DNA of 64,000 nucleotides from Ignavibacteriales bacterium (lineage in GTDB: Bacteria; Bacteroidota; Ignavibacteria; Ignavibacteriales; Ignavibacteriaceae). Position 1 is the stretch's first letter, and every line of letters starts with the position of its first letter. The notes below the pieces were generated by a model. It saw nothing but the letters and a program-made list of their open reading frames with translations. It was not told where the DNA came from and searched no databases. The stretch spans positions 1 through 64,000 of the forward strand of contig JAAYVN010000088.1 in the NCBI GenBank assembly GCA_012517155.1, in the 5' to 3' direction. The position numbers and the translations under genes were made by a program. Below, piece by piece: positions 1 through 64,000 of the stretch.

Positions 1-800
1 ATGTCGTGAAAAGCATATCTCCCGAAAATATTATGCTTGAAACAGACTCTCCATTTATGACACCTAAACCTCACAGAGGCAAAAGAAATGAACCAGCTAA
101 TGTTCGGATAATAGCGGAGCAATTGGCCCAGATTTATAATATGAACGTTGAAGACATAGGAAGGATCACTTCAGCCAATGTACATAAATTCTATGGGATT
201 GGCAAAAAAGCCGATTTGAGTTATACATACAAAATTGGAAAAGCATTATATGTTAATGTAACAAACCGTTGCAATGCTGATTGCGAATTTTGTGATCGGA
301 AAGATCATGCAATAATCGCAGGGTACAATTTGAAGATGGAAAAATTTCAGGAACCACCGGATTCTGTTTATATTAAAGATATTGGAGATCCAAAAAGATA
401 TTCCGAAATCGTTTTTTGTGGATATGGAGAACCAACAATCAGATGGGATTTGGTTAGAAGTGTGGGAAAATATGTAAAAGAGAATGGGGGAACTACAAGG
501 ATGAATACAAACGGACACGGAAACGTTATTAATAACAGAGACATTACAAAAGAATTATTTGGAGTTATTGACACCGTGTCAATAAGTTTGAACTCAACTG
601 ATCCGGGAGAATATTCCAAAATTATGAAACTTGATCAGAAGTATTTTTATGAAATGATCGATTTTTCCCGTAAGGCTAAAGAAGCCGGAATACATGTAGT
701 ATTATCTGTAGTATCTTTAGAAGAAGTTGATATTGAAAAAGCACGGAAGTTTACTGAGGATGAGATAGGAGTTGAATTCAGAGTACGGCAATATTTTTAA
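1..800 (+). CDS. TatD-family DNase fused to radical SAM domain (5' partial)
   Basis: The reading frame is open from the window edge, so the true start lies upstream; a GTG at 6 is internal to the protein. The first ~65 residues are the C-terminal end of a TatD-type metal-dependent hydrolase, with the hallmark LETDSPF followed by P-HRGKRNEP. This runs without a stop into a radical SAM domain whose iron-sulfur motif is CNADCEFC (C-x3-C-x2-C, bases 270-293), then a GYGEPT glycine-rich S-adenosylmethionine segment. TatD-linked radical SAM proteins are known both as separate genes and as fusions; the function of the radical SAM part is not established. The TatD part would be a nuclease or D-amino-acyl hydrolase. 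Which substrate the radical SAM half acts on cannot be read from the sequence. Confidence 0.85.
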   Translation, partial: VVKSISPENIMLETDSPFMTPKPHRGKRNEPANVRIIAEQLAQIYNMNVEDIGRITSANVHKFYGIGKKADLSYTYKIGKALYVNVTNRCNADCEFCDRKDHAIIAGYNLKMEKFQEPPDSVYIKDIGDPKRYSEIVFCGYGEPTIRWDLVRSVGKYVKENGGTTRMNTNGHGNVINNRDITKELFGVIDTVSISLNSTDPGEYSKIMKLDQKYFYEMIDFSRKAKEAGIHVVLSVVSLEEVDIEKARKFTEDEIGVEFRVRQYF

Positions 801-835
801 TGACTGTTTAACAATCAAATATTATAGGTTTATTA

Positions 836-2239
836 ATGAAAAAGATTATAGTGGTGTTTGTTTTTGCAGTACAATTTGCGATTTATTCTCAAAATATAAG
901 AGAATCACTCGAGGAAATTTTGGCGGAACCCTTTTTTGATACAACACTAGCTGCGGTAAATGTTTATAATTTAACAAAGGGTTTAGACGAATATAAAAAA
1001 AATAATTCTTTACTGATGAGACCTGCCTCAAATATGAAAGTAATTACAACAGCTGCTGCTTTAAAGTATCTCGGAATCGATTTCAATTTTGAAACGCGCT
1101 TATGTTATGATGGAGAAATAGAAGGATCAGAACTTAAGGGGAATTTATATGTCAAGGGAGGTGGAGATCCTGATTTTCAAACAAGTGATTTAGATGACTT
1201 TGTTGCCGATGTGAAGAAGCTCGGAATAAAGAAAATAAATGGTTCTCTAATTGGAGATGTGAGCTTTAAGGATTCATTATTTTGGGGTAGTGGCTGGATG
1301 TGGGATGATGATCCAAGTACGGATGCCCCCTATTTATCGGCATTGAATATAAATAGTAACTGCATAACGATTATTGTGACCATTAATGAGCAGGGAAAAA
1401 TTGATATCACTTCAGAACCTGAGACGCATTATGTTAAACCAATTAGCTTTTTGAGAGAAACCAGTACTCCGAAAGAAAGGATAACAATAACAAGAGACTA
1501 TATAAACCGTACTAACGATATTCTTGTAAAAGGTGAGTATGAAAAAAGTAAAGCACTGCGAATAATTACCCCGCTTAATGTTTATAAACCAGAATTCTAT
1601 TTCCTGCAGTTATTAAAAGAAAAATTTGCTAATGAGGAGATTGAAATTGTCGATGGTTTGAATATTTCCAAACTTCCAGCTGGGGCTAAAGAGATTTCTA
1701 AAATTGAACGATCATTCGGGGAGGTTATTGTGAATCTTAATAAAACAAGTGATAACCTTAGTGCGGAGATGACATTACTTGCAATGGGACAAAGATATTC
1801 GGAAGGACCCGCAAGTGCAAAAAAGGGATTAAAGATGATCGATAGCTTAATTATTGAGTGTGGATTTAATCCCAGGAACTACAGAATTGAAGACGGATCG
1901 GGAGTCTCACATTATACATTAGTATCTGTTGAACTTCTAACCGGTATATTGAAATATATGTACTACGAACAACCGGAATTGCAAAAAGTATTGGAGGAAT
2001 CGTTTCCCAATGCTGGTATTGACGGTACTCTAAAAAGTAGAATGAAGGGCACACTTGCTGAGAGTAATCTAAGAGCAAAAACAGGTACTCTTAGCGGGGT
2101 GAGTTGTTTAACAGGGTATGTAACCGGTAAAGGGGGAGATAAATACGCTTTCTCTATCATGATTCAAAACCATGTGGCTAAGACGTCGAGAGCGATCGAA
2201 TATCAAAACAGGATTTGTGAGATTCTTGCCAATAACTAA
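836..2239 (+). CDS. dacB: D-alanyl-D-alanine carboxypeptidase/endopeptidase (PBP4 type)
   Basis: A 467-residue class C low-molecular-mass penicillin-binding protein that trims or cuts peptidoglycan cross-links in the periplasm. The N-terminus is a clear signal peptide (MKK, hydrophobic stretch, then a cleavage region near YSQ at about 18-19). The three active-site motifs are present and in order: SNMK (Ser65, Lys68), SDN (305-307) and KTG (415-417). The large gap between the first and second motifs is the usual PBP4 insertion, and the length fits the family. The gene starts 35 bases after the TatD–radical SAM gene and is followed 12 bases later by menH, so it may be co-transcribed with both. 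Family assignment is secure; whether it is mainly carboxypeptidase or endopeptidase is not visible. Confidence 0.9.
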   Translation: MKKIIVVFVFAVQFAIYSQNIRESLEEILAEPFFDTTLAAVNVYNLTKGLDEYKKNNSLLMRPASNMKVITTAAALKYLGIDFNFETRLCYDGEIEGSELKGNLYVKGGGDPDFQTSDLDDFVADVKKLGIKKINGSLIGDVSFKDSLFWGSGWMWDDDPSTDAPYLSALNINSNCITIIVTINEQGKIDITSEPETHYVKPISFLRETSTPKERITITRDYINRTNDILVKGEYEKSKALRIITPLNVYKPEFYFLQLLKEKFANEEIEIVDGLNISKLPAGAKEISKIERSFGEVIVNLNKTSDNLSAEMTLLAMGQRYSEGPASAKKGLKMIDSLIIECGFNPRNYRIEDGSGVSHYTLVSVELLTGILKYMYYEQPELQKVLEESFPNAGIDGTLKSRMKGTLAESNLRAKTGTLSGVSCLTGYVTGKGGDKYAFSIMIQNHVAKTSRAIEYQNRICEILANN

Positions 2240-2251
2240 CTTGATTATAAA

Positions 2252-3061
2252 ATGACGATTCATTTTGATGGAATAAAAATAAATGTAAAGATCCAGGGTG
2301 ATAATGATGAGTTATCTCCCATACTGTTTGTTCATGGTTTTTCCGGATCGAACGAAGATTGGAAAAATATATGCTCTAATATAAAAAACAGGAAACTCAT
2401 TTGTGTTGATTTACCCGGGCATGGGAATAGTGAAATCCCTAAGGAAACTAAGTACTACAAGCAGGATACATTGGTAAATCTGATTGAATTTATCAGATAT
2501 TCACTAAATTTAGGGAAAATAATACTTGTAGGGTATTCGATGGGAGGAAGACTAGCCTTGTCATATGCCGTTAAGTTTTACAATCACCTGGAAAAATTAG
2601 TATTAGAAAGTTCCAGCCCAGGATTGCTTAGTGATGAAGAGAAAGAAATAAGGAAAAAAGAAGATAACCGAGTTGCAGATTTTATAGTTGAAAATACAAT
2701 TGAGGATTTTATTAATCTCTGGTTAAGTCAAGACATTTTTAAAAGTCTGCAAAATTTGCCCCCAGATAAAAAAAACAAATTAAGGGAGGCTAAATTAAAA
2801 AACAATCGAATAGGTTTAGCAAATATGCTTCGAGGTTTTGGAACCGGTGAGATGAATTCTGTTTGGAATGAACTTGCTAAAATTAATTGTGATGTTCTAA
2901 TTGTTGCAGGTGAGTTGGATTCTAAGTATATTAAAATTAGTAAACGAATACAAGATAAAATTAGAAAATCCAAGCTGAAAATCATTCCAGGAGTTGGACA
3001 TAATACACATCTTGAGAATGAAAATGAATTTTTAAGAGTGTTGGAGAGTTTCATTAAATGA
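2252..3061 (+). CDS. menH: alpha/beta hydrolase, probable SHCHC synthase MenH
   Basis: A 269-residue alpha/beta hydrolase. It has the oxyanion-hole HGFSGSNEDW segment near residue 27, the nucleophile elbow GYSMGG with Ser96, an acidic residue in GELDSKY and a late histidine in GVGHNTH, so a Ser-Asp-His triad can be drawn. The HGFxGSxEDW pattern is typical of MenH, which removes pyruvate from SEPHCHC to give 2-succinyl-6-hydroxy-2,4-cyclohexadiene-1-carboxylate in menaquinone synthesis. The family alone is broad, and the MenH call rests mainly on position: menB begins 15 bases downstream and menA and menE follow. It has no signal peptide and should be cytoplasmic. Confidence 0.8.
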   Translation: MTIHFDGIKINVKIQGDNDELSPILFVHGFSGSNEDWKNICSNIKNRKLICVDLPGHGNSEIPKETKYYKQDTLVNLIEFIRYSLNLGKIILVGYSMGGRLALSYAVKFYNHLEKLVLESSSPGLLSDEEKEIRKKEDNRVADFIVENTIEDFINLWLSQDIFKSLQNLPPDKKNKLREAKLKNNRIGLANMLRGFGTGEMNSVWNELAKINCDVLIVAGELDSKYIKISKRIQDKIRKSKLKIIPGVGHNTHLENENEFLRVLESFIK

Positions 3062-3076
3062 CGTTCAGGAGATATT

Positions 3077-3910
3077 ATGAAATTTGATTGGAAAAAAGAC
3101 AAAGAGTATGGAGATATCATTTATGAGAAAATGGATGGTATCGCAAAAATAACAATAAACAGACCGGAAGTAAGGAATGCATTTAGACCAGAGACTGTAA
3201 ACGAGATGTATGATGCCTTCGCAAATGCAAGAGAAGACCAAAATATCGGTGTTATACTTCTTACCGGTAAGGGACCCTCCAACGATGGCAAGTATGCCTT
3301 TTGTTCAGGTGGTGATCAGAGAATAAGAGGTGATCAAGGATATATTGGTGGGGATGGTGTTCCAAGGTTAAACGTGCTTGATCTGCAGAAGTTAATTAGA
3401 AGTATTCCAAAACCTGTTATCGCATTAGTTGCAGGCTATGCTATTGGAGGGGGGCATGTACTACATGTTGTGTGTGATTTAACAATTGCTGCAGATAATG
3501 CGATTTTCGGTCAAACTGGTCCTAAAGTAGGTAGTTTTGATGGCGGGTTTGGAGCGAGTTATTTAGCCAGATTGGTTGGACAGAAAAGGGCGAGGGAGAT
3601 ATGGTACCTTTGCCGTCAGTATAATGCCCAAGAGGCTTATGACATGGGTTTGGTAAATAAGGTTGTACCGATTGAGGAACTCGAGAAGGAAGGTGTTCAA
3701 TGGTGCCAGGAGATCTTAGAGAAGTCACCCTTATCTTTGCGTTTATTAAAATCGGCATTTAATGCAGAATTAGACGGCCAGCAGGGGATACAAGAACTTG
3801 CAGGTAACGCAACATTATTATACTATATGAGTGAGGAAGCTCAGGAGGGGAAAAAGGCATATCTTGAGAAACGAAAACCTGACTTTAATAAATTTCCGAA
3901 ACTTCCGTAG
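3077..3910 (+). CDS. menB: 1,4-dihydroxy-2-naphthoyl-CoA synthase
   Basis: A 277-residue crotonase-fold enzyme that closes the second ring of the naphthoquinone (o-succinylbenzoyl-CoA to 1,4-dihydroxy-2-naphthoyl-CoA). Diagnostic MenB stretches are SGGDQ near residue 77, [14 protein letters not shown] near 144-156, and [16 protein letters not shown] just after; the C-terminus ends in the KRKPDF-KFPKLP style seen in Escherichia coli MenB. The QTGP glycine is the position associated with bicarbonate-dependent MenBs. The start is supported by GGAG eight bases upstream. It lies between menH and menA with short gaps, consistent with one operon. Confidence 0.96.
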
Positions 3911-3918
3911 GGAAAACG

Positions 3919-4806
3919 GTGGAACATAGTTACTCAAAAGCAGAAATATGGATATTGGCTAGCCGTCCCAAAACCCTCTTTGCAGCTTTTGTGCCTATAA
4001 TTGTTGGTTCCTCCTTAGCTTATGCTGAGGGACAACTTGATATTTTTATTGCTTTAATAACCCTTATCTGTACAACTTTATTACAAATTGGTACTAACTT
4101 TGCTAACGATTTATTCGACCATTTAAGAGGGGCGGATAATAAAAAGCGAATCGGGCCTTTGCGCGTAATGAATTCGGGTTTAGTAACGTCTAAACAAATG
4201 AAAAAAGCCTTGGTACTCGTGTTTGCTGCAGCATTTATTTTTGGTTTGGTATTAGTCGACAGAGGGGGAATTCTAATACTTGTTATTGGGCTAATATCGA
4301 TTGCAGCTGCGATAGCATACACTGCCGGACCTTTCCCACTTGCCTATAATGGATTAGGAGATATCGCTTCTTTCTTATTTTTCGGGGTAATAGGTACCGT
4401 TGGAACTTATTATTTACAAACAGGTTCTGTTACCTCCTCAGCTTTACTTGCTGCAATTCCAGTTGGCGCGCTTGTTACCAATATTATTGTTGTCAATAAT
4501 TACAGAGATGTTGAACAAGATCGAATTGCGGGTAAGAACACTTTAGCCGTTAAACTTGGTGAGACTTTTTCAAGATATGAATATATTATTTTAATAACTT
4601 GTTCATTTATTGTCCCATTAATAATGTATTTGTATTATGATTTTTCTGAATGGTTATTTTTACCATATCTTACTTTTCCTATTGCTTATAAATTAATCGT
4701 GATGATGTATAATTATACTGGACCGCAACTGAACAAGACTCTTGAATTGACTGCAAAATTTTCTGCTCTTTATGGATTACTATTTGCATTAGGTTTTATT
4801 CTTTAG
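3919..4806 (+). CDS. menA: 1,4-dihydroxy-2-naphthoate polyprenyltransferase
   Basis: A 295-residue integral membrane prenyltransferase of the UbiA superfamily that joins the polyprenyl tail to dihydroxynaphthoate. It is almost entirely hydrophobic, with about eight or nine membrane spans. Two aspartate motifs for Mg-prenyl-diphosphate are visible: NFANDLFDHLRGAD near residue 55-68, and NNYRDVEQDRIAGKNTLAVKLG near 193-214. The start is a GTG with GGGAAA just upstream, overlapping the space directly after menB. It sits in the menH-B-A-E run. The gene for the last step (menaquinone methyltransferase) is not in the window. Confidence 0.95.
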   Translation: MEHSYSKAEIWILASRPKTLFAAFVPIIVGSSLAYAEGQLDIFIALITLICTTLLQIGTNFANDLFDHLRGADNKKRIGPLRVMNSGLVTSKQMKKALVLVFAAAFIFGLVLVDRGGILILVIGLISIAAAIAYTAGPFPLAYNGLGDIASFLFFGVIGTVGTYYLQTGSVTSSALLAAIPVGALVTNIIVVNNYRDVEQDRIAGKNTLAVKLGETFSRYEYIILITCSFIVPLIMYLYYDFSEWLFLPYLTFPIAYKLIVMMYNYTGPQLNKTLELTAKFSALYGLLFALGFIL

Positions 4807-4846
4807 CTATACGGGGATAAAGAAAATCAACGTTAAAGAACGAATT

Positions 4847-6328
4847 ATGTATTTTGATTTTCTTAAACAAAACGCCAGAATCTATCCTTATTCCGCTGCT
4901 TTTTACATTCATAGAAAAGAAGTTTCAAATGTATTTGCAAAACTATCAGAATCGATAAATGAACAATTTCTAAAACTTGATTATTTAACTTTTTTGAATT
5001 TAGTAAATGGAGTTTGTCTTTATCTAAAAAAAGAAATACTAAGCGAGAAAGGATATGTTGGGATTGCTACTAGGAATAATATTGAGAGCATTGTTGCATT
5101 ATATGCGCTCTGGGGTACAGGGCGAATCCCGGTTTTATTAAACCCGAGATCAAGCAGCCAAGAAATTGAAAGAATAAAAGAGATCGTGGGAGAAATTAAA
5201 GTTTTTAATCCGGATGAGATAGAATCCATTATTAACGAAGTGATCAACAGACGTAAGCAAAGGGAACTCAATGTAAGAAGCAGTATAGGCGCTGAGGAAA
5301 TATCAACCGTGATACCAACCTCAGGCACTAGTGGTAAAGTTAAGTTGGTGGGTATGAGTTTTAAGAGTTATCAAGAAAGCTTTCTCAATTCAAAAAGTCA
5401 AATGAACTACAGTGTTAAGGACATTTGGTGGTTATCTATACCACTTTATCATTCAGGTGGATTGTCAATACTGCTTAGGGGATTATTTAGCGGTGGTTCA
5501 GTCATAATTGCAGAAAGTAAAACAGTTTTACAAGATCCAGAACATGTTTTCAATAAAGTAAGCCCGAGTAAGTTATCACTTGTGCAAACCCAAATAAAAA
5601 GATTGAAAGAAATAGGATTTAATGGTATAAAACGAGGGACAATCATATTGGCCGGTGGAGGTCCAATAGATTCTACGCTAATGAAAGCTGCAATTGACAA
5701 AGGGATTGAGATTATAAAAGTATATGGGGCTACTGAAACGGCTTCATTTGTTACCGGTTTAGTTCCCAATGACTTTTATGGTCATGAGGAATCTGCCGGA
5801 AAAGTAATGGAAAATGTTATTATTCACATTCTTGATGAAAAAAGGGAAGTTTTACCTTCCGGAAAAACCGGGGAGGTTGCCATTAAGTCAAAGACCATTT
5901 TCAAGGGTTATATTAATGACCGGTTGGAAACTGAAAGGCGTTTTTGGGGAGACTATTATTTAACAGGTGACATTGGATATCTGGATGACAAAGGATTCCT
6001 TTATATTTTGGGCAGGAAGGATTCAATGATTATTTCGGGAGGTGAAAAAATCTCTCCGGAAGAAGTTGAAAAAGCAATCCTATTATTCCCCGGTATTAGA
6101 GAATGTGCGGTTTTTGGAGTAAAAAGCAAGGAATGGGGAGAAGAAGTAAGAGCCGCATATATTTCAGCAACAGAGTTAGTGGAGGATGATATTAAAGAAT
6201 TCCTTACAAAATCGATATCCGCCTACAAAATTCCAAAAAAGTTTATTAGAGTATCCGAATTACCCAAAACAAGTTTGGGCAAAGTTAAACGAGATGAGTT
6301 GGTTGCTCTCACACATACGATCAACTAG
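4847..6328 (+). CDS. menE: o-succinylbenzoate-CoA ligase
   Basis: A 493-residue member of the acyl-CoA synthetase (ANL) superfamily, activating o-succinylbenzoate with ATP and CoA to feed MenB. The AMP-binding P-loop TSGTSGKVK is near residue 158-166, the adenine-binding segment KVYGATETASF near 290, the TGD motif in YLTGDIGYLDD near 375, the hinge LGRKDSMIISGGEKI near 388, and a catalytic lysine in SLGKVKRD close to the C-terminus. The specific MenE call depends on the menH-menB-menA neighbours. menF, menD and menC are not in this window, so the early half of the pathway must be encoded elsewhere or an alternative source of succinylbenzoate exists. Confidence 0.9.
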   Translation: MYFDFLKQNARIYPYSAAFYIHRKEVSNVFAKLSESINEQFLKLDYLTFLNLVNGVCLYLKKEILSEKGYVGIATRNNIESIVALYALWGTGRIPVLLNPRSSSQEIERIKEIVGEIKVFNPDEIESIINEVINRRKQRELNVRSSIGAEEISTVIPTSGTSGKVKLVGMSFKSYQESFLNSKSQMNYSVKDIWWLSIPLYHSGGLSILLRGLFSGGSVIIAESKTVLQDPEHVFNKVSPSKLSLVQTQIKRLKEIGFNGIKRGTIILAGGGPIDSTLMKAAIDKGIEIIKVYGATETASFVTGLVPNDFYGHEESAGKVMENVIIHILDEKREVLPSGKTGEVAIKSKTIFKGYINDRLETERRFWGDYYLTGDIGYLDDKGFLYILGRKDSMIISGGEKISPEEVEKAILLFPGIRECAVFGVKSKEWGEEVRAAYISATELVEDDIKEFLTKSISAYKIPKKFIRVSELPKTSLGKVKRDELVALTHTIN

Positions 6329-6941
6329 AAAAAAAATAAAGTGCAATTTTGTATTCACACTCAAGCTGATTAAAGCATACAAATAATGTTCCAATTGTTA
6401 AATTAATGCGTTTTTCATGGAATCTTGAGTAACTTTATATTACCTGTAAGTCCCAACCTTATCCTTCGATTTTGAACAAAAAAGGATGTTTTATTCATTA
6501 TTTGAACAGAAAGAATAGCAATTGAAATGTACTATTATTGTGAGTATTTAAATTATTCAGGTGATTTCAGTATGTCATATCCTAGTAGACACAAAAACCA
6601 AGTCCCCTAATTAGCTGAAGTGAAAAAATGCAAATTTTGAGCAATACTTAGCTTAAAATAGGCAGTTTTGAGGCTAATTAAGCAAATTTTAATTCAAATT
6701 GCCAAATCGTTATAACGATCACTGAATGAGAGCAGAAGCCGACCAGAAGGGAAGGGTATATCAGAGGATGCACTTAAGTCACCGTCCATGACCAGAAATT
6801 TGAGAATTTTTTTTGCAATTTTGAAAGAGAGTACTACCAAATCAAGACTCAAAATGTGAGGAAAATTTTTGATTTTGCTTGGTTTGGTTGGAAACTTTCC
6901 ATAATTTAACAATTCAATTTAAATTATATAGAGGAAATAAT
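6329..6941. other. gene-free gap between menE and the isocitrate dehydrogenase gene
   Basis: About 610 A/T-rich bases with stop codons in all frames at short intervals. A minus-strand open frame of 72 codons (6694-6912) and short plus-strand frames around 6725-6860 show no recognisable protein. The central part (about 6720-6800) is more G/C-rich than its surroundings, which could be a decayed gene or a structured leader, but no known riboswitch or terminator pattern was seen. The last 60 bases should hold the promoter of the downstream six-gene run. Confidence 0.5.
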
Positions 6942-8123
6942 ATGAAGCGAACAATTGTATCGATGCCGGGTGACGGAATAGGCAAAACAGTATTACCTGA
7001 GGCAAAACGAGTGCTTAATGCGGCAGGATTTGAAGCTGATTATGTGCATGCAGATATTGGTTGGGATTTTTGGTGCTCGGAAGGTAATGCACTTCCGCAA
7101 AGAACAATAGACCTGTTAAAGGAACATAAAATAGGATTATTTGGGGCAATTACATCTAAACCGAAAGATGCTGCCGACAAAGAATTAAATCCGGAATTAC
7201 AAGGAAAGGGATACGTTTATTTTTCACCCATTGTTGGGTTAAGACAGCTTTTTGATTTAGATATATGCATCAGACCATGCAGGTCGTTCAAAGGAAATCC
7301 TTTAAATTTTATAAGAAGAACAAACGATGGTGCTTTTGAAGAACCTCTTGTTGACAGCGTGATATTCAGACAGAATACAGAAGGACTATATGCAGGAGTT
7401 GAGTGGACTAATCCTCCTAAAACCGTAAGGGACGCTTTCGAAACTCATCCCAAGATGAAAGCTTTCAAGCATGTACCAAGTGAAGATATGGCAATTTCAA
7501 CAAGAATTATGTCACGAAATGCTTGCAGAAGAATTCTGAGAGCTGCTTTTGAGTATGCCAAAAAGTTTGGGTACTCTAATGTTACTGTCTGTGAAAAACC
7601 AAATGTACTCAGGGAAACATCAGGTATGATGTTTAAGGAAGCTAAAATGGTTGCAAAAGAATATCCCGGAATTGCTCTGTGGGATACAAATATTGATGCT
7701 CAAATGATGTGGTTAACAAAGAATCCCGAAACATACGGTGTATTGGTTGCTGAAAATATGTTCGGTGATATTATTAGCGATGCTTTTGCTGGTTTGGTTG
7801 GCGGACTTGGTTTTGCCTGCAGTGCAAATCTTGGAGAAGAAGTCTCAGTATTTGAACCGACCCATGGTTCTGCCCCTAAATATCAAGAACTGAATCCATC
7901 CATTGTTAATCCGATTGCAATGATATTGAGTGCTTGTATGATGCTGGATCATATTGGCGAGAAAGAAAAATCGGATAAAATCCGAAGTGCAATTGCAAAG
8001 GTAATTGAAGATGGAAAAGTTAAGACCTATGATATGCTCAAACTAAAGGGTGGACCGGATGTATTTAAACTTGGTGCCTGCACAACTCAACAAATGACAG
8101 ATGAAATTATAAGAAACCTTTAA
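6942..8123 (+). CDS. isocitrate/isopropylmalate-family dehydrogenase, probably isocitrate dehydrogenase
   Basis: ATG 6942 is preferred over an upstream in-frame start because GAGGAAAT lies directly before it, giving 393 residues beginning MKRTIVSMPGDGIG, the usual family N-terminus. The substrate loop FRQNTEGLYAGVEW, the catalytic CEKPNVLRETSG region and the metal ligands in ENMFGDIISD are present. The coenzyme segment reads THGSAPKY; the Lys-Tyr pair at this place is what NADP-dependent E. coli isocitrate dehydrogenase uses, so NADP is a reasonable guess. Homoisocitrate dehydrogenase is the main alternative, since the neighbouring aconitase resembles homoaconitase. It leads a run of six closely spaced genes ending with citrate lyase subunits, which favours citrate/isocitrate chemistry. 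Confidence 0.85.
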   Translation: MKRTIVSMPGDGIGKTVLPEAKRVLNAAGFEADYVHADIGWDFWCSEGNALPQRTIDLLKEHKIGLFGAITSKPKDAADKELNPELQGKGYVYFSPIVGLRQLFDLDICIRPCRSFKGNPLNFIRRTNDGAFEEPLVDSVIFRQNTEGLYAGVEWTNPPKTVRDAFETHPKMKAFKHVPSEDMAISTRIMSRNACRRILRAAFEYAKKFGYSNVTVCEKPNVLRETSGMMFKEAKMVAKEYPGIALWDTNIDAQMMWLTKNPETYGVLVAENMFGDIISDAFAGLVGGLGFACSANLGEEVSVFEPTHGSAPKYQELNPSIVNPIAMILSACMMLDHIGEKEKSDKIRSAIAKVIEDGKVKTYDMLKLKGGPDVFKLGACTTQQMTDEIIRNL

Positions 8124-8132
8124 GGAGTAAAA

Positions 8133-8666
8133 ATGAGAGAAAAAGTATTAGAAATATGGCCTGAAATCAATTGGATCAAGAATGAAGAATTAAGAGAAAA
8201 AACACTTCATTGCTGGATATATGCAATCGAAAATAGTGTACTCAATATAGAAGATCTTGATGTGATACCTTTCTCGCTTTTACTTAAAGACTGCAAAATA
8301 TCTTTTATGAATCATAAAAGGACTTGCGTTCAGTTGGCTGTTGAAATGGCAGAAAGAATGCTCAAAAACTTTAAGGATGAAATAAAGATTGATATGGATT
8401 ACCTTATTTCGGGAGCAATTTTAATTGATGTTGGTAAACTTCTTGAATATGAAATTGTGGATGGCAAACTCAAAACAAGTAATGCCGGAAAACTAATACG
8501 ACATCCATTCAGCGGTCTTGCTATTGCAGATAGATATGGCTTGCCAGCAGAAGTACAACATATCATAGCCACTCATTCTAAGGAGGGGGATCTTGGAGCA
8601 AGAACTGTTGAATCAATAGTAGTACACCATGCTGATTTTGTAAGTTTTGATCCATTTAAAGCTTAG
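8133..8666 (+). CDS. HD-domain-like protein with altered HD motif
   Basis: A 177-residue soluble protein whose layout matches HD-type phosphohydrolases: a first His in NHKRTCVQLAVEMAERM, the central HD signature, then late His residues in HIIATHS and an Asp in VVHHADFVSFD. At the central signature, however, the sequence reads GAILIDVGKLL, so the normal His-Asp pair is Ile98-Asp99. Loss of that His usually weakens or abolishes metal-dependent hydrolysis, so it may be a regulatory or binding protein. It sits 9 bases after the dehydrogenase gene and 33 bases before aconitase, in the same orientation. Its role in this metabolic run is unknown. Confidence 0.6.
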   Translation: MREKVLEIWPEINWIKNEELREKTLHCWIYAIENSVLNIEDLDVIPFSLLLKDCKISFMNHKRTCVQLAVEMAERMLKNFKDEIKIDMDYLISGAILIDVGKLLEYEIVDGKLKTSNAGKLIRHPFSGLAIADRYGLPAEVQHIIATHSKEGDLGARTVESIVVHHADFVSFDPFKA

Positions 8667-8699
8667 TGATAATAATCCGAAAAATTGTTAGGAGAGAAA

Positions 8700-10670
8700 A
8701 TGTCGCAAACACTCATTGAGAAAATAGCACAAAAATATGCATACGGTTTAAGTAAAGGGCATGAAGTACTTAGCGGGGACTATTTATCGATTCAGCCTGC
8801 ATATATTATGACTCATGATAATACAGGGGCCATAATACCAAAATTTAAATCTATAGGGGCTACTAAACTACATAATCCAAGGCAAGTAGTTCATACTTTA
8901 GACCACAATGTTCAAGACACTTCAGATAAGAATTTAGAAAAATATAAAAAAATAGAGGAGTTCTCGAAAAACATGGGGGCTGATTTCTATCCAGCAGGAC
9001 GCGGCATAGGTCATCAGATTATGTGCGAAGAAGGTTATGCATTCCCGGGGACTATGGTGGTTGCCTCTGATAGCCACTCGAATATGTACGGGGGCTTGGG
9101 TTGTCTTGGAACACCTATTGTCAGAACTGACGCGGCGGCGATATGGGCGACCGGAAGAACCTGGTGGCAAGTACCTCCTATCGCTAAAGTGGAGTTAAAA
9201 GGGAAATTAGCCCCCCACACAACAGGAAAGGATGTAATCATAGCTCTTTGTGGTTTTTTTAATAAAGATGAGGTCCTTAATCATGCAATTGAATTTACAG
9301 GAGAAGGTGTTGAAGCGCTTGAGATAAATGAAAGACTGGCAATAGCCAATATGACCACTGAGTGGGGTGCTTTGGCTGGGGTTTTTACGATTGATGCCAA
9401 GACGATAGATTGGTTAAGGAAACGGGAGGAATTCATTAGTGTTCGAGGTCTTGAAGGTGTAAACTCTGATGACGATGGAAGGGGAGAACACCCTAGAATC
9501 AACAAGCAAAGAATCGACCAACTTGAAAGTAATATACTCAAAGCTGATGAAAATGCTTTCTATGCAAAAGAAATCTTATTTGATATTTCAACCGTTGAAC
9601 CATTTGTATCAGGTCCAAATACGGTCAAGATAATGACTTCTGTTAGTGAGATTAAGAAAAAAAAGGTTAAGATCAATAAAGCTTATTTGGTTTCATGTGT
9701 AAATAGCAGAGTAAGTGATTTATCCGAAGCCGCAAAAATTATAAAGGGGAAAAAAGTAGCCGAAGGAGTTGATTTTTACATTGCGGCAGCATCGAGTGAA
9801 GTCGAAGAGGAAAGTCGAAAAAAAGGTGACTGGAACACATTGTTGGAAGCAGGTGCCAAGCCTTTGCCACCGGGATGCGGGCCATGTATTGGATTAGGAA
9901 CCGGGCTTTTAGAAGATGGTGAAGTTGGTATCTCAGCAACAAATAGAAATTTCAAAGGACGAATGGGCTCACCGAATGCCAAGGCATATCTTGCATCTCC
10001 TGCTGTGGTAGCTGCATCTGCAATATCCGGATACATTGATTATGAATCCGCTGAGACACTTCCCGAAGTTAAGGGTAGTATTAAGGTCAACACCAAACCA
10101 TCAGGTAAAAAAACGGAAGTGAAAATACTTGGAGGTTTCCAACCGAAAGTAAAAGCTGAGGTTGTTTTCTGTCATCAGGATAACCTGAATACTGATGGAA
10201 TATATCCAGGTAAATACACTTATATTGATGATTTTACAAAAGAACAACAAGCAGAAGTGGTAATGGAAAACTATGATCCCCAATTCAAGGAAATTGCAAA
10301 TGATGGGGATGTTTTAGCAGGTGGTTTTAATTTTGGTACCGGTAGTTCCAGAGAGCAAGCAGCAACAGCCTTAAAGTATAAAGGAATTAGACTGGTTATA
10401 GCAGGTTCATTTAATGAAACTTATAAGCGTAACGCTTTAAATAATGGATTTCTATTAATTGAGAGTCCTGAGCTAATCAAAGACTTAAAACAAAAGTATG
10501 GATCTGATAAATTAACAGTTAAAACCAGTGAAATTATTGATATCAACTTTGTAAATTCGCAAATGGTTTTTATGGGAAAAATGTATGAGATTGATCCAAT
10601 TGGAGAGGCGGCACAGGAACTGTTATTAGTTGAAGGGCTGGAGAATTGGGTAAAGAACAGGATTAAATAA
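8700..10670 (+). CDS. aconitase-family hydratase, homoaconitase-like
   Basis: ATG 8700 is chosen because TTAGGAGAGAAA precedes it; the frame is open five codons further up. The 656-residue protein carries the iron-sulfur ligands Cys333 (VSCVNSR), Cys393 and Cys396 (PGCGPCIG), and the C-terminal swivel domain with NFGTGSSREQA. Blocks such as YPAGRGIGHQIM-EEGYAFP, VASDSHSNMYGG and TDAAAIWATGRTWWQVPP read, from memory, closer to fungal homoaconitase (Lys4) than to bacterial AcnA or AcnB. The likely reaction is citrate to isocitrate through cis-aconitate, but homocitrate or 2-methyl-cis-aconitate are possible substrates. Context with isocitrate dehydrogenase before it and citrate lyase subunits after it supports a citrate-related role. 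Confidence 0.85.
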   Translation: MSQTLIEKIAQKYAYGLSKGHEVLSGDYLSIQPAYIMTHDNTGAIIPKFKSIGATKLHNPRQVVHTLDHNVQDTSDKNLEKYKKIEEFSKNMGADFYPAGRGIGHQIMCEEGYAFPGTMVVASDSHSNMYGGLGCLGTPIVRTDAAAIWATGRTWWQVPPIAKVELKGKLAPHTTGKDVIIALCGFFNKDEVLNHAIEFTGEGVEALEINERLAIANMTTEWGALAGVFTIDAKTIDWLRKREEFISVRGLEGVNSDDDGRGEHPRINKQRIDQLESNILKADENAFYAKEILFDISTVEPFVSGPNTVKIMTSVSEIKKKKVKINKAYLVSCVNSRVSDLSEAAKIIKGKKVAEGVDFYIAAASSEVEEESRKKGDWNTLLEAGAKPLPPGCGPCIGLGTGLLEDGEVGISATNRNFKGRMGSPNAKAYLASPAVVAASAISGYIDYESAETLPEVKGSIKVNTKPSGKKTEVKILGGFQPKVKAEVVFCHQDNLNTDGIYPGKYTYIDDFTKEQQAEVVMENYDPQFKEIANDGDVLAGGFNFGTGSSREQAATALKYKGIRLVIAGSFNETYKRNALNNGFLLIESPELIKDLKQKYGSDKLTVKTSEIIDINFVNSQMVFMGKMYEIDPIGEAAQELLLVEGLENWVKNRIK

Positions 10671-10693
10671 AAAATTTCAATATGAGGAAAGTT

Positions 10694-12127
10694 ATGGAAA
10701 AATCAATTTCAAGAATAATTTCTGAATTTGCGGTAAACCTAAAATATAATGATCTACCGGAAAATGTAGTATATGAAGTTAAGAGATATTTATATGACTC
10801 AATAGGTTGTGCATATGGTGCAATGGGAACGAAGGATGTAAATATACTAAGGGATATTTATATGGATGCTGGAGGTAATCCTGAATCTACTATAATAGGT
10901 TTCGGGGATAAACTTCCGGCAATAAGCACTTCGTTAGTAAACTCACTTATGATAAGAGCTTTGGATTTTAATGATATATACTGGAAAGAAGATCCCTCAC
11001 ATCCCTCGGACATCATACCTGCGGCCTTGTCTATAGGAGAAAAAGTTAATGCAAAAATGGAAGATATTATAACTGCAATTGTGCTTGCCTATGAGTTTGA
11101 GCAAAGACTATGCGAGTATGCAGTGCCCGGAATCAGGGAAAGAAGATGGCATCATGCGACTTTAACACAGTTTGTTTCACCAATCGTTGCAGGTAAGGTA
11201 ATGGGTTTATCAGTTGATCAGATGGTTAATGCAATCGGTATTTCCGGTTCTCATAATCACACAATTGGCTGCCCTACAGCAGGAAAACTGACCATGATGA
11301 AAAATACTGTTGATCCAATGGCAACGCAGTCAGGTGTAATTGGAGCCTTAATGGCGGAGAAAGGATATAGCGGCACTGAGGCTGTTTTCGAAGGAAAAGA
11401 AGGTTTTATGGACTGCTTTGGTGGATGGGATGTTAAGAATCAGGAAGTTAAACCGGTATTAATGCAGGGCAGGGAAAGAACAGAAGAATGGAAGTGGGAT
11501 TTGGATAAATTAATTGGAAATCTCGGAAAGAAATTTAAGATACTTGAATGCAGTATGAAAGCTTTTCCAACTGAAGCTTTGACTCACACTCATATTTCCG
11601 CCACATTGAAAGTAGTAACACAAAATAATATTCCGTATAGTGAAATTGATTCTGTGACGATTACAACGATTGCAAGAGCCTGTGATATTTTATTTGATCC
11701 ACATAAATACAGACCTGAATCCCGGGAAACTGCAGACCACTCCTTACCATATTGTATAGCTGCTGCATTAGTTGATCATAAAATTACCACACAATCATTT
11801 TCTGAAGAAAAATTAAAAGATAAAAGGATCTGGGAAGTGATTGATAAAATAAAGGGTGAGGCATCCGAGGAATTTGAAAAGATGTTTCCCGCGAAGCAAC
11901 CTTCAAAAGTTATAATTAAAATAAAAGACGGAAGAGAGTTTTCAGAGTATCTTGAATATCCCAAAGGTGATCCAAGAGAACCAATGACTATGGAAGATCT
12001 GGATAACAAATTTGAAGGATTAGCTTCAGAAAGACTAAGCCCTGAAAGAATGAAGGAAATAAAAGAAATGATATTAAACTGTGAAAAAATGAATGTCAGA
12101 GATTTTATGAATAAATTAAAAGTTTAG
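10694..12127 (+). CDS. MmgE/PrpD-family protein (methylcitrate dehydratase / cis-aconitate decarboxylase type)
   Basis: ATG 10694 is favoured over ATG 10682 because the bases between them (AGGAAAG) form the ribosome binding site; this gives 477 residues. The protein has the MmgE/PrpD hallmarks: a helical N-terminal domain with VKRYLYDSIGCAYGA, the IRALDFNDIYW segment, and the C-terminal lid domain with ECSMKAFPTEALTHTHI. Known family members are 2-methylcitrate dehydratase (PrpD) and cis-aconitate decarboxylase, which makes itaconate. The sequence alone does not separate these. It lies between the aconitase and the citrate lyase subunits, so it should act on citrate, methylcitrate or cis-aconitate. 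No methylcitrate synthase (PrpC) is in the window. Confidence 0.85.
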   Translation: MEKSISRIISEFAVNLKYNDLPENVVYEVKRYLYDSIGCAYGAMGTKDVNILRDIYMDAGGNPESTIIGFGDKLPAISTSLVNSLMIRALDFNDIYWKEDPSHPSDIIPAALSIGEKVNAKMEDIITAIVLAYEFEQRLCEYAVPGIRERRWHHATLTQFVSPIVAGKVMGLSVDQMVNAIGISGSHNHTIGCPTAGKLTMMKNTVDPMATQSGVIGALMAEKGYSGTEAVFEGKEGFMDCFGGWDVKNQEVKPVLMQGRERTEEWKWDLDKLIGNLGKKFKILECSMKAFPTEALTHTHISATLKVVTQNNIPYSEIDSVTITTIARACDILFDPHKYRPESRETADHSLPYCIAAALVDHKITTQSFSEEKLKDKRIWEVIDKIKGEASEEFEKMFPAKQPSKVIIKIKDGREFSEYLEYPKGDPREPMTMEDLDNKFEGLASERLSPERMKEIKEMILNCEKMNVRDFMNKLKV

Positions 12128-12129
12128 AA

Positions 12130-13359
12130 GTGACAAAAATGAAAAATCCAAAAATAATTGCTAGTTCAGGTCAAAGGGGCGATAAAGTGCGTTCCGACTG
12201 CTTCTGCCAAATAGAGACTAACTATTCCGAAGGAAATGAAATTCTTATAAAAAGTAAGGTTGAAGTCATGTATGGTAAGTCCATACATAAACTAGCCTCA
12301 GATATTATAGAGTATTTCGGGATTAAAAACTCAAAAATATTAATTGAAGATTCCGGAGCTCTACCTTTTATAATTGCAGCTAGAATTGAATGTGCAATTA
12401 ATAGAGCCGGACTAGGCAATGGAAAAGAATATCTTTTACCAATAAACAAAAAGAACACGTACGCAACTGCAATTGACAGAGGTAGAAGAAGCCGGCTTTA
12501 CTTACCCGGAAATGAGCCAAAGTTTTTTATAAATGCAGGTTTGCATTCCCCGGATGGAATTATTTTAGATCTTGAGGATAGTGTTGCTCCAAGTGAAAAA
12601 GATGCAGCGCAATTAATAGTAAGAAACGCATTGAGATCTGTTGATTTTTTTGGTGCAGAAAGAATGGTCAGGATTAATCAGTTTCCCAGAGGGCTAGAAG
12701 ATTTAAAGTATATTGTTCCACATAATGTGAATGTTATTTTACTGCCAAAGGCTGAAAGTGCTGATTCAATTAAAACAATGGAGGAAGAAGTTGAAAAATT
12801 GAAAAAACAACATGAAGTTAAAAATGAAATTTACTTTATGCCTATTCTAGAAAGCGCACAGGGGATTATCAATGCATTCGAAATAGCAAAGGCTTCCAAG
12901 AAAAACTGTGCATTAGCAATAGGATTGGAAGATTATACTGCTGATATTGGTACCCAGAGAACAGCGGAAGGTAGAGAGAGTTATTTTGCAAGAACGATGC
13001 TGGTCAATGCAGCAAAGGCCGCAGGTATTCAAGCGATTGATACTGTTTTTTCTGATGTGAATGATATGGAGGGGTTAAGAATATCAGTACTAGAAGCCAA
13101 ATCAATTGGATTTGAAGGAAAGGGATGTATTCATCCAAGACAGATTAAAGTGATACATGAGGCATTTGTTCCAACATTTGATGAAATTGAGAAAGCAAAA
13201 AAAATAGTGACTGCTTTTGACGATGCAAAGAAAAAAGGTCTAGGTGTGATCGCTTTAGGAAGTAAAATGATAGATGCACCTGTAGTCAAAAGAGCACAAA
13301 ATACGATCAAATTAGCAATTGAGAACAAACTAATTCCGAAAAACTGGAATAAAAATTAG
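12130..13359 (+). CDS. citrate lyase acyl carrier (CitD)–beta subunit (CitE) fusion
   Basis: A 409-residue protein starting with GTG 12130 (ATG 12139 is an alternative three codons in). Residues ~10-100 align by eye with CitD, the carrier that bears a dephospho-CoA-derived arm: SDCFCQIE near the front and IEDSGALPFIIAARIECAINRA-type C-terminal part (seen as EDSGALP then ARIECAI). Residues ~115-400 are CitE/HpcH: RRSRLYLPGN, DGIILDLEDSVAPSEKD, MVRINQ, LPKAES, ILESAQG, IGLEDYTADIG and IDTVFSDVND. CitE cleaves citryl-carrier to acetyl-carrier and oxaloacetate. CitD and CitE are normally separate genes. The only nearby Ser in the arm-attachment region is Ser22, and its alignment to the classic site needs a one-residue shift. 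Citramalate lyase is an alternative, as it uses homologous subunits. Confidence 0.85.
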   Translation: MTKMKNPKIIASSGQRGDKVRSDCFCQIETNYSEGNEILIKSKVEVMYGKSIHKLASDIIEYFGIKNSKILIEDSGALPFIIAARIECAINRAGLGNGKEYLLPINKKNTYATAIDRGRRSRLYLPGNEPKFFINAGLHSPDGIILDLEDSVAPSEKDAAQLIVRNALRSVDFFGAERMVRINQFPRGLEDLKYIVPHNVNVILLPKAESADSIKTMEEEVEKLKKQHEVKNEIYFMPILESAQGIINAFEIAKASKKNCALAIGLEDYTADIGTQRTAEGRESYFARTMLVNAAKAAGIQAIDTVFSDVNDMEGLRISVLEAKSIGFEGKGCIHPRQIKVIHEAFVPTFDEIEKAKKIVTAFDDAKKKGLGVIALGSKMIDAPVVKRAQNTIKLAIENKLIPKNWNKN

Positions 13360-13371
13360 AAGAATGAAATT

Positions 13372-14928
13372 ATGAAAATGATAAAAAATGCAGCAGGAAG
13401 GTTAGTCCCGGATAAAATTAACGGAGAAAAGCAAATACCTTTTGCAGGTGTAAACAAATATCGTCCATCAGGATATAAAGCAAAGCTACCGGTAAGAAGT
13501 TGTGTAGATTACCCAATGGACGGAAATAAAGTGGTGAAGTCATTAAAGGATGCTTTAATTAAATCAGGAATTAAGGACGGAATGACAATATCAACTCATC
13601 ATCACTTAAGGAACGGGGATGTTCTGACAAATACACTTTTTGATACGTTAAAAGAACTTGGTGTAAAGAATATAAGATGGTTCCCGAGCGCATCTTTCCC
13701 ATGTCATCAGCACCTTATAAAGTATCTTGAAGACGGAACAATACATCACATCGAAGGAAGCATGAATGGTCCGTTAGGAAAGTTTACATCAATGGGGAAG
13801 ATGAAAGGTGTGGGCGTTTTGAGATCACATGGTGGCAGATATCAGTCTGTTCAAGATGGGGAAGTCCATATTGATATCGCAGTGATTGCTTCACCAACGG
13901 CTGATCCATTTGGAAATGCAAACGGAGTTACAGGAAAAAGCGCTTGCGGATTAATAGGTTTTGCATTAGCAGATTCTGAGTACGCCGATAAAGTTATAGT
14001 AGTTACAGATAATCTAGTTCCGTTCCCGTGTTTACCCTGGCAGATACAAGGGAATAATGTAGACTTTGTAGTAGAGGTTGCGAGTCTAGGTGATCCTTCA
14101 AAAATAGTTTCTGGTACAACAGAAGTTACAAAGTCACCAGACAGGTTATTGATTGCTGAGTATGTTGCACAATTCATTGATGAAGCAGGAATCATGAAAG
14201 AAGGGTTCTCATTTCAAGCGGGAAGTGGAGGTACTAATCTTGCATTTGTTCTCTATTTAAAAGAGCGAATGAAAGCTAAAGGGGTTAAAGCCAGATTTGT
14301 TAGAGGCGGGAGCACGAAATACTTGGTTGAATTGCTTGAGGAAGGATTAACGGATTACATTTTAGATGGACAGACATTTGATCTTGAAGGTGTAAGGAGC
14401 ATGAGAGAAAATCCAAATCATGTGAATACCAGTCCCTTCACAAGCTATAATTTTCATGGAAAGGGTAATTTTGCATCAATTATAGATACAGCTGTTCTTG
14501 GAGCGACTGAAGTTGATATTAACTTTAATGCAAACGTTGTAAGTCATTCAGATGGTTATCTATTACACGGAATAGGTGGTTGGCAGAACTGTTTGTATTC
14601 AAAATGTACAATATTGGCAATCCCATCTTTCAGAGATCGAATACCAGTTATTGTTGATGAAGTAACGACGCTTTGCGGACCAGGAGAACTGATAGATGTG
14701 ATAATTACGGAGAGAGGGATTGCGATTAATCCTTTAAGGAAAGATTTAATTAAAGCTATGAAGGGAAGCTTGCTGCCGATCAAAACAATTACACAACTAA
14801 GAGACGAAGTATTTGCAATTTGCGGAGGTGTTCCAATGAAGCCTAAAACCGATCGGAAACAAGTAGTAGCAGTTGTGAAATGGGTAGATGGGACTATACT
14901 TGATTCCGTATTTAAGGTTGTTACTTAG
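13372..14928 (+). CDS. citF: citrate lyase alpha subunit (acyl-ACP transferase)
   Basis: A 518-residue CitF, the subunit that swaps the acetyl group on the carrier for citrate. Recognisable blocks include the N-terminal NAAGRLVPD and GVNKYRPSG segments, STHHHLRNGD near residue 83, GGRYQSVQDGE, SPTADPFGNANG, GSGGTNLAFVLYL, and the C-terminal RDRIPVIVDEVTTLCGPGE region. It starts 12 bases after the CitD–CitE gene, so carrier, lyase and transferase are encoded together. Genes that build and attach the carrier's prosthetic group (citG, citX) and the acetate ligase citC are not in the window. The 3' end overlaps by 8 bases, tail to tail, with a minus-strand lipoprotein gene. Confidence 0.93.
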   Translation: MKMIKNAAGRLVPDKINGEKQIPFAGVNKYRPSGYKAKLPVRSCVDYPMDGNKVVKSLKDALIKSGIKDGMTISTHHHLRNGDVLTNTLFDTLKELGVKNIRWFPSASFPCHQHLIKYLEDGTIHHIEGSMNGPLGKFTSMGKMKGVGVLRSHGGRYQSVQDGEVHIDIAVIASPTADPFGNANGVTGKSACGLIGFALADSEYADKVIVVTDNLVPFPCLPWQIQGNNVDFVVEVASLGDPSKIVSGTTEVTKSPDRLLIAEYVAQFIDEAGIMKEGFSFQAGSGGTNLAFVLYLKERMKAKGVKARFVRGGSTKYLVELLEEGLTDYILDGQTFDLEGVRSMRENPNHVNTSPFTSYNFHGKGNFASIIDTAVLGATEVDINFNANVVSHSDGYLLHGIGGWQNCLYSKCTILAIPSFRDRIPVIVDEVTTLCGPGELIDVIITERGIAINPLRKDLIKAMKGSLLPIKTITQLRDEVFAICGGVPMKPKTDRKQVVAVVKWVDGTILDSVFKVVT

Positions 14929-16390
14929 TCTTTTGTTTATTAAGTCCGCCTCCATTTGTAGTAATCCAGTATTGTCCATTATTATCAAGGATGATATCTG
15001 TAACATTATTAGAGGATAAGTAGCTGTTTGTTCGGGTAAAATTAGTGGTTAATGTATAATTGTATATTTTAAAAAGACCTTCATTACTACAAATCCATTT
15101 GAAGTTATGCTTGTCAACATATACTTGATTGTGACTAACTGAAGGACTACCCCAGTAGAGTTTTCTACATGTACTGATTGTAAGTACAGAAATACCCGCC
15201 TGCATACCTTGTTCGGGTGTATGCGTAATCCAGACTTCATCACCAAAAAGGTCAGCAGCACTTGTCCTGTTTGTTGGAAGGCAGGATGTAGAGTCTTCAA
15301 ATACCTCTGTGAAAAAAGGTTCATTGAAAGTTACTACACCGCTTACATCTGAAACTAGCCAGAAAGTGTTGGAATTATCAATTACAATATCCCGCACGTG
15401 CAGCAAATTATAACCAGGCATTATAGTATCATAGAGAATCCAGGACTGTTCATCGAAACGCACTAAACCTGCGGGGGTACCTAGCCACTTCACATTGTAT
15501 TTATCGATAATTATCGAATTAATTTGATTACTTGGGAGCCCAGAGTTTGAGTTTGTGAAAACTTTCCAATTGCCATTATCAAGTATCGCCAATCCCCCTG
15601 ACGTACCAATCCATTTTCTATCATTATTATCAATTGTAATATCCAGGATTGTCTTATTGGGCAGAGGAGAATTAATAGTATTGTAATTAACAAAACCAAT
15701 GTCATCATAAGCAATAAGACCTTTATCGGATGTCCCAATCCATTTTGTGTCCTTTGAGTCAATAGCAATGCATAATAATGATGTAGACTGAATTTCCGAA
15801 TTGCTAGGTTGGAAGTCAACCCAGACTGAAGTGTCCCTAAGTTTATAAGATGCCGTTGAGGTATTTCCACTATAAACAGATACATTGAAGACAGCATCAC
15901 GATGATTTTTCAATCTGTATCTAACTGAGTAAACACCAGGAACAACCTTGTAGATTTGGTGGACTGTGGTTTTACCGAGAGCAGAATCATTAATTAAAAT
16001 TTCCGCACCTAAGGGGCTACTCGTAAAGAAAATATTACCATACATAGTAGGATTTGCCAGATAGTCAATGCTTACATTATTCACAGAACCCGGTGTTAAT
16101 GAGACGGAAAAAAGTGTATCCCGGAAAAAAGGAAGTTTCAGTTTAATATTTAAGTCTTTATTCGAGATATACTTTACGGTATCAGGTGTTTTCTTTCCTG
16201 TATTTTTTCCATTAATAAAAATCTCAGCATCAGCAGGTAGCGAAGTTATAATTAACCTGGTGTCTATGGGAACTTCTTCTTCAGGTGTAACAGTAACATC
16301 CAAAATACATGAATTAATTAAAAATGGGGAAAAGAGTATGGTTATTAAGACGAAAAATTTATTATTAAACTTCAGTAAATTTACTCTCAT
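14921..16390 (-). CDS. PEGA-domain and beta-propeller lipoprotein
   Basis: The start at 16390 (MRVNLLKF) is preferred to an in-frame ATG at 16405, since GGAGA lies before the former; 489 residues result. The signal peptide ends in a lipobox LINSC, so it should be lipid-anchored. Two PEGA-like segments follow (SLPADAEIFINGKNTGKKTP, and SSPLGAEILINDSALGKTT). From about residue 200 there are repeats of the two-component-regulator propeller type with the recurring IDxxNxxWIGTxxGL pattern (for example DNNDRKWIGTSGGLAI, DKYNVKWLGTPAGLV). No kinase or DNA-binding domain follows, so it is a surface or periplasmic propeller. It is the last gene of a three-gene minus-strand set with the DUF4249 lipoprotein and TonB receptor. 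Confidence 0.8.
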   Translation of the reverse strand: MRVNLLKFNNKFFVLITILFSPFLINSCILDVTVTPEEEVPIDTRLIITSLPADAEIFINGKNTGKKTPDTVKYISNKDLNIKLKLPFFRDTLFSVSLTPGSVNNVSIDYLANPTMYGNIFFTSSPLGAEILINDSALGKTTVHQIYKVVPGVYSVRYRLKNHRDAVFNVSVYSGNTSTASYKLRDTSVWVDFQPSNSEIQSTSLLCIAIDSKDTKWIGTSDKGLIAYDDIGFVNYNTINSPLPNKTILDITIDNNDRKWIGTSGGLAILDNGNWKVFTNSNSGLPSNQINSIIIDKYNVKWLGTPAGLVRFDEQSWILYDTIMPGYNLLHVRDIVIDNSNTFWLVSDVSGVVTFNEPFFTEVFEDSTSCLPTNRTSAADLFGDEVWITHTPEQGMQAGISVLTISTCRKLYWGSPSVSHNQVYVDKHNFKWICSNEGLFKIYNYTLTTNFTRTNSYLSSNNVTDIILDNNGQYWITTNGGGLNKQKTK

Positions 16391-16394
16391 ATTT

Positions 16395-17360
16395 CTACTC
16401 TCCATAGTTGAAAGAATACCCCAATGAAGTAATATAAGTTGATATGAATTTCATTCTATAACGTGACTTACTGTAGGAAGCAAAAACTCCTTGTCCACCT
16501 ACAATATTGGAGTAATCATTTTCATCTACGCTTATTGACAAATTATCCTTTTGTTGAGTCGATGAATAATAACGGGTTAAATTAATATCAAAACTAAGGA
16601 CATCAACGTATAGAAACTCATTAACAAAATATGATTTTTTATTGGTATCATTTTCAGAAATTTCTTCCAACGTTCTTCTAAGAACAGATTTGTGGATCAT
16701 AAGAGATGGAGAATAACCTGCGAGAGGGTAAATAGTCTTAACAGTGCCATCCGAAGGGATGTATCTAAGTGGAACAGTTTTCGTAAACATTTTATTAATC
16801 CCATTTACCGGTTTATAGTATGAGAAAATCAGTCGGGGTAGAAAATAGCCATTTGTTGAGGGGGCAGACCATAACACTCTTATATAGTCGTCACCTGTTT
16901 CGGCTATTCCTGACGTGCTCAGACTGGAGAAAGTAACGTTCGGTGGTGCTATTGATTTTGCCGAAAGCTTTTTCCCCCAAGGAAGAATAACTTCAACTTC
17001 CAAATCAGAGTTAGGATAGATTCGAAGATTATTGTGGTAATAAAAGTAAATATCTTCTTTGTATCTTGAAGTATCCGTGCGTAAAACTATTGTATCTCTG
17101 AAAATATAAACCGAATCATTGATCCAAACTCGGACATCTGCATTTCTAACCACAGGGTCCGTTGAAATAGTATAAGGATTAAAACCATTTGGCTGATAGC
17201 TGTGAGACACGTATAGTGCTTGAAAAGTTGTATCATTACGAAGTAAACAGTTCAGAATATAGGTATCTTTTTTTTCTGTAAATGGCTCGAAATTTTCCTC
17301 ACAAGAGAAGAATACAAATGAGAGTATGAAAATAATGAAGATCAAAACTTGCTTTTTCAT
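16395..17360 (-). CDS. DUF4249-family lipoprotein
   Basis: A 321-residue lipoprotein: MKKQVLIFIIFILSF signal segment and a Cys in FFSCEEN near residue 20. The following part, with TYILNCLLRNDTTFQALYVSHSY and a NADVRVWINDSVY stretch, has the arrangement of DUF4249 proteins, which are usually encoded next to TonB-dependent receptors in Bacteroidota and relatives and whose biochemical role is not known. Its start codon overlaps the stop of the TonB receptor gene by four bases (ATGA), a sign of translational coupling, so the two products probably act together at the outer membrane, perhaps in binding the receptor's ligand. Confidence 0.8.
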   Translation of the reverse strand: MKKQVLIFIIFILSFVFFSCEENFEPFTEKKDTYILNCLLRNDTTFQALYVSHSYQPNGFNPYTISTDPVVRNADVRVWINDSVYIFRDTIVLRTDTSRYKEDIYFYYHNNLRIYPNSDLEVEVILPWGKKLSAKSIAPPNVTFSSLSTSGIAETGDDYIRVLWSAPSTNGYFLPRLIFSYYKPVNGINKMFTKTVPLRYIPSDGTVKTIYPLAGYSPSLMIHKSVLRRTLEEISENDTNKKSYFVNEFLYVDVLSFDINLTRYYSSTQQKDNLSISVDENDYSNIVGGQGVFASYSKSRYRMKFISTYITSLGYSFNYGE

Positions 17361-19585
17361 AGTTCTACCTTTAATGTTGCTGTTGGCAAGAAAGGGAGCA
17401 TATTGACTCTTTCTCCTGAATCCCGCTTAAAGTAGAATATATTTTTGCGATCATAAACATTCAAAATACTGAAATCAATTGAAGCTTTAAGAAATCCATA
17501 GTGAAATTTTTTTGTTACACTGAAATCCAATCTGTGATAATATGGAAGTCTACCAAGATTTTTATCTCCCAACAAGAGGAAAGGTTTCCAGAATCCAGAG
17601 TTTAAGTAGGGTTCGAAAAGATTATTAATATAGTATTTATCATAATAACCAACGATTTGAGTGAAAGGAAGACCTGAAGCAAAAATCCAGATGGCATTAA
17701 ATGTAAAATCAAAAGGTAGTGACCATTCGGCAGAGAGATTACCAGAATGTCTTGTATCATATTTCGGATAATAAGTTGTATTCCCTAACATCTTATATGC
17801 GTAGGTGAGGGCGTAAGATAGGCTCAGACTAACCGGTTGTGAAGAGTAGATAACTGAAACTTCAACACCTGAGGACTGACCATTTCCTGATAGCATATCA
17901 GGATCTGAATCTTCAACCTTATTTTTGTTTATTATTGCAAGGTTAAAAACCTTCTTGAGATAAGTCTCAAATTTCAAACTCAGATTTTCAGAAAAGAAGA
18001 AATCGAATCCTCCCACATAGTGAATAGACCTTGGAGGAGTCAAGTAATCCGGAACTATCATCCATGGTTCAAAAAGAGTAATAACTTCATCTTCATCTGA
18101 AATTGTTACCAGTTCTTGCTGATAAATTCCCCATGCAGCTTTCAAAGTCAATATTGGAATTGGGACATAGCTTAAACTTACTCTCGGTTCAAAGAAAAAA
18201 CCACCATTTTGTGAAATACCGGATAAATTAAGTCTAGCACCCATATCAGCTCCAAAGTTATCAAATCTTAAGAATTTGTACTTTGCAAAGATGGAAAAAT
18301 TTCCTCCGAATTTATCATAATCGGTTTTTGCTCCAATTGGATTAATGGTTAGCACTTTGGTGGATATCGCCTTAAAATGAAATCCGAGATCAAGTTGATC
18401 CCGATTATCCTGAACGTAACTAATATCCATTTTCAAAGAAAAATCGTTAAGATCATTTTTTCTAGGCTTAACGGTTGTTAGGTTCGGTATTATTTCGCCA
18501 GAATAGTTACTCATGGAAATTGACATTTCAGTAAAAACCGGAGCATCGTATATCTGCAACCAATTAAAACCTATTAAATTATTATCCCATGAAAAATCCT
18601 CCTTAAGATCGTCTTCAAATTCAATATTGTCTTTGCTCAAAAATCCGAACAATACAAATTTTCCATTATTAAGTATTTCCAGATTAGAGTAATTAATTTT
18701 GAATGATAAATCATAAAAATCAATAGGAATATTATCGTTTTTGAGGAATTTTTTTAAAATCTGAGTGGAATAAGATTTCCGTCCAGTAAGCATAAAAGAT
18801 CCATTCGGAGTAGGTCCTTCAAGAAGTAGTTTCCCTGTCATATAACTTGAACTTGCTTTAAGACCATAACTGTTTTTATTCCCATCTTTACTGACGACTT
18901 TAAGTATAGAAGATAATCTTCCGAAATTCTCTGCAGAAAATCCGCCTTTAAAGAATTCCACACTATTAATCATTTCCGGATCAATAACACTGAAAAGGCC
19001 AAGAGCATGGAATGGATTATATACTGTTACACCATTAAGGAGCACAAGATTCTGGTCACTGCTGCCTCCTCTAACATAGTACCGTGATGAGATATCTGAA
19101 GTGGAGAGTACTCCGGGAAGATACTGGAGGGTTCTGAAAATATCAACTTCAACGCCTTTTGGAAGAAACTCCAGATTTCTAAGGGTAAGTTTTTGCATTC
19201 CTATATCGGTAGAATTTTTCCCCACGATGCGCTCTCCAATTTTTTCAATTGTTTGCAATTCGAGGTTGATAGGGATTAATGCTATATTAATCTGTAAAAC
19301 TTTACCGTGAAGAATTTTAAAGGGAATTATTTTTGTTGCATATCCAACGTAAGAGCAAATTAAACTTAATTCACAATTAGCAGGAAGGCCATTTATGATG
19401 AAATAACCGTTTGCATCTGTAGATGCGCCCTTCTTTAATTCTTCGATATATACATTGCTGTAAGGCAGAGCTTCAGCGGTTGTTGAATCAGTCACAAAAC
19501 CCCTTAAGTTTCCCGTGGTCTGTGCTGAACAAATTTCACAAAAAGTAATTATTAGAGTAATGAAATTGAATAATCGTCGAAACAT
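17357..19585 (-). CDS. TonB-dependent outer membrane receptor with carboxypeptidase-like N-terminal domain
   Basis: A 742-residue outer membrane protein. A signal peptide ends near CSAQTT; residues ~25-110 form the carboxypeptidase-regulatory-like (CarboxypepD_reg) domain with LRGFVTDSTTAEALPYSNVY and FIINGLPA; then the plug domain with RYYVRGGSSDQNLVLLNG and VEFFKGGFSAENFGR; the rest has the alternating aromatic pattern of a 22-strand barrel and ends in an apolar strand. It imports an unknown ligand using TonB energy. It is shorter than SusC-type receptors and is paired with DUF4249 rather than SusD, so polysaccharide uptake is not implied. It is transcribed divergently from the YwqK-type repeat genes, sharing the A/T-rich gap 19586-19698. 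Confidence 0.9.
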   Translation of the reverse strand: MFRRLFNFITLIITFCEICSAQTTGNLRGFVTDSTTAEALPYSNVYIEELKKGASTDANGYFIINGLPANCELSLICSYVGYATKIIPFKILHGKVLQINIALIPINLELQTIEKIGERIVGKNSTDIGMQKLTLRNLEFLPKGVEVDIFRTLQYLPGVLSTSDISSRYYVRGGSSDQNLVLLNGVTVYNPFHALGLFSVIDPEMINSVEFFKGGFSAENFGRLSSILKVVSKDGNKNSYGLKASSSYMTGKLLLEGPTPNGSFMLTGRKSYSTQILKKFLKNDNIPIDFYDLSFKINYSNLEILNNGKFVLFGFLSKDNIEFEDDLKEDFSWDNNLIGFNWLQIYDAPVFTEMSISMSNYSGEIIPNLTTVKPRKNDLNDFSLKMDISYVQDNRDQLDLGFHFKAISTKVLTINPIGAKTDYDKFGGNFSIFAKYKFLRFDNFGADMGARLNLSGISQNGGFFFEPRVSLSYVPIPILTLKAAWGIYQQELVTISDEDEVITLFEPWMIVPDYLTPPRSIHYVGGFDFFFSENLSLKFETYLKKVFNLAIINKNKVEDSDPDMLSGNGQSSGVEVSVIYSSQPVSLSLSYALTYAYKMLGNTTYYPKYDTRHSGNLSAEWSLPFDFTFNAIWIFASGLPFTQIVGYYDKYYINNLFEPYLNSGFWKPFLLLGDKNLGRLPYYHRLDFSVTKKFHYGFLKASIDFSILNVYDRKNIFYFKRDSGERVNMLPFLPTATLKVEL

Positions 19586-19698
19586 TTAAGTTTAAAAAAG
19601 TCAGAAAAAATTGAGTATAAATATATAATAATTGTAGTTATTTTTAACAATAAAATTTTTCGTATTTTGTAACCAGTTAAACAATAATTTTGAGATGA

Positions 19699-21024
19699 AT
19701 GATTAGACAGATTATACCGGTTTTAGTAATAATTGTTTATGTTACTTTAAACTTTGCACAAGAGCGCGAAATCAAGAAGACATACTATCCGCATGGAAGT
19801 ATAAAAACAAAGGGTGAATATATCAACGGCAAACTTGAGGGAATATATTACGAATATTATCCCAATGGTAAAATATGGAAGGAATGGAATTTCGTAAATG
19901 GGAAAGAAGATGGAATATCCAAATGGTACTTTGAGGATGGACTATTAAGTATTGAGTGGAATTACCGGAATGGAATTCGTTCCGGGCTTTCTAAGTGGTA
20001 TTACGAGACAGGCGAATTGTGGGCAGAACAATACTACTCGTTCGGCAATCTGGAAGGAATAACTTATACTTACTATAAAACGGGTGAAAAGCAAGGAGAA
20101 TGGAACTATAGGGAAGGAAGATTAGACGCTATTTCGAGAACATTTTATCAAACCGGTGAACTAGAAGTAGAAAGGAATTTTGACAGGGGAGTATTACAGG
20201 GAAAGTCAAAGGTATATCATAAAAACGGTTATGTAGCATTAGTTGCAAACTATGTTAATGATAAACTTGAAGGAGAGTTATTAATTTATGATGCCTCGAA
20301 TTTTGTAAGGGTTAAAGATACATACAAAAATGATCAATTATTAGACAGAATCAGATATGATATTCTTGGTAAATATGAGTCTAGTGAAAGGTTTGAGAGA
20401 AATTACTTTAAGAATGGCGTGTTAAAGGATGAAGTCTTGTTTAAAGAGGGAGTTAAAGAAGGGTTAATGAAAATTATGTATGTAAGTGGATTCTTGAATG
20501 AAGAACTTATCTATAAGGGAGATGTTCTAGAGGGGAGAGTGCAATCTTTTTTTGAGGGGGGTATTGTCCAAAATGAGATTGAATATTTTAAGGGTAAGAA
20601 AAAGGGCATAGAGAGCACTTATTATGAAACAGGTGAATTAAAAAGTACGGCAATGTACCGTGATGATAAATTGAACGGAGTAAAAATTACCTATTACAAA
20701 AATGGTAATATTGAGTCATCTTCCAATTATGTGGACAATATTCTTACTGGGGAATTTAAAAAGTTTTATGAGAATGGGTTCCTTCAGTCAATATGCAAGT
20801 ATATTGATGGTAAAAAAAACGGAGAGATGAACTGGTATTTTGAAAATGGAAAGAAACTCAAGATTGAGAGATATGTCAATGGAATTATCGAAGGTTGGGT
20901 AAAAGAATATTTCGAAGATGGGGAGACAGTAATGAAAGAGACCCTATATGTTAGTGGAAAGATGGAGAACAGCAAGGAATATGATAAAGAAGGAAATATA
21001 ATCTGGCTTTATGGTTATGATTAA
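19699..21024 (+). CDS. secreted MORN_2/YwqK-type repeat protein (first paralogue)
   Basis: A 441-residue protein with an N-terminal signal peptide (MIRQIIPVLVIIVYVTLNFAQ) followed by repeats of about 23 residues along nearly its whole length. The recurring unit is YYExGxLxxExxYxxGKxEG, for example YYPNGKIWKEWNFVNGKEDG, WYFEDGLLSIEWNYRNG and TYYETGELKSTAMYRDDKLNG. These match the MORN_2 repeat of the family often named YwqK antitoxin, a label that says little about function. The regular turns suggest an elongated beta-sheet solenoid in the periplasm or at the surface. A paralogue follows 21 bases later. No toxin-like partner is present. Confidence 0.8.
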   Translation: MIRQIIPVLVIIVYVTLNFAQEREIKKTYYPHGSIKTKGEYINGKLEGIYYEYYPNGKIWKEWNFVNGKEDGISKWYFEDGLLSIEWNYRNGIRSGLSKWYYETGELWAEQYYSFGNLEGITYTYYKTGEKQGEWNYREGRLDAISRTFYQTGELEVERNFDRGVLQGKSKVYHKNGYVALVANYVNDKLEGELLIYDASNFVRVKDTYKNDQLLDRIRYDILGKYESSERFERNYFKNGVLKDEVLFKEGVKEGLMKIMYVSGFLNEELIYKGDVLEGRVQSFFEGGIVQNEIEYFKGKKKGIESTYYETGELKSTAMYRDDKLNGVKITYYKNGNIESSSNYVDNILTGEFKKFYENGFLQSICKYIDGKKNGEMNWYFENGKKLKIERYVNGIIEGWVKEYFEDGETVMKETLYVSGKMENSKEYDKEGNIIWLYGYD

Positions 21025-21045
21025 GTCGGAAAGGAGTTTAAAAAA

Positions 21046-21951
21046 ATGAAGCATTTCAGTTTTATATTTATTGTTATTTTCGCTTTGGAAATTGTCCCTC
21101 AAGATGGAGAGATAAGGAATTATTATGAGAATAAAGTGCTGAAGGAAATCCTAAACTATTCAAATAGTCAGCTGTCTGGGGAGTGCTACTATTACACTAA
21201 AGATGGTATTTTATCAGAGAGAAAAGAATTTAAAAACAATATACTTGATGGATTATCAGTCTCGTTTTATTCAAGTGGTGTGCTTAAAGAAAAGTATCGA
21301 TGGGCAAAGGGAATCCTACAGGGAAATTATTCAAGATATTATGAATCAGGGATCTTATCCGAAATTGGGAATTATGAAAACGGATTACCAGATGGGGAAA
21401 TGAAAACCTTATTTGAGAGTGGGAAACTCAGATCGAAAATCAATCTTGTTCTCGGGAAAAGGGAAGGAGTAAATTACCGATACTATGAAAACGGTAATGT
21501 AGAAGCGGAATCCAATTTTATTAATGATGTTCAGCAAGGAACCACCAAATGGTTTTATGAAGATGGCACATTAAAGGGAGTATATAACTACAACTCTGGA
21601 CATTTAGATGGAGAGATTAAGGAATTTTACGCTAGCGGAGAACTTGAAGTGATCAAAATATTTGAGGTTGGAAAAAGACAAGGGTTATTTACTTATTTTT
21701 ATAAGAATGGTAAAATCAGTAAGACTGAAAATTATATCAATAGTTGGAAGGAGGGAAAAGTTAGAACATATTATGAAAATGGTGTTTTGTGGACTGAACA
21801 TAATTACGTTAGTGATAAAATTGAAGGAGAGGCAAGAATTTACAGGGATGATTCTTCACTTTGGTATTTAGAAGAATTTCAAAAAGGAACGATAATAAGA
21901 AGTAAAGAATTTGATAAAAACGGGAATATGATTAAAGAACAAAAATTTTAA
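21046..21951 (+). CDS. secreted MORN_2/YwqK-type repeat protein (second paralogue)
   Basis: A 301-residue relative of the preceding gene product, preceded by a good AAGGAG site. The first ~18 residues are hydrophobic and look like a signal peptide, ending around EIVPQ. About ten repeats follow of the YYExGxLxxxxxYxxGKxxG type, such as YYESGILSEIGNYENGLPDG and YYENGNVEAESNF, ending with the same DKNGN-I terminal unit (EFDKNGNMIKEQ here, EYDKEGNIIW in the first). Shared ends and repeat type point to local gene duplication. It is followed 10 bases later by aguB, but nothing links it to polyamine metabolism. Confidence 0.78.
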   Translation: MKHFSFIFIVIFALEIVPQDGEIRNYYENKVLKEILNYSNSQLSGECYYYTKDGILSERKEFKNNILDGLSVSFYSSGVLKEKYRWAKGILQGNYSRYYESGILSEIGNYENGLPDGEMKTLFESGKLRSKINLVLGKREGVNYRYYENGNVEAESNFINDVQQGTTKWFYEDGTLKGVYNYNSGHLDGEIKEFYASGELEVIKIFEVGKRQGLFTYFYKNGKISKTENYINSWKEGKVRTYYENGVLWTEHNYVSDKIEGEARIYRDDSSLWYLEEFQKGTIIRSKEFDKNGNMIKEQKF

Positions 21952-21961
21952 TGGAATTAAG

Positions 21962-22852
21962 ATGGAAAAAAGATTTAAGGTTGGATTAGTACAAATGAGC
22001 ATGTCAAAAGAGACTGACATAAATAGAAATAAAGCCGTTAAACTAGTTGAGGAAGCTGCAGATAAGGGGGCAAATGTAATTTTACTTCCCGAATTATATT
22101 CCTCGCAATATTTTTGTCAGAAAGAAGATATAGAATTATTTAATCTTGCTGAGAAAATACCAGGAAAATCAACATCCATCTTTTGCGAAACCGCAAAGCG
22201 AACAAGTACTGTAATAATTGTACCTCTGTTTGAAAAAAGAACTGTGGGATTATATCATAATAGTCTGGTGGTTGTAAACAGCGATGGAGAGATTATCGGA
22301 GTTTACCGTAAGATGCATATACCGGATGATCCTTCATTTTATGAAAAGTTTTATTTTGCACCAGGTGACCTAGGGTTCAAAGTATTTGATACTGAGTTTG
22401 GTAAACTAGGGACTCTTATATGTTGGGATCAATGGTTTCCTGAAGGAGCAAGAATAACAACATTAATGGGGGCAATTGCACTTTTTTATCCCACCGCAAT
22501 AGGATGGCACCCTTATGAAAAAGAGAAGTATGGTGAAACACAAAGGGAAGCATGGAAGACCGTGCAAAGAGGGCACGCTATTGCAAACGGATTGTACGTT
22601 TGTGTGTGCAATCGGACTGGTTTTGAAAAAACAGTTGAAACTCAGGGAGGTATAGAATTTTGGGGATCATCATTTATTACTGATCCGCAGGGAGTTATTA
22701 TTGCAGAGGCCCCAATTAATAAAGAGGCAGTAATTGTTGCGGAAATTGATATTGATCATATTGAAGAAGTAAGGCGGAACTGGCCCTTCCTTCGAGACAG
22801 AAGAACAGATCATTATGGAGATATAGCTAAACTTTTTATTGATCAAAAATAA
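21962..22852 (+). CDS. aguB: N-carbamoylputrescine amidase
   Basis: A 296-residue nitrilase-superfamily enzyme that releases putrescine, CO2 and ammonia from N-carbamoylputrescine. The catalytic triad is visible: Glu in LLPELYSSQYF, Lys in VYRKMHIPDDPSFYEKFYF, and Cys in LGTLICWDQWFPEGAR. The YEKFYFAPGD and ICWDQWFPE blocks are typical of AguB rather than of other nitrilases. The length is as expected and there is no signal peptide. The next gene is agmatine deiminase (AguA), which makes its substrate, with only 7 bases between them. Together they convert agmatine to putrescine. Confidence 0.93.
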   Translation: MEKRFKVGLVQMSMSKETDINRNKAVKLVEEAADKGANVILLPELYSSQYFCQKEDIELFNLAEKIPGKSTSIFCETAKRTSTVIIVPLFEKRTVGLYHNSLVVVNSDGEIIGVYRKMHIPDDPSFYEKFYFAPGDLGFKVFDTEFGKLGTLICWDQWFPEGARITTLMGAIALFYPTAIGWHPYEKEKYGETQREAWKTVQRGHAIANGLYVCVCNRTGFEKTVETQGGIEFWGSSFITDPQGVIIAEAPINKEAVIVAEIDIDHIEEVRRNWPFLRDRRTDHYGDIAKLFIDQK

Positions 22853-22859
22853 TGGAAAT

Positions 22860-23906
22860 ATGATTACCAAAAGAATTCCAGCAGAGTGGGAAAAACATTC
22901 AGCGACATTAATTTCATTACCTCATAACAAAGAGGATTGGCCAGGAAAATTCCATCCTATTCCATGGGTTTACGTTGAAATTATCAAAAAGTTAACATCC
23001 GGGGAAAAAGTATTTGTTGTCGTTAAGGGAAAGCAAAACGAATACAGATTCAAGAAGATGCTTTCGAAATCAGGTGTTAATTTAAAGAGAGTTAAATTTT
23101 TAATATTTCCAACAAACAGAAGTTGGATGAGAGATACTGCTCCTTTCTTTGTAAAAGAGGACTTGGGGGAAGGAGAGTTAGTTAGTGCAGTAAAATTTAA
23201 GTTTAATGCATGGGCAAAATACTCCAATTGGAAAAAGGACGAAAGAATTCCAGAACTACTCACTTCCAGGCTTCAAGTTAAGATAAGCAAAGCTATATAT
23301 CAATCCAAGGAAGTTGTTTTAGAAGGAGGTGCAATTGATAAAAATGGATGGGGAACTTTATTGACAACCGAAGAGTGTCTGATGGATCAGAATGTCCAGG
23401 TTAGAAATCCAGGATACAGTAAAAAAGATTACGAAGAAGTATTTCAACAGTTTTGTGGAATTAAAAAAATCATCTGGTTAAAAAAAGGTATTATTGGTGA
23501 TGATACCCATGGTCATGTTGATGATGTAGCACGGTTTGTAAGTCGGAATAGTATCGTACTATGCAAAGAGACGAACTCAAAAGACGAGAACTATAAGTTA
23601 CTCGAAGAAAACAAGGAGATAATAGAAGGTGAGGTAAATGAAGCAGGTGAGAAACTCCAGATAATATCACTACCTATGCCAGAACCAATTATATTTGAGG
23701 GGATGAGACTTCCTGCAAGTTATGCAAATTTTTACATTGGCAATAATGTTGTGCTTGTTCCCACATTTAATGATAGGAATGACAGAATAGCAATAGGTAT
23801 TTTAGCCGAACTTTTTCCAAATAGAGAAGTGGTAGGGATTCACGCAGTTGATTTAATCTGGGGATTGGGGACTATACATTGTCTTTCACACGAAATTCCT
23901 GAATGA
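22860..23906 (+). CDS. aguA: agmatine deiminase
   Basis: A 348-residue guanidino-modifying enzyme that hydrolyses agmatine to N-carbamoylputrescine. ATG 22860 is taken as the start because it gives the normal N-terminus (ITKRIPAEWEKHSATLISLPHN); an ATG at 22839 would overlap aguB. Substrate and catalytic residues are recognisable: WMRDTAPFF near residue 85, VLEGGAID near 152, DDTHGHVDDVARF near 212, and the nucleophilic Cys close to the C-terminus in GLGTIHCLSHE. In most homologues the last motif reads GGGNIHC; the change to GLGTIHC is mild. An arginine decarboxylase to supply agmatine is not in the window. Confidence 0.92.
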   Translation: MITKRIPAEWEKHSATLISLPHNKEDWPGKFHPIPWVYVEIIKKLTSGEKVFVVVKGKQNEYRFKKMLSKSGVNLKRVKFLIFPTNRSWMRDTAPFFVKEDLGEGELVSAVKFKFNAWAKYSNWKKDERIPELLTSRLQVKISKAIYQSKEVVLEGGAIDKNGWGTLLTTEECLMDQNVQVRNPGYSKKDYEEVFQQFCGIKKIIWLKKGIIGDDTHGHVDDVARFVSRNSIVLCKETNSKDENYKLLEENKEIIEGEVNEAGEKLQIISLPMPEPIIFEGMRLPASYANFYIGNNVVLVPTFNDRNDRIAIGILAELFPNREVVGIHAVDLIWGLGTIHCLSHEIPE

Positions 23907-23921
23907 GGAGGTTGACAATTT

Positions 23922-25148
23922 ATGTCGAAACTAAGAATTTACTTATTTATTTTTCTTTTTATAAGTGGTTATTGTTATGCACAGGTTAAACATGACTTGA
24001 TTGAGCAGGTATTAAAGAATAATTCAAACAATTTCAGTGAAATAATCGAAAATCCAGATAAATTTAAGATTCAGATAATATATACACAAATAAACCGGGA
24101 CGGAAATAATCTGCCAATGTTTCAAACATATAAATATAATGTAAACAAAGATAAATATTTTTACCCCGCAAGCACTGTAAAATTACCTGCAGCATTATTA
24201 GCACTTGAAAAATTAAAAGCTTTATCTTTTATAATTGACAGAAACACTCAATATTACATTGACTCTGATTATTATAATTCCAAAGATTCAACAGGAAAGA
24301 TTTCACACAATTATTTTACACTTGCTAATGATGTAGCAAAAATATTTTTGGTAAGTGATAATGAAGCTTTTAATCATTTATATGAGTTTGCAGGACAAAA
24401 AGAGATAAATGAAGCTTTGTGGATAAAGCGATACAGTAATGTAAAACTTTTACATCGCTTAGCAAGAACTATGAGCAATGATCAAAACAGGTTGACTTAT
24501 AATCTGATTTTTGAAAAAGAAGGAAGAGAACTGTTTTCCACGTCCAAAATGGTTAATGAAGTGCAGTACAAAAACTATTTAGATGGATTAAAACAGGGGA
24601 AAGGTTATTATCAAAATGGAGAGTTGATTAATGAGGAAATGGATTTTACTTTTAAGAATTACTTTTCAATTGAAGACCAGCATGAAATGCTAGTTGCTTT
24701 GATATTTCCAGAGAATGTTGCAGTAGAGAAGAGATTTAATATCAGAGAAGAGGACAGAGTATTTTTGTTAAAACACATGTCGATGTTTCCACGTGAAAGT
24801 GGGTTCAAAGAATATGCTGATGAAAAAAAATTCCCTGACAACTATGTGAAGTTTTTCTATCATAAAGATATGCGAGAAGAGAATTTAAGAATATTCAATA
24901 AGGTTGGTCTAGCATACGGGTATATGATTGACAATGCATATATCGTCGATTTCGATAAAGGAATTGAGTTTTTCTTATCAGCGGTAATTTATGTTAACGA
25001 TGATGAAATATTTAATGACGACAAATATGAATATGATGAAAAGGGGGGACCTTTCCTAGAAAACCTTGGAAAAGCACTATACGAGTATGAAAAGATCCGG
25101 CCCAAAATGTATGTGCCGGATCTAAAAGCATTTAAGTTTAAATATTAA
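23922..25148 (+). CDS. secreted serine hydrolase of the class A beta-lactamase fold
   Basis: A 408-residue protein with a strong GGAGG site and a signal peptide ending around GYCYAQ. The nucleophile motif is STVK (Ser84-Lys87) in FYPASTVKLPAALLALEKL, followed by an SDN motif in LVSDNEAFNHLYEF. The third motif, usually KTG, appears to be KVG (Lys327) in FNKVGLAYGYMIDNAYIVD. The C-terminal region contains the antiparallel strands IEFFLSAVIYVNDD. The fold is that of penicillin-recognising serine enzymes; hydrolysis of beta-lactams is uncertain given the long insertions and the changed third motif. The product could equally be a peptidase or amidase acting on the cell wall. Confidence 0.75.
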   Translation: MSKLRIYLFIFLFISGYCYAQVKHDLIEQVLKNNSNNFSEIIENPDKFKIQIIYTQINRDGNNLPMFQTYKYNVNKDKYFYPASTVKLPAALLALEKLKALSFIIDRNTQYYIDSDYYNSKDSTGKISHNYFTLANDVAKIFLVSDNEAFNHLYEFAGQKEINEALWIKRYSNVKLLHRLARTMSNDQNRLTYNLIFEKEGRELFSTSKMVNEVQYKNYLDGLKQGKGYYQNGELINEEMDFTFKNYFSIEDQHEMLVALIFPENVAVEKRFNIREEDRVFLLKHMSMFPRESGFKEYADEKKFPDNYVKFFYHKDMREENLRIFNKVGLAYGYMIDNAYIVDFDKGIEFFLSAVIYVNDDEIFNDDKYEYDEKGGPFLENLGKALYEYEKIRPKMYVPDLKAFKFKY

Positions 25149-25183
25149 TTCGTATCGCGGCTTAACAATCGGTATAATTCTAT

Positions 25184-25636
25184 TTACAGAGCCAGTTCCT
25201 CAGGGGTAGCGTCTCTAATTTCGAGAAGTTCAATTTCGAAAAAAAGAGTTTCGCCGGCTAATGGATGATTAAAATCAAGAGTCACATCATCTCCGTTAAT
25301 TTCTTTAATAGTAAATGGGAGTTTAACCCCGTCATTAGCATTTGCAACAAATTCATCCCCAATATTTAATTCAGAACCTTCGGGGAATTGATTTTTTTTG
25401 ACAATCTGAAAAGCTGCTGCATCAATTTCGCCATAAGCATGTGATGGTTCGATAACCACAGATTTTTTTGAACCAATCAGCATTCCTTCCATTGCCACTT
25501 CTAAGCCCGGAATAACGTTATTCTTGCCTGATATAAACGTAAAAGGTTCATTCCCAACTGACGAATCTAAAATCTCGCCCGATGCATTCTTTAAAGTGAA
25601 ATTAATTTTGACAAATTTATTATGCGGTATTGGCAT
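25184..25636 (-). CDS. FKBP-type peptidyl-prolyl isomerase, SlyD-like
   Basis: A 150-residue cytoplasmic protein beginning MPIPHNKFVKINFTLKN with the chaperone layout of SlyD: an FKBP half (GEILDSS, FTFISGKNNVIPGLEVAMEGM), an inserted flap domain of about 55 residues (SHAYGEIDAAAFQ to FTIKEINGDDVTLDFNHPLAG), and the closing strand LFFEIELLEI. NHPLAGxxLxFxIELL is a clear SlyD mark. The His-rich metal-binding tail of E. coli SlyD is missing, as in many homologues. It probably helps folding of proline-containing proteins. The start is supported by CAGGAG. It converges on the serine hydrolase gene and diverges from sucD. Confidence 0.9.
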   Translation of the reverse strand: MPIPHNKFVKINFTLKNASGEILDSSVGNEPFTFISGKNNVIPGLEVAMEGMLIGSKKSVVIEPSHAYGEIDAAAFQIVKKNQFPEGSELNIGDEFVANANDGVKLPFTIKEINGDDVTLDFNHPLAGETLFFEIELLEIRDATPEELAL

Positions 25637-25852
25637 TAATACTCCTGAAATTATTAATTTATTTAAAAATAAATATACTAAAAATAAACCTCAAAAGCAT
25701 AAGTTTTTAATTGATTTACTGTAAAAGACGAATACCTGCGTGGGACAACTCATTCATGCTGAGAAATGATAAAAAAATTAATGTTTTTTCGTTCAATATT
25801 AGTAACTTTGTAATAATAATTCCTATTAATTATCATTTGAGGCAGTACGAAT

Positions 25853-26731
25853 ATGAGCATTTTAGTAGACAAAAAAACAAAATTAGTTGTCCAAGGAATA
25901 ACCGGCAGTGAGGGCTCTTTCCATACCGGACAGATGGTTGAATATGGGACAAAAGTAGTAGCGGGAGTTACTCCTGGAAAAGGAGGGACCAAGTTTGAAG
26001 GGATACCCATATTTAATACAGTAGAAGAAGCGGTCAAAATAGCCAAGGCAAATACATCAGTTATATTTGTTCCACCTGCATTTGCCGCTGATGCAATTTT
26101 AGAAGCAGCTGAAGCCGGAATAGAAGTTATTATTTGTATAACGGAAGGTATTCCTGCAAACGATATGATAAAAGTTTATAATGTAATAAAGGATAAGAAA
26201 ATTCGACTTATTGGCCCTAACTGTCCTGGCGTAATATCTCCTGGATTTGCAAAGGTTGGAATAATGCCTGGATTTATTCATAAAAAAGGAAAAATTGGAG
26301 TTGTCTCCCGAAGTGGGACTTTGACTTATGAGGCAGTAAAGCAATTGACAGATTTAAAAATCGGTCAATCCACATGTGTGGGTATTGGCGGGGATCCTGT
26401 AATTGGTTCCAAATTTATAGACATCATTAAATTGTTCAATGAGGATCCAGGAACTGAAGGAATCATTATGATTGGAGAAATTGGAGGGAGTGCAGAAGAG
26501 GAAGCTGCGGAGTATATAAGGGAGAACGTCAAAAAACCCGTAGTCGGTTTTATTGCCGGAAGAACGGCGCCTCCGGGACGAAGGATGGGGCATGCAGGGG
26601 CAATAATATCAGGAGGTAAAGGAACAGCAGACGAAAAGATGAAGGCAATGAAAAAAGCAGGAATTCAAGTTGTGAACAATCCAGCTGATATTGGGGAAAC
26701 AATGTTGAAAGCACTTAATAAAAAGAAATAA
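25853..26731 (+). CDS. sucD: succinyl-CoA synthetase alpha subunit
   Basis: A 292-residue subunit of succinate-CoA ligase. The CoA-binding N-terminus ([24 protein letters not shown]) is complete, and the phosphohistidine is His247 in [25 protein letters not shown] near residue 122 and SRSGTLTYE near 150 are also typical. The beta subunit (sucC) is not adjacent, which is unusual for bacteria in general but seen in relatives of this group; it must lie elsewhere. The enzyme works in either direction of the citric acid cycle. The gene is followed 30 bases later by ndk, which can interconvert the nucleoside triphosphates made here. Confidence 0.95.
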
Positions 26732-26761
26732 TATAATAAAAACAAGACATGGAGAAGAAAA

Positions 26762-27193
26762 TTGGGTAATAAGACACTAGCAATAATAAAACCGGACGGT
26801 GTTAAAAAAAACGTAATCGGAGAGGTTATTAAAAAAATAACTGCAGCAGGTTTCAAAATAAAAGCTCTTAAGATGGTTAGACTCACCAAGGATTCCGCTT
26901 CCGGGTTTTATGAAGTACATAAAGAAAGAGGATTCTTTGCTGATCTTGTAGAATTCATGACTTCAGGACCCTGTGTACCAATTGCTTTGGAGAAAGAAAA
27001 TGCAGTAGCAGATTTCCGAAAACTAATTGGGGCAACTGATCCTGCTGAGGCGGATGAAGGAACAATAAGAAAACTTTATGCTGAGAGCAAAGCATATAAT
27101 ATAATTCATGGTTCGGACTCAGATGAGAATGCAGCAATTGAAATTGCTCATTTTTTTTCAAGGAAAGAACTCTTAGAAAATTATACAGATTAA
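26762..27193 (+). CDS. ndk: nucleoside diphosphate kinase
   Basis: A 143-residue kinase that moves the terminal phosphate between nucleoside triphosphates and diphosphates. The catalytic His116 lies in [12 protein letters not shown]; the N-terminal [13 protein letters not shown] and EVHKERGFF blocks are standard. Translation starts with TTG 26762, preceded by GGAGAAG at a normal distance; no ATG lies at the right place. The length matches the family. It probably shares a transcript with sucD and may end at the weak hairpin at 27201-27221. Confidence 0.95.
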
Positions 27194-27200
27194 AATAAAT

Positions 27201-27221
27201 GTCCCTTCTTAATGAGGGGAC
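27201..27221 (+). terminator. possible weak terminator after ndk
   Basis: An eight-pair stem GTCCCTTC/GAGGGGAC (one G-U pair) with loop TTAAT stands 8 bases after the ndk stop. The bases after it (TTTAGCTTTATAAAG) hold only a broken T-run, so termination may be partial. Confidence 0.45.
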
Positions 27222-27249
27222 TTTAGCTTTATAAAGTAAGTAAAAAAAT

Positions 27250-28482
27250 ATGAAAATAATTGATTTATTTGTATTATTCCTGCTATTTAATGCAGTTTTA
27301 TCAGGTCAGGGGAAGAGAGTTATTTCCGGTGCAGAAGTTTTATTGACAAAGGAAATGAAACTCATCGAAGGAAAAAGAATCGGGATTATTACGAACCACA
27401 CTGCTATCCTACCAAATGACAAACATATTATTGATGAAATATTTAAGAATCCATCTGTAAATATTTTAACTTTATTCGGACCGGAACATGGCATTAGGGG
27501 AGATGCAGCTGCCGGAGAGCATATTTCCAGTTCGACAGACGAAAAAACGAAAATCCCGATTATTTCATTATATGGGGAGAGAAGAAAAGCGACAAAAGAA
27601 ATGTTAAAGGATATAGACGTCCTTTTATTTGATATACAGGATGTAGGTGCCAGATTTTACACATATATTTCAACTTTGTTTTATGGTATTCAAGCAGCCG
27701 CAGAAAATGATATTGAAATAATTGTTCTCGACAGACCTAATCCAATCGGAGGATTAAAAGTTGACGGTCCGGTTTTGGATAAAGAACACATATCATTTGT
27801 TGGAATAGCACCATTGCCTATCATGCACGGAATGACAGTCGGGGAATTAGCAAAGTATTTTGTAGGTGAGAAACTTGTAGGTAACTTTAATAATGTGAAG
27901 CTGACTGTGGTTAAAATGGAAAATTGGACAAGAGATATGTACTTCGACGAATGCCAACTACCATGGCTAAGTCCATCGCCAAATATACCGAGTCTCAATA
28001 CCGCTGTAGTCTATCCCGGTACCTGCCTTATAGAAGCAACAAATGTTTCAGAAGGGAGGGGGACTTATAATCCATTTCTTACAATTGGAGCACCATTCAT
28101 CAATTCAGACGAGCTAATTCATGAGCTAAGTAAGTATGTAATAGAAGGAATCTCAATAAAGAAGGTAGAGTTTATTCCCGATAGCATCCCATCAATGGTG
28201 AATAATCCAAAGCAAAGAGGGAAACTGTGCAAAGGAATAAAGATTGAGGTTACCGACAGGGAGAAATTTGAACCTGTGAAGTTTGGTTTTATTCTTTTAC
28301 ATTCATTAAAAAAACTGTTCAAAGAATTTGAAATAAGAGAAAAAAGCTATTACAGACTTGGTGGTAAGACATCAGGATACAAACAGCTAATTAGTCTGGT
28401 ACATCCAGAAGAGATATTTAAAAGCTGGGAGGAACAATTAAATGAGTTTTTAGAAATCAGAAAAAAATATCTATTATATTAA
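27250..28482 (+). CDS. DUF1343 protein, NamZ-like exo-beta-N-acetylmuramidase
   Basis: A 410-residue exported protein with a short signal peptide (to about VLSGQG). It carries the DUF1343 blocks known from the cell-wall-recycling muramidase NamZ: GIITNHTAILP, FGPEHGIRGDAAAGEHI near residue 78, LLFDIQDVGARFYTYISTL near 122, IVLDRPNPIGG near 158 and HGMTVGELAKYF near 196. NamZ removes terminal N-acetylmuramic acid from peptidoglycan fragments. The function is transferred from the family; sequence support for the family itself is strong. A lipoprotein gene follows 10 bases later. Confidence 0.85.
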   Translation: MKIIDLFVLFLLFNAVLSGQGKRVISGAEVLLTKEMKLIEGKRIGIITNHTAILPNDKHIIDEIFKNPSVNILTLFGPEHGIRGDAAAGEHISSSTDEKTKIPIISLYGERRKATKEMLKDIDVLLFDIQDVGARFYTYISTLFYGIQAAAENDIEIIVLDRPNPIGGLKVDGPVLDKEHISFVGIAPLPIMHGMTVGELAKYFVGEKLVGNFNNVKLTVVKMENWTRDMYFDECQLPWLSPSPNIPSLNTAVVYPGTCLIEATNVSEGRGTYNPFLTIGAPFINSDELIHELSKYVIEGISIKKVEFIPDSIPSMVNNPKQRGKLCKGIKIEVTDREKFEPVKFGFILLHSLKKLFKEFEIREKSYYRLGGKTSGYKQLISLVHPEEIFKSWEEQLNEFLEIRKKYLLY

Positions 28483-28492
28483 GAGGAAGATA

Positions 28493-29542
28493 ATGAAGAA
28501 AATAGTTGTTTTGCTCTCGTTATTGACGATAGCATTTATTGGATGTGGTGATAAAGAAACAAGTCCAGAAACTGAAGTAAAAAACTATTCGTTAAAGGCT
28601 GATACTTCCAGTCTCAAAACAGAAAAACTTTCTGCCGAGGAGGTAAAAGATGTTCAACTTGCATACAATCTAAAAAAAGGAGAAAAATTTACTTACAGGT
28701 TTAGTTCACTATCTTCAGAAGAGGCAATTGTTAAAGGACCTTCTGTAATGAGTCAATCAATTTCAGAAGAGAGAACTTACATTATCGAAATGGAAGTAAA
28801 GGATATTGAGAGCGATAAAACACTTGATGTGTCATTTTATATTAAGTCAATTAAAGTAGAAGCTTTTATTGATGGTCAAAAGATTTCATACGTATCCGGT
28901 AATAAAATTGATTCGACAGATGCAAAGAAGTTTGCTGAATACGAAGGGCTTTCAAATAATTCTTTTGGAGCGAGACTTAAAAATAATGGTGATATTCTAG
29001 AGCTTTACAAGTTAGACAAGATTGTCAATAAAATGCTTGAGGTTACAGGGTTAACTGATTCCATTTCAGCAACTGAGAAAGAACAAATTAAACAGCAGTT
29101 GGATATGGGGTCATTAAGACTTATTGTGTCACAGATTTTCCGTAAATTTGAAACTGGTAAAATATCCTTAAATTCAGAATGGGCAACACCTCAACCAACG
29201 GTTGATCTCCAAATACTTACGCTGGATAACACTTATAAATTTAAAATTGATTCATTTGAAAAGTTGGATGATGATATTCTTGCGGTAATTGGAGCAGGGG
29301 TTGAGAGCAAATTTAAAATTAGTCCTGATGCAAAAAAAGCAGGCTACAATGTAAAAGAACCTAAATTTCTTGCCCATGGGAAAATTTATTACAATGTTAC
29401 AAGGAATCTAATTCAAAAATCAGTTTCTCAAATTGACTTTGATTTTACGATGACCGGTCCGGTTCCAACACAAAACGGAACTGTACAGTTAAGCAGGTAT
29501 CAGAAGAAATCCACCAGAAACACGGTAGAGCTTTTAGATTAG
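28493..29542 (+). CDS. lipoprotein resembling the DUF6263 family
   Basis: A 349-residue lipoprotein with a signal peptide and Cys18 in AFIGCGDKE. After a low-complexity linker rich in Thr, Ser, Lys and Glu, the body starts with LAYNLKKGEKFTYRFSS and contains several beta-strand-like stretches (LDVSFYIKSIKVEAFID, NNGDILELYKLDKI). The KKGxxFxYRF opening recalls DUF6263 proteins, which have no known function; this match is from memory and only moderate. It is exported and probably anchored in the outer or inner membrane. It lies between the muramidase and phosphofructokinase genes. Confidence 0.65.
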   Translation: MKKIVVLLSLLTIAFIGCGDKETSPETEVKNYSLKADTSSLKTEKLSAEEVKDVQLAYNLKKGEKFTYRFSSLSSEEAIVKGPSVMSQSISEERTYIIEMEVKDIESDKTLDVSFYIKSIKVEAFIDGQKISYVSGNKIDSTDAKKFAEYEGLSNNSFGARLKNNGDILELYKLDKIVNKMLEVTGLTDSISATEKEQIKQQLDMGSLRLIVSQIFRKFETGKISLNSEWATPQPTVDLQILTLDNTYKFKIDSFEKLDDDILAVIGAGVESKFKISPDAKKAGYNVKEPKFLAHGKIYYNVTRNLIQKSVSQIDFDFTMTGPVPTQNGTVQLSRYQKKSTRNTVELLD

Positions 29543-29575
29543 TACTTATTGAAAGAAGAGATAAGGAGTTTAATT

Positions 29576-30691
29576 ATGAAGAAAGAAAAAGGGAAAATTA
29601 AAAAGATAGCCATTAATACCGGTGGAGGTGATGCTCCGGGATTAAATGCAGTGATTCATGCAGTAGTAATAAGCGCTTTAAATCGTAGTTGGGAATGCGT
29701 GGGTATTCGAGATGGATATAACGGTTTGTTTCTTCCGGAAAACTATCCTAAAGGGGGCTTGATTGAATTAACAAGAGAAAAAGTTGAAAATATTACATCA
29801 CTTGGCGGAACTATTTTAGGAACTACCAACAGGGGAAATCCGTTTAAATATCCAATGAAATCCGTCAATGGTCAAATAGTTGAGATTGACCGGTCAGATG
29901 AAATAATGACTGCATTTAAGCGAAACCAAATTGATGCATTAGTGGCAATCGGGGGTGATGGTTCACTTTCAATGGCAAATAATTTTGCTCAAAAGGGTTT
30001 ACGGGTTGTAGGAGTTCCCAAAACAATTGATAATGACCTGGATGAGACTGTAGCGACATTCGGTTTTGATACAGCAATTTCTTTTGCTACAAATTGTATC
30101 GACAGATTGCATCCAACCGCACAAGCACACAGCCGAGTAATGGTTGTTGAAGTCATGGGGAGGTATGCGGGATGGATTGCATTGGAATGCGGAATAGCAA
30201 GTTCAGCCGATGTAATCTTGATACCTGAAATTCCATACGATATTAAGAAAGTTGCCGAGTTTCTTACTGAAGTCACTTTTAAAAAACAGAATTATGCGAT
30301 AGTTGTAGTAGCAGAAGGAGCCAAGCCTAAAGGTGGTGATGTTTCGGTTGTCGAAAAAGAAATGGGGAAAGCCGAAAGACTTGGAGGAATCAGTGATATA
30401 GTTGCACATCAATTGCAGAAATTAGTTGAAAAAGAGACAAGATCCACGGTTCTTGGTCATTTGTTAAGAGGAGGATCTCCAACAACATTTGACAGATTGC
30501 TTTCACTTAGATTTGGTGCGGCTGCAGTTCGTGCACTTGAAGAAGGACAGAGTGGGATTATGGTTGCTTTGGACCCACCAACTGTAAATTATGTGCCTCT
30601 TGAAAAAGTTACAAACAGAATGAAAGTAGTACCTACTGAGTGTGATATAATGTGGACAGCAAGAGATTTGGGTATTTGTTTTGGTGATTAA
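29576..30691 (+). CDS. pfkA: 6-phosphofructokinase, probably ATP-dependent
   Basis: ATG 29576 is chosen because AAGGAG lies a few bases upstream; an upstream TTG would add nine residues. The 371-residue protein has the phosphofructokinase signature blocks NTGGGDAPGLNAVI, GGDGS (126-130), PKTIDND (148-154), and MGRYAGWIALECG. At the two places that separate donors, it has Gly129, as in ATP enzymes, and Lys149, as in diphosphate enzymes. This Gly/Lys combination is known from ATP-using members of the mixed 'group III', so ATP is likely but not certain. It controls the committed step of glycolysis; fructose-bisphosphatase, the opposing enzyme, is encoded 3 kb away. Confidence 0.9.
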   Translation: MKKEKGKIKKIAINTGGGDAPGLNAVIHAVVISALNRSWECVGIRDGYNGLFLPENYPKGGLIELTREKVENITSLGGTILGTTNRGNPFKYPMKSVNGQIVEIDRSDEIMTAFKRNQIDALVAIGGDGSLSMANNFAQKGLRVVGVPKTIDNDLDETVATFGFDTAISFATNCIDRLHPTAQAHSRVMVVEVMGRYAGWIALECGIASSADVILIPEIPYDIKKVAEFLTEVTFKKQNYAIVVVAEGAKPKGGDVSVVEKEMGKAERLGGISDIVAHQLQKLVEKETRSTVLGHLLRGGSPTTFDRLLSLRFGAAAVRALEEGQSGIMVALDPPTVNYVPLEKVTNRMKVVPTECDIMWTARDLGICFGD

Positions 30692-30724
30692 CAAAACGTA
30701 TTAAAGGGCGTTAAAAAATAAAAA

Positions 30725-33694
30725 ATGAGCAGCACCAACGAGAGAACCGATTTAGAATTCTCAGGACTTACTTCGCAAGAAGTATTAAAGAGCCGTGAAT
30801 TACATGGTACAAATGTTATCACTCCTCCTCCCCAGAAGAGCCTACTTAAACTATTCTTTGAAAAACTTGATGATCCGATCATTAAGATTCTTATAGTCGC
30901 GACAGTAATATCGTTTGCCGTAGGATTGTTTGACGGTCACTATGTTGAATCAGTAGGTATTTTTACAGCAATACTTCTTGCTACGGTTATCTCTTTTATT
31001 AACGAAGTGCGTGCAAAGAAAGAATTCGATATACTCAATAAAACCAGAGATGAGGAGCCGGTAAAAGTTATCCGTGACGGGAAGTATCTTAGCACCGAGA
31101 AAATGGACATTGTAGTGGGGGATTTTGTAATACTTGAAGTTGGTGAGGAGATACCTGCAGACGGAATTCTAAAAAAAGCAGTATCTCTACAGATTAATGA
31201 ATCCAGTTTGACCGGTGAAAGTGTGCCGGTTTCAAAGTTTACTAAAGAGGATGCTGAAAAAATTCAACCAAAGCATTCAACTTATGAAGCCTATGAAGTT
31301 AAGCGAGGCACTTTTGTTACGGATGGCAACGGGATAATAAAAATTTCCGCAGTGGGGGATAATACAGATATCGGAAAAACGGCCAGAGCCGCTGCTGAAG
31401 AGACTGGAAGAAAGACTCCTTTAACCATTCAACTTGAGAAATTAAGCAAGTTAATCGGTTCAGTGGGTTTTTCGATGGCAGTGATTACTTTTATAATTTT
31501 AATTTCCCGATCACTATTAGCGAATGAACTGATACTTAATTATACGCAAAAATATTCATTAACTGTTTTAGGAATCTCAGCGATTATACTAACGTGGAAA
31601 GTTTGGTTGCCTTTCATATATGATTTGCTTGAAGTACTGAAATTAAAACAAGAAAGACCTCAATTTCTTGAGAAAAACGGATTTATGCATTGGGGGATAT
31701 CGATAATTGTGTCCGCATTCTTTGCAATTCTTGCCATGTGGGGTGGAGTTGAAACCGGATTAATTGAGAGTGACTACAATAGTTGGTTAACAGTACAAAT
31801 TTTAGAAAAAGTATTGTCGTTCTTCATGATATCAGTGACTATGATCGTTGTGGCTATACCTGAAGGACTTGCTATGGCTGTAACTCTTAGTCTTGCGTAT
31901 AGTGTAAGGAAGATGACTAAACTGAATAATCTGGTCAGAAGGATGCATGCAGTTGAAACAATAAGTGCTGCAACAGTGATATGTTCAGATAAAACCGGGA
32001 CACTAACAAAGAACGAAATGAGAGTGAAAGACAATCACTTTCCCTCACTAATAGAAAATCCGATTGATGATTATACGGAGCATCCCGAAAAGCATTTTGT
32101 AGTAGAAGCAATTACGGGTAACTCAACGGCAAATTTATCTGACGACATATACAAAAAAGAGAGGGTACTGGGGAATCCAACTGAGGGGGCATTATTACTT
32201 TGGTTGGAGAAGCACAGCGTGAATTACCATCAACCGAGAAACGCATTCAAAGTTGAATATCAATGGACTTTCAATACGGAACGCAAGTATATGGCTACTT
32301 TAGGAAAGTCAGCTATAGATGGTAAGAGAGTTTTACATATTAAAGGTGCACCCGAAATTATTCTTAACAAGTGTGCGAGGATTAAATGCAAGGATCAGAT
32401 AATCCCAATTGAAGAACGAAAAAACAATCTTTTAGACAGGCTAAAGAAAAATCAGGAAAGGGCGTTAAGAACGATTGCACTTGCATATCTTGATGAGCCC
32501 AAGTTTTCGGATAAAATGGATATTGATGAACTAGGAAATAATTTCACTTGGTTAGGATGGTTTTCGATTGAGGATCCTGTAAGAACTGAGGTCCCAGAAG
32601 CAATAAAAGAGTGCAGGGATGCCGGGGTAGAGGTAAAAATTGTTACTGGTGACACATACATCACTGCCAGGGAAGTAGGTAAGCAGATCAATCTTTTCCA
32701 GGATGAAGTTGTCGGAGAAAACGATATCGTTATAGGAACCGATTTCCGGGATATGGATGATGAAACAGCAGCGCTAAAAGCAGGAGAACTAAAAATTCTT
32801 TCAAGAGCAAAACCTCTTGATAAACTCAGGTTAGTCAAGTTTCTTCAACAAAAAGGAGATGTGGTTGCAGTTACAGGAGATGGTATAAATGATGCACCGG
32901 CATTAAATTATGCAGACGTTGGACTGGCTATGGGAAAGACGGGTACATCTGTAGCAAAAGAAGCTAGCGATATTATTCTTCTTGATGATTCGTTCAAGAG
33001 CATAGTTAATGCAATTTTATTCGGGCGATCGCTATATTTGAATATTCAGAGATTTTTACTGTTCCAACTCACAATTAATGTCCTCGCTTTATCAATTGTG
33101 TTTTTCGGGCCCTTTATCGGTGTAGAGTTAATGTTAACAGTAGTACAGATGATCTGGGTTAATTTAATAATGGACACATTTGCAGCACTAGCGCTAGCCA
33201 CACAACCCCCTGATAAGCAGGTTATGAAGCATAAACCAAGAAAGTCGACTGACTTTATAATTCCACCAAATATGGCAAAGCTAATATTTGGATATGCGAT
33301 TGTATTTTTCATTATTTTGGTTGGATTAGTTCTTTATTTTAAGAGTGATAGGGGGATTGACGATAAAGAGTTGACGATATTCTTTAATGTGTTTGTTTTT
33401 CTGCAGTTTTGGAACTTATTTAACGTGAGAATATATGGAACCAAGCACACATTATTATATAATCTTGATTCCTGGAAAGGAACTGAAAAGAATCCAACCG
33501 GAGGGATATTAAATAATTATCCGTTCATTGTCATATGCGGTATTATTTTAGTAATGCAAATATTAATTACTGAATTTGGTGGGAAATTCTTCAGGACAGT
33601 ACCACTTACCCTTGTGGAATGGGTGTATGTAATTGGGTCGACAATGCTGGTTTTATTGTTGCACTGGATCTTCAGAAGATGGAATGAGAGATAA
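30725..33694 (+). CDS. cation-transporting P-type ATPase, calcium (PMCA) type
   Basis: A 989-residue P2-type ATPase likely exporting Ca2+. In order: N-terminal region and M1-M2 (about 55-100), actuator domain with SLTGES (TGES at 163-166), M3 (about 246-266), M4 with IPEGLAMA (Pro379, Glu380), phosphorylation site DKTGT (Asp422), nucleotide domain with KGAPE, hinge TGDGINDAPAL, and M5-M10. VVAIPEGLAMAVTLSLAYSVRKM is the usual PMCA-type M4. Between M3 and M4 there are about 90 extra residues (roughly 270-360) with two further hydrophobic stretches (around GISAIILTWKVW and ISIIVSAFFAILAMWGG). The gene is followed by a strong terminator. Mn2+ or another divalent ion cannot be excluded. Confidence 0.88.
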   Translation: MSSTNERTDLEFSGLTSQEVLKSRELHGTNVITPPPQKSLLKLFFEKLDDPIIKILIVATVISFAVGLFDGHYVESVGIFTAILLATVISFINEVRAKKEFDILNKTRDEEPVKVIRDGKYLSTEKMDIVVGDFVILEVGEEIPADGILKKAVSLQINESSLTGESVPVSKFTKEDAEKIQPKHSTYEAYEVKRGTFVTDGNGIIKISAVGDNTDIGKTARAAAEETGRKTPLTIQLEKLSKLIGSVGFSMAVITFIILISRSLLANELILNYTQKYSLTVLGISAIILTWKVWLPFIYDLLEVLKLKQERPQFLEKNGFMHWGISIIVSAFFAILAMWGGVETGLIESDYNSWLTVQILEKVLSFFMISVTMIVVAIPEGLAMAVTLSLAYSVRKMTKLNNLVRRMHAVETISAATVICSDKTGTLTKNEMRVKDNHFPSLIENPIDDYTEHPEKHFVVEAITGNSTANLSDDIYKKERVLGNPTEGALLLWLEKHSVNYHQPRNAFKVEYQWTFNTERKYMATLGKSAIDGKRVLHIKGAPEIILNKCARIKCKDQIIPIEERKNNLLDRLKKNQERALRTIALAYLDEPKFSDKMDIDELGNNFTWLGWFSIEDPVRTEVPEAIKECRDAGVEVKIVTGDTYITAREVGKQINLFQDEVVGENDIVIGTDFRDMDDETAALKAGELKILSRAKPLDKLRLVKFLQQKGDVVAVTGDGINDAPALNYADVGLAMGKTGTSVAKEASDIILLDDSFKSIVNAILFGRSLYLNIQRFLLFQLTINVLALSIVFFGPFIGVELMLTVVQMIWVNLIMDTFAALALATQPPDKQVMKHKPRKSTDFIIPPNMAKLIFGYAIVFFIILVGLVLYFKSDRGIDDKELTIFFNVFVFLQFWNLFNVRIYGTKHTLLYNLDSWKGTEKNPTGGILNNYPFIVICGIILVMQILITEFGGKFFRTVPLTLVEWVYVIGSTMLVLLLHWIFRRWNER

Positions 33695-33696
33695 TG

Positions 33697-33724
33697 AAAA
33701 GCCGGTGTTAAAACCGGCTTTTTT
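33697..33724. terminator. bidirectional intrinsic terminator
   Basis: A perfect ten-pair stem AAAAGCCGGT/ACCGGCTTTT with loop GTTAAA, followed by more T on the plus strand. It begins two bases after the P-ATPase stop and lies just past the 3' end of the minus-strand fbp gene, so it can serve both. Confidence 0.9.
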
Positions 33725-33732
33725 GTTTGTTT

Positions 33733-34776
33733 CTAGAAAATTTCTTTCTCCACATTGGTGTGGTTTTCATGGCTCAAGAAATGCTCAACCATGTCAACAT
33801 CCACCTTGCTTCCCATAAAAACGGGAGTTCTTTGATGGAGAGAGGAAGGGATGATATCCAGAATATTTCTTTTGCCATCGATTGCCCTTCCACCAGCCTC
33901 CTCAATCAGAAATGCAGTAGGAGCACATTCATACATTAATCGTAATTTCCCATTGGGGCTTCTTGAATCTGCGGGATACATGAAGATACCGCCATAAAGA
34001 AGAGTGCGGTGGACATCTGCGACCATGGATCCGATGTATCGTGAAGAATATGGACGGCTTGAAGCTTTGTCTTCTTCCTGTAGATATTTAATAAATTTTT
34101 TCAATCCCGGATGCCAATACTTATAGTTTCCTTCGTTAATCGAATAAATCTTTCCCTTTTCAGGGATTTCAATGTTCTCATGGGAAAGGAGAAATTCACC
34201 AATGGAGGGATCTAAAGTGAATACATGTACTCCATGGCCATGACCAGTTGTGTATGTCAGCACAGTAGAGGAACCATAAACAATATAACCTGCAGCTTCA
34301 ATTTTCAAACCTGGTTGTAGGCAATCATCCAGAATTCCCGGAGTTCCATCAGGTGAAATTCTTTTGTATATCGAAAAAATAGTACCTATAGAGACATTTG
34401 CGTCAATATTCGAAGAACCGTCAAGTGGATCGAAGAGGAGAACATATTTCCCAAGGCGGTGTTTAGGGGGGATATGAATGATATCTTCTTCCTCTTCAGA
34501 AGCCATAACACAAAGATGTCCCCCATGATCCATAGCCCGGATCAAAACATCGTGGGCAAAAATATCAAGTTTTTTTACGGATTCGCCATGGACATTCTGA
34601 TTTCCTGTAAATCCTAAAATATCCACAAGACCGGCTTTATTAACTTCCAGAGAGATAACTTTTGCAGCGATAGCAAGATCCGATAAAAGAGCAGAAAGTT
34701 CGCCTGTAGCTCCGGGGTGTTTTCTCTCGCCTTCGATAATATGTCTTTCAAGAGTCATAAATCTAGTTCTAGCCAT
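33733..34776 (-). CDS. fbp: fructose-1,6-bisphosphatase, class I
   Basis: A 347-residue gluconeogenic phosphatase converting fructose 1,6-bisphosphate to fructose 6-phosphate. The metal and phosphate site DPLDGSSNID starts at Asp116, MASEEEEDI supplies more metal ligands, and GGIFMYPADSRSPNGKLR and the end block ECAPTAFLIEEAGGRA-type segment are as in class I enzymes. The start has AAGAAGG upstream. It is opposite in direction to, and functionally opposite of, pfkA about 3 kb away. Nothing unusual was seen. Confidence 0.95.
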   Translation of the reverse strand: MARTRFMTLERHIIEGERKHPGATGELSALLSDLAIAAKVISLEVNKAGLVDILGFTGNQNVHGESVKKLDIFAHDVLIRAMDHGGHLCVMASEEEEDIIHIPPKHRLGKYVLLFDPLDGSSNIDANVSIGTIFSIYKRISPDGTPGILDDCLQPGLKIEAAGYIVYGSSTVLTYTTGHGHGVHVFTLDPSIGEFLLSHENIEIPEKGKIYSINEGNYKYWHPGLKKFIKYLQEEDKASSRPYSSRYIGSMVADVHRTLLYGGIFMYPADSRSPNGKLRLMYECAPTAFLIEEAGGRAIDGKRNILDIIPSSLHQRTPVFMGSKVDVDMVEHFLSHENHTNVEKEIF

Positions 34777-34866
34777 AAAAGACCTTCTTTGTTAAAGTAT
34801 AATTAATTTTTAAAACAGTACATTATAAGATAGGGAAAAGAGAGAATAAGAGCAAAAGGAAAGAAA

Positions 34867-36657
34867 TCAAGAAATAGCAATTTCCTGATCCTTATACTGA
34901 AGCTGATAAAGCTTGAAATATATACCTTTCAGAGCGAGAAGTTCCTGGTGTGTACCTATCTCCTTTATTTCGCCTTTGTGCATAACAATAATTTTATCAG
35001 AATTCTGAATAGTTGATAAACGGTGAGCGATTACAATTGCAGTTCTGCCTACGAGAAGTTTTTGGATTGCTTCGCGGATAATCAATTCGGTTTCGGTATC
35101 AACGCTTGAGGTGGCTTCATCGAGAATCAGTATCTGGGGATTAAAAGCCAGTGCCCGGGCAAACGAAATAAGCTGTTTCTGCCCTACGCTGAGAGTTGCA
35201 CCCCGTTCCTTTACATCCTCGTCATATTTTCCAGGGAGCTGTTCAATAAATTTATCTGCACCGACCAGTTTTGCCGCTTCTATAATTTGGTTATCGGAGA
35301 TGTCCGGATGATTCATGCCAATATTGGATTTAATTGTTCCTGAAAAGAGGAAGACATCCTGTAAAACAACAGAGATAAAGCGACGCAAATCATTTTTAGT
35401 CAGCTCACGAATATCAACATCATCAAGCAGTATCTGTCCCCGGTTAATATCGTAGAAACGGGTGAGGATGTTAATAATGCTGGTTTTTCCCGCTCCTGTT
35501 GCTCCAACAATTGCGACTGTTTCACCGGGGATTATTAAAAAATTAATATTCTTAAGTACATAATTATCCTGAGAATAAGCGAAGCAAACATTACGGAATT
35601 CAATTTTCCCTTTAATCTTCGGAAGTTTAACAGGATTAGCGGCTTCAGGAATAAAGGTGTTATTATCCAGTAGTTTGAATATTCTTTCGGAAGACGCCAT
35701 AGCAGTCTGCATAATGTTATATTTTTCAGACAAATCACGAATTGGACGAAAGAACATTTCAGTGTATTGGAGAAAAGCGAACAGAGTTCCAAGCGTTAGG
35801 GTACTTTGAATAACCTCTCCACCACCATACCAGATAATCAGTCCGATAGCTATTGCGGAAATCAACTCAACCGCAGGATAGAAAACGGCATAATAAAAAA
35901 TAGAATTAACATTAGCGATTTTATGATCTTTATTTATTTCGGCAAAACTCTTTTTTTCATCTTCTTCCTTATTGAAAATTTGAACCACGGAAATGCCCGT
36001 AACATGTTCCTGCATATAAGAATTGAGTCTTGCAAGATGGAATCTTACATCACGAAACGCATCACGAACTTTTTTTCTAAATAAAAATGTTCCATACATA
36101 AGGACAGGGATTACTGATAAAGTGACCAATGAAAGATTCAAGTCCATGAAGAACATAAATACAAGAATCCAGATGATGATGAAAATATCGCTAAAAATCA
36201 TTATAATCCCTGATGAAAAGAGTTCATTAAGGGATTCGATATCGTTCGTCACACGGGTAACAATTCTGCCGATTGGCGTTTTATCAAAGAATGAAGCGGC
36301 AAGTTTTTGAATGTGACTAAAAAGCTTTGTACGAATATCAAGAATAGTTTTTTGTCCCAGATATTGAGTATAATATGTAAGGAAATACTGGATAACCGCC
36401 TGAAGGACAAGAGATGCCAGAAGCAGAATGGTCACTAGAAGTAGCCCTGAATAATCGCGGTTTGCTATCGAATGATCGACAGCAATTTTTGTAAGATAGG
36501 GGCGCACAGGACCCAGTACAGCAACGACAATATTAAGTAGAATGGCGTATACCATATATTTTTTATATGGTCTAACGAATTTAAGAAGGCGCTTCATTAG
36601 TTTAGCGTCGTACGCTTTACCTAGAATCTCATCATCCTGTTTGTAATTTTGCGCCAT
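34867..36657 (-). CDS. ABC exporter half-transporter, subunit with canonical Walker B Glu
   Basis: A 596-residue half-transporter: six membrane spans (about 35-320) then an ATPase domain. Walker A is GATGAGKTS, Walker B is ILILDEATSSVD with catalytic Glu514, and the signature is LSVGQ (489-493) instead of LSGGQ. Its partner gene, 2 bases upstream in the transcript, has the reverse situation. This matches heterodimeric exporters such as BmrCD, LmrCD and TM287/288, where one ATP site is consensus and the other degenerate. Substrates are probably drugs or lipids, but cannot be told from sequence. Confidence 0.9.
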   Translation of the reverse strand: MAQNYKQDDEILGKAYDAKLMKRLLKFVRPYKKYMVYAILLNIVVAVLGPVRPYLTKIAVDHSIANRDYSGLLLVTILLLASLVLQAVIQYFLTYYTQYLGQKTILDIRTKLFSHIQKLAASFFDKTPIGRIVTRVTNDIESLNELFSSGIIMIFSDIFIIIWILVFMFFMDLNLSLVTLSVIPVLMYGTFLFRKKVRDAFRDVRFHLARLNSYMQEHVTGISVVQIFNKEEDEKKSFAEINKDHKIANVNSIFYYAVFYPAVELISAIAIGLIIWYGGGEVIQSTLTLGTLFAFLQYTEMFFRPIRDLSEKYNIMQTAMASSERIFKLLDNNTFIPEAANPVKLPKIKGKIEFRNVCFAYSQDNYVLKNINFLIIPGETVAIVGATGAGKTSIINILTRFYDINRGQILLDDVDIRELTKNDLRRFISVVLQDVFLFSGTIKSNIGMNHPDISDNQIIEAAKLVGADKFIEQLPGKYDEDVKERGATLSVGQKQLISFARALAFNPQILILDEATSSVDTETELIIREAIQKLLVGRTAIVIAHRLSTIQNSDKIIVMHKGEIKEIGTHQELLALKGIYFKLYQLQYKDQEIAIS

Positions 36658-36659
36658 AA

Positions 36660-38408
36660 TCAGTTAAGTTCCATCAGTTCTTTTTCGAGCATTTGTTTAT
36701 AGTGAACTTCGGCATACTTACCATTAAGCGCAAGAAGTTCGTAATGGGTTCCTTCCTCGATAATTTTCCCATTTTCGATGTAAATAATTTTATCGGCGTC
36801 CTTAACAGTAGAGACGCGATGACTGATAATAATCGAAGTCCGGTTTTTCATAAACTCTCTCAGGTTAATGAGAATTTCCTCTTCGGTATGAGTGTCAACT
36901 GCTGAGAAGGAATCATCAAGGATAAGTATTTTCGGATCAATAACGAGTGCTCGTGCAAGCGAAGCTCTCTGTTTCTGACCACCGGAAAGAGTAATACCTC
37001 TCTCGCCCAAGATGGTTTTATATCCTGACGGAAAATCCCTAACATCAATATCAAAACGGGCAATCCGGGATGCGTTTTTTACAGCTGATTCATTAAAAGA
37101 ATGCAAGCCATATGCAAGGTTATTTTCAATTGTATCCGAAAAGAGGAAAGATTCCTGCTGAACCAAACCGATATTTTTTCGTAATGCTGAGAGAGGGATA
37201 CTTTTAACCGGATGTCCATCAATAAGCAATTCACCATCTGAGAGATCGTAGAGTCTCGGGATGAGATTTATCAAAGTGCTCTTACCGGAGCCAGTACCTC
37301 CCATTATTGCCAGAGTTGTTCCGCGAGGAATTTTAAGATTTATCCCCTTTAACACCGGTTTAAGGTGTTTGCCATATGAGAAAGTCACATTCCTGAATTC
37401 TATATCACCGTACAGATCCTTTATCGCGTAGTTAGTTTCTTTTGAATCCTCTATTTCGAAACGTTCTGAAAGAATTATTGAAAGTCTTTTCATGCTTGCC
37501 TCAGCCTGCTGAATGATATTAATAACCCAACCGAAAGCGATCATAGGCCAGGTAAGCATTCCAAGGTAAATAATTATTGCAGTAATATCACCAAGTAAAA
37601 GCTCTCCGCTGATGACTTTAAGTCCTCCCATCCACACAACGATAATAACCGATATGCCGGTTATTAAAAAAAGAATGGGCTGGAACAGAGCCTGGATCTT
37701 AACCAGCCTCATATTTTTATGGAGGTATTCTTTACTTAACTGAGTAAATGCTTCAATCTCGAAATCTTCACGGAGGTAGGACTTAATAACTCTGATTCCA
37801 GAAAAGTTTTCCTGTGCTTTGGTAGTAAGTTCAGAAAATTTTTCCTGAATTGCAGTGAACCGTTCGTGAATCTTTTTTCCTACTTTATATACAAGAATCG
37901 AGAGGATCGGCAAGGGCAGTAGTGAATAAAGGGTCACCTCCAGACTTATCGATGCCATTATTGCGATGACCATGATGAAGCGGATCAGAGTATCTATACT
38001 ATACATCACCGCGGGCCCAATGAACATCCTAACTGCATTTATATCGTTTGTTGCATGAGCCATAATATTTCCGGTGGAAGTATTCTGGAAATATTTCAAC
38101 GGGAGTTTTTGTATATGTTCCCAGAAGTCCCTTCGCAGGTCGTATTCAATTTCACGTGAAACGACAATAATAGTCTGACGGATATAGAAACGGAAAATCC
38201 CTGAAATAAGTGACGAGCCAACAATTAAAAGTGCGTAACTGAGGATGGTTGAGTAGGACATTGTTGTCTGGAGCTCATTTATAGCATCTTTAATGGCTAC
38301 AGGAATATAAACATATCCAACCGAAGAGAGGAAAATGAAAACGACACCAAACAGCAGTTTGGATTTATACTTCAGAAAATACTTTTTAAGTGAATACAGA
38401 TGGTTCAT
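36660..38408 (-). CDS. ABC exporter half-transporter, subunit with Walker B Asp
   Basis: ATG 38408 (MNHLYSLKKYF) is used; the frame extends only to a TTG at 38417. The 582-residue protein has six spans followed by an ATPase domain with Walker A GGTGSGKST, a full LSGGQ signature (in TLSGGQKQRASLARAL) and Walker B ILILDDSFSAVD, so the catalytic Glu is replaced by Asp499. With the downstream subunit it should form a heterodimer with one consensus site (this LSGGQ plus the partner's Glu514) and one degenerate site. The IISHRVSTVKDAD switch His is present. The two genes are almost contiguous and certainly co-transcribed. Confidence 0.9.
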   Translation of the reverse strand: MNHLYSLKKYFLKYKSKLLFGVVFIFLSSVGYVYIPVAIKDAINELQTTMSYSTILSYALLIVGSSLISGIFRFYIRQTIIVVSREIEYDLRRDFWEHIQKLPLKYFQNTSTGNIMAHATNDINAVRMFIGPAVMYSIDTLIRFIMVIAIMASISLEVTLYSLLPLPILSILVYKVGKKIHERFTAIQEKFSELTTKAQENFSGIRVIKSYLREDFEIEAFTQLSKEYLHKNMRLVKIQALFQPILFLITGISVIIVVWMGGLKVISGELLLGDITAIIIYLGMLTWPMIAFGWVINIIQQAEASMKRLSIILSERFEIEDSKETNYAIKDLYGDIEFRNVTFSYGKHLKPVLKGINLKIPRGTTLAIMGGTGSGKSTLINLIPRLYDLSDGELLIDGHPVKSIPLSALRKNIGLVQQESFLFSDTIENNLAYGLHSFNESAVKNASRIARFDIDVRDFPSGYKTILGERGITLSGGQKQRASLARALVIDPKILILDDSFSAVDTHTEEEILINLREFMKNRTSIIISHRVSTVKDADKIIYIENGKIIEEGTHYELLALNGKYAEVHYKQMLEKELMELN

Positions 38409-38599
38409 TAAAAACAAAAAGATTTACTACAAAATTAACAAGTTTATTTGTATTAATGTTCAACATTAAAAGAAAAATATCACAATTTCGCAGGATTTGA
38501 AATAAAAAAGATTCAAAGAAGCATTTTTTCTGCTTAGTTTATTGTAAGTATATCCATTATCTTTATATTTTAAATAAATATTAAGAATACAGGTGCAAT

Positions 38600-41155
38600 A
38601 TGATCAGAAAGAACTTCTTTTTCTACATTTTTACAATCTTTTTATTCTCAACATTCAACAGTTTTTCGCAACAACTAACCAATTCATTTTGGGAAGATAT
38701 ACAGGAATCAAGTATCCCGAAATCATTCAAGCGGTACATAATTCCAGCCGATTACAGGACTTTAACCTACAATATGGAAAATCTAAGACAAATTTTGAGT
38801 TCTGCACCCTTCGAACATAATGTAAGGAATAACGATTATGTCCCGCTCGAAATTAGCATACCAAGACCGGACGGAAGGACTGAGAGATTTGCAATTATGA
38901 ATACACCGATAATGGAGGCTGATTTAGCCTCCCGATATCCGGAAATTCAAACATATGGCGGCCAGGGATTGGATGATTTGACTGCCACTATTAAACTTGA
39001 TATTACTCCCGCAGGTTTTCATGCGATGGTATTGTCACCAAACGGGACATATTTTATTGATCCTTATTTTCTGAATAAGGATAAATATTATATAAGCTAT
39101 ACTAAAAAAGCATTTTATGAAAATGCTGAAAAAAATTCTCATACCCTGCATTGCGAGCTAGAAAAAGAGGGAGAAATTGAGAAAGAAATCAAGCGGCTTG
39201 TGAATAACGGAGTTGAATATTCAGGAAACCAATTGCGGACATACAGACTAGCACTGGCAGCAACCGGAGAATATACTTCCTTTCACGGGGGAAGTGTTAC
39301 GCTTGGGTTAGCAGCCATAGTAACTGCCATGAACCGGGTAAACGGAGTTTATGAAAAGGAAGTTGCAATAAGAATGATTCTGGTAGCCAATAATGATCTT
39401 ATAGTTTATACGAATTCGAGTACAGATCCATATTCAAACAATAATGGATCAACCATGCTTGGGCAGAATCAGACAAATCTGGATAATATTATAGGTTCTG
39501 CGAATTATGATATCGGGCATGTTTTCAGCACCGGTGGGGGAGGAATTGCAGGATTAGGGGTTGTTTGCAGAAATGGGAGCAAGGCAAGAGGAGTAACCGG
39601 AGCTCCACAACCCATAGGAGATCCATTTACCATAGATTATGTTGCTCATGAAATGGGGCATCAGTATGGGGGAAATCACTCATTCAATGGTTCGGCGGGA
39701 AATTGCAGCGGAGGAAACAGAAACGCTTCTACAGCTTATGAACCGGGGAGTGGAAGCACTATAATGGCTTATGCGGGAATTTGTTCTCCGCAGGATTTAC
39801 AAATGAACAGTGATGCTTATTTTCATGGAGTTAATCTGGATGAATTAATTGCCTACTCAACAGGAACCTACGGCAACAGCTGTCCGGTTATAACTAATAC
39901 GGGAAATACGCCACCAGTGGTTACAGCAGGGACAGGGGGATTTGTAATCCCGATCAGTACTCCCTTTGCACTAACAGGAAGCGCAACTGACGCAGATAAT
40001 GATGCGCTGACATATTGCTGGGAACAGTTTGATTTAGGAGCAGCAGGAGCACCGAATTCACCGTCTGGAAATGCACCTATCTTCAGGAGTTTTAATCCGG
40101 TTACCTCACCGACAAGAACTTTTCCTAAATTGTCTAACCTTCTTAACAATACGCAGACAATCGGGGAGATCTTACCAAGTTATGCCAGAACCCTGACGTT
40201 CCGCTTAACTGCAAGAGATAACAAGAATGGGGGCGGAGGAATAGGTAAAAGTCAGTTATCATTCACTGTGACTTCAAGTGCGGGACCTTTTCTTGTGACA
40301 GCACCAAATACAGCGGTAAACTGGACCGGAAACACAGCACAGACAATTAGCTGGAATGTGGCAAATACAAATACCTCACCAGTAAATGTTTCCAATGTTA
40401 AAATACTATTATCAACAGATGGCGGAAACAGCTGGGGTATTGTACTAGCTGAGAACACTCCGAATGACGGAAGTGAGGAGGTATTAATACCAAATGTTCC
40501 GACAATCAGCGCAAGAGTTAAAGTAGAATCAATCGGAAATATTTTCTTCGACATCTCGAATGTGAACTTTTCAATTGCCGATAATCCCATACCTGTGGAA
40601 CTTGTCTCTTTCAAAGCTGAAGCAAATGAATCAGTTGTGACTCTCTTCTGGGAAACTGCAACGGAGACCAATAATTCAGGATTTGCTATTGAAAGACGAA
40701 GTGAAACAGGGGACTTTTCAAGGGTGGCTTTTATTGAAGGGGCGGGGACAACATCAGAAAAGAATTATTATACTTATACAGACAATATACCGGTTCAGGG
40801 CAAATCATATTATCGTCTGAAACAGATTGATTTTGACGGGAGTTACATGCTGTCAAATGTGATTGAAGTTGAAACAAACCAACTAACAAAATTCAATCTT
40901 TACGCCAACTATCCGAATCCATTCAATCCTGAGACAGTAATCAATTATGAAATTCCGCAGGATGGAATTGTGAGCTTGAAAGTATATGACATTTTAGGTA
41001 ATGAGATCGCAACACTGGTAGAGGAAAATCAAAAAGGGGGGAAACACAGCGTTTCCTTCAACACTTCTTCGTATAATCTAAGCAGTGGTGTTTATATTTA
41101 CAAACTTCAGGCAGATAAATTTACATCAGTAAAGAAGATGATCCTGTCAAAGTAG
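38600..41155 (+). CDS. secreted reprolysin-like zinc metalloprotease with T9SS sorting domain
   Basis: An 851-residue secreted protease. A signal peptide ends near NSFSQQ. The zinc motif HEMGHQYGGNH (His350, Glu351, His354, His360) followed by SF marks a reprolysin-like (M12B-type) metzincin catalytic domain at about 210-430; a propeptide-like region precedes it. After it come a cadherin-like/Ig-like stretch (near NTPPVVTAGTGGF and FALTGSATDADNDAL), a second beta domain, a fibronectin-like region (VELVSFKAEANESVVTLFWETA), and the C-terminal type IX sorting domain (about 775-851) opening with NYPNPFNPET and ending KMILSK. It should be secreted across the outer membrane and either released or attached. 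The terminator at 41178 follows. Confidence 0.9.
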   Translation: MIRKNFFFYIFTIFLFSTFNSFSQQLTNSFWEDIQESSIPKSFKRYIIPADYRTLTYNMENLRQILSSAPFEHNVRNNDYVPLEISIPRPDGRTERFAIMNTPIMEADLASRYPEIQTYGGQGLDDLTATIKLDITPAGFHAMVLSPNGTYFIDPYFLNKDKYYISYTKKAFYENAEKNSHTLHCELEKEGEIEKEIKRLVNNGVEYSGNQLRTYRLALAATGEYTSFHGGSVTLGLAAIVTAMNRVNGVYEKEVAIRMILVANNDLIVYTNSSTDPYSNNNGSTMLGQNQTNLDNIIGSANYDIGHVFSTGGGGIAGLGVVCRNGSKARGVTGAPQPIGDPFTIDYVAHEMGHQYGGNHSFNGSAGNCSGGNRNASTAYEPGSGSTIMAYAGICSPQDLQMNSDAYFHGVNLDELIAYSTGTYGNSCPVITNTGNTPPVVTAGTGGFVIPISTPFALTGSATDADNDALTYCWEQFDLGAAGAPNSPSGNAPIFRSFNPVTSPTRTFPKLSNLLNNTQTIGEILPSYARTLTFRLTARDNKNGGGGIGKSQLSFTVTSSAGPFLVTAPNTAVNWTGNTAQTISWNVANTNTSPVNVSNVKILLSTDGGNSWGIVLAENTPNDGSEEVLIPNVPTISARVKVESIGNIFFDISNVNFSIADNPIPVELVSFKAEANESVVTLFWETATETNNSGFAIERRSETGDFSRVAFIEGAGTTSEKNYYTYTDNIPVQGKSYYRLKQIDFDGSYMLSNVIEVETNQLTKFNLYANYPNPFNPETVINYEIPQDGIVSLKVYDILGNEIATLVEENQKGGKHSVSFNTSSYNLSSGVYIYKLQADKFTSVKKMILSK

Positions 41156-41177
41156 AATAAAGTCTGATAATAACGAG

Positions 41178-41207
41178 AAAGGCGAATTGATCATTCGCCT
41201 TTTTTTT
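41178..41207. terminator. bidirectional intrinsic terminator
   Basis: A perfect ten-pair stem AAAGGCGAAT/ATTCGCCTTT, loop TGATC, then a run of eight T (41200-41207). It ends the metalloprotease transcript, and its T-run contains the stop codon region of the converging serS gene. Confidence 0.9.
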
Positions 41208-42483
41208 ATTCAATTATACCGAAGTTAGTATACTTATGCAGCACCCGGGGGATGATTATCTTTCCTTCAGGAGTCTGGTTGTTCTCAAGCAAGGAGACCA
41301 TCAGGCGGCTGGTTGCAAGTCCAGAACCATTAAGAGTGTGGAGAAAGTCAGGTTTCTTAGTATCCTCGCGACGATAGCGGATATTTGCTCTGCGTGCCTG
41401 AAAACTTTCAAAGTTGCTGCAAGAGGATGCTTCGAGCCATTTATTTTCTGCCGGGGACCAAGTTTCGATATCGTAACATTTTGCAGCAGAGAAACTAAGA
41501 TCGCCGGTGCAAAGCATCAAGATACGATACGGAATATTTAATGCTTGTAAAATATCTTCCGCATCACTTACCAGTCCCTCGAGTTCGTCGTAAGAGGTTT
41601 CCGGTTTTACGAATTTCACCATTTCCACTTTGTTAAACTGATGGACGCGGAGGAATCCTTTCGATTCCTTTCCATAGGAGCCCGCCTCGCGCCTGAAACA
41701 GGCGGAGTAACCGACATATTTAACGGGGAGTGATTTTTCATCAAGAATTTCATCCCTATGGATATTAGTGACAGGAACTTCCGCAGTAGGAATAAGGTAA
41801 AGATCGTCCTTCTGAAGGAAATACATATCGTCAGCCATTTTAGGCAACTGACCCGTACCGCGCATGGAGTCCGCATTCACCAGGAAGGGAGGGAAGATTT
41901 CGGAATAATTATGCTCGTTAATATGTTTATCAAGCATAAAATTAATAAGACTACGTTCAAGAGTGGCACCCCTGGAAGTATAGAGGGGGAAGCCGGAACC
42001 GGAGATCTTAGCACCACGTTCAAAGTCAAGAATTTTCAATTTTTTGCCAAGTTCAATATGATCAAGCGGTTTGAAGTCATTTTCAAAAGAAAAACCTTCA
42101 GGCAGCCATCGCCTGACCTCGACGTTGTCCTCCGCAGATTTCCCAACCGGAACAGAGGAGTGGGGGAGATTTGGAATAAACATAAGAATATCATTAAGAG
42201 AGGCCTCGAGGTCCTTCAATTGTGAGTCGTTCAGGGTAATTTCGTCCGAGACTCTTTTCATTTCTGCGATAATGTTTGAAGCATCGGCGCCGCTTTTTTT
42301 AAGTTTAGCTATCTCCATCGAAGTTTGATTCCTCTTCGATTTAAGTTCATCGGTTCGGAAAATCAGTTCGCGACGTTTTGAATCGAGTACAAGTATCTCG
42401 TCAATTCTGTTTTTTTCTCTTTTGTTTTCTATGCCTGTTTTAACGAGCTCAGGATTCTCACGAATTAATTTTATATCTAACAT
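41206..42483 (-). CDS. serS: seryl-tRNA synthetase
   Basis: A 425-residue class II synthetase charging tRNA-Ser. The N-terminal coiled-coil arm that grips the tRNA is evident (about 25-100, with [20 protein letters not shown]). The class II motifs follow: motif 2 in [25 protein letters not shown] and motif 3 in [20 protein letters not shown]. The length is normal and the start is preceded by AAGGAT. It is 15 bases downstream of leuS on the same strand, so both synthetases may be expressed together. Confidence 0.97.
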
Positions 42484-42498
42484 TTTTATCCTTTGGGA

Positions 42499-44967
42499 TT
42501 ATTTAACTACAATATTGAGTATTTTATTAGCCACAAATATTTCTTTAACAACCGACTTATCCATAACATGTTTGGAGAAGGATTCGAGTGAATAAGCCTT
42601 TTCCCTGACAACATCAACCGGGGCATCAAGCGGAACGTCTACGGTGCCGCGTAATTTACCGTTGACCTGTAGCGCAATGCTAACAGTATCCACAGTCAAT
42701 GCAAGGGGATCAACCTCAAACCAGACGGGATTTTCGAAAAGGGAGGACCGCTTTCCAATAATCTCCCAGCATTCCTCACCAAGGTGAGGAGCCAGAGGAG
42801 CAATCATTACAGCAAAGCGTTCGAGGGAGTAAGCAATCAGCTCTTTCCTGCATGCGGAGAGGTGTTTTGAGAGTTCATTAATCAGTTCCATAAGGGCAGC
42901 GATTGCCGTGTTAAAGCGGAATGAAGCAAGTTCAGTATTGAACTTATTAATTGTCTGATTAATTTTTCTGTAAATCAATTTTTCCTGTTCCGATAAATCA
43001 ACGATATTGAATTTATCCGGAGGAGTATTATCAGAAAGAATACCGGTATATTGTTTAAACAATTCATAAGTTCTCAGAACAAATCTTTCAGTACCTGAAA
43101 TTCCTTTGTCATTCCAGTCCCCGCCCATTTCGTAAGGACCCATAAACATGAGGTAGAGACGGAAAACATCGGCACCAGTATTCACAATGTAGTCATCCGG
43201 ATTAATGACATTGCCTTTGGACTTGGACATCTTAGCCCCCTGGTTAGTAATTGTACCCTGATGGATGAGAGTGCGGAAAGGTTCATCCGAAGCCGCCAGA
43301 CCGATATCCCTAAGGAACTTATGGATGAACCGGGCGTAGAGAAGGTGCATAGTTGCATGTTCAGCGCCACCGACGTACATATCAACCGGAGTCCAGTTGT
43401 TACCAAGTTCTGCATCGAAGATACCGTTCGAGAAAGCGGGATTAAGGTATCGGAAATAATACCAGGATGAGTCAACGAAAGTATCCATAGTATCGGGATC
43501 GCGCTGCGCATCCTTGCCGCATTGCGGACATTTAACATTCATAAAATCAGGATTTGAAGTCAGGGGAGATTTACCCTTGCTTGAAAACTCAACTTCATAG
43601 GGGAGAGTGACCGGCAGATCTGATTCAGGGACCAGCACTTCGCCGCAGTCCTTACAATGAATAACGGGAATTGGAGTTCCCCAATAGCGCTGACGGGATA
43701 TAAGCCAATCGCGGAGACGATAGTTAATTTTTCTTTCGCCAAGCTGCCTTGATTCAAGGAAATCGGTAACACTATCAATACCAACGTCGGACATCACCCC
43801 GTTAAATACGGAAGAGTTAATCATTGTACCGATTTCGGTATAAGCAATGGTTAGGGGAGTGTTTTCATCAGTCCCCGGTTCCAGAATCACTTTTTTTATC
43901 GGGAGATTAAACCTGGAAGCGAACTCGAAATCCCTTTCATCGTGAGCGGGAACAGCCATAACCGCGCCTGTACCGTAGGTTATCAGAGCATAATCGGCAA
44001 TCCAGATCGGGATTTTAGCAGAGTTGACAGGATTAATTGCGTATGCGCCAATAGGAACGCCCGTTTTTTCTTTTACCGTGGAGGTTCTGTCGGTTTCGGA
44101 AAGTGATTTTATTGAATCACGGTATTTTTCCACAGCTTCCTGGTATTCGGGGGTAGTAATTTTATCAACAAGGGGATGCTCGGGAGCCAGAACCAGGTAG
44201 GTTACTCCGAACAGGGTATCGGGGCGAGTTGTAAAGACTTTAATCTCCTCATGCGATTTATCCACTTTGAAAGCGACTTCCGTACCAAAACTTTTCCCAA
44301 TCCAGTTGCGCTGCATTGTTTTTGTTTTTTCAGGCCAGTTGATTTTATCGAGTCCAACAAGCAATTCATCAGCATAGTCAGTAATTTTGAAGAACCACTG
44401 AGTAAGATTTTTTCTTACAACAGTAGTGCCGCAACGTTCACAACCGCCATCTGCAAGAACCTGTTCGTTAGCAAGAACGGTATTACAATCGGGGCACCAG
44501 TTGACCGGAGCATTTTTTCTGTAAGCAAGACCTTTTTTATAAAGCTGGATAAAGAGCCATTGATTCCACTTGTAGTAATCGGGAACGCAAGTCATGAGTT
44601 CGGCATTCCAGTCGTACATGCAGCCCATTTTTTTAAGTTGGAGGCGAATATCCTCAATATTTTTGATAGTACTGTCATAAGGATGAACGCCGGTCTTAAT
44701 AGCGTAGTTTTCAGCCGGAAGTCCGAAAGCATCGTAGCCCATCGGTTCAAAGACGTTAAAGCCATTAAGTTTCTTAAAGCGGGCCCAGGTATCGGTGGGA
44801 CCGTAGTTGTACCAGTGACCGCAATGAAGTTTAGCTCCGGAAGGGTAAATAAACATTACCAGGCAGTAGAGTTTGTTGTCAATTTTGGAGAAGTTGGTTT
44901 TATCGACGTTATGCTGATTCCAATATTCCTGCCACTTGTTTTCTATGTCTTTAAATGGGTATCTCAT
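42499..44967 (-). CDS. leuS: leucyl-tRNA synthetase
   Basis: An 822-residue class I synthetase. The HIGH motif reads HCGH in GAKLHCGHWYNYGPTD near residue 46, and KMSKS is in GAKMSKSKGNVINPDDY near residue 590. Two Cys-rich zinc elements are seen (CPDC-NTVLAN with CERCG near 160-185, and CKDCGE with CPQCGKD near 440-480). The editing domain contains FTTRPDTLFGVTYLVLAPEH. The order and length fit a bacterial LeuRS. serS follows on the same strand. Confidence 0.97.
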   Translation of the reverse strand: MRYPFKDIENKWQEYWNQHNVDKTNFSKIDNKLYCLVMFIYPSGAKLHCGHWYNYGPTDTWARFKKLNGFNVFEPMGYDAFGLPAENYAIKTGVHPYDSTIKNIEDIRLQLKKMGCMYDWNAELMTCVPDYYKWNQWLFIQLYKKGLAYRKNAPVNWCPDCNTVLANEQVLADGGCERCGTTVVRKNLTQWFFKITDYADELLVGLDKINWPEKTKTMQRNWIGKSFGTEVAFKVDKSHEEIKVFTTRPDTLFGVTYLVLAPEHPLVDKITTPEYQEAVEKYRDSIKSLSETDRTSTVKEKTGVPIGAYAINPVNSAKIPIWIADYALITYGTGAVMAVPAHDERDFEFASRFNLPIKKVILEPGTDENTPLTIAYTEIGTMINSSVFNGVMSDVGIDSVTDFLESRQLGERKINYRLRDWLISRQRYWGTPIPVIHCKDCGEVLVPESDLPVTLPYEVEFSSKGKSPLTSNPDFMNVKCPQCGKDAQRDPDTMDTFVDSSWYYFRYLNPAFSNGIFDAELGNNWTPVDMYVGGAEHATMHLLYARFIHKFLRDIGLAASDEPFRTLIHQGTITNQGAKMSKSKGNVINPDDYIVNTGADVFRLYLMFMGPYEMGGDWNDKGISGTERFVLRTYELFKQYTGILSDNTPPDKFNIVDLSEQEKLIYRKINQTINKFNTELASFRFNTAIAALMELINELSKHLSACRKELIAYSLERFAVMIAPLAPHLGEECWEIIGKRSSLFENPVWFEVDPLALTVDTVSIALQVNGKLRGTVDVPLDAPVDVVREKAYSLESFSKHVMDKSVVKEIFVANKILNIVVK

Positions 44968-45147
44968 ATAAATTCAGATTATTTCAAAATTAAATAATAA
45001 AATTAGCTAAAAATCAGCAAATAACAATCAGTATAGAATAATTAATAATTGATATGTAAGAATTACGGGGAGTAAAATGAGTTTATGGTTATTCGGGGAG
45101 CAGAGCATATATTTGCGTAATTATTTTTCAAGAATATAAAACGGATA

Positions 45148-46050
45148 ATGGCTAATTTTATTTTGTTAATGGTGTGTCTGATGCTTGGGATGGTATTCCG
45201 GAGGACAGGAATACTTCCTGCGCAGACACCCAAAGTGCTTAACTCGATAATAATATATATTTCACTTCCCGCAATTACACTTTTGTATCTGCACGATTTC
45301 CGGTTTTCAGCCGAAATAGTTTTACCGGTAATAATGCCCTGGATATATTTTGGCATATCCTATCTAATCTTTACAAGACTTGGGAAGCATTTCAGATGGG
45401 ACAGGAAGACAACCGGGGTAATGATACTTCTTGGGGGACTTGGGAACACATCGTTTGTTGGTTTGCCGATGATAGAAGTTTTCTGGGGGAAGGGGGGAAT
45501 ACCGATTGGTTTGATGATTGATCAGTTTGGATCATTTCTGGTACTTAGCACATTCGGGATAATTATTGCAAGCAAGTACAGTGGAAGTTTCGGGGCAGAG
45601 GAGTCGTTGTTCAAGAAAGTACTAACATTTCCTCCATTTCTCTCAATTATTGGTGCGTTTATACTGATGCCGGTGGAATATCCGGAAATCATGAAAGTAA
45701 TACTGGAAAGACTTGGGATGACATTATCCCCTTTAGCCCTTTTGTCGGTGGGATATCAGCTCCATTTTAAAAAGAGAGGAGAAATCAGGCGGGAGTTGAT
45801 AACCGGCTTAGCAGTAAAATTAATAATGTTGCCGGCGATAATATTTTTGCTTTACCGTTTAGTGCTTGACAGTGGAAGCATGGTTTACAGAGTAACAGTG
45901 TTCGAGGCAGCAATGCCACCAATGATAACTGCTGCAATTGTGGCTACGGAGTATGGGTTAAATTCCAAACTGGCGAATCTGCTTGTGGGCATAGGGATAA
46001 TAGCGGCGTTTATGACCTTAAGTATTTGGTATGGTGTTTTGCTTATTTGA
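45148..46050 (+). CDS. AEC-family transporter (auxin efflux carrier type)
   Basis: A 300-residue membrane protein with about ten spans in the two-fold arrangement of the AEC family: an N-terminal MLGMVFRRTGILPAQTPKVLNSII block and, near the middle, GGLGNTSFVGLPMIEVFWG, whose GNTxFxGxP pattern is the family's central signature. Bacterial members move small organic acids such as malate or malonate or amino acids; the substrate here is unknown. No strong ribosome binding site precedes the ATG. It is transcribed divergently from leuS. Confidence 0.85.
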   Translation: MANFILLMVCLMLGMVFRRTGILPAQTPKVLNSIIIYISLPAITLLYLHDFRFSAEIVLPVIMPWIYFGISYLIFTRLGKHFRWDRKTTGVMILLGGLGNTSFVGLPMIEVFWGKGGIPIGLMIDQFGSFLVLSTFGIIIASKYSGSFGAEESLFKKVLTFPPFLSIIGAFILMPVEYPEIMKVILERLGMTLSPLALLSVGYQLHFKKRGEIRRELITGLAVKLIMLPAIIFLLYRLVLDSGSMVYRVTVFEAAMPPMITAAIVATEYGLNSKLANLLVGIGIIAAFMTLSIWYGVLLI

Positions 46051-46164
46051 CAAGTTGTGGAGACATCAGCAATTTAACGAAATAGTTTATAAAGATAAAC
46101 ATTGCATTACTTTGCATTTAAGAGCAATAATTTGCCTGAGGTAAATTTTAGGAAGCATCTAAAC

Positions 46165-46180
46165 GCAAAGTAACGCAGAG
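46165..46180 (+). repeat. short dispersed intergenic repeat GCAAAGTAACGCAGAG
   Basis: This 16-base stretch recurs with one change (GCAATGTAACGCAGAG) at 59479-59494, also between genes. Both copies have the same orientation. Confidence 0.5.
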
Positions 46181-46208
46181 TTCTACAAACAATAGTCAGC
46201 TTACCGAA

Positions 46209-48845
46209 TTATTTAATTAAAATCAATTTTTTGGTTTCAGAGAAACCATCTGTTGTCATGCGGTAAAAATATACTCCCGAGGGGAGTGTGGCGGCATTGA
46301 AAACAACTGAGTAATTACCCGGTGTTTTATGTTCATCAACTAACACAGCAATCTCACTTCCGCTTGCGTCAAAAACCTTCAGCCGAACATCACCTGCCAC
46401 AGGGAGCTGATAATTTATAATAGTAAGAGAATTGAAGGGATTTGGGTAGTTTTGTTTTAATTCATAGGAAGAGATTTCAGGCGTGGAATTTTCGAGTCCG
46501 GTAGCCGAAGGAAGCGTGCATACGAAAGCACTTCTGCCATGAGTGAAAGCAAACATTTTATTTGTACTTTTCTGAAGAACTAATTCGTCGACCGGCACGT
46601 AATCGGGCATACCGGTAGTAGCATGGGTCCAAGTTGTGCCATTATTGGTAGTTTCGTAAACCCCTGTCTCAGTTCCAATATACAGTCTGTTTGGAATTGT
46701 GGGGTGAATAACGAGTGAATGAACAGGGACATCGGGGAGATTGGAGGAGATATCAGTCCAAGATGAGCCTTGATTAGTTGAATAATAAACATGGTTTGCA
46801 GGGGTGGAATTTTTATATCCAGAGTAGCAGGCATAAATTTTCTGTTTATTACCAGGGTCAACAACAATTCTGCGGACCCAGGACCCGAGATTATTGCCGG
46901 GAGTAATTTCATTCCACAGTTCAAAACCGGATGCAGGATTCAGGGAGGTGCACTTGAAAATCTTGCCATTGGTGGTTCCTGCGAATCCAAGGTAATTAGC
47001 ATTAGCTCCAACGACGGTAACCGCGCTAATTTTATAACCGGAAGCAAGCGAAGTGCTGCTAGATTGAGTCCAGTTAGAGGTACTATCAGCAGTAATCCAT
47101 ACCTTGTCAGAGCCAGCAATAAGTACACGGGTATTCTCAGGGTTCATAGCAAATGGAGCAATAAATAGGCAGAGAGAAGAATTTTTAGCATCTGTAAGAC
47201 CGTTAAGGCATTCCCACCAGGAGGTTCCCGCATCTTTTGTTTTATGCATGGCAAGGAAAACGTATTCCTCATAAGCCACGTTAGCATTGGACTGATCAAC
47301 TGCGGCAAAACCACCATCGCCTCCATAGACCATAGCCCAGTTTATACCAGAGCCATAATAAGAGAGATGCCCATTATCCTGAGTTCCGCCGTGATAGGTA
47401 GCACCCGAGTAAGAAACCGCACCGCCATAGAACTGGGTGATAGCGAGACCATTATTCAGAGATACCCAGTTAGCCCCGCCATTAGTGGACTTATAAATTC
47501 CGCCGTCGTTTCCCGAATAGAGGACGCCGGAAGTATTGGGATCGAAAACGATTGAATGATGGTCAGCATGAACAAAGGGAGTACCGTAATAGGTATGCCA
47601 GAAAGTCAATTGCGACCATGAATTTCCTTTGTTAGTTGATTTCATCATATCCACGCCGCCGACATAGACATTATTATTATTGAACGGATCAACAGCAATA
47701 ACGTTATTGTACCACCCCTGGGTGCCAAGATACGAGCGGTTGGAAACTGAGGTAAGTCTGGGAGGAGTTGGGAGCAGGGTCCAAGATGATCCGGCATCAG
47801 TGGTTTTATAGATACCTTTTAATCCATATTCGGGGGCATCGTTATTTGTGGACTGAATGACAGCATAGGCTGTATTTGCAGTAACCGGGTCTTTTGCGAA
47901 AGCGATACGCTTATATCCAGAGGCAGGCAAGCCGGAAGAAACTTTGGACCAGGACGTTCCTCCGTTAGTTGTTTTATAAATACCACCGAGAGTGGAACCA
48001 TTTTCGTTGACCGCAAAAACAATGGTTGAAGAAGAGAAGGGGATAACGTCTGTCCCATTAAAGCCATTATGGGCAGTGTTAGCTGAGCTTATTTTAGTCC
48101 AGGATGAGCCGGAATCAGTTGATTTATAGAGACCCCCATTCTGATAATAGGAGCCGACTCCATGTTTGAAATTATAAGCTTTTGTAACAGCGTAAAGATT
48201 ACCTGAAGGATCGAAAGCAAGCTGATTGATATTTTTAAAGTTCCAGGGGACGGTAGTAGCAGCCAGGAGAGTCCAGGATTCACCAAAATCAGTTGATTTA
48301 TAAATTCCACCGCCATAAACAGCGTCTGAGTTTCCCCATCCTTCTCCGGTTCCGGCAAAAACGATATTTTCATTATAAGGGTCACGGACCATGCAGCCGA
48401 TAGCGATCTGAGTGCCACCGTCAAGTTTTGGAGTCCAGCTTGAGCCGCCGTTGGTAGATTTCCAGATGCCACCGCTAACGGAGCCGATCAGGATATGATT
48501 GGAGTTTGAGGATTTAATGACTACCCCCCGGATTCTTCCGCCTATGTTACCCGGTCCGAGGGATGTCCAGGAAAGGGCGAGTTCTGATTTATTAAGGGGA
48601 ATTTTATTGAAAAGGCGGGTATGCTCTGCTGCTTTAATTCTTGCAGCGGGGTCGATAAAGCCGTTTTCGCCAGCAATCATATGAAATCTGAATTCGATTG
48701 CACCATAGGGGTCATCCTTGACACCCTGAATCGGAGCGACATCAGGAGGAGGTGATCCTGTAGGTTTCAGGATAAAAAGAGAAATGAGGAGGGATATAAC
48801 AAGGAGGGCGAGAAGAATCAATGGTGATTTTGTATTCAATTTCAT
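46209..48845 (-). CDS. secreted BNR/Asp-box repeat protein with T9SS sorting domain
   Basis: An 878-residue secreted protein. The first ~28 residues form a signal peptide or anchor (LLALLVISLLISLFIL). The body holds about ten Asp-box motifs (S/T-x-D/N-x-G-x-S/T-W), for instance STNGGSSWT, STDFGESWT, TTDAGSSWT and STNKGNSWS, which fold as a beta-propeller of the sialidase/sortilin (VPS10) type. No sialidase Arg triad or other catalytic set was recognised, so a binding or adhesive role is as likely as a glycosidase. The C-terminus (about 795-878) is a type IX sorting domain with NYPNPFNSLTIINYQLP and ending KKLILIK. It is the second of three T9SS cargo genes here. Confidence 0.85.
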   Translation of the reverse strand: MKLNTKSPLILLALLVISLLISLFILKPTGSPPPDVAPIQGVKDDPYGAIEFRFHMIAGENGFIDPAARIKAAEHTRLFNKIPLNKSELALSWTSLGPGNIGGRIRGVVIKSSNSNHILIGSVSGGIWKSTNGGSSWTPKLDGGTQIAIGCMVRDPYNENIVFAGTGEGWGNSDAVYGGGIYKSTDFGESWTLLAATTVPWNFKNINQLAFDPSGNLYAVTKAYNFKHGVGSYYQNGGLYKSTDSGSSWTKISSANTAHNGFNGTDVIPFSSSTIVFAVNENGSTLGGIYKTTNGGTSWSKVSSGLPASGYKRIAFAKDPVTANTAYAVIQSTNNDAPEYGLKGIYKTTDAGSSWTLLPTPPRLTSVSNRSYLGTQGWYNNVIAVDPFNNNNVYVGGVDMMKSTNKGNSWSQLTFWHTYYGTPFVHADHHSIVFDPNTSGVLYSGNDGGIYKSTNGGANWVSLNNGLAITQFYGGAVSYSGATYHGGTQDNGHLSYYGSGINWAMVYGGDGGFAAVDQSNANVAYEEYVFLAMHKTKDAGTSWWECLNGLTDAKNSSLCLFIAPFAMNPENTRVLIAGSDKVWITADSTSNWTQSSSTSLASGYKISAVTVVGANANYLGFAGTTNGKIFKCTSLNPASGFELWNEITPGNNLGSWVRRIVVDPGNKQKIYACYSGYKNSTPANHVYYSTNQGSSWTDISSNLPDVPVHSLVIHPTIPNRLYIGTETGVYETTNNGTTWTHATTGMPDYVPVDELVLQKSTNKMFAFTHGRSAFVCTLPSATGLENSTPEISSYELKQNYPNPFNSLTIINYQLPVAGDVRLKVFDASGSEIAVLVDEHKTPGNYSVVFNAATLPSGVYFYRMTTDGFSETKKLILIK

Positions 48846-48977
48846 AAAATTACCTTATATAAATTCTTTCGAAAATTAGTTAAAAAAGGGAGACCACACA
48901 AGAGAAATGTTGACTATTCGCAGAAAGTTGTGATAATGGGAACAGGAAAATGGAAACAATTAGGGATAGATTTCAAG

Positions 48978-49032
48978 ATGGCTTTACCACGGCTTTAGTA
49001 CGGCTTTACCACGGCTTTTCCACGGCTTTACA
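48978..49032 (+). repeat. 11-base tandem repeat, five copies
   Basis: Five consecutive 11-base units with consensus ACGGCTTTACC (ATGGCTTTACC, ACGGCTTTAGT, ACGGCTTTACC, ACGGCTTTTCC, ACGGCTTTACA). The period is one helical turn. It lies upstream (5') of the BNR protein gene. Confidence 0.85.
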
Positions 49033-49184
49033 ATAATGTAAAGGGCATTTTTGAGATAATTGCCAAAAAGAATAATTAACAACTAACAAGGTTTATTCGT
49101 TGATAAGAATCCTACTCAGAGAAGAAGACGGAATCCGACTCAGTCGGAGGAAAACGGGAAAAAGATAAAAAGGTTAAAAGGTTT

Positions 49185-49201
49185 AGTTGTTGATTTGTTA
49201 A
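49185..49201 (+). repeat. dispersed 17-base repeat AGTTGTTGATTTGTTAA, copy 1
   Basis: An exact second copy in the same orientation is at 59277-59293, again between genes. Both are embedded in G/T-rich simple sequence. Confidence 0.6.
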
Positions 49202-49261
49202 TCTGCCTTTCCCGATTCACTTAACAGGCAGAGAAAAACCTTATATGATTGTTTTACAATA

Positions 49262-49327
49262 AATGACCACCTAATGACAGCAGAGCATAATGACGGCGCA
49301 GCCAAATGACAACTTAATGACAGCGAA
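49262..49327 (+). repeat. irregular AATGAC array
   Basis: AATGAC occurs five times in about 65 bases (AAATGACCACC, TAATGACAGCAGAG, TAATGACGGCGCAG, AAATGACAAC, TTAATGACAGCGAA) with spacers of 5-10 bases. The last copy, TTAATGACAGCGAA (49314-49327), recurs inverted at 51428-51441. Confidence 0.7.
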
Positions 49328-49401
49328 ACATTTTGCAGGAAATAGTAAATATATTATTATATTAACAAACCAAAATATTATTTACTGAAAGAGTAAAATA
49401 A

Positions 49402-49545
49402 ATGAAAAAAACATACATTCTTTTATTCCTGATAATCTTCACCCATGTATCCTTTGCCACCATCCGCTATGTCAGCAAGACGGGGAGCAGCACACCTCCT
49501 TACACAAGCTGGCTGATTCGATTTTACCGAAACTTTCGAAAATAA
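49402..49545 (+). pseudogene. truncated start of a secreted beta-helix-type protein
   Basis: A 47-codon frame: a signal peptide (MKKTYILLFLIIFTHVSFA) followed by TIRYVSKTGSSTPPYTSW and then an unrelated tail LIRFYRNFRK and stop. The xxYVSKTGSSTPPYTSW block is the usual first strand of large secreted right-handed beta-helix proteins with T9SS tails in this bacterial group, where it continues with ATAAxxI-type repeats. Here the homology stops abruptly after the Trp, so the gene looks like a remnant left by a deletion. Expression as a short peptide is possible but nothing supports a function. Confidence 0.65.
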
Positions 49546-49653
49546 AGAATGATATGTGGATTTTAAAATAAATATTGATAATCGATAAGGATGTGAATTT
49601 ATTTTTCACTTACTTAATAAAATAGCAGCAATAAGAAACATTAGGCAGATAAA

Positions 49654-51306
49654 ATGAAAAAAATAATTATCATCAGTTTTCTATTACAGATAGTTTTTTC
49701 CGTGTATTGTTATTCCCAGTTTAACGGTTATTACGGAAAAATAAATAAAAAACCTGCATATGCTTGTCCAAACCCGATAGTATCACTTGGAGATCAAAAT
49801 AACGATGGTTATGACGATTTTATGATATGCGAATGGCAGGGTCAATTATGGGGTGGGCAATATGATACCCTATATACATTTTATTTTTATAAGGGGGGAG
49901 AAGTATTGGATACTGTACCATACTATAAATTTTCAATTCCATACGCAATAACATACGGTCCTAAAAAAATAATAGTAAAAGACATCAACCGGGATGGGTA
50001 TAAAGACATAATAGTTGCATTGACAAGAATCACACAAACCCCTCCCTTTATATACACTGCGATGCTACATGTATATTACTGTGGACCGGTATTGGATAGT
50101 ATCCCAGATCAGATTGTGAATAGCCCAGATGGAGCCTCAAAAGAATGGGGAAGGGGTGTAACGCTAATAAAAGATTTTGACGGAACCGGAATTGAAGAAC
50201 TAGCCTGTTATGACCCAAACACACCATTCAGCAGTTCACAATGGGGAACTATGTACTTCTATAAAATAGAGAACGGATATATAGACACAATACCATTTAA
50301 GACAACAGCGGGGAATTCTATAGAAAGAGACAAATCTCATAGCCTACATTCAATAGATATCAATAATGATGGATTGGCAGATATTATCATTTCCGGGGAT
50401 AAAAAAAATTCAGGCGGTTATGCTGAATCAGCATTTAAGAAAATATATCTGGGTAATCCGGATTGGGATATAACAACCCCATCTCAGGAATTCAGGACAA
50501 TATGGGACCAATATCAGATAGAGATGCTACGTAGTTTCGTTTTCATCAAAGATATAAACAGAGATGGGAAAGTGGATTTGATTTCGGATTATGTGGGAGA
50601 TCCATACTGGCACAAAGGAGCGATAAAGAACGGAGGCTATCCGGTGGATACGACAATATGGAAGACCTTGAACACATCAAATGGATACTTAACAACAGAA
50701 ATAGCCGAGGAGATAGACGCAAACGGAGACGGAATAAATGATTTGCTGGTAAAGATGTTCGGACTTGGTACACATGATACATATCTCTGGTTGGGGACAA
50801 GAAATTTTCAACAATTCCCGACAAAAAAATGGAGAGCTCAAGAACAATGGGAAGGAAGATTTTCGGGAAATATAGGAGACGTAAATGGAGATGGTGCAGA
50901 TGACATATTTATCGGACAGTGTCATCAAGATTATTTAACCGGACCCGGGAAAGTGCAAATATTTCTGGGAGATACAAGTGTTCATGTGGATACAACAATG
51001 GGTACTGAAGAAGAGAATAAGATGCCCCGAGATTACCAATTGCTCGCTGCTTACCCAAATCCCTTTAATCCGGAAACAGTAATCAGTTATCAGTTACCGG
51101 TAAACAGTAAAGTGATTTTAGGGATATATGACATTCTTGGGAGGGAGGTATCAAAGCTGGTGGATGCGGAACAGGAAGCAGGAAAGCATGAAGTCAGATT
51201 TAACGGTAGCGGACTTGCGAGCGGGGTGTACATAGTCAGGTGTTCATACCGGCAAAGCGATGGGCTGGAAGTAATAAACTCGTTAAAAATAGAACTAATA
51301 AAATAG
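49654..51306 (+). CDS. secreted FG-GAP/VCBS-type propeller protein with T9SS sorting domain
   Basis: A 550-residue secreted protein with a signal peptide ending near YCYSQF. At least six calcium-binding loops of the D-x-N-x-D-G-x-x-D type mark FG-GAP/VCBS propeller blades: DQNNDGYDDFMI, DINRDGYKDIIV, DINNDGLADIII, DINRDGKVDLIS, DANGDGINDLLV and DVNGDGADDIFI. The C-terminal ~80 residues are a type IX sorting domain (AYPNPFNPETVISYQLP, ending SLKIELIK). The fold suggests an extracellular binding protein, comparable to the integrin alpha propeller; its ligand is unknown. It is flanked on both sides by short-repeat arrays and preceded by a truncated cargo gene. Confidence 0.88.
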   Translation: MKKIIIISFLLQIVFSVYCYSQFNGYYGKINKKPAYACPNPIVSLGDQNNDGYDDFMICEWQGQLWGGQYDTLYTFYFYKGGEVLDTVPYYKFSIPYAITYGPKKIIVKDINRDGYKDIIVALTRITQTPPFIYTAMLHVYYCGPVLDSIPDQIVNSPDGASKEWGRGVTLIKDFDGTGIEELACYDPNTPFSSSQWGTMYFYKIENGYIDTIPFKTTAGNSIERDKSHSLHSIDINNDGLADIIISGDKKNSGGYAESAFKKIYLGNPDWDITTPSQEFRTIWDQYQIEMLRSFVFIKDINRDGKVDLISDYVGDPYWHKGAIKNGGYPVDTTIWKTLNTSNGYLTTEIAEEIDANGDGINDLLVKMFGLGTHDTYLWLGTRNFQQFPTKKWRAQEQWEGRFSGNIGDVNGDGADDIFIGQCHQDYLTGPGKVQIFLGDTSVHVDTTMGTEEENKMPRDYQLLAAYPNPFNPETVISYQLPVNSKVILGIYDILGREVSKLVDAEQEAGKHEVRFNGSGLASGVYIVRCSYRQSDGLEVINSLKIELIK

Positions 51307-51339
51307 GAGTTTGAAATGAAGAAGATGCTACTGGTCAAG

Positions 51340-51381
51340 TAACGTTAATAACGTTTGTAACGTTTTTAACGTTTATAACGG
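51340..51381 (+). repeat. 9-base tandem repeat TAACGTTTN, first block
   Basis: Exactly phased 9-base units: TAACGTTAA, TAACGTTTG, TAACGTTTT, TAACGTTTA and a partial TAACGG. Each unit contains the self-complementary AACGTT. The array begins on the stop codon of the eight-codon frame at 51316. Confidence 0.9.
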
Positions 51382-51427
51382 ATAAAAGACAGTTGAGATA
51401 ATTCAGAGTCATTAATGGTCATTACGC

Positions 51428-51441
51428 TTCGCTGTCATTAA
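51428..51441 (-). repeat. inverted copy of TTAATGACAGCGAA
   Basis: The reverse complement of these 14 bases equals 49314-49327 exactly. The pair flanks the truncated beta-helix gene and the FG-GAP protein gene at a distance of about 2.1 kb. GTCATTAATGGTCATTA occurs around it twice in part. Confidence 0.7.
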
Positions 51442-51484
51442 TGGTCATTAAGTTGAATGAATGGATGAATGGATGAATGAAGGT

Positions 51485-51513
51485 CGTTTGTAACGTTTAT
51501 AACGTTTGTAACA
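51485..51513 (+). repeat. 9-base tandem repeat TAACGTTTN, second block
   Basis: CGTTTG, TAACGTTTA, TAACGTTTG, TAACA, in the same orientation and phase pattern as the block at 51340, about 100 bases away. Confidence 0.85.
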
Positions 51514-51691
51514 TAAAGGGAGGACGGAAGACGGAAAGAGGTGGTTTTAGTCTAAAGCCGGGCTTCTGAATTCTGTGTTCTTGCGAAGCATACGTTTTAA
51601 CGCTTATAAAATCTTAAAGTGTTTTTTTTGGATTTGGTTCTGTTTAAATAAAATTGTAGTTTTAATCCGAAAAGATTAAAAAATTTGCTGA

Positions 51692-52786
51692 ATGGTAGTT
51701 GAGCGTGATATGATTCTTGAAGATCTTGGTTTTGATAACCTGCCTGAAAAATCGAAGTATGAGAATAGTGACGGCGAGTTCGTTCCGGGAAGAGTTGCAA
51801 TAGAACATAAAGAGAGATATGTTGTACTGACTGCTGAAGGTGAGTTCGAAGCGGAGGTTACGGGGAATTTACGTTTTTCTGCTAAAAGCCGCGAGGATTT
51901 CCCCGCGGTGGGTGATTGGGTTATGCTGAAAACTTTTGATTCCGGATTTGCGGTGATCCATAAGATTTATTCGCGTTATTCGGTTATTAAAAGAGAAGCG
52001 GCGGGGGAACATGGCACACAACAGATAATTGCCGCAAATATTGACTGCGCACTTATCTTACAAGCGGCTGACAGGGATTTTAATATCAACCGGCTTGAAA
52101 GATACCTTACTATTTGCTATGAGGCAAAGGTTACACCTGTAATTGTCATTAGCAAAACCGACCTCAGGGATCAGCAGGAAATGACTTTACTCCTTGATGA
52201 GATACGGGCAAGGATAAATGATGTTCCCGTTTTCCCAATCAGTAATCTGACACAAAGTGGTTATAGTCAACTGAAGGAAATACTTTCCGCCGGAAAAACT
52301 TATTGCGTACTGGGCTCTTCCGGTGTGGGCAAATCCACACTTATTAATAATCTGGCAGGGAGGGAAATTTTAAGGACAAGCGAAATCAGCGAGTCAACGA
52401 AAAAGGGAAGGCATACTACGAACCGGCGGGAACTTCATATACAACAAAACGGGAGTATTCTGGTTGACACTCCCGGAATGAGGGAGGTGGGAATTGCAGA
52501 TGCGGCAGGGGGACTTGAGATCACTTTCGGAGAAATTTTCCGTACGGGGAAGGAATGCAGGTTCAGCGATTGCAGGCATATACATGAGAAAGGATGCGCC
52601 GTTCTTAAAGCTGTTGAGGAGGGAGTGATTGACAGGAAGAGTTACGACAATTATCTAAAGATGGAAAAGGAACGTGAATTCTTCGAGATGACAGCAGCAG
52701 AAAGACATGAAAAGGAACGAGCATTTGGAAAAATGCTGAAGGATTATAAGAAGGGAAAGTTTGTTGATGGACGGGGGATTGAGTAA
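51692..52786 (+). CDS. rsgA: ribosome small-subunit-dependent GTPase A
   Basis: A 364-residue GTPase that acts in late maturation of the 30S ribosomal subunit. It has the circularly permuted motif order of this family: an N-terminal OB-fold (about 35-105, FPAVGDWVMLK), then G4 (SKTDL), G1 (GSSGVGKSTLINNL) and G3 (VDTPGMRE), and a C-terminal zinc knuckle CRFSDCRHIHEKGC. ATG 51692 has no clear ribosome binding site, and ATG 51710 (MILEDLGFDN) is a plausible alternative. It stands alone between repeat-rich sequence and gldA. Confidence 0.95.
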   Translation: MVVERDMILEDLGFDNLPEKSKYENSDGEFVPGRVAIEHKERYVVLTAEGEFEAEVTGNLRFSAKSREDFPAVGDWVMLKTFDSGFAVIHKIYSRYSVIKREAAGEHGTQQIIAANIDCALILQAADRDFNINRLERYLTICYEAKVTPVIVISKTDLRDQQEMTLLLDEIRARINDVPVFPISNLTQSGYSQLKEILSAGKTYCVLGSSGVGKSTLINNLAGREILRTSEISESTKKGRHTTNRRELHIQQNGSILVDTPGMREVGIADAAGGLEITFGEIFRTGKECRFSDCRHIHEKGCAVLKAVEEGVIDRKSYDNYLKMEKEREFFEMTAAERHEKERAFGKMLKDYKKGKFVDGRGIE

Positions 52787-52950
52787 TTTGCTGCGGAGGT
52801 TTGCTATTTCACAGAACTGTAATATAATTAAATATTATAATAGATTTCTCAGAAACAGCCTGATAGCGGAGCAACGAAAAAAATCTCTGTCAGGTGTGAA
52901 GTTACTTACGACAAAGGATTAACAGAATAATCAATAATTTTAGGTATCTA

Positions 52951-54060
52951 ATGATTGAAAACAGAGTTGTGTATAAATCAGTTTTTCCAGGGAAATTCAT
53001 TCAGGGGGAGGGTTTGATTGCAGAACTTGGGGAGATGATGAATTCATTCGGGGAGAAAGGGCTGATTCTTGCATCGTCAACCGTAAAGAGAAAGGTGCTT
53101 GATAAATATTCCGCCGGATATTCGAAAAGCAATATAAATATTGAAAAATTTAAGGGGGAATGTTCCGAAAAGGAGATAAACAGGGTAATGCAGACTGCAA
53201 TGAGGAATAATGCAGGGATAATTGCCGGCGCTGGAGGCGGGAAGGTGATAGATACCGCAAAGATTGTAGCCGACCGGTTGAATATTCCGGTGATTATTGT
53301 ACCAACAATTGCTTCCACTGATGCTCCTTGCAGCGGTTGTGCAGTAATTTATACAGATGACGGGGTGTTTGAATCTGTGGCTTATCAAAAAATGAATCCA
53401 CAGGTAGTGCTTGCGGATATGAATGTGATTGCAGAAGCTCCGGTACGATTTCTTGTAGCCGGCATGGGGGACGCGCTTGCGACCTGGTTTGAAGCAAGAT
53501 CGTGCGAAAGAAGCAAGTCGAAAAACGAATGCGGCGGATTAAGTTCCATGGCAGGGCTGGCGCTTGCCAAACTTTGTTACGATATGATTCTGGAGCATGG
53601 TGTTGCCGCCAAACAGGATTGTCAGAATAAAACCATCACTTCCGCATTATACCGGATTGTTGAAGCCAATATACTCCTCAGCGGAATTGGGTTCGAGAGT
53701 TCGGGGCTGGCTGCTGCCCACGCGATTCATAACGGGCTTTCCACACTGGAAGAGACGCATGCATATTATCATGGAGAGAAGGTGGCTTTCGGCACGCTTG
53801 CAGGACTTCACCTTACAGGGGCGCCCACTGATGAAATGGATACCGTATATTCTTTCTGCATCGAAACGGGTTTACCAGTTACTCTATCGGATATCGGGTT
53901 AGGGAATGCAACCAAAGAGGAACTGATGAAGGCGGCGGAGAAAGCCTGCGCACCGCAGGACAGTATTCACCACGAGGTTGGGAATATTACACCCGGAATG
54001 GTGCTTAATGCAATGATTGATGCTGATGAAACGGGAAGGATGAAAATTAAAAACAAGTAA
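52951..54060 (+). CDS. gldA: glycerol dehydrogenase (NAD-dependent)
   Basis: A 369-residue iron-type alcohol dehydrogenase-fold enzyme oxidising glycerol to dihydroxyacetone, or the reverse. NAD-binding GAGGGKVIDTAKIVAD is near residue 92, followed by PTIASTDAPCS; the metal ligands are Asp in GMGDALATWFEARSCERS, His in AAHAIHNGL and His in YHGEKVAFG. Almost all of these blocks are as in E. coli GldA. Glycerol-1-phosphate dehydrogenase is a more distant alternative. A small membrane peptide gene follows 33 bases later. Confidence 0.93.
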   Translation: MIENRVVYKSVFPGKFIQGEGLIAELGEMMNSFGEKGLILASSTVKRKVLDKYSAGYSKSNINIEKFKGECSEKEINRVMQTAMRNNAGIIAGAGGGKVIDTAKIVADRLNIPVIIVPTIASTDAPCSGCAVIYTDDGVFESVAYQKMNPQVVLADMNVIAEAPVRFLVAGMGDALATWFEARSCERSKSKNECGGLSSMAGLALAKLCYDMILEHGVAAKQDCQNKTITSALYRIVEANILLSGIGFESSGLAAAHAIHNGLSTLEETHAYYHGEKVAFGTLAGLHLTGAPTDEMDTVYSFCIETGLPVTLSDIGLGNATKEELMKAAEKACAPQDSIHHEVGNITPGMVLNAMIDADETGRMKIKNK

Positions 54061-54093
54061 TTGCATTTGGAATAATGATCAAGCGGAGGTTTT

Positions 54094-54189
54094 ATGCATC
54101 TTGGGATTAGTGAAGTGATTCTGATAATTATTGTTGCGGTGGTCATCGCTGCCGTTTTGCTTGTACGTTTTCTGAAGAGGAAAATGTGA
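54094..54189 (+). CDS. 31-residue TatA-like single-span membrane peptide
   Basis: A small frame with a very good ribosome binding site (GCGGAGG, spacing 5) encoding MHLGISEVILIIIVAVVIAA and then VLLVRFLKRKM. It has a short polar N-terminus with Gly-Ile-Ser-Glu, one hydrophobic segment of about 18 residues, and a basic end. The arrangement resembles the first 30 residues of TatA/TatE (GIxEL followed by an apolar helix), but the amphipathic helix and acidic region of TatA are missing. It could be a membrane-bound small protein or a truncated TatA-like gene. Its position after gldA says little about function. Confidence 0.55.
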   Translation: MHLGISEVILIIIVAVVIAAVLLVRFLKRKM

Positions 54190-54536
54190 AAACAGAATAT
54201 ACTTAAGAGGCAATACCTGTTTTCGAAAAATATTTTATGTAATTGGGATAGATACGGATTGGGCAAAGTGATGTTGAAAATTTTAACAGTGGAGGGAATA
54301 TACATAAAAAGGCATCAATTTTTAAGAAAAATGGAGAATTTAAGAGAAACAGGGGGTGAATCTGAGGGGTCTGAATTCTTGAAATTAAGAAAAAAAGAAT
54401 TTCCGATTTGCATTAATTAAAAAAAGTGAAGAAAAAGAGGAGAAAAAGGGGTATTTGTGGAATTATTCGTGGTATAATTTTTGCGTATCAAAGGCAGATA
54501 AAACAGAAAATTATTTATTAATAACCGGAAAAAATA
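54190..54536. other. gene-free gap upstream of nifJ
   Basis: About 350 A/T-rich bases. A 49-codon plus-strand frame (54271-54420) has a poor ribosome binding site and a low-complexity, Lys/Glu-rich product, and is probably not a gene. No hairpin terminator or known riboswitch was noticed. The promoter of nifJ should lie in the last 100 bases. Confidence 0.5.
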
Positions 54537-57500
54537 ATGGAAAAAATAAAAGTAACAATAGACGGAAATGAAGCTGCAGCTTATGTAGCGTACAGAACAA
54601 ATGAAGTGATAGCCATTTATCCCATTACCCCATCCTCAAATATGGGGGAGTGGTGCGATGCCTGGTCAGCAGAAGGTAAAAAGAACATTTGGGGTTTAGT
54701 GCCCAGTGTAAGTGAACTTCAGAGTGAGGGAGGAGCCTCGGGAAGTGTACACGGTGCATTGCAGACCGGAGCATTGACAACTACTTTTACGGCAAGCCAG
54801 GGTTTACTCCTTATGATACCCAATATGTTCAAAATAGCAGGTGAACTAACCTCAACGGTTTTTCACGTATCAGCAAGGTCAATTGCGGCATCGGCATTAT
54901 CAATATTTGGTGATCACAGTGACGTAATGGCAACCCGATCAACGGGATTTGCGCTACTTTCGTCCAACTCGGTTCAGGAAGTAATGGATTTTGCGCTAAT
55001 ATCACAGGCGGCAACACTGGAAGCGAGAGTACCTTTCATTCACTTCTTTGACGGATTCCGAACCTCACACGAAGTTATGAAGATAGACCTCCTTTCAGAA
55101 GAAGAGATCAGAGCAATGATTGATGATGATCTGGTGATAGCTCACAGGAAAAGAGGATTAACCCCTGATAACCCGGTTATGAGAGGAACCGCGCAGAATC
55201 CTGATGTTTATTTCCAGGGAAGGGAAACGGTTAATCCATTTTATATTAATTGTCCAGATATTGTACAGGCTCAGATGGACAAGTTTGCCAAACTGACCGG
55301 AAGGAGCTATAAATTATATGAGTACCACGGTGCCCCCGATGCAGAGAGAGTAATAGTAATAATGGGTTCAGGTGCAGAGGCAGTTGAGGAAACAGTAAGT
55401 TATTTAACTGCAAAGGAAGAGAAGACAGGGGTGCTGAAAGTAAGATTATACAGACCATTCTCCATAAAGAAGTTTATTGATGCATTACCAAAAACTGTGA
55501 AGACAATCACAGTTCTTGACAGAACAAAAGAACCGGGATCGTCAGGAGATCCATTATATCTTGATGTGGTAAACGCAATATCTGAAAAATATAACGAAGG
55601 TGAATTAGGGATGGCATATCCTAAGATTCTATCAGGCAGATATGGTTTATCGTCAAAGGAATTCACTCCAGCGATGGTTAAAGCGGTATTCGATGAAATG
55701 AAGAAAGAGAAGCCAAAGAACCATTTTACAATTGGAATTATTGAAGATGTAACAAATTCAAGTCTTGAATATGACGAATCGTTTACAGTAGAGCATCCGG
55801 AGACATTCACGGGGAAATTCTACGGATTGGGTGCAGACGGTACTGTTGGAGCAAATAAAAATTCAATTAAAATAATCGGAGAAGGGACCGATTATTATGC
55901 CCAGGGATATTTCGTGTATGATTCAAAGAAATCGGGTTCAACAACAACCTCGCATTTAAGATTCGGACCTGAGGCGATTAAGTCGACATATTTAATAAAC
56001 AAAGCTAAATTCATTGCATGTCATCAGCAAGGATTCCTTGAGAAGATTGATATGTTAAGGGATGCAGCAGAAGGGGGAGTATTCCTCCTAAACACCCAAA
56101 TTCCGAAAGAGGAAGTCTGGGATTCACTTCCGATGAAAGTTCAGCAGGATATTCTTGACAGGAAGTTAAAGTTATATGTAATTGATGCTTATAAAGTAGC
56201 AGGACAAACCGGAATGGGAGTGAGGATCAATACGATAATGCAGACCTGTTTCTTTGCAATATCAAACATCTTCACGAAAGATAAGGCTATCGAGCTGATC
56301 AAGAATGCAGTCAAGAAAACATACGGTGTGAAAGGCGAAAAGATAGTTCAGATGAACTTTGATGCTATTGACCAGACGCTAGCAAACCTGTTTGAAGTTG
56401 AAGTACCAGGGAAGATAACAAGTACATTCAAGCTAAGACCCGCAGTACCGGACCACGCGCCAGATTTTGTAAAAGAGGTAACGGGAATTATTATTGACGG
56501 ACACGGAGATAAGCTTCCGGTAAGCAAGATGCCGCTGGATGGTACATTCCCGGTTGGAACAACGAAATGGGAAAAGAGAAATATAGCGCTTGAAGTTCCT
56601 GTATGGGATATTGAAGTTTGTATTCAGTGTAACAAATGTGCGCTTGTTTGTCCGCATGCAGCAATAAGAGCAAAAGTATATGACCAGAAATTAGTTGAAG
56701 GGGCACCTGAAACGTTCAAGTGGACACCATTCAAAGGGAAAGATCTGGGAGAAGGTTTGGCATATACCATTCAGGTTGCAGTAGAGGATTGTACAGGATG
56801 TGAACTTTGCGTTGACGTATGTCCGGCTAAGAATAAAAAAGAAGTCAAATTAAAAGCAATCAACATGGCACCACAAATTCCGATCAGGGAAACCGAAAGA
56901 ACGAATTTCGAGTTTTTCCTTGAACTGCCGGAATTTGACAGAAGCAAATTAAATCTGACGGCGGTAAAAGACAGTCAGTTCCTTGAACCGTTATTTGAGT
57001 TTTCGGGTGCATGCAGCGGTTGCGGGGAAACTCCTTATGTAAAACTGGTAAGTCAGTTATTCGGAGACAGAGCAATTGTAGCTAATGCAACGGGATGTTC
57101 ATCAATTTACGGAGGTAACCTGCCTACCACTCCCTGGACGAAGAACAAAGACGGACGCGGACCAGCATGGGCAAATTCTCTGTTTGAGGATAATGCCGAG
57201 TTTGGATTTGGATTCAAACTGGCAGTAGACAAGCACAATTTGCAAGCTCAGGATATTTTAGTAAAAATGAAGGGAGAAATAGGGGAGGAACTGGTTAATG
57301 AATTATTAAACGCAGATCAGAAAGATGAAGCGGGAATTTACGAGCAGAGGGAAAGAGTAGAAACACTAAAGAACAAACTTGCGGGAATGACGAGTTCGAA
57401 TGCAAAGCATCTGCTTTCATTAGCAGACTATCTGGTGAAGAAATCAATCTGGATAATCGGCGGAGACGGCTGGGCATACGATATCGGATATGGCGGACTT

Positions 57501-58106
57501 GATCATGTTCTGGCTTCCGGAAAGAACGTAAACGTGCTGGTGCTCGATACAGAAGTATATTCAAACACTGGTGGACAGGCAAGCAAATCGACGCCACGTG
57601 CAGCAGTTGCAAAATTTGCGGCAGCAGGGAAACCAATGGCAAAGAAAGACCTGGGCATGATGGCAATGACCTACGGAAATGTTTACGTTGCACGAGTTGC
57701 AATGGGTGCGAATGATGCACATACCGTAAGGGTGTTCATGGAAGCTGAAGCATACGACGGACCATCAATTATAATTGCATACAGTCACTGTATAGCTCAC
57801 GGTATCAACATGGGGACCGGAATGAAAAACCAAAAAGCAGCAGTTGATTCGGGTTACTGGCCATTGTTCAGATACAATCCGGACTGGGCAAACGAAGGAA
57901 AGAATCCATTCAAGCTTGATTCCAAAGGTCTGAAGATACCATTAAAGGACTATGCATATCTGGAAACCAGGTACAAAATGCTTACAAAATCACATCCTGA
58001 ACTTGCCGCGCAGTTATTAGACGAAGCGCAAAAGGATGTCGAAAAGAAGTACAAGTACTACGAACGACTAGCAGAAATGAAATACGGACCTGAGGAAGGG
58101 AAATAA
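54537..58106 (+). CDS. nifJ: pyruvate:ferredoxin (flavodoxin) oxidoreductase, single-chain
   Basis: A 1189-residue homodimer-type enzyme that converts pyruvate and CoA to acetyl-CoA, CO2 and reduced ferredoxin, and can run in reverse to fix CO2. Domains in order: pyrimidine-binding half (IDGNEAAAYVAYRTNEVIAIYPI at the start), transketolase C-like domain, EKR/gamma domain, a 2x[4Fe-4S] ferredoxin domain (Cys695, 698, 701, 705 and Cys752, 755, 758, 762), and the thiamine-diphosphate domain with CSGCGETPYVKL, NATGCSSIYGG and GDGWAYDIGYGG. It is oxygen-sensitive in most organisms, which suggests anaerobic or microaerobic life. The following gene is its frequent neighbour, a dihydroorotate-dehydrogenase-like protein. 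Confidence 0.97.
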   Translation: MEKIKVTIDGNEAAAYVAYRTNEVIAIYPITPSSNMGEWCDAWSAEGKKNIWGLVPSVSELQSEGGASGSVHGALQTGALTTTFTASQGLLLMIPNMFKIAGELTSTVFHVSARSIAASALSIFGDHSDVMATRSTGFALLSSNSVQEVMDFALISQAATLEARVPFIHFFDGFRTSHEVMKIDLLSEEEIRAMIDDDLVIAHRKRGLTPDNPVMRGTAQNPDVYFQGRETVNPFYINCPDIVQAQMDKFAKLTGRSYKLYEYHGAPDAERVIVIMGSGAEAVEETVSYLTAKEEKTGVLKVRLYRPFSIKKFIDALPKTVKTITVLDRTKEPGSSGDPLYLDVVNAISEKYNEGELGMAYPKILSGRYGLSSKEFTPAMVKAVFDEMKKEKPKNHFTIGIIEDVTNSSLEYDESFTVEHPETFTGKFYGLGADGTVGANKNSIKIIGEGTDYYAQGYFVYDSKKSGSTTTSHLRFGPEAIKSTYLINKAKFIACHQQGFLEKIDMLRDAAEGGVFLLNTQIPKEEVWDSLPMKVQQDILDRKLKLYVIDAYKVAGQTGMGVRINTIMQTCFFAISNIFTKDKAIELIKNAVKKTYGVKGEKIVQMNFDAIDQTLANLFEVEVPGKITSTFKLRPAVPDHAPDFVKEVTGIIIDGHGDKLPVSKMPLDGTFPVGTTKWEKRNIALEVPVWDIEVCIQCNKCALVCPHAAIRAKVYDQKLVEGAPETFKWTPFKGKDLGEGLAYTIQVAVEDCTGCELCVDVCPAKNKKEVKLKAINMAPQIPIRETERTNFEFFLELPEFDRSKLNLTAVKDSQFLEPLFEFSGACSGCGETPYVKLVSQLFGDRAIVANATGCSSIYGGNLPTTPWTKNKDGRGPAWANSLFEDNAEFGFGFKLAVDKHNLQAQDILVKMKGEIGEELVNELLNADQKDEAGIYEQRERVETLKNKLAGMTSSNAKHLLSLADYLVKKSIWIIGGDGWAYDIGYGGLDHVLASGKNVNVLVLDTEVYSNTGGQASKSTPRAAVAKFAAAGKPMAKKDLGMMAMTYGNVYVARVAMGANDAHTVRVFMEAEAYDGPSIIIAYSHCIAHGINMGTGMKNQKAAVDSGYWPLFRYNPDWANEGKNPFKLDSKGLKIPLKDYAYLETRYKMLTKSHPELAAQLLDEAQKDVEKKYKYYERLAEMKYGPEEGK

Positions 58107-58112
58107 TAATTT

Positions 58113-58150
58113 ATGCAGCGTATGAAAATGCGCTGCATTTTATTTTTGAT
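58113..58150 (+). terminator. hairpin and T-run between nifJ and the DHOD-like gene
   Basis: An eight-pair stem ATGCAGCG/CGCTGCAT around the loop TATGAAAATG, directly followed by TTTTATTTTTG. It starts six bases after the nifJ stop. It could end the nifJ transcript or lower expression of the following gene. Confidence 0.75.
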
Positions 58151-58197
58151 AAATAACTAAAAGTGAAACAAAGTAGAAATTAAAAAAAGGAATAAAT

Positions 58198-59187
58198 ATG
58201 AATTTATCAACAAATTATTTAGGACTTGAGTTAAAGAATCCTATAATCCCTTCTGCAGGACCATTATCTAAGGATATAGGAAGCATTAAAGCAATGGAAG
58301 ATGCCGGTGCTGCAGCAGTAGTTTTATACTCCATCTTTGAAGAACAGATTGAGCACGAAAGCCTGGAGTTGTATCATCACACAACAATACATACCGAGAG
58401 TTATGCCGAAGCAACAAATTACTTACCGACTCCATTTGAGTTTAAAACCGGTCCGGAAGAGTATCTTGATCACATCAGAAAAATCAAGGAAAGTGTATCT
58501 GTCCCGGTTATAGCAAGTTTGAATGGAAAATCGATGGGAGGATGGACAAGCTACGCAAAGAAGATTGAGGAAGCTGGCGCGGATGCTTTGGAGCTGAATA
58601 TTTATTTATTGCAGACTTCGCTAGTAAAAACCAGTGCGGAAATTGAGAAAGAGTATATTGACATTGTGAAAGCTGTAAAAGAGAGTGTTAATATTCCGAT
58701 CGCCGTAAAGATGCATCCGTTTTTCACATCCGTAGCCTCGATGGCTGAGCAATTAAATCAGGCAGGGGCAAGCGGTCTGGTGCTGTTCAACAGGTTTTAT
58801 CAGCCTGATATAGATCTTGAGAAACTGGAAGTTGTGCCGAACGTATTGCTGAGTACTCCTTTTGCAATGAGGCTTCCGCTCAGATGGATTGCAATGTTGT
58901 ACGGCGGGGTTGATGTTGATTTTGCAGCAACCACGGGAATATACAACGAGAAGGATGTAATTAAAATGGTTATGGCCGGAGCAAAGGCTACACAAGTGCT
59001 ATCGTGTCTGCTGAAAAACGGAATCGGTCATATAACCGATATGCTGACGAAGATGAAATTCTGGATGGAAGCAAATGAATATGAATCATTAGAGCAAATG
59101 AGAGGCAGCATGAGCTATCTGAATGCTTCGGACCCTGCTCAATATGAAAGAGCTAATTATATGAGTGTATTGCATTCATATAAATAA
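58198..59187 (+). CDS. dihydroorotate dehydrogenase-like protein
   Basis: A 329-residue flavin TIM-barrel protein. It begins MNLSTNYLGLELKNPIIPSA, has the flavin-phosphate region AAVVLYSIFEEQIEHE, VPVIASLNGKSMGGWTSYAK, and NIPIAVKMHPFFTS, and ends with the barrel phosphate site (DVDFAATTGIYN, MAGAKATQVLSCLL). It lacks the complete catalytic set of biosynthetic PyrD in the usual place, and the family regularly occurs next to nifJ, so a role in redox metabolism with that enzyme is suspected rather than pyrimidine synthesis. A hairpin separates it from nifJ. The ribosome binding site AAGGAA is good. Confidence 0.82.
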   Translation: MNLSTNYLGLELKNPIIPSAGPLSKDIGSIKAMEDAGAAAVVLYSIFEEQIEHESLELYHHTTIHTESYAEATNYLPTPFEFKTGPEEYLDHIRKIKESVSVPVIASLNGKSMGGWTSYAKKIEEAGADALELNIYLLQTSLVKTSAEIEKEYIDIVKAVKESVNIPIAVKMHPFFTSVASMAEQLNQAGASGLVLFNRFYQPDIDLEKLEVVPNVLLSTPFAMRLPLRWIAMLYGGVDVDFAATTGIYNEKDVIKMVMAGAKATQVLSCLLKNGIGHITDMLTKMKFWMEANEYESLEQMRGSMSYLNASDPAQYERANYMSVLHSYK

Positions 59188-59213
59188 GCAGAAATAAAAG
59201 AAACACTTGTAAC

Positions 59214-59244
59214 AAGAGCGGAGCTTACCACACTCCGCTCTTTT
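59214..59244 (+). terminator. intrinsic terminator after the DHOD-like gene
   Basis: A perfect ten-pair stem AAGAGCGGAG/CTCCGCTCTT with loop CTTACCACA, then TTCGTTTT. It begins 26 bases after the stop codon. Confidence 0.9.
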
Positions 59245-59276
59245 CGTTTTATGAGGAGAGGGAGGGATTTTTGTTG

Positions 59277-59293
59277 AGTTGTTGATTTGTTAA
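59277..59293 (+). repeat. dispersed 17-base repeat AGTTGTTGATTTGTTAA, copy 2
   Basis: Identical to 49185-49201 and in the same orientation. It is flanked by further GTTGAGTTG-like sequence. Confidence 0.6.
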
Positions 59294-59478
59294 GTTGTCA
59301 CAAAAGTCGAAGGACGAAGAGAGGGAGGGATGGAGGGAAATTGGAAGGTTGGGTTGTTGCCCCGATATATCTCCGACAGGCAGAACCTTGCAGAGAAAGA
59401 AAAGCACATTACAATGGCGTTTATTTAATTAATTTCATAATTGGAATGGGGTATCCAATCGAAAATAAATTCCTAAAT

Positions 59479-59494
59479 GCAATGTAACGCAGAG
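59479..59494 (+). repeat. short dispersed intergenic repeat GCAATGTAACGCAGAG
   Basis: Fifteen of sixteen bases match 46165-46180, in the same orientation. Confidence 0.5.
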
Positions 59495-59778
59495 CGAAAG
59501 CGATGTCTTGATTGGAATGAAACATTGCACAGCCCGGAAACCGAGCCACAGTAGGATAACCATACGCACAGAATTCCGAAGGAAAAAATTCAGTGTTTTA
59601 CTAATTTTTAGCTTCATCTTTTTGGCGTTTCATCGAACGACAAGACATTTAGTTATTATTTTTAATTTTGTTGCAAGCGGGAGTTATCATTCTGAATCTT
59701 TTCTTTGTTTAATTACTCTTCAGGAATTAAATTAAAGTTTAATTTTTCAATTTTTTGTCATTAAACGGAGTATGGTTA

Positions 59779-61761
59779 ATGTCAGATCAACATTCAACTG
59801 GCGTAAAAGGATTACCTGAAAATGCATACAGGGAGTTAAAGCAGGGGGAAAAATATATTCCCCTTATGTCGGCTAATAAGGTATATCCGGAAGTAAACAT
59901 TTACACTGTAATAATGGGACTAATTATGGCTGTCCTCTTTTCAGCCGCGGCAGCCTATTTGGGATTAAAGATAGGACAGGTTTTTGAGGCTGCAATACCG
60001 ATTGCAATTATTGCTGTTGGGCTTTCTGCCTTGCTAAAGAGAACCAATGCGCTTGGAGAGAATGTGATTATCCAGTCTATCGGAGCGAGTTCAGGAGTAA
60101 TCGTTGCGGGAGCAATATTCACGATACCGGCACTTTACATACTGCAACTTGAAGCTCACTTTTATCAGATTTTCCTTGCTTCGCTTTTCGGAGGATTTTT
60201 AGGGATACTCTTCCTAATTCCTTTCAGGAAATACTTTGTTGCTGAAATGCATGGAAAATTCCCATTCCCAGAAGCAACCGCCACTACTGAAGTTCTGGTG
60301 GCAGGAGAAAAAGGGGGAAACCAGGCGGTGGTGCTGGTAGTAAGCGGATTAATCGGCGGGTTATATGATTTTGCAATAGCCGCTTTCGGATGGTGGAACG
60401 AAGTATTCACAACCAGAGTATTCGCATTCGGAGAGATGCTTTCCGAGAAGTACAAGCTGGTATTCAAGATGAATGTAGGGGCAGCGGTTATGGGGCTTGG
60501 GTATATAGTCGGTCTGAAATATGCGGCAATAATTGCAGCGGGTTCTTTTGTCTCATGGTATTTGCTTATCCCGGTAGTTACATATATAGGAGGTGGATTA
60601 ACAACCCCTCTGGGCGCAAATGTAACGAAGCTTATCAGCGACATGTCGGCTGAGGAGATTTTCAGAAATTACGTAAGGCATATCGGAATTGGCGGAATTG
60701 CCATGGCAGGTATAATCGGGATTATCCGGTCATCGAAAATAATAGTATCCGCATTTTCACTTGGTGTGAAGGAAATCTTCGGGAAGAAAGCCGGCAGCGA
60801 TAATGTATTAAGAACAGAAAAAGATATACCGATGTATATAATTGCCGCCGGTATATTAGTTACCGCAGTCATGATATTTATTTTCTTCCAGTTCGGAGTG
60901 GTAACCGATTTAACCCATGCGATTGTTGGATTACTCATAGTTCTGATTATTTCATTCCTGTTTACCACAGTTGCGGCAAATGCGATTGCAATAGTTGGAA
61001 CAAATCCGGTATCGGGCATGACCTTAATGACTTTGATTCTTTCCTCGATAGTACTTACTTCGGTAGGATTAAAAGGGGAAGCCGGGATTGTATCGGCGTT
61101 GATAATCGGGGGGGTTGTTTGCACAGCATTATCAATGGCGGGGGGATTTATTACTGATCTCAAAATTGGATACTGGCTTGGATCTTCACCATATAAGCAG
61201 GAAAGCTGGAAATTCCTAGGTACCTTGCTTTCGGCTCTGACAGTGGGTTATGTGGTTATGATACTTAATGAAACATACGGATTTACGGGTGAAGGAGCAC
61301 TTGTGGCACCGCAGGCTAACGCAATGGCAGCGGTAATACAACCATTGATGAGTGATCAGCCAGCACCATGGATGCTTTATATTGCGGGTGCCTTCATAGC
61401 GCTCATACTCACGATGATAAAAGTGCCGGCACTTGCTTTTGCGCTGGGAATGTACATACCGCTTGAACTTAACACACCTCTGGTGATTGGCGGATTAATC
61501 TCACACTATGTATCCACTAGATCAAGAGACGAAGGACTGAATACAGCAAGAAGAGAAAGAGGTACTTTAATTGCATCAGGATTTATAGCAGGCGGAGCAC
61601 TGATGGGGGTATTCAGCGCATTCCTGAGGTATCTTGGATACAACTGGGTGGATGCAGAGTGGTTTGAATCCCATTCCGCAGAGCTGATTGCGCTTATGAT
61701 GTTTGCATTGTTAAGTGCTTATATGATATGGGATTCGCTGAGGGCTAAGAAAGAAGAATAA
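59779..61761 (+). CDS. OPT-family oligopeptide transporter
   Basis: ATG 59779 is chosen because ACGGAG lies about nine bases upstream; the frame extends to a TTG at 59755. The 660-residue protein has about fifteen or sixteen membrane spans. The N-terminal YIPLMSANKVYPEVNIYTVIMG region and the following VLFSAAAAYLGLKIGQVFEAAIP-type first spans are characteristic of the prokaryotic OPT family, as are FPFPEATATTEVLVAGE near residue 165 and the late GMYIPLELNTPLVIGG. These transporters import small peptides or metal complexes by proton symport; the substrate here is unknown. aspS begins 47 bases after it. Confidence 0.9.
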   Translation: MSDQHSTGVKGLPENAYRELKQGEKYIPLMSANKVYPEVNIYTVIMGLIMAVLFSAAAAYLGLKIGQVFEAAIPIAIIAVGLSALLKRTNALGENVIIQSIGASSGVIVAGAIFTIPALYILQLEAHFYQIFLASLFGGFLGILFLIPFRKYFVAEMHGKFPFPEATATTEVLVAGEKGGNQAVVLVVSGLIGGLYDFAIAAFGWWNEVFTTRVFAFGEMLSEKYKLVFKMNVGAAVMGLGYIVGLKYAAIIAAGSFVSWYLLIPVVTYIGGGLTTPLGANVTKLISDMSAEEIFRNYVRHIGIGGIAMAGIIGIIRSSKIIVSAFSLGVKEIFGKKAGSDNVLRTEKDIPMYIIAAGILVTAVMIFIFFQFGVVTDLTHAIVGLLIVLIISFLFTTVAANAIAIVGTNPVSGMTLMTLILSSIVLTSVGLKGEAGIVSALIIGGVVCTALSMAGGFITDLKIGYWLGSSPYKQESWKFLGTLLSALTVGYVVMILNETYGFTGEGALVAPQANAMAAVIQPLMSDQPAPWMLYIAGAFIALILTMIKVPALAFALGMYIPLELNTPLVIGGLISHYVSTRSRDEGLNTARRERGTLIASGFIAGGALMGVFSAFLRYLGYNWVDAEWFESHSAELIALMMFALLSAYMIWDSLRAKKEE

Positions 61762-61808
61762 AAGAATATTTAACAATAGAGAAAAAGAAAAGGATAGAAA
61801 GTTTAAGA

Positions 61809-63590
61809 ATGAAGTTTAGCAGCAGGACGCACACATGCGGTGAGTTAAGAGAATCAAATATTGGCGAAAAGGTCGTCCTAAACGGATGGGTGGATACGAG
61901 AAGAGATCTTGGAGGAGTAATATTCATTGATCTGCGCGACAGATACGGATTAACACAGATTGTGTTCGAGCCGGGATATAATGAATCCGCCCATCATGAA
62001 GGAAAGCATTTAAGAAGTGAGTATGTTATCTCGGTTGAGGGGAAAGTAAGAAAGCGTCCGCAGGGGACAGAAAATCCAGAGCTACTCACAGGATATGTTG
62101 ACGTAATGGTGGACAAGTTAATCATTCTGAATGAAGCAAAAACCCCGCCTTTCCAGATATCTGATGAGACGGAAGCCGGGGAAGATCTGAGGCTGAAGTA
62201 CAGATTTATTGACTTAAGAAGACCGAGAATGCAGAAAAATCTGGTTATGCGACACAAAATGTACCAGGTGACCAGAAATTATTTCGACCAAAACAGTTTT
62301 GTTGAAATAGAAACCCCGATATTAATGAAAAGCACACCGGAAGGTGCGAGAGACTTTCTTGTACCGAGCAGACTTCATAAAGGAAAATTTTACGCTTTAC
62401 CTCAATCCCCACAACAATACAAGCAGATACTAATGGTCTCGGGGATGGACAGGTATTTTCAGATAGTGAAATGCTTTCGTGACGAAGATCTCCGGGCGGA
62501 CAGACAGCTTGAGTTCACGCAGATTGATGTTGAAATGTCATTTGTAGATCAGGATGATGTTTTCCAAATGATGGAAGGATTAATGGCAAAACTTTATAAG
62601 GAGGTCTGGAAAAAAGATCTGGAATTGCCGTTAAGAAGGCTGACGTTTGATGAGGCGATGGAGAAATACGGAAGCGACAAACCGGATCTTCGTTTTAATC
62701 TTGAGATGAAAACGCTGAATAAAGTGTTTGAAAATACGGGTTTCAAGTTATTCAGGGATCAGATTGAGAAGGGGATAGTAACAGGTTTGCTTGCCCCCGG
62801 ATGCGGAGATTATACAAGAAACCAATTGGATGTACTTACCGACTTCATGAAAAAACTTGGTGCCGGAGGATTAATCTGGATCCGGGTGAAGGAGGAGGGA
62901 CTTGAATCACCGACAATGAAGTTTTTTACAGAGGAGGAGCAGCAAAACCTTGTGAAAGAACTGGGGGCTAAGGCGGGAGATCTGATATTAATATTATCGG
63001 GCCAGAAAATAAAGACATTGAATCTGATGGGACATTTAAGGCTTGAGATGGCGAGGAGGCTTATGCTTATCAAGGCAAATGCCGAGCCAAAGTTATTATG
63101 GGTTACCGATTTCCCTTTATTCGAGTGGGATGAAGAGACAAAAAGATACTATGCAATGCATCATCCTTTCACATCTCCGCGAATAGAAGATGTGGATTTA
63201 ATGGAAAGCGATCCCGGAAAAGTGAAAGCGAGAGCTTATGATCTGGTACTTAACGGGAGTGAAATTGCTGGAGGAAGCATCAGGATCCACAACTCGGACC
63301 TTCAGAAAAAAATGTTCAAAGCACTTGGGATAGGGGAAGAGGAAGCCGAGATGAAGTTCGGATTTTTAATGAATGCATTCAAATTTGGTGCTCCGCCACA
63401 TGGTGGAATAGCATTCGGTTTTGACCGGCTTGCAATGATATTTGCGGGGGAAGAATCAATCCGGGAAGTGATTGCATTCCCTAAAACCGCCAGTGGTGTA
63501 TCCCTGATGGATGATTGTCCTTCAAATGTTTCGGATGAGCAATTAAAGGAACTGCACATTAAGATAAGAAACCAGGAAAAACTTATATAA
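61809..63590 (+). CDS. aspS: aspartyl-tRNA synthetase, bacterial type
   Basis: A 593-residue class II synthetase: an N-terminal anticodon-binding OB domain (NGWVDTRRDLGGVIFIDLRDRYG), motif 2 around FQIVKCFRDEDLRADRQLEFTQID, the bacterial GAD insertion domain (about 290-410) and motif 3 in GIAFGFDRLAMIFAGEESIR. The bacterial-type length and the insertion separate it from the archaeal form. Whether it also charges tRNA-Asn depends on whether the genome has AsnRS, which is not in this window. A partial Nfu-type gene follows 55 bases later. Confidence 0.97.
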   Translation: MKFSSRTHTCGELRESNIGEKVVLNGWVDTRRDLGGVIFIDLRDRYGLTQIVFEPGYNESAHHEGKHLRSEYVISVEGKVRKRPQGTENPELLTGYVDVMVDKLIILNEAKTPPFQISDETEAGEDLRLKYRFIDLRRPRMQKNLVMRHKMYQVTRNYFDQNSFVEIETPILMKSTPEGARDFLVPSRLHKGKFYALPQSPQQYKQILMVSGMDRYFQIVKCFRDEDLRADRQLEFTQIDVEMSFVDQDDVFQMMEGLMAKLYKEVWKKDLELPLRRLTFDEAMEKYGSDKPDLRFNLEMKTLNKVFENTGFKLFRDQIEKGIVTGLLAPGCGDYTRNQLDVLTDFMKKLGAGGLIWIRVKEEGLESPTMKFFTEEEQQNLVKELGAKAGDLILILSGQKIKTLNLMGHLRLEMARRLMLIKANAEPKLLWVTDFPLFEWDEETKRYYAMHHPFTSPRIEDVDLMESDPGKVKARAYDLVLNGSEIAGGSIRIHNSDLQKKMFKALGIGEEEAEMKFGFLMNAFKFGAPPHGGIAFGFDRLAMIFAGEESIREVIAFPKTASGVSLMDDCPSNVSDEQLKELHIKIRNQEKLI

Positions 63591-63645
63591 ACACGAGTGA
63601 ACTATTGTTTATAGTAAAATGTTTTAGAAAAAAAAGAGGTTTAGT

Positions 63646-64000
63646 ATGCAAATAATAGATGTTGAATTTACGCCTAATCCACAAGCATTAAAATTTGTGG
63701 TAAATGAAAGACTCCTGAGCTACGAATCAAGAAGCTACAAGACAGAGGCAGAAGCAGAGAAAGATCCGTTTGCAAAAGCAATATTCGGGATTGAAGGGGT
63801 TGTATCTGTTTTTTACATGGATAAGTTTGTAACAGTTGAAAAGGGGGGAGAATTTCAATGGGGACCAATTCAGAAGAAACTGATAGAAACGGTAAAGAAT
63901 TTTGAAAAAGCCAATATACCCGAGGAGAAAACCCCGGAAGGTCTTAATTTGGATGAAAGTGACCTGATGAAGCAAATAAATCAAGTTTTGGATCAAAAAA
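63646..64000 (+). CDS. Nfu/NifU N-terminal-domain protein (3' partial)
   Basis: The frame opens with ATG 63646, preceded by AAAGAGG, and runs to the window edge without a stop (118 codons seen). It begins MQIIDVEFTPNPQALKFVVN, then FAKAIFGIEGVVSVFYMDKFVTVEK, which is the Nfu N-terminal (Scaffold protein Nfu/NifU N) domain; the FTPNPxxLKF and IxGVxSVFxxxxFVTVxK patterns are clear. Full proteins of this family usually continue with a NifU-like CxxC domain that carries an iron-sulfur cluster for transfer to target enzymes. That domain would be beyond the window, so its presence is not known. Confidence 0.85.
   Translation, partial: MQIIDVEFTPNPQALKFVVNERLLSYESRSYKTEAEAEKDPFAKAIFGIEGVVSVFYMDKFVTVEKGGEFQWGPIQKKLIETVKNFEKANIPEEKTPEGLNLDESDLMKQINQVLDQK

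Follow-up and report, generated by a model that had tools for sequence, protein, structure and literature searches.

Citrate lyase is a textbook enzyme which needs its own covalent CoA derivative, together with dedicated genes to make it. The window analysed here (the first 64,000 nucleotides of contig JAAYVN010000088.1, from an Ignavibacteriales bacterium) contains a gene in which a carrier domain of the CitD type is joined to the lyase subunit CitE, and in which the residue expected to bear that derivative is replaced. The question raised by this locus is whether such a domain is still a carrier at all and, if it is not, how the enzyme would work.

The fusion protein and its domains

The gene is a single open frame with a GTG start, as confirmed by an ORF check, in a source genome of 3.29 Mb that is 99.65% complete; the closest named relatives of its product are from Ignavibacteriales. 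The features on which the argument turns are as follows.

12130..13359, + strand: CitD-like/CitE fusion protein, 409 aa (Pfam/NCBIfam matches, AlphaFold model)
12184..12207, + strand: KVRSDCFC, altered prosthetic-group site, residues 19-26 (alignment with canonical CitD)
12193..12408, + strand: CitD-like domain, residues 22-93 (PF06857 match)
12487..13137, + strand: CitE / HpcH-HpaI lyase domain, residues 120-336 (PF03328 match; structure comparisons)
13372..14928, + strand: CitF, citrate lyase alpha subunit-like CoA-transferase, 518 aa (PF04223, TIGR01584, PDB 2hj0 and 1xr4)

The CitD/MdcC carrier family PF06857 matches the fusion with 54.2 bits (cut-off 25.1), this frame being its sole match in the source genome, and the CitE family PF03328 matches residues 120-336 with 172 bits, also above its cut-off; the fold of the lyase domain runs on to about residue 400. 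The single frame and the two Pfam matches bear out an earlier note on this DNA, which had placed CitD and CitE in one chain. Both of the corresponding NCBIfam models score below their cut-offs: citD (TIGR01608) aligns its profile positions 14-87 to residues 21-94 with 49.3 bits against 63.5, and citE reaches 286.8 bits against an equivalog cut-off of 443.4. Both domains are confidently predicted in an AlphaFold model (mean pLDDT 92.1, pTM 0.89).

The altered attachment motif

In Klebsiella CitD the modified residue is Ser14. In the fusion, Arg21 (12190-12192), Ser22 (12193-12195) and Asp23 (12196-12198) occupy the corresponding region, with numbering that hangs on the choice of start codon, such that the in-frame ATG at 12139 would turn Ser22 into Ser19. 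When aligned jointly with 13 canonical CitD sequences, taken from E. coli K-12 and plasmid records, Arg21 is paired with the first Ser of the ESSD/ESGD motif (E-S-[SG]-D), a position that is Ser in 13 of 13 canonical proteins. Ser22 falls in the next column, where canonical CitD has Ser in 12 cases and Gly in one.

This replacement is characteristic of the fused proteins at large. The alignment set of 111 protein rows came to 101 after identical ORFs and a second copy of the window gene (L001) were dropped, and one further row (L108), which is without its N-terminus, is counted as a gap. In the old attachment column these rows have Arg in 83 cases, Lys in 13, Ala in two, and Pro, Ser and a gap in one each; in other words, 96 of the 100 proteins covering the site have Arg or Lys. 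The Ser22 column contains Ser in 96, Ala in four and one gap. Asp23 is present in all 100 fused proteins covering the site and is common to all 13 canonical ones, and 87 of these also keep Cys24, the other 13 having Phe, Leu, Ile, Val or Thr. The Glu preceding the attachment Ser in 13 of 13 canonical CitD is, in contrast, mostly Val or Ile in the fusions. Asp74 and Gly76 of the CitD-like domain are also retained in the joint alignment.

A pairwise alignment to a profile built from canonical CitD only gives a similar distribution for the 93 fused rows in which the site is covered (Arg 73, Lys 12, Ser five, Ala two, Pro one), and four of its five Ser rows are an upstream, non-conserved Ser which is reached only through an opened gap. 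Both alignments thus agree with the earlier reading of KVRSDCFC, namely Arg where Ser is expected and Ser22 one position later. Nor is Ser22 the ordinary modified residue of citrate lyases, since all 13 canonical CitD have that Ser one column earlier. The sole fused protein with Ser in the old attachment column is L028, where the motif reads ISSDC; its genome (G100) is without CitG or CitX, and the Ser is probably a chance reversion.

Genes for the prosthetic group

According to a review (PMC10798043), CitG and CitX build the citrate lyase prosthetic group and CitC acetylates it. CitG (PF01874) was found in none of 146 genomes of the order, the source genome included (none of 107 when only high-quality genomes are counted), and CitX (PF03802) was likewise found in none of the 146. 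Neither turned up in 50 genomes from other groups that carry the fusion, a search which covered 50 of the 80 loci found by contig search, and the E. coli positive control was detected each time. An earlier observation that there is no citX or citG nearby therefore holds not only for the window but for the whole genome. CitC (PF08218) has no match in the source genome. Among the 146 relatives, 67 have weak, partial PF08218 matches, most of which lie in frames of 130-200 aa; two of the matches were scanned, both proved to be CoaD, and their assignment as CitC was rejected. From the roles of CitG, CitX and CitC as given in the review, and from their absence here, it follows that the known route by which the carrier is modified is missing.

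Is Ser22 a shifted attachment site?

Two options had been left by the earlier note: either the site of attachment has shifted, or the modification of the carrier is not the usual one. The invariance of Ser22 across fusions was proposed as a check. A shift would mean that the site has moved by one residue, with Ser22 holding the usual arm and some transferase other than a CitX relative attaching it. The best evidence for such a shift is the retention of Ser22 in 96 of 100 fused proteins. Ser22 is, however, not invariant: besides the four Ala rows of the alignment (L081, L089, L094 and L096), Ala is found in L126, and a tree of 76 rows places the change from Ser to Ala at least four separate times, four changes being forced by well-supported branches. 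Moreover, the CitF encoded beside L081, L089, L094 and L096, the four of five Ala22 loci that were checked, is intact and retains Glu at position 380. An essential attachment role for Ser22 is therefore disfavoured, given its repeated replacement in lineages that otherwise look intact. To this must be added that, with CitG in none of the 146 and none of the 50 genomes, the precursor of the arm would have no known source, and that CitX is missing from both sets of genomes as well. A shifted site is thus very unlikely, and of the two options it is the second, a carrier without the usual modification, that has strong support, in keeping with the missing CitG and CitX and the Arg/Lys in the Ser column.

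Another way to keep a carrier would be for the conserved Cys24 to hold acyl groups directly, as a thioester in place of the long arm. Its presence in 87 of the 100 rows covering it speaks for this; against it, 13 members have Phe, Leu, Ile, Val or Thr at that position, and a Cys side chain would hardly be able to span two separate active sites, such that this explanation is highly improbable. The KVRSDCFC loop does appear, from the conservation of Ser22 and Cys24, to be under selection, and it could conceivably have another chemical role.

With the Ser column lost, Ser22 replaceable and both CitG and CitX absent, the CitD-like domain is very probably, on this sequence evidence, not a carrier of phosphoribosyl-dephospho-CoA, whether at Ser22 or elsewhere. 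That the arm has been lost in the fused family is itself highly likely, and an arm synthase or transferase of a new, non-homologous type is conceivable and would be compatible with the data.

Distribution of the fusion

It might be thought that the fusion or its motif is an artefact of assembly or reading frame. Such a reading is refuted by recurrence, and its probability is practically negligible: within the order, 110 of 146 genomes match the same protein (E ≤ 1e-30), three of them (G045, G075 and G128) by fragments only; 80 fusion loci from many phyla were found by contig search; and of 395 genomes sampled evenly from the phylum, 37 show PF06857 matches, every one of them in frames of 377-455 aa and hence fused. 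The record titles of the loci, whose phylum names are mostly labels of metagenome-assembled genomes and may in some cases be wrong, include Ignavibacteriota, Bacteroidota, Neomarinimicrobiota, Cloacimonadota, Eisenbacteria, Krumholzibacteria, Zixibacteria, Acidobacteriota, Gemmatimonadota, KSB1, Stahlbacteria and Aminicenantes, among others. A tree of the lyase domain separates the fusions from six canonical CitE with support of 100/100; L086, L087 and L092 are not in it, nor are most of the loci below L032. The fusions are, in other words, a widespread and self-consistent family. In the literature searched, which comprised titles and the openings of abstracts and left subscription journals mostly outside, neither a CitD-CitE fusion nor a prosthetic-group-free citrate lyase is described, and the portions available of PMC9560492, PMC6212598 and PMC5460018 hold nothing on this enzyme.

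The catalytic parts

The residues common to canonical and fused CitE include R119, R120, E149, D150, R181, E241, D268, R288 and D382, and there are more; ten positions are conserved differently in the fusions, for example R122 instead of Met. The adjoining CitF matches PF04223 with 443 bits, above the cut-off, and TIGR01584 with 495.5 bits, just below the cut-off of 501.45. In a comparison limited to loci that yield a full-length CitF, which 27 of the 111 did not, it has many invariant residues in common with canonical CitF and sixteen positions that are conserved differently. In a separate set, 90 of 91 CitF rows have Glu at position 380, and the other has a gap there.

Among solved structures, malyl-CoA lyases and human CLYBL, in complex with CoA or propionyl-CoA, come nearest in fold, the top 25 PDB entries having Z of 28-34 over 211-287 residues of the lyase domain. 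This comparison of the whole model spans mainly residues 86-399 and barely probes the CitD-like fold; a phmmer search for a solved structure of CitD or of a CitD-like domain gave no significant match, and a search of viral structures gave generic barrel matches only. That the nearest folds are lyases of free acyl-CoA suggests, by analogy, that the fusion too may act on free CoA thioesters.

The gene neighbourhood

The fusion lies at the end of a row of genes coding, in order, for a dehydrogenase, an HD-domain protein, an aconitase-type protein and a PrpD-type protein, with citF directly downstream. The upstream members are the following.

6879..8123, + strand: isocitrate/isopropylmalate dehydrogenase family protein, conserved cassette member (PF00180)
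8133..8666, + strand: HD-domain protein, conserved cassette member (TIGR00277)
8685..10670, + strand: aconitase-superfamily protein, homoaconitase type, conserved cassette member (TIGR00139, 861 bits, cut-off 529.9)
10682..12127, + strand: MmgE/PrpD-family hydro-lyase, conserved cassette member (family profile matches)

Across the 80 loci, at an identity floor of 45%, CitF is found in 73, the PrpD-type protein in 35, the HD protein in 28, the aconitase-type protein in 27 and the dehydrogenase in 24. At least one of the latter four is present in 49 of 80, many loci being cut by contig ends, which also account in part for the seven loci where CitF does not adjoin the fusion. Some loci have an altered order, or distant aconitase-family genes (28-40% identity) as substitutes; outside the window, too, the neighbours from the aconitase family fall into broad homoaconitate/isopropylmalate subfamilies. 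Since the source genome (G000) also has citrate synthase and a second, conventional aconitase on another contig (C66), and is without the citrate-binding domain of ATP-citrate lyase (PF16114, present in 11 of 146 relatives), the cassette looks like an addition to the oxidative TCA cycle and not its core.

Some further arrangements may be recorded. The cassette of the window holds two hydro-lyases, the homoaconitase-type aconitase at 8685-10670 and the PrpD-type protein. Two hydro-lyases are again found at L095 (labelled Thermoanaerobaculum; 3751-9203), where an HD gene, two aconitase-type units, one of 604 aa and fused, the other split into 419 + 208 aa, and then CitDE and CitF stand in succession. 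In L059, L069 and L072 a CitD-CitE fusion has no CitF homologue in the neighbourhood retrieved. At L115, on a Cupriavidus plasmid (NZ_CP076061.1), no CitD was found within 6 kb of a CitF-like gene, and CitE-like frames lie on the opposite strand; this is perhaps another carrier-free arrangement. Elsewhere in the window, a 5'-open frame at 3-800 runs from the last part of a TatD nuclease into a TatD-associated radical SAM protein (TIGR04038); the menaquinone genes menB, menA and a menE-like ligase stand in a row at 3077-6328; two adjacent proteins of MORN-variant repeats (PF07661) lie at 19699-21951; and at 21962-23906 there are N-carbamoylputrescine amidase-like and agmatine deiminase-like genes with a 14-base overlap, both below NCBIfam cut-offs.

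A proposed mechanism and its substrate

Type-II CoA transferases such as CitF act via a ternary complex with an ACP thioester, according to PMC9196870. The question is then what would take the place of that thioester in an enzyme without the arm. On balance, fused CitDE and CitF probably constitute a citrate-lyase-type enzyme that acts on free CoA thioesters, with the CitD fold as a non-carrier module. The use of free CoA by the complex, for which the absence of the arm is the argument, is rather likely. CitF would form citryl-CoA from citrate, with acetyl-CoA or a different acyl-CoA as the donor of CoA, and the CitE domain would cleave citryl-CoA to oxaloacetate and acetyl-CoA. Were acetyl-CoA the donor, the net reaction would be that of citrate to acetate and oxaloacetate; were it succinyl-CoA, acetyl-CoA would be released. 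Isolated alpha and beta subunits of citrate lyase are reported, by Dimroth and Eggerer in 1975, to act on acetyl-CoA and citryl-CoA. The CitD fold may persist in order to join and position the two catalytic parts, holding their active sites together, and the Arg or Lys at the former attachment point (Arg21 here) might, purely as a suggestion, grip the phosphates of free CoA.

The substrate is likely to be citrate, an assignment made from distant homology, in which the equivalog cut-offs of citE, citD and citF are all missed. The same free-CoA enzyme might instead make or cleave a homologue, be it homocitrate, citramalate or 2-methylcitrate. The cassette aconitase does score as a homoaconitase, well above its cut-off, and the dehydrogenase comes nearest to homoisocitrate dehydrogenase models, albeit below cut-off. 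The conventional second aconitase elsewhere in the genome points the same way, as do the ten CitE and sixteen CitF positions that are conserved unlike those of canonical citrate lyase. Nevertheless, citE and citF score highest among the NCBIfam models for the two subunits, and the cassette also fits the sequence citrate, aconitate, isocitrate, 2-oxoglutarate; a homologous substrate is possible but somewhat unlikely.

Relation to known systems

Canonical citrate lyase, CitDEF with CitC, CitX and CitG, is built from homologous parts (CitD-like, CitE, CitF) arranged in an identical order, and conserved residues of CitE and CitF are common to both. It differs from the present enzyme in that here CitD is fused to CitE, Arg or Lys replaces the Ser of E-S-[SG]-D, the genome and its relatives have no CitG or CitX, and the source genome has no CitC. 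The window enzyme is thus descended from the same parts as citrate lyase, yet it is not a canonical citrate lyase, since the carrier Ser and CitG/CitX, which are defining features, are missing. The free-CoA lyases of the HpcH/HpaI family (malyl-CoA lyase, CLYBL, citramalyl-CoA lyase) have the TIM-barrel fold and the conserved lyase core in common with the fusion but match only its lyase part, and among NCBIfam models citE (286.8 bits) scores above RipC (171.2) and malyl-CoA lyase (86). MdcC, the carrier of malonate decarboxylase, belongs to the same Pfam family as the CitD-like domain, although its model TIGR03130 gives just 12.5 bits there against a cut-off of 84.1. ATP-citrate lyase would serve the same step, from citrate to oxaloacetate and an acetyl unit, but is a different enzyme.

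In this regard, the citCDEFXG genes of Geobacter bemidjiensis, which are proposed for the reductive TCA cycle in PMC2996986, are the standard, arm-bearing version, unlike the fusion. ATP-citrate lyase is missing from Melioribacter roseus, and PMC3534657 leaves open its replacement by another enzyme; for a Marinimicrobia clade, a reductive TCA cycle was inferred from 'citrate lyase' (PMC5688066). Both inferences may depend on what the fused enzyme does. The most far-reaching proposal would be a prosthetic-group-free citrate lyase across the FCB group and neighbouring phyla, which, by transferring CoA from a donor such as succinyl-CoA and splitting citryl-CoA, would release acetyl-CoA in free form together with oxaloacetate, an ATP-citrate-lyase-independent step which could close the reductive TCA cycle where this was thought to be lacking; as a whole, this proposal is speculative and rather unlikely. 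The fused family is also a warning against reading 'citrate lyase' annotations in these phyla as the standard, acetate-releasing enzyme. If the proposed mechanism is true, a large family with the carrier fold, but with neither the attachment residue nor the biosynthesis genes, would show free CoA replacing the arm.
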